From positions 1 through 5,266 of the forward strand of contig JAKBQK010000103.1 in NCBI GenBank assembly GCA_021835265.1: a DNA stretch of 5,266 bases, given 5' to 3'. The stretch comes from Thermoplasmata archaeon. GTDB lineage: Archaea > Thermoplasmatota > Thermoplasmata > Thermoplasmatales > Thermoplasmataceae. Below, one piece after another: positions 1 through 5,266 of the stretch. The notes beneath the pieces were generated by a model. It saw only the letters and a list, made by a program, of their open reading frames with translations. It did not search any database and had not been told where the DNA came from. Each line of letters starts with the position of its first letter. Position 1 is the stretch's first letter. The translations under genes and the position numbers were made by a program.

Positions 1-1
1 C

Positions 2-292
2 TTTCCAAGGGAGGTTGTAGGTTCCACAAATACAAACCTAGAAAGTTATAAAGAACTTTTTGCCGCCATAAACCGACATAGAAAATACCTTGAGGGTTCT
101 GATCAACTAGGAAAAAAGAGGCTTGATTTTGGGTTGAAGTGGGTTCTGGAATCAGAACTAAGAGAAAAGCTTATAGAGCCTATTATAGCGAGATTTCATC
201 AAAGGGAGAAAAATAAAAGAGGCAACTATTATAAAGAGATAGACCATTTAATATCGAATATTAACATAGAAGACCTGATGGAAAAAATTTAG
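2..292 (+). CDS. meaB: C-terminal part of a MeaB/ArgK-like P-loop GTPase (5' truncated by the window)
   Basis: An open frame enters from the left edge and ends at TAG 290-292, giving 96 residues. No start is visible. The piece FAAINRHRKYLEGSDQLGKK (residues 20-39), followed by KR and a long charged helix, resembles the post-G-domain segment of MeaB/ArgK/LAO transport ATPase family proteins, where an I-x-x-H-R-x-Y-L-x-x-S-x-x-L pattern precedes the helical dimerisation arm. The family is known to bind GTP and to protect and load adenosylcobalamin-dependent methylmalonyl-CoA mutase in the cytoplasm. The G domain (Walker A, switch regions) lies outside the window, so the assignment rests on the C-terminus alone. 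The last part (about 60-96) is charged and helical, ending in DLMEKI. The gene converges on the glycosyltransferase with 10 bases between the stop codons. A less likely alternative is an unrelated helical C-terminus. Confidence 0.6.
   Translation, partial: FPREVVGSTNTNLESYKELFAAINRHRKYLEGSDQLGKKRLDFGLKWVLESELREKLIEPIIARFHQREKNKRGNYYKEIDHLISNINIEDLMEKI
282..290 (-). terminator. T-tract terminator for the glycosyltransferase gene
   Basis: Read on the minus strand, an AAATTTTTT run begins 12 bases beyond the glycosyltransferase stop codon (TAG at 305-303). It lies inside the last codons of the convergent MeaB-like gene, so each gene of the pair may use a terminator inside the other's 3' end. 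The call rests only on the T run and its place. Confidence 0.35.
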
Positions 293-302
293 TATTTTGG
301 TT

Positions 303-1229
303 CTAATTGTTTTTATTTTTATCAAGGTTAAATTGGTGTTCTCTTTTTCTTAAAATTACTGGTCTGAATCTCCTGGGGAAATACTTCAATGCAATATAGG
401 ATTTGAATTGTATCCATCTTCTGCTTAACGGTATATATTTACACGTTATGAATGTAAACACGTGATCAGGTCTGATCTCAGGATTAAATTGAAATCTACC
501 CATCTTTAAATCGCATATCATTGCTGCCATATATCGTCTGGCCTTTCTTTTTTCAAGCAGTGAAAGTACCATTTCTGCGTTTTTAAGATAGTTTTGATAA
601 GCCTTATAAGATTTTATTTTATACTCCTCAAAACTCATGTTTTCAAAATTTGAAGTACTTGAATGAAGAAGATAAAAAGTAAGTGGAGTTTTATCATCAA
701 TTAACTTTCCACCATAATTTAGAGCAAGTGAAAACACTATTGGATCCTGAAAGAATGATATTTTTTCAATTATGTTCTCATTTAATGCAAGTTTTTTAAT
801 TGAAATATTTGACATTCCAAAATCTATGGAATCATGTTTGAAATTTGCCGGGCTACCATCTTCCTTTATGGCTGAAATACCATTATGGTAATATGTGAGC
901 TCTTTATTTTCATAGAATTTCCTATAGACTGTTTCTAATTTCATATTCATAAATTGGTCATCATCGTCCAGAAAACATATAACGTTTCCAGCTGAAGCTT
1001 TTAAACCCTCCACAATAAGTGACCCTGCTATACCATCCTTAAAGATCACCTTTATACTTTTTGAACTTAGGTAGTTATCGATAATTTCATCTTTCCAGTT
1101 CTTAACAACAATTACCTCATAATCTGAAGCCTCAAGGGTTTGGTTAAGCGCACTATCAACTGCCTTTATAAGGAAATCTTTTCTGTTGTAGGCCCTTATT
1201 ATAACAGTAATAAATTCGCTTTTATGCAC
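303..1229 (-). CDS. Family 2 glycosyltransferase (GT-A fold)
   Basis: 308 residues. The N-terminus ITVIIRAYNRKDFLIKAVDS (7-26) is the classic first beta strand and helix of GT2 enzymes, binding the nucleotide of a sugar donor. After SALNQT (26-31) and the strand YEVIVV (37-42) comes VICFLDDDDQF (83-93), whose D88-D91 holds the DxD-type metal and nucleotide-diphosphate site. A QD pair at 161-162 in SFFQDPIVFSLAL is a candidate for the later catalytic/acceptor acidic region. The C-terminal third is basic and helical (KRKARR at 227-232, RRFRP at 286-290) with no convincing membrane span, so a cytoplasmic or membrane-peripheral enzyme is likely. The start is GTG; a stop lies seven codons upstream with no ATG between, and GT2 homology begins at residue 7. 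Donor and acceptor cannot be read from sequence; lipid or protein glycan synthesis is plausible. It appears to be a single-gene unit. Confidence 0.87.
   Translation of the reverse strand: MHKSEFITVIIRAYNRKDFLIKAVDSALNQTLEASDYEVIVVKNWKDEIIDNYLSSKSIKVIFKDGIAGSLIVEGLKASAGNVICFLDDDDQFMNMKLETVYRKFYENKELTYYHNGISAIKEDGSPANFKHDSIDFGMSNISIKKLALNENIIEKISFFQDPIVFSLALNYGGKLIDDKTPLTFYLLHSSTSNFENMSFEEYKIKSYKAYQNYLKNAEMVLSLLEKRKARRYMAAMICDLKMGRFQFNPEIRPDHVFTFITCKYIPLSRRWIQFKSYIALKYFPRRFRPVILRKREHQFNLDKNKNN
310..320 (+). terminator. T-tract terminator for the MeaB-like gene
   Basis: Two T5 runs separated by one A (TTTTTATTTTT) begin 17 bases after the TAG stop at 292. Archaeal RNA polymerase terminates on such U-rich stretches without needing a hairpin. 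The tract lies inside the 3' end of the convergent glycosyltransferase gene, where it encodes part of that protein's Lys/Asn-rich tail. Confidence 0.5.
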
Positions 1230-1249
1230 GTCAGATAATGCAATAAATC

Positions 1250-1257
1250 ATAATTAT
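1250..1257 (-). promoter_or_regulatory. Candidate TATA box for the glycosyltransferase, leaderless type
   Basis: ATAATTAT is centred about 25 bases upstream of the GTG start at 1229, the same spacing as the two better TATA boxes of this window. No Shine-Dalgarno site precedes the GTG, which suits a leaderless mRNA. The box is symmetric and the region is AT-rich, so chance is a real possibility. Confidence 0.38.
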
Positions 1258-1321
1258 CTTTTCACTTCACTTGAAATTAAAAATTATTAACTGTTTCTGT
1301 GTATATTTTCCCTAATAAAGC

Positions 1322-1329
1322 TTTAAATA
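1322..1329 (+). promoter_or_regulatory. TATA box of hsp20, leaderless promoter
   Basis: TTTAAATA is centred 25 bases before the ATG at 1351 and is preceded by AAAGC, which could serve as the TFB recognition element. This spacing puts the transcription start at or next to the A of the start codon. No Shine-Dalgarno site is present, consistent with leaderless translation. Confidence 0.7.
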
Positions 1330-1350
1330 AGTTATTGAAATATTTAGCGT

Positions 1351-1740
1351 ATGACAACAATATATGGACCGTTGAAATTTATGGCTGATGAATTTATGAA
1401 GAACGTAAATGATAGAGCTAAGGAAGTTCTAACTTATCTATACCCTCCAGTAAGGATGTATGAGGATAATGGAGAAATCGTGATTGAAGCTGACATGCCA
1501 GGATTTGATAAAAAAGATATTAAGGTAACATCAAGTAAGATGTCTATTGAGATATCCGCATCAAGAAAGTCTCCAGAGAATGTAAACATGTTGCTTGATC
1601 AGAGACCAGATAAAATTTGGAAATCAGTTAGGCTTCCAGTTGAACTTGACCATGATGCGGCCATATCAGCAAAATATACCTCAGGGGTTCTTTACGTAAG
1701 AGCACCAATTAAAGGGTTAAAAACCGTTAAGATAGAGTAG
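1351..1740 (+). CDS. hsp20: Small heat shock protein (Hsp20/alpha-crystallin family)
   Basis: 129 residues, near the small end for archaeal Hsp20. These proteins form large oligomers that hold unfolding proteins in the cytoplasm without ATP. After a short helical N-terminal arm (about 1-32), the alpha-crystallin domain runs from PPVRMYEDNGEIVIEADMPG (32-51) through KKDIKV (54-59), which matches the family's beta strands and the 'DMPGFDKKDIKV' type signature. It ends in the GVLYVRAP segment (112-119), equivalent to the family's GxLxVxxP-like motif. The tail KTVKIE carries a V-x-I version of the I-x-I motif that docks on a neighbouring subunit. The ATG at 1351 sits 25 bases after a TATA box, so it is well supported. 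The gene has its own promoter and a T-rich terminator, so it is probably monocistronic. No separate heat-shock operator could be identified. Confidence 0.93.
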   Translation: MTTIYGPLKFMADEFMKNVNDRAKEVLTYLYPPVRMYEDNGEIVIEADMPGFDKKDIKVTSSKMSIEISASRKSPENVNMLLDQRPDKIWKSVRLPVELDHDAAISAKYTSGVLYVRAPIKGLKTVKIE

Positions 1741-1750
1741 ATATATTAAT

Positions 1751-1775
1751 ATATTTTCACTTTTATTTTAATTTC
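1751..1775 (+). terminator. T-rich terminator after hsp20
   Basis: Starting 11 bases after the hsp20 stop, three T4 runs and further Ts occur in 25 bases (ATATTTTCACTTTTATTTTA at 1751-1770, then more Ts). Repeated U-tracts are the usual archaeal intrinsic termination signal. The next gene's promoter follows at once, so the tract separates two transcription units. Confidence 0.55.
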
Positions 1776-1790
1776 TGACTTTATACAAAA

Positions 1791-1798
1791 TTATTTAA
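1791..1798 (+). promoter_or_regulatory. TATA box for the small membrane protein, leaderless type
   Basis: TTATTTAA is centred about 25 bases before the ATG at 1820, the same distance as at hsp20, and no Shine-Dalgarno site lies before the ATG. Transcription probably starts at or next to the start codon. Confidence 0.6.
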
Positions 1799-1819
1799 GG
1801 TCTGACAATATATACTATT

Positions 1820-2200
1820 ATGGATTTAATGGGGATACTTACTGTTGTCAGTATGACAGCAACAAATTCAACAGGGTCCATTACTGTTTCGTCAGTTCTA
1901 AGCAATCCGTTAGTTGAGCTTGCATTAATATTCATAGATGGATTGCTTTTTGGACTGGGTATAAAGAAAGGTGTTTGGTCTGTGATCCTTATAGTGATCG
2001 CGGTGTTCCTTTCTGAATACATCAACTTTTCAGTATTGCCTAAAGCTTCACTGTCAACCTTTTATGACGATGTAAAGTCTCACATAGAGTATATAATAAC
2101 AAATATAAACAAGATAATTCCATTTTCCAATATAGGTGCAATTTCTATATCACTCATCTTGTTTATCGTGGGCTTTATTGTAGGCTACATGAAAGGATAA
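1820..2200 (+). CDS. Small hypothetical membrane protein, about three transmembrane segments
   Basis: 126 residues; I do not recognise the family. Hydrophobic stretches are seen at about 31-48 (LVELALIFIDGLLFGLGI), 52-70 (ending SEYINF) and 105-123 (a Gly/Ile-rich span ending in VGYMKG). A weaker hydrophobic patch lies at 3-11, followed by a Ser/Thr-rich stretch (12-28) that could face outside. Between the second and third spans is a polar, partly amphipathic loop (about 74-100). The acidic residue D40 lies inside the first span, followed by a GLLFGLGIKKG turn, which suggests a tight hairpin between spans 1 and 2. The start is supported by the TATA box 25 bases upstream. It has its own promoter, but lies only 97 bases before the ESCRT-like operon on the same strand, so a membrane partner role for that operon is possible but unproven. 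Confidence 0.75.
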   Translation: MDLMGILTVVSMTATNSTGSITVSSVLSNPLVELALIFIDGLLFGLGIKKGVWSVILIVIAVFLSEYINFSVLPKASLSTFYDDVKSHIEYIITNINKIIPFSNIGAISISLILFIVGFIVGYMKG

Positions 2201-2219
2201 AAAAAATTTAAACAAATTG

Positions 2220-2267
2220 TTCAACTATTGAAGATTTCCCTTTTCAATTAAACAAAGGAAAACCTTT
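2220..2267 (+). repeat. Cluster of short inverted repeats between the membrane protein gene and the ESCRT-like operon
   Basis: Three overlapping symmetric elements are visible: TTCAA-CTA-TTGAA (2220-2232); TTTCCCTTT (2235-2243) complementary, with one bulged C, to AAAGGAAA (2254-2261); and AAAGG-AAAA-CCTTT (2254-2267). The last two share AAAGG and cannot form together. They could be a regulator's operator, part of a terminator for the upstream gene, or chance in AT-rich DNA. Confidence 0.35.
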
Positions 2268-2271
2268 TATT
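2264..2271 (+). promoter_or_regulatory. Weak candidate TATA box of the ESCRT-like operon
   Basis: CTTTTATT is centred about 30 bases before the ATG at 2298, which would give a very short leader of a few bases. A second AT-only stretch, ATTTAAAT (2275-2282), matches a TATA box better but sits only about 20 bases before the ATG, too close for a start upstream of it. No Shine-Dalgarno site precedes 2298, so some leaderless or near-leaderless promoter is expected here. Confidence 0.33.
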
Positions 2272-2297
2272 CTAATTTAAATTGATTTGATGATCAT

Positions 2298-2900
2298 ATG
2301 CCTTTATTTAATAGCAGAAAGCCGAAAGGCCTTGAAAGCCTTTCACCAGATGAAATTGAGAGCCTTATTCAGCAGACTAGAACAGAGATTTCCCTTATAG
2401 AAAAAGATAATGAGAGAAAACAGGAAAAGTTTAATTCTTTAATGAAAGAGGGTAGTAAAGCTTCTGGATCCAAAAGAGTTCAAATTGCTCAGGAGCTTGA
2501 ACTATTGGAAAGAAAGATCCATACCAACGAAAATCAGATATTGAACCACACTAAGAAAATTGAGTTAATGCAGGAGGTAAAGGAATCTAAAACTTCGGTT
2601 TCACCAAGCAGCGTGGATAATATTATTTCGAAAACCAATTCTAACGCCATTAAAACCAACATACTTCAGTCAAAGACAAAGAATAAGGTAGCACTACAGA
2701 AAACCGATGATCTCTTGAATACAGTAAGAGACCTGCAAATAGAAGATGATCAGGGTGCATCTGTTATGGGAAGTAAATACATGGAGATGTTTAAGGAAAT
2801 GGATAGAAATGATAATTCACTAAAACCAGGCAAGGTCAAAAAGACAGAGACAGAAGAAGATAATGACGAGAATACAGAGAGTGATGTGAAGGGAGAGTGA
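2298..2900 (+). CDS. Snf7/ESCRT-III-like coiled-coil protein, first gene of the Vps4 operon
   Basis: 200 residues, almost wholly helical and charged. It begins MPLFNSRKPKGLE, like the short hydrophobic-then-basic N-termini of ESCRT-III subunits that insert into membranes, and like the last protein of this operon. Residues about 17-50 and 58-95 form two long helices joined by EGSKASGSKR, resembling the alpha1-alpha2 hairpin of Snf7 proteins, where a Gly/Lys turn is followed by a helix of the type ELELLERKI. A Ser/Asn-rich linker (98-120) leads to shorter helices (about 128-147 and 157-170, KYMEMFKEMDR). The tail (178-200) has KVKK followed by a run rich in Glu and Asp. The ATG at 2298 is the only ATG after an in-frame stop at 2283. 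Its 3' end overlaps the ATPase gene (GTGA). The likely role is a filament subunit remodelled by Vps4. It is more diverged than the fourth gene, so a generic coiled-coil adaptor remains possible. Confidence 0.68.
   Translation: MPLFNSRKPKGLESLSPDEIESLIQQTRTEISLIEKDNERKQEKFNSLMKEGSKASGSKRVQIAQELELLERKIHTNENQILNHTKKIELMQEVKESKTSVSPSSVDNIISKTNSNAIKTNILQSKTKNKVALQKTDDLLNTVRDLQIEDDQGASVMGSKYMEMFKEMDRNDNSLKPGKVKKTETEEDNDENTESDVKGE
2891..2897 (+). promoter_or_regulatory. Ribosome binding site deciding the ATPase start
   Basis: GGGAGAG lies inside the end of the preceding gene. It ends at the first base of the GTG at 2897, which is too close for that start, but is 8 bases before an in-frame TTG at 2906. 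By spacing, TTG 2906 (protein beginning MDSDYLQIGG) is at least as likely as GTG 2897. Confidence 0.45.
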
Positions 2901-4099
2901 ATTTATTGGATTCAGATTACCTGCAGATTGGTGGATTGAAAAAGCTTATTGCTGACGATATAAAAATTGAAACCAGTATGGAGGAAAAGGGAAATATCAG
3001 GGACAGTATCATATTATGCGAGAAGATTATCAACAACCTTCATATGTTAAAGAAACTTGATGGCAACAATCCATCCTATGATGCTCTCATAAAATCCTGG
3101 GATAAAAGAAAAACTGAGATCTTGAATAATAATCCTAAAACTTTGAAAAAACATGAAAGTAAGCAGGATAGTAAAAAGACTAGTAATGGACTCATTGGTC
3201 AGATGGAAAAGGAATTTAGAAGTAGAATCATGTCTCTCATAAGTGAGTCAAATGTAAAGTGGTCGGAAATCGGTGGATTGGAAGATCAAAAGGAAATTAT
3301 CAAAGAAGCTGTTTTTTTTGCAATGGCTCAACCCGATCTTGATGTTAAGGTTCCAAACCTTAGAAATATTTTGCTGTTTGGACCTCCTGGAACTGGTAAA
3401 ACGACTATTGCAAAGGCAATCAGTTCAAATATTGATGCAACATTCTTTAATGTGCCAGTGTCAGAACTTATCTCTCGATATGTTGGTGATTCAGAGAGAA
3501 TAGTGTCCTCACTCTATACAGTTGCCAGGGAAAAAGCTCCTTCTGTAGTTTTTCTGGACGAAATTGAATCTCTCCTGAGACAGAGAGGTGACGGAAACAA
3601 AAATGCGGGTGCGGTTCTCCAGCAATTTTTATCTCAGCTTGATGGATTTTCTACAGATGAAAGTTTTGTAATGACTGTTGCAGCAACTAATGTTCCATGG
3701 GAACTTGATCAGGCAATTCTTTCCAGATTTGAAAAAAGGATATTCATAGGATTACCGGATGCGGAAACCAGAAAGAAAATAATTAGTATTCATACTACTG
3801 GCAAAGGATACAGGGTAGATGACTCGATAGACGATATAGTGGCCAATACCGAAGGTTTCTCCGGTCGAGATTTGTTTTATTTGTGTGCAGAGGCAATAAG
3901 GAATATGCTTAGAAGAACAAATAGGGTGATAATGGAAGATAAGGATAAGGTAATTTTTGGCTCTGAGAAGGTTACCTACAGGATTAATCCAATTACAAGG
4001 CAGGATTTTGAGGTTGCATTATCCAAGATTAAACCTGCAGTAAATGAGGAAATGAGTAAGAAATATTACAAATGGAAGGAGGAATTTGCAAATAATTGA
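2897..4099 (+). CDS. cdvC: Vps4/CdvC-type AAA+ ATPase with N-terminal MIT-like domain
   Basis: 400 residues, the usual Vps4 size. Residues about 8-78 look like an MIT three-helix bundle (IADD, then EEKGNIRDSIILCEKIINNL at 29-48, then WDKRKTEIL at 68-76), which in Vps4 binds ESCRT-III tails. A polar linker (79-100) precedes the AAA module, which starts at VKWSEIGGLEDQKE (120-133). Visible motifs are Walker A GPPGTGKT (162-169), pore loop SRYVGDSER (193-201), Walker B VVFLDE (217-222), sensor 1 ATN (263-265) and SRFEKRI (276-282) with arginine finger R277. GFSGRDL (320-326) follows, then a C-terminal KIKPAVNEE helix (377-385) of the kind found in Vps4 and its meiotic-clade relatives. It should form hexamers that use ATP to extract and thread ESCRT-III subunits at the membrane. 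The flanking Snf7-like genes support this. The gene overlaps its neighbours on both sides. The start may be GTG 2897 or TTG 2906. A single AAA domain rules out Cdc48/p97. Confidence 0.92.
   Translation: MNLLDSDYLQIGGLKKLIADDIKIETSMEEKGNIRDSIILCEKIINNLHMLKKLDGNNPSYDALIKSWDKRKTEILNNNPKTLKKHESKQDSKKTSNGLIGQMEKEFRSRIMSLISESNVKWSEIGGLEDQKEIIKEAVFFAMAQPDLDVKVPNLRNILLFGPPGTGKTTIAKAISSNIDATFFNVPVSELISRYVGDSERIVSSLYTVAREKAPSVVFLDEIESLLRQRGDGNKNAGAVLQQFLSQLDGFSTDESFVMTVAATNVPWELDQAILSRFEKRIFIGLPDAETRKKIISIHTTGKGYRVDDSIDDIVANTEGFSGRDLFYLCAEAIRNMLRRTNRVIMEDKDKVIFGSEKVTYRINPITRQDFEVALSKIKPAVNEEMSKKYYKWKEEFANN
4076..4084 (+). promoter_or_regulatory. Shine-Dalgarno site for the third operon gene
   Basis: AAGGAGGAA is a strong match to the archaeal anti-SD, inside the ATPase gene's 3' end. 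Its distance is about 11 bases to TTG 4096, 14 to ATG 4099 and 23 to ATG 4108. It favours the two early starts, both of which overlap the ATPase stop codon, over the last. Confidence 0.5.
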
Positions 4100-4764
4100 T
4101 GATTTCTATGAAAAAAAATAATGATTTTCAGTCACTTATTGAAAGTCTGGCATATTATCGTGGAGATTCCAGCAAATCAGAGGGTTTCATGAAAAAGTTA
4201 GTTGGATTGTGGTCTTCATATGGAGACAAAAAATTCCTGGGAAAAAAGGGGAGTAAGATTTTAAATAAAAGTCTTCAGGAGTTATATGTTATTATGGATG
4301 TATCCCGGGAACATATTGTAGAACTTCAGGACCTCATTAACAGGATGAAAGATAATTCAGACGATATGAATCACATAAAGAAAATTAGGGCAACAGACTC
4401 TTTGAATGCTGAAATTGCAAAGTATAACCACATGGAAGAAAAATATAAATTCATGTCAATGCTCCAATCAATTAATGAACTTATGTCTGAAAAAGATTCA
4501 AAATTCATGAGGAAGCTGGATAAAACCTTAAAGAATCGTCAGATGATAAGGGAATTTCAAAACACAGTAAAGGAAGAAATGAATGATCATGGACGGATAA
4601 TGGAAGATATGGATAATATTGAACTTTATTTCGAAACTATTACTGAAAAATCTACCTCTAAAGTGGCTAGTAATGAAAATACTATTCATGAACCTCAAAA
4701 AACTATTCCCAAGAAGGATAGTGAAGAGAAAGATGATGAGGACGAAAATCCAGAGGTGATATAA
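4099..4764 (+). CDS. Unrecognised helical protein with acidic tail, third gene of the Vps4 operon
   Basis: 221 residues from ATG 4099. A TTG at 4096 would add one residue, an ATG at 4108 would remove three, and TAA at 4093 closes the frame upstream. The ATG overlaps the ATPase stop as TGATG, typical of coupled translation. I do not recognise a family. It is mostly alpha-helical: a basic region (31-59, with KKFLGKKGSK at 44-53), then helices at about 58-86, 89-135 and 137-180 rich in Met, Lys, Glu and Asp (DHGRIMEDMDNIELYFETI). A Ser/Thr/Asn linker follows, then the tail KKDSEEKDDEDENPEVI (205-221). The basic start, long helices and Lys-then-acidic tail resemble ESCRT-III architecture, so it may be a highly diverged third subunit. 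A regulator or adaptor of the ATPase or filament is equally possible. The final NPEVI recalls the P-x-V part of MIM2 motifs, but only weakly. No membrane segment or enzyme motif is seen. Confidence 0.78.
   Translation: MISMKKNNDFQSLIESLAYYRGDSSKSEGFMKKLVGLWSSYGDKKFLGKKGSKILNKSLQELYVIMDVSREHIVELQDLINRMKDNSDDMNHIKKIRATDSLNAEIAKYNHMEEKYKFMSMLQSINELMSEKDSKFMRKLDKTLKNRQMIREFQNTVKEEMNDHGRIMEDMDNIELYFETITEKSTSKVASNENTIHEPQKTIPKKDSEEKDDEDENPEVI
4753..4760 (+). promoter_or_regulatory. Strong Shine-Dalgarno site that supports a TTG start at 4766
   Basis: GAGGTGAT is a full eight-base match to the complement of the archaeal 16S rRNA 3' end (AUCACCUC). It sits 5 bases before TTG 4766. No ATG or GTG occurs at a suitable distance, and the protein encoded from this TTG begins with an ESCRT-III-like N-terminus, so the site fixes the start. 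Confidence 0.82.
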
Positions 4765-4765
4765 T

Positions 4766-5266
4766 TTGAGCGTTTTCAACAGAAAATCTAAGGAAGAGCT
4801 TGAAGTTGAAACACAGATGAACATAAAGCTGCTTAAGAAGAAAGCAGAGGACTATGCTGGTAAATGTGATTCGATGGCACAAAAATATGATGCGCAAAAG
4901 GAAGCCGCGAGATCCATAGGAAATAAGAGTTTAGAGCAGGCTTTTGAGGAAAAGGCTAAAAATCTAAGAGTTCAGGCTTCGAAGATAAGATCATTTGTTC
5001 TTATAGTGGATGATATAGGCATGATGAAAGACCAGTCTGCATTGATGAACAGTTTTGCAGACACAATGAAGACTTATGTAAAGACCATAGGAAAAGGCCA
5101 GGCTAATGCCCAATGGATGTCCCAGATGGAATCACAACTAGATAGGGCCGTCGATGAAAGTGAGCGCGTTGGTGATCTTTTTGGTGGATTGCTCCAGGAT
5201 GTGGGTTTTAATCTTAATTTTGAACTAGATTCTATCGGGGGGGAAAAGAGTAACAATAGGAATGCA
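4766..5266 (+). CDS. ESCRT-III/Snf7-like protein (CdvB type), fourth gene of the Vps4 operon, 3' end cut by the window
   Basis: The frame opens at TTG 4766, one base after the preceding TAA, and runs without a stop to the right edge (167 codons seen). It begins MSVFNRKSKEELE, matching the MPLFNSRK start of the first operon gene and the short Phe-containing, then basic, N-termini of ESCRT-III subunits. A long alpha1 helix (about 9-50) turns at RSIGNKSLEQAF (49-60) into alpha2 (about 55-90: EEKAKNLRVQASKIRSF then VDDIGMMKDQ). A Met-rich segment SFADTMKTYVKTIGKG (96-111) and QMESQLDRAVDESERVGDLF (120-139) follow, matching the alpha3-alpha4 layout of Snf7-family proteins. From about 146 (VGFNLNFELDSIGG) a polar linker starts; the Vps4-binding tail probably lies beyond the window. 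It would polymerise on membranes and be taken apart by the neighbouring Vps4. A G7 run at 5237-5243 is a possible frameshift point. Confidence 0.82.
   Translation, partial: MSVFNRKSKEELEVETQMNIKLLKKKAEDYAGKCDSMAQKYDAQKEAARSIGNKSLEQAFEEKAKNLRVQASKIRSFVLIVDDIGMMKDQSALMNSFADTMKTYVKTIGKGQANAQWMSQMESQLDRAVDESERVGDLFGGLLQDVGFNLNFELDSIGGEKSNNRNA

Follow-up and report, generated by a model that had tools for sequence, protein, structure and literature searches.

The window, a 5,266-nucleotide stretch of DNA from a Thermoplasmata archaeon (contig JAKBQK010000103.1), contains four ORFs packed tightly at 2298-5266. The question is whether these ORFs encode an ESCRT-type machine and, if so, how this machine is related to the ESCRT and Cdv systems already described in archaea. 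A first-pass annotation had read them as a Snf7-like hairpin protein, a MIT-AAA Vps4 ATPase, a helical protein of unassigned family and a second ESCRT-III-like protein in a Thermoplasmatales-type host. All four ORFs were found where it had placed them (Table 1), and its view of the host was confirmed; that is, the closest named genome is that of Cuniculiplasma divulgatum (G072), which is near-identical to the window (locus L029).

Organization and conservation of the locus

Table 1. Coordinates of the features in the window
Feature	Position	Strand	Description
Hsp20-family chaperone (archaeal Hsp14 type)	1351..1740	+	NCBIfam Hsp14 119.5 bits, cut-off 100
Small membrane protein	1820..2200	+	126 aa; conserved hydrophobic segments
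P1	2298..2900	+	200-aa coiled-coil protein; candidate ESCRT-III-superfamily filament protein
Vps4A	2897..4099	+	400-aa AAA ATPase; N-terminal helical domain; Vps4_C match
P3	4096..4764	+	222-aa helical protein; predicted long hairpin (AF2 model); acidic low-confidence C-terminus
P4	4766..5266	+	ESCRT-III (Snf7-superfamily) by profile; 167 aa, open at window end

The four ORFs form one operon that is conserved in Cuniculiplasma-type Thermoplasmatales. P1 and the ATPase gene overlap by 4 bp, as do the ATPase gene and P3, and a gap of 1 bp separates P3 from P4. The order P1-ATPase-P3-P4 is kept across Thermoplasmatales species, as a search of other genomes showed, and it is common to species of which P1 and P3 are only 27-31% identical. 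The arrangement is therefore not due to chance. P1 was directly 5' of the ATPase gene in 13/13 genomes, these having been found with the P1 profile (A8). Among the 117 genomes of the order, the P1 family was present in 13 (profile A8), the P3 family in 14 and P4 in 17 (profile A1); P4 was also present in 10 of the 300 genomes of a class-wide sample. A Paenibacillus locus (L006) was rejected as a relative, its match being a generic AAA match only. The tRNA search found none.

The operon need not stop at P4. In L029 a second AAA ATPase gene, Vps4B (10216-11352), follows and overlaps P4 by 8 bp. Vps4B was located 3' of P4 in 7 of the 13 readable loci and is split into two ORFs in L041. P4 is followed by another AAA gene in L031 and by none in L032, L033, L034, L035 and L036.

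On the upstream side, the small membrane protein is encoded 5' of P1 in 12/13 P1 genomes and also occurs near the ESCRT genes of other Thermoplasmatales. It is a possible membrane partner of the machine, not exclusive to ESCRT; we rejected it as ESCRT-specific, because its family is present in 76/117 genomes, many of them without ESCRT matches. The Hsp20-family gene is the upstream neighbour in 10/13 P1 genomes, and the chaperone is probably not part of the ESCRT machine.

Candidate filament proteins and ATPases

By three profile routes, P4 is an ESCRT-III (Snf7) homologue at the level of sequence. First, the P4 profile A1 matched ORFs of G259 (6.4e-22) and G198 (2.1e-19), and these ORFs scored 31.3 and 29.8 bits, respectively, with Pfam Snf7 (cut-off 27.3). 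Second, the Thermoplasmatales Snf7 profile (A7) matched P4 in G003 (4.3e-10), G004 (3.1e-7) and G005 (1.5e-4); it gave no match at E <= 0.001 with P4 of G072. Third, hhalign of P4 with Thermoplasmatales Snf7 gave 87% over 182 columns. These results agree with the first-pass description of P4 as the second ESCRT-III-like protein. Pfam Snf7 was absent from P4 of C. divulgatum and of G333, the Pfam scan of P4 gave no winged-helix match, and the solved-structure search yielded no useful relative.

The complete P4 of L029 (199 aa, 9624-10223) ends in a MIM1-like helix. A strict tail pattern, built on what we take to be the MIM1 consensus, was found in 16 of 29 P4 homologues including that of C. divulgatum (mean for shuffled sequences, 0.04), many of the 29 rows being near-identical. 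The other 13 do not have the strict pattern, and 9 of these also fail a looser one. The C-terminus of P4 carries, by this pattern, a putative MIT-interacting-type (MIM1-like) motif.

The AF2 model of P1, in which pLDDT is mostly >90, consists of a long helical hairpin (17-54/57-100) and three more helices, and a KYMxxFxEMD-like C-terminal helix is conserved. Among the best 50 Foldseek rows for this model, 27 were CHMP, Snf7, Shrub, IST1, Asgard ESCRT-III, PspA or Vipp1 proteins by manual count, compared with 4/50 for the like-sized helical model of P3. The best Foldseek probability was 0.97, but its E value was 0.12, and no match was obtained at E <= 0.001. VIA-align ranked ESCRT chains among unrelated coiled coils. 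In sequence, P1 gave no Pfam Snf7 match, and hhalign gave 1.5% to Snf7 and 9.4% to P4 (0.9% for distant P1 relatives); the solved-structure search found no useful relative. Thus the "Snf7-like hairpin" of the first-pass annotation may hold as a predicted fold but has no sequence link to Snf7, and P1 is a candidate ESCRT-III-superfamily filament protein by its model. Separately, a weak P1-like ORF (50 bits) was seen in G153 (L064).

P3 is, as first proposed, a helical protein of unassigned family, and comparisons of its model gave no clear match to any fold. Its 4 ESCRT-III-like rows among the best 50 of Foldseek (CdvB2 filament) had E values of 0.8-1.5. P3 gave 28.8% in hhalign with its positional counterpart, and it was rejected as an ESCRT-III relative by sequence (hhalign <0.3%).

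Vps4A has a single AAA domain with intact Walker motifs (Pfam AAA, 129.7 bits) and matches Vps4_C (PF09336) with 23.1 bits against a cut-off of 21.3; in a scan of 10 relatives Vps4_C was outside the 25 families listed, so at most 9/10 match. The best solved chain for its C-terminal 149 residues was katanin MEI-1 (90 bits, nearly end-to-end). The alignment includes the arginine-finger segment, which is of the RFEKR type as in katanin and is without the two-residue insertion present in Vps4B; we take such a segment to be a mark of the Vps4/katanin group. For whole-length Vps4A, the best solved chains were two-domain VCP/p97 proteins, and the CDC48, PAN and CdvC models of NCBIfam, which cannot separate these enzymes, scored alike. 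The MIT domain was matched in none of five Vps4A N-domains; the single katanin-MIT match, in L030, was weak (E 0.058). In hhalign against MIT-type N-domains, Vps4A gave 6% and Vps4B 68%. In the proposed "MIT-AAA Vps4 ATPase", the AAA, Vps4_C and katanin-type features were found, but the MIT domain was not confirmed.

In our tree of 51 rows, which is composed of Thermoplasmatales enzymes only, Vps4A formed its own clade outside the 37-row Thermoplasmatales Vps4 group (support 95/95), whereas another ATPase of G072, Vps4C, was inside this group with Thermoplasma-type enzymes (99/99). The tree sets Vps4A beside a Cdc48-type protein on long branches, and such branches may meet artificially. The outgroup was a 753-aa two-AAA protein, called VAT/Cdc48-type because of its length and its pair of Walker A motifs, and the L039 ATPase, which did not match the Walker A cutting pattern, entered the tree uncut.

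Proposed function and alternatives

In our view the locus is likely to encode an ESCRT-III/AAA machine that remodels membranes in budding, repair or stress, separate from the published Thermoplasmata ESCRT set. In such a machine, P4, probably with P1 to judge from its predicted fold, would polymerise on the inner face of the membrane, and P3, perhaps also the small upstream membrane protein, may serve as a membrane or filament adaptor. Vps4A, and Vps4B where present, would take hold of the filament proteins by their C-terminal tails and draw subunits into the pore of the ring and through it, and this removal would drive constriction and recycling. We infer the tail-pulling because of the AAA motifs, the MIM1-like tail of P4 and the gene order.

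The window operon itself contains no Double-GTPase or GAP1 genes. C. divulgatum possesses a second cluster, which encodes Vps4C, a second ESCRT-III (P4b), and Double-GTPase, GAP1-like and HEAT-like proteins. Three distant relatives have homologues of P1 and P4 clustered together with genes for a Double-GTPase and a GAP1-like protein, and the two clusters adjoin each other in one close relative. The Double-GTPase cut-off was passed by 6 of the 8 GTPase-position proteins scanned; at the GAP1 position 1 of 7 (G259) passed GAP1-N2, and the rest matched GAP1 domains below the cut-off. Because the genes are linked in relatives, this arrangement suggests that the Double-GTPase/GAP1 pair may switch the ESCRT parts from upstream, which is the boldest part of our reading. 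We put forward tentatively that in Thermoplasmatales a membrane-anchored Double-GTPase and GAP1 would control the assembly of P1, P4 and P4b, that two to three Vps4-type ATPases, one of a separate lineage, would disassemble them, and that C. divulgatum split an ancestral cluster, the window being one half.

The same adjacency of genes could mean that a conflict or stress system uses the ESCRT parts as its effector, with the Double-GTPase/GAP1 switch responding when the membrane is attacked, for instance by viruses or episymbionts. The available part of PMC7159879 describes DO-GTPase/GAP1 as a conflict-system core, and that of PMC11237479 notes DO-GTPase with pspFABC operons. However, the C. 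divulgatum GTPase cluster is ~0.23 Mb distant from the window operon, and the genes flanking this operon are syntenic across species, unlike a typical defence island. PADLOC (E <= 0.01) gave nothing for P1, P3, P4, or the GTPase and GAP1 of G259; the two ATPases matched IetA- and TRIP13-type AAA proteins (best 139.5 bits), which we read as generic. We regard this reading as unlikely.

Alternatively, the operon might carry out scission in cytokinesis and work together with FtsZ; a role in division has been proposed for the ESCRT of FtsZ-less Thermoplasmata. A division role of ESCRT in Thermoplasmata is proposed in the available part of PMC10936438, which recounts the same for Cdv archaea, and of the 16 genomes of the order that gave no FtsZ/tubulin-family match, 7 had an A7-type ESCRT-III. 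However, P1 was present in none of these 16, FtsZ-family and SepF matches were found in 13/13 P1 genomes, and in C. divulgatum it is a different locus that corresponds to the published set. Since every P1 genome keeps FtsZ-family and SepF genes, it is unlikely that the operon is solely responsible for division, and vesicle budding, membrane repair or stress remodelling would be the more likely job; a division machine seems to us quite improbable. Least probable is a protein quality-control operon beside the conserved Hsp20 gene, in which a Cdc48/PAN-like unfoldase works with coiled-coil cofactors: the NCBIfam scores, the VCP/p97 chains and the Cdc48-type tree neighbour of Vps4A would fit it, but the ESCRT-III homology of P4 and the katanin-like RFEKR segment speak against it.

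Under the preferred reading, a membrane-remodelling operon, euryarchaeal ESCRT would gain one more lineage of Vps4-type ATPases as well as two unstudied filament/adaptor families. C. divulgatum is cultured and wall-less. Because FtsZ-family and SepF genes coexist there with two separate ESCRT-type gene sets, it could reveal the role of ESCRT-III in cells that do not depend on it alone for division. If the linkage to the GTPase genes is functional, archaea would offer a case of a GTPase switch that acts on ESCRT-III, with a bearing on the origin of regulated membrane remodelling.

Comparison with known systems

The first-pass remark that ESCRT genes of Thermoplasma-type archaea are sparsely described needs amending, since minimal ESCRT loci have already been published for a clade of Thermoplasmata, Cuniculiplasma being named (available part of PMC10936438). 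With this minimal system of Vps4, ESCRT-III and an arCOG07400 barrel, the window shares the archaeal group, an ESCRT-III homologue and an AAA ATPase in one locus, and the lack of CdvA. In contrast, the operon has P1 and P3 in addition, often together with a second ATPase, and the window ATPase falls outside the Vps4 group of the Thermoplasmatales in our own tree. In G072 the published pair corresponds most closely to Vps4C and P4b, which lie away from the window operon. A probable barrel family, of which the arCOG07400 identity is inferred from position and size, was found in 24/117 genomes and not in G072. We rejected simple membership in the published system on the ATPase tree and the lack of a barrel match in G072.

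The window operon and cdvABC of Sulfolobales both combine ESCRT-III with a Vps4-type ATPase in a single locus (cdvABC order partly from the available part of PMC10936438). The view that the window layout differs from cdvABC held: CdvA was over the Pfam cut-off in 0/117 genomes of the order, the Sulfolobus acidocaldarius control being positive, and we rejected identity with cdvABC on this ground. Two weak CdvA matches were below the cut-off, neither in G072. In further contrast to cdvABC, P4 has no winged-helix Pfam match, two ATPases are often present, and the hosts retain FtsZ-family and SepF genes.

With the katanin/spastin/Vps4 group of AAA proteins, Vps4A shares the C-terminal alignment to MEI-1 and RFEKR; it differs in being archaeal, in lying in an ESCRT-III operon and in having an N-domain not recognisable as MIT. 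Finally, the clusters of the relatives share with the Double-GTPase/GAP1 systems of PMC7159879 (available part) a GAP1-like gene next to that of a Double-GTPase whose N-terminal region is hydrophobic. In the main text of that paper, ESCRT, Vps4, Snf7 and euryarch- each have 0 occurrences, whereas the relatives' clusters lie with ESCRT-III and Vps4-type genes.

Gene order and conservation of the operon

The entire window was found in the genome of Cuniculiplasma divulgatum (G072, a single contig of 1,938,699 bases) with an identity of 99.37%. P4 of this genome, the last of the four operon proteins, has 199 aa, and vps4B, the gene of a second AAA ATPase, lies 3' of P4 with an 8-bp overlap. Upstream of the operon there are also a glycosyltransferase gene on the opposite strand and a gene end; in the C. 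divulgatum window locus (L029), this frame is open throughout and codes for a MeaB-like protein. The family of the small membrane protein upstream of P1 was found in 76 of the 117 Thermoplasmatales genomes searched; it often adjoins ESCRT genes and is also present in ESCRT-less genomes. A convergent gene (L029:11349-13511) encodes a protein of 720 aa resembling beta-propeller-type repeat proteins, with a C-terminal hydrophobic stretch, and a similar counterpart lies at L001 9672-11837.

Features of the window operon, its flanks and the second ESCRT-type cluster
Feature	Position	Strand or location	Basis
Hsp20 chaperone	1351-1740	upstream of operon	NCBIfam Hsp14 over cut-off
Small membrane protein	1820-2200	upstream of P1	
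P1	2298-2900	same strand as other three operon genes	ORF
Vps4A, AAA ATPase	2897-4099	same strand as P1	ORF
P3	4096-4764	same strand as P1	ORF
P4	4766 onward, cut by window end	same strand as P1	ORF
vps4B, second AAA ATPase	L029 10216-11352	3' of P4 in G072	
Second ESCRT-type cluster, C. divulgatum	L067:13859-19901; L068:48-5749	G072:C1, about 1118-1130 kb	
Second ESCRT-type cluster, further loci	L008:1315-10546; L035:284-9027		

A genome scan with Vps4A gave five Thermoplasmata loci and one generic bacterial AAA match. Among the 117 genomes of the order, P1 was found in 13 (profile A8), P3 in 14 (profile A9) and P4 in 17 (profile A1). Vps4A lies directly 3' of P1 in all 13 P1 genomes, P3 comes next in 12 of these loci (the contig of the 13th stops within the ATPase gene), and P4 follows P3 in 11 of the 12 (the remaining contig stops past P3). 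The P3-P4 pair also occurs on two further contigs (L034, L036), which begin after or inside the ATPase gene. The position 3' of P4 was readable at 13 loci, of which seven hold Vps4B, one another AAA protein and five none. At L041:4784-5982, in a metagenome assembly, Vps4B is broken into two ORFs, perhaps by a sequencing error, and the same is seen in L005. The relatives of P1 and P3 returned by protein searches are all unnamed or "hypothetical", and the organisms named are Cuniculiplasma or Thermoplasmatota.

The operon proteins

Judged from its sequence relationships, P4 is a member of the ESCRT-III family. The Pfam scan gave no Snf7 match for P4 of C. divulgatum or of G333, and profile A7, which represents Thermoplasmatales Snf7 proteins, did not match P4 of C. 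divulgatum. The P4 family is tied to Snf7 by three routes: profile A1 matches single ORFs in G259 and G198 that both pass the Pfam Snf7 cut-off, profile A7 matches P4 directly in G003, G004 and G005, and hhalign aligned the two families at 87% over 182 columns. Scored against the MIM1 consensus, the C-terminal helix of complete P4 proteins fits strictly in 16 of 29 rows, many rows being near-copies, versus a shuffled-tail mean of 0.04; even when loosened, the pattern was missing in two rows of P4b, the ESCRT-III protein of the second cluster, and in seven others.

By Pfam scan and hhalign, P1 could not be linked in sequence to Snf7, P4 or P3. In its AF2 model (mean pLDDT 74.7, pTM 0.52), helices 17-54 and 57-100 form a long hairpin, and helices 103-112, 115-144 and 159-174 come after it. 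Foldseek gave no match at E <= 0.001 for this model; its first row was CHMP2A-CHMP3 (probability 0.97, E 0.12), and ESCRT-III-superfamily chains made up 27 of the best 50 rows. The P3 model (pLDDT 74.2, pTM 0.68), which is also helical and of similar size, gave only four such chains in its best 50 rows, so that the result for P1 is not simply the outcome for any coiled coil. VIA-align on the P1 model did not set ESCRT chains apart from other hairpins. We regard P1, on its predicted fold, as a candidate for the ESCRT-III superfamily and not as a member.

The AAA motifs of Vps4A are intact, and its Vps4_C match lies barely over the cut-off. The N-domain of Vps4A, called MIT in the first-pass annotation, was not recognisable as such by MIT match search and hhalign; that of Vps4B aligned moderately with MIT-type domains (68%, hhalign). 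At whole length the best matches of Vps4A are VCP/p97 chains, and the CDC48, PAN and CdvC models score it alike; like the N-domain result, this speaks against a Vps4/katanin-type reading. In favor of that reading, the best solved-chain match of its C-terminal 149 residues is katanin MEI-1 (90 bits); two-domain archaeal VCP-like chains reach 88.6 bits summed (36 and 45 per domain), and among the matches listed, per-domain scores were given for these chains and katanin only. Vps4B has a two-residue insertion that is absent from the RFEKR segment of Vps4A. In a 51-row tree, Vps4A forms one clade (100/99), and a split (95/95) sets this clade and both domains of a Cdc48-type protein apart from all remaining Thermoplasmatales rows; the clade's exact placing is unsure because of long branches. 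Vps4C, the third C. divulgatum ATPase, groups (99/99) with the enzymes of Thermoplasma type and of relatives that lack FtsZ. A second AAA ATPase, of 422 aa (L062:8514-9782), on the opposite strand, adjoins the ESCRT genes of G329, a genome with no FtsZ-family match, and groups with the L031 operon-end ATPase (98/97).

A second cluster with a Double-GTPase

The second cluster consists of P4b, a HEAT-like protein, a GAP1-like protein, a Double-GTPase with a hydrophobic N-terminus, a protein of about 620 aa and Vps4C. The Double-GTPase of the C. divulgatum cluster, whose N-terminal region is hydrophobic, scores 45.6 bits (cut-off 27), and the cluster also encodes homologues of the GAP1-like and HEAT-like proteins. 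In G148, one 12-kb stretch holds P1, Vps4A, P3, P4, P4b, the HEAT-like and GAP1-like proteins, the Double-GTPase, a 624-aa protein and Vps4C. Six of eight proteins at the GTPase position passed the Double-GTPase cut-off, those failing being the one of G333 and a second one of C. divulgatum. The GAP1 cut-off was passed by one of seven scanned proteins (that of G259), and all HEAT matches of the HEAT-like proteins were under the cut-off. In G259, a protein-kinase gene (L037:15668-17239; Pkinase 80.4 bits) lies 3' of the ESCRT-III/Double-GTPase/GAP1/Vps4 cluster.

A GTPase switch may control the ESCRT-III machine. The terms ESCRT, Vps4 and Snf7 do not occur in the main text of the paper defining the Double-GTPase/GAP1 systems (PMC7159879), and another paper notes pspFABC operons with a DO-GTPase, PspA being a Snf7 relative (PMC11237479).

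Function and relation to published Thermoplasmata ESCRT

A division role has been suggested for Thermoplasmata ESCRT in PMC10936438. FtsZ/tubulin-family and SepF matches were found in all 13 P1 genomes (two SepF matches below the curated cut-off), and of the order's 16 genomes that have no FtsZ-family match, not one gave P1 in the profile search. It is therefore unlikely that the window operon is the sole division machine. We favor an ESCRT-III remodelling machine that would act on membranes in budding, repair or stress, in which Vps4A and Vps4B would take ESCRT-III assemblies apart. The analysis shows the homology of P4, the AAA domains and the order of the genes, and we infer that filaments form, that tails are bound, that the machine acts on membranes and that a GTPase controls it.

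In the literature on Thermoplasmata ESCRT/Cdv, Cuniculiplasma and ESCRT-GTPase, with most subscription journals outside the coverage, we recognised no other description of the window locus among the matches listed. According to PMC10936438, one clade of Thermoplasmata has minimal loci made up of Vps4, ESCRT-III and an arCOG07400 barrel, and C. divulgatum is listed as one of the species that have them; the locus counted there may be the window operon or another one. In Thermoplasma-type loci, Vps4 is preceded by a gene that is probably arCOG07400; this gene was found in 24 of the 117 genomes and not in that of C. divulgatum. The closest C. divulgatum counterparts of the published Vps4/ESCRT-III pair are Vps4C (L068 4652-5749) and P4b (G072:C1:1118358-1118945), which lie some 0.23 Mb away from the window locus. 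Because these counterparts lie elsewhere and the barrel gene was not found in C. divulgatum, we interpret the window operon as a second system, apart from the ESCRT set in print.
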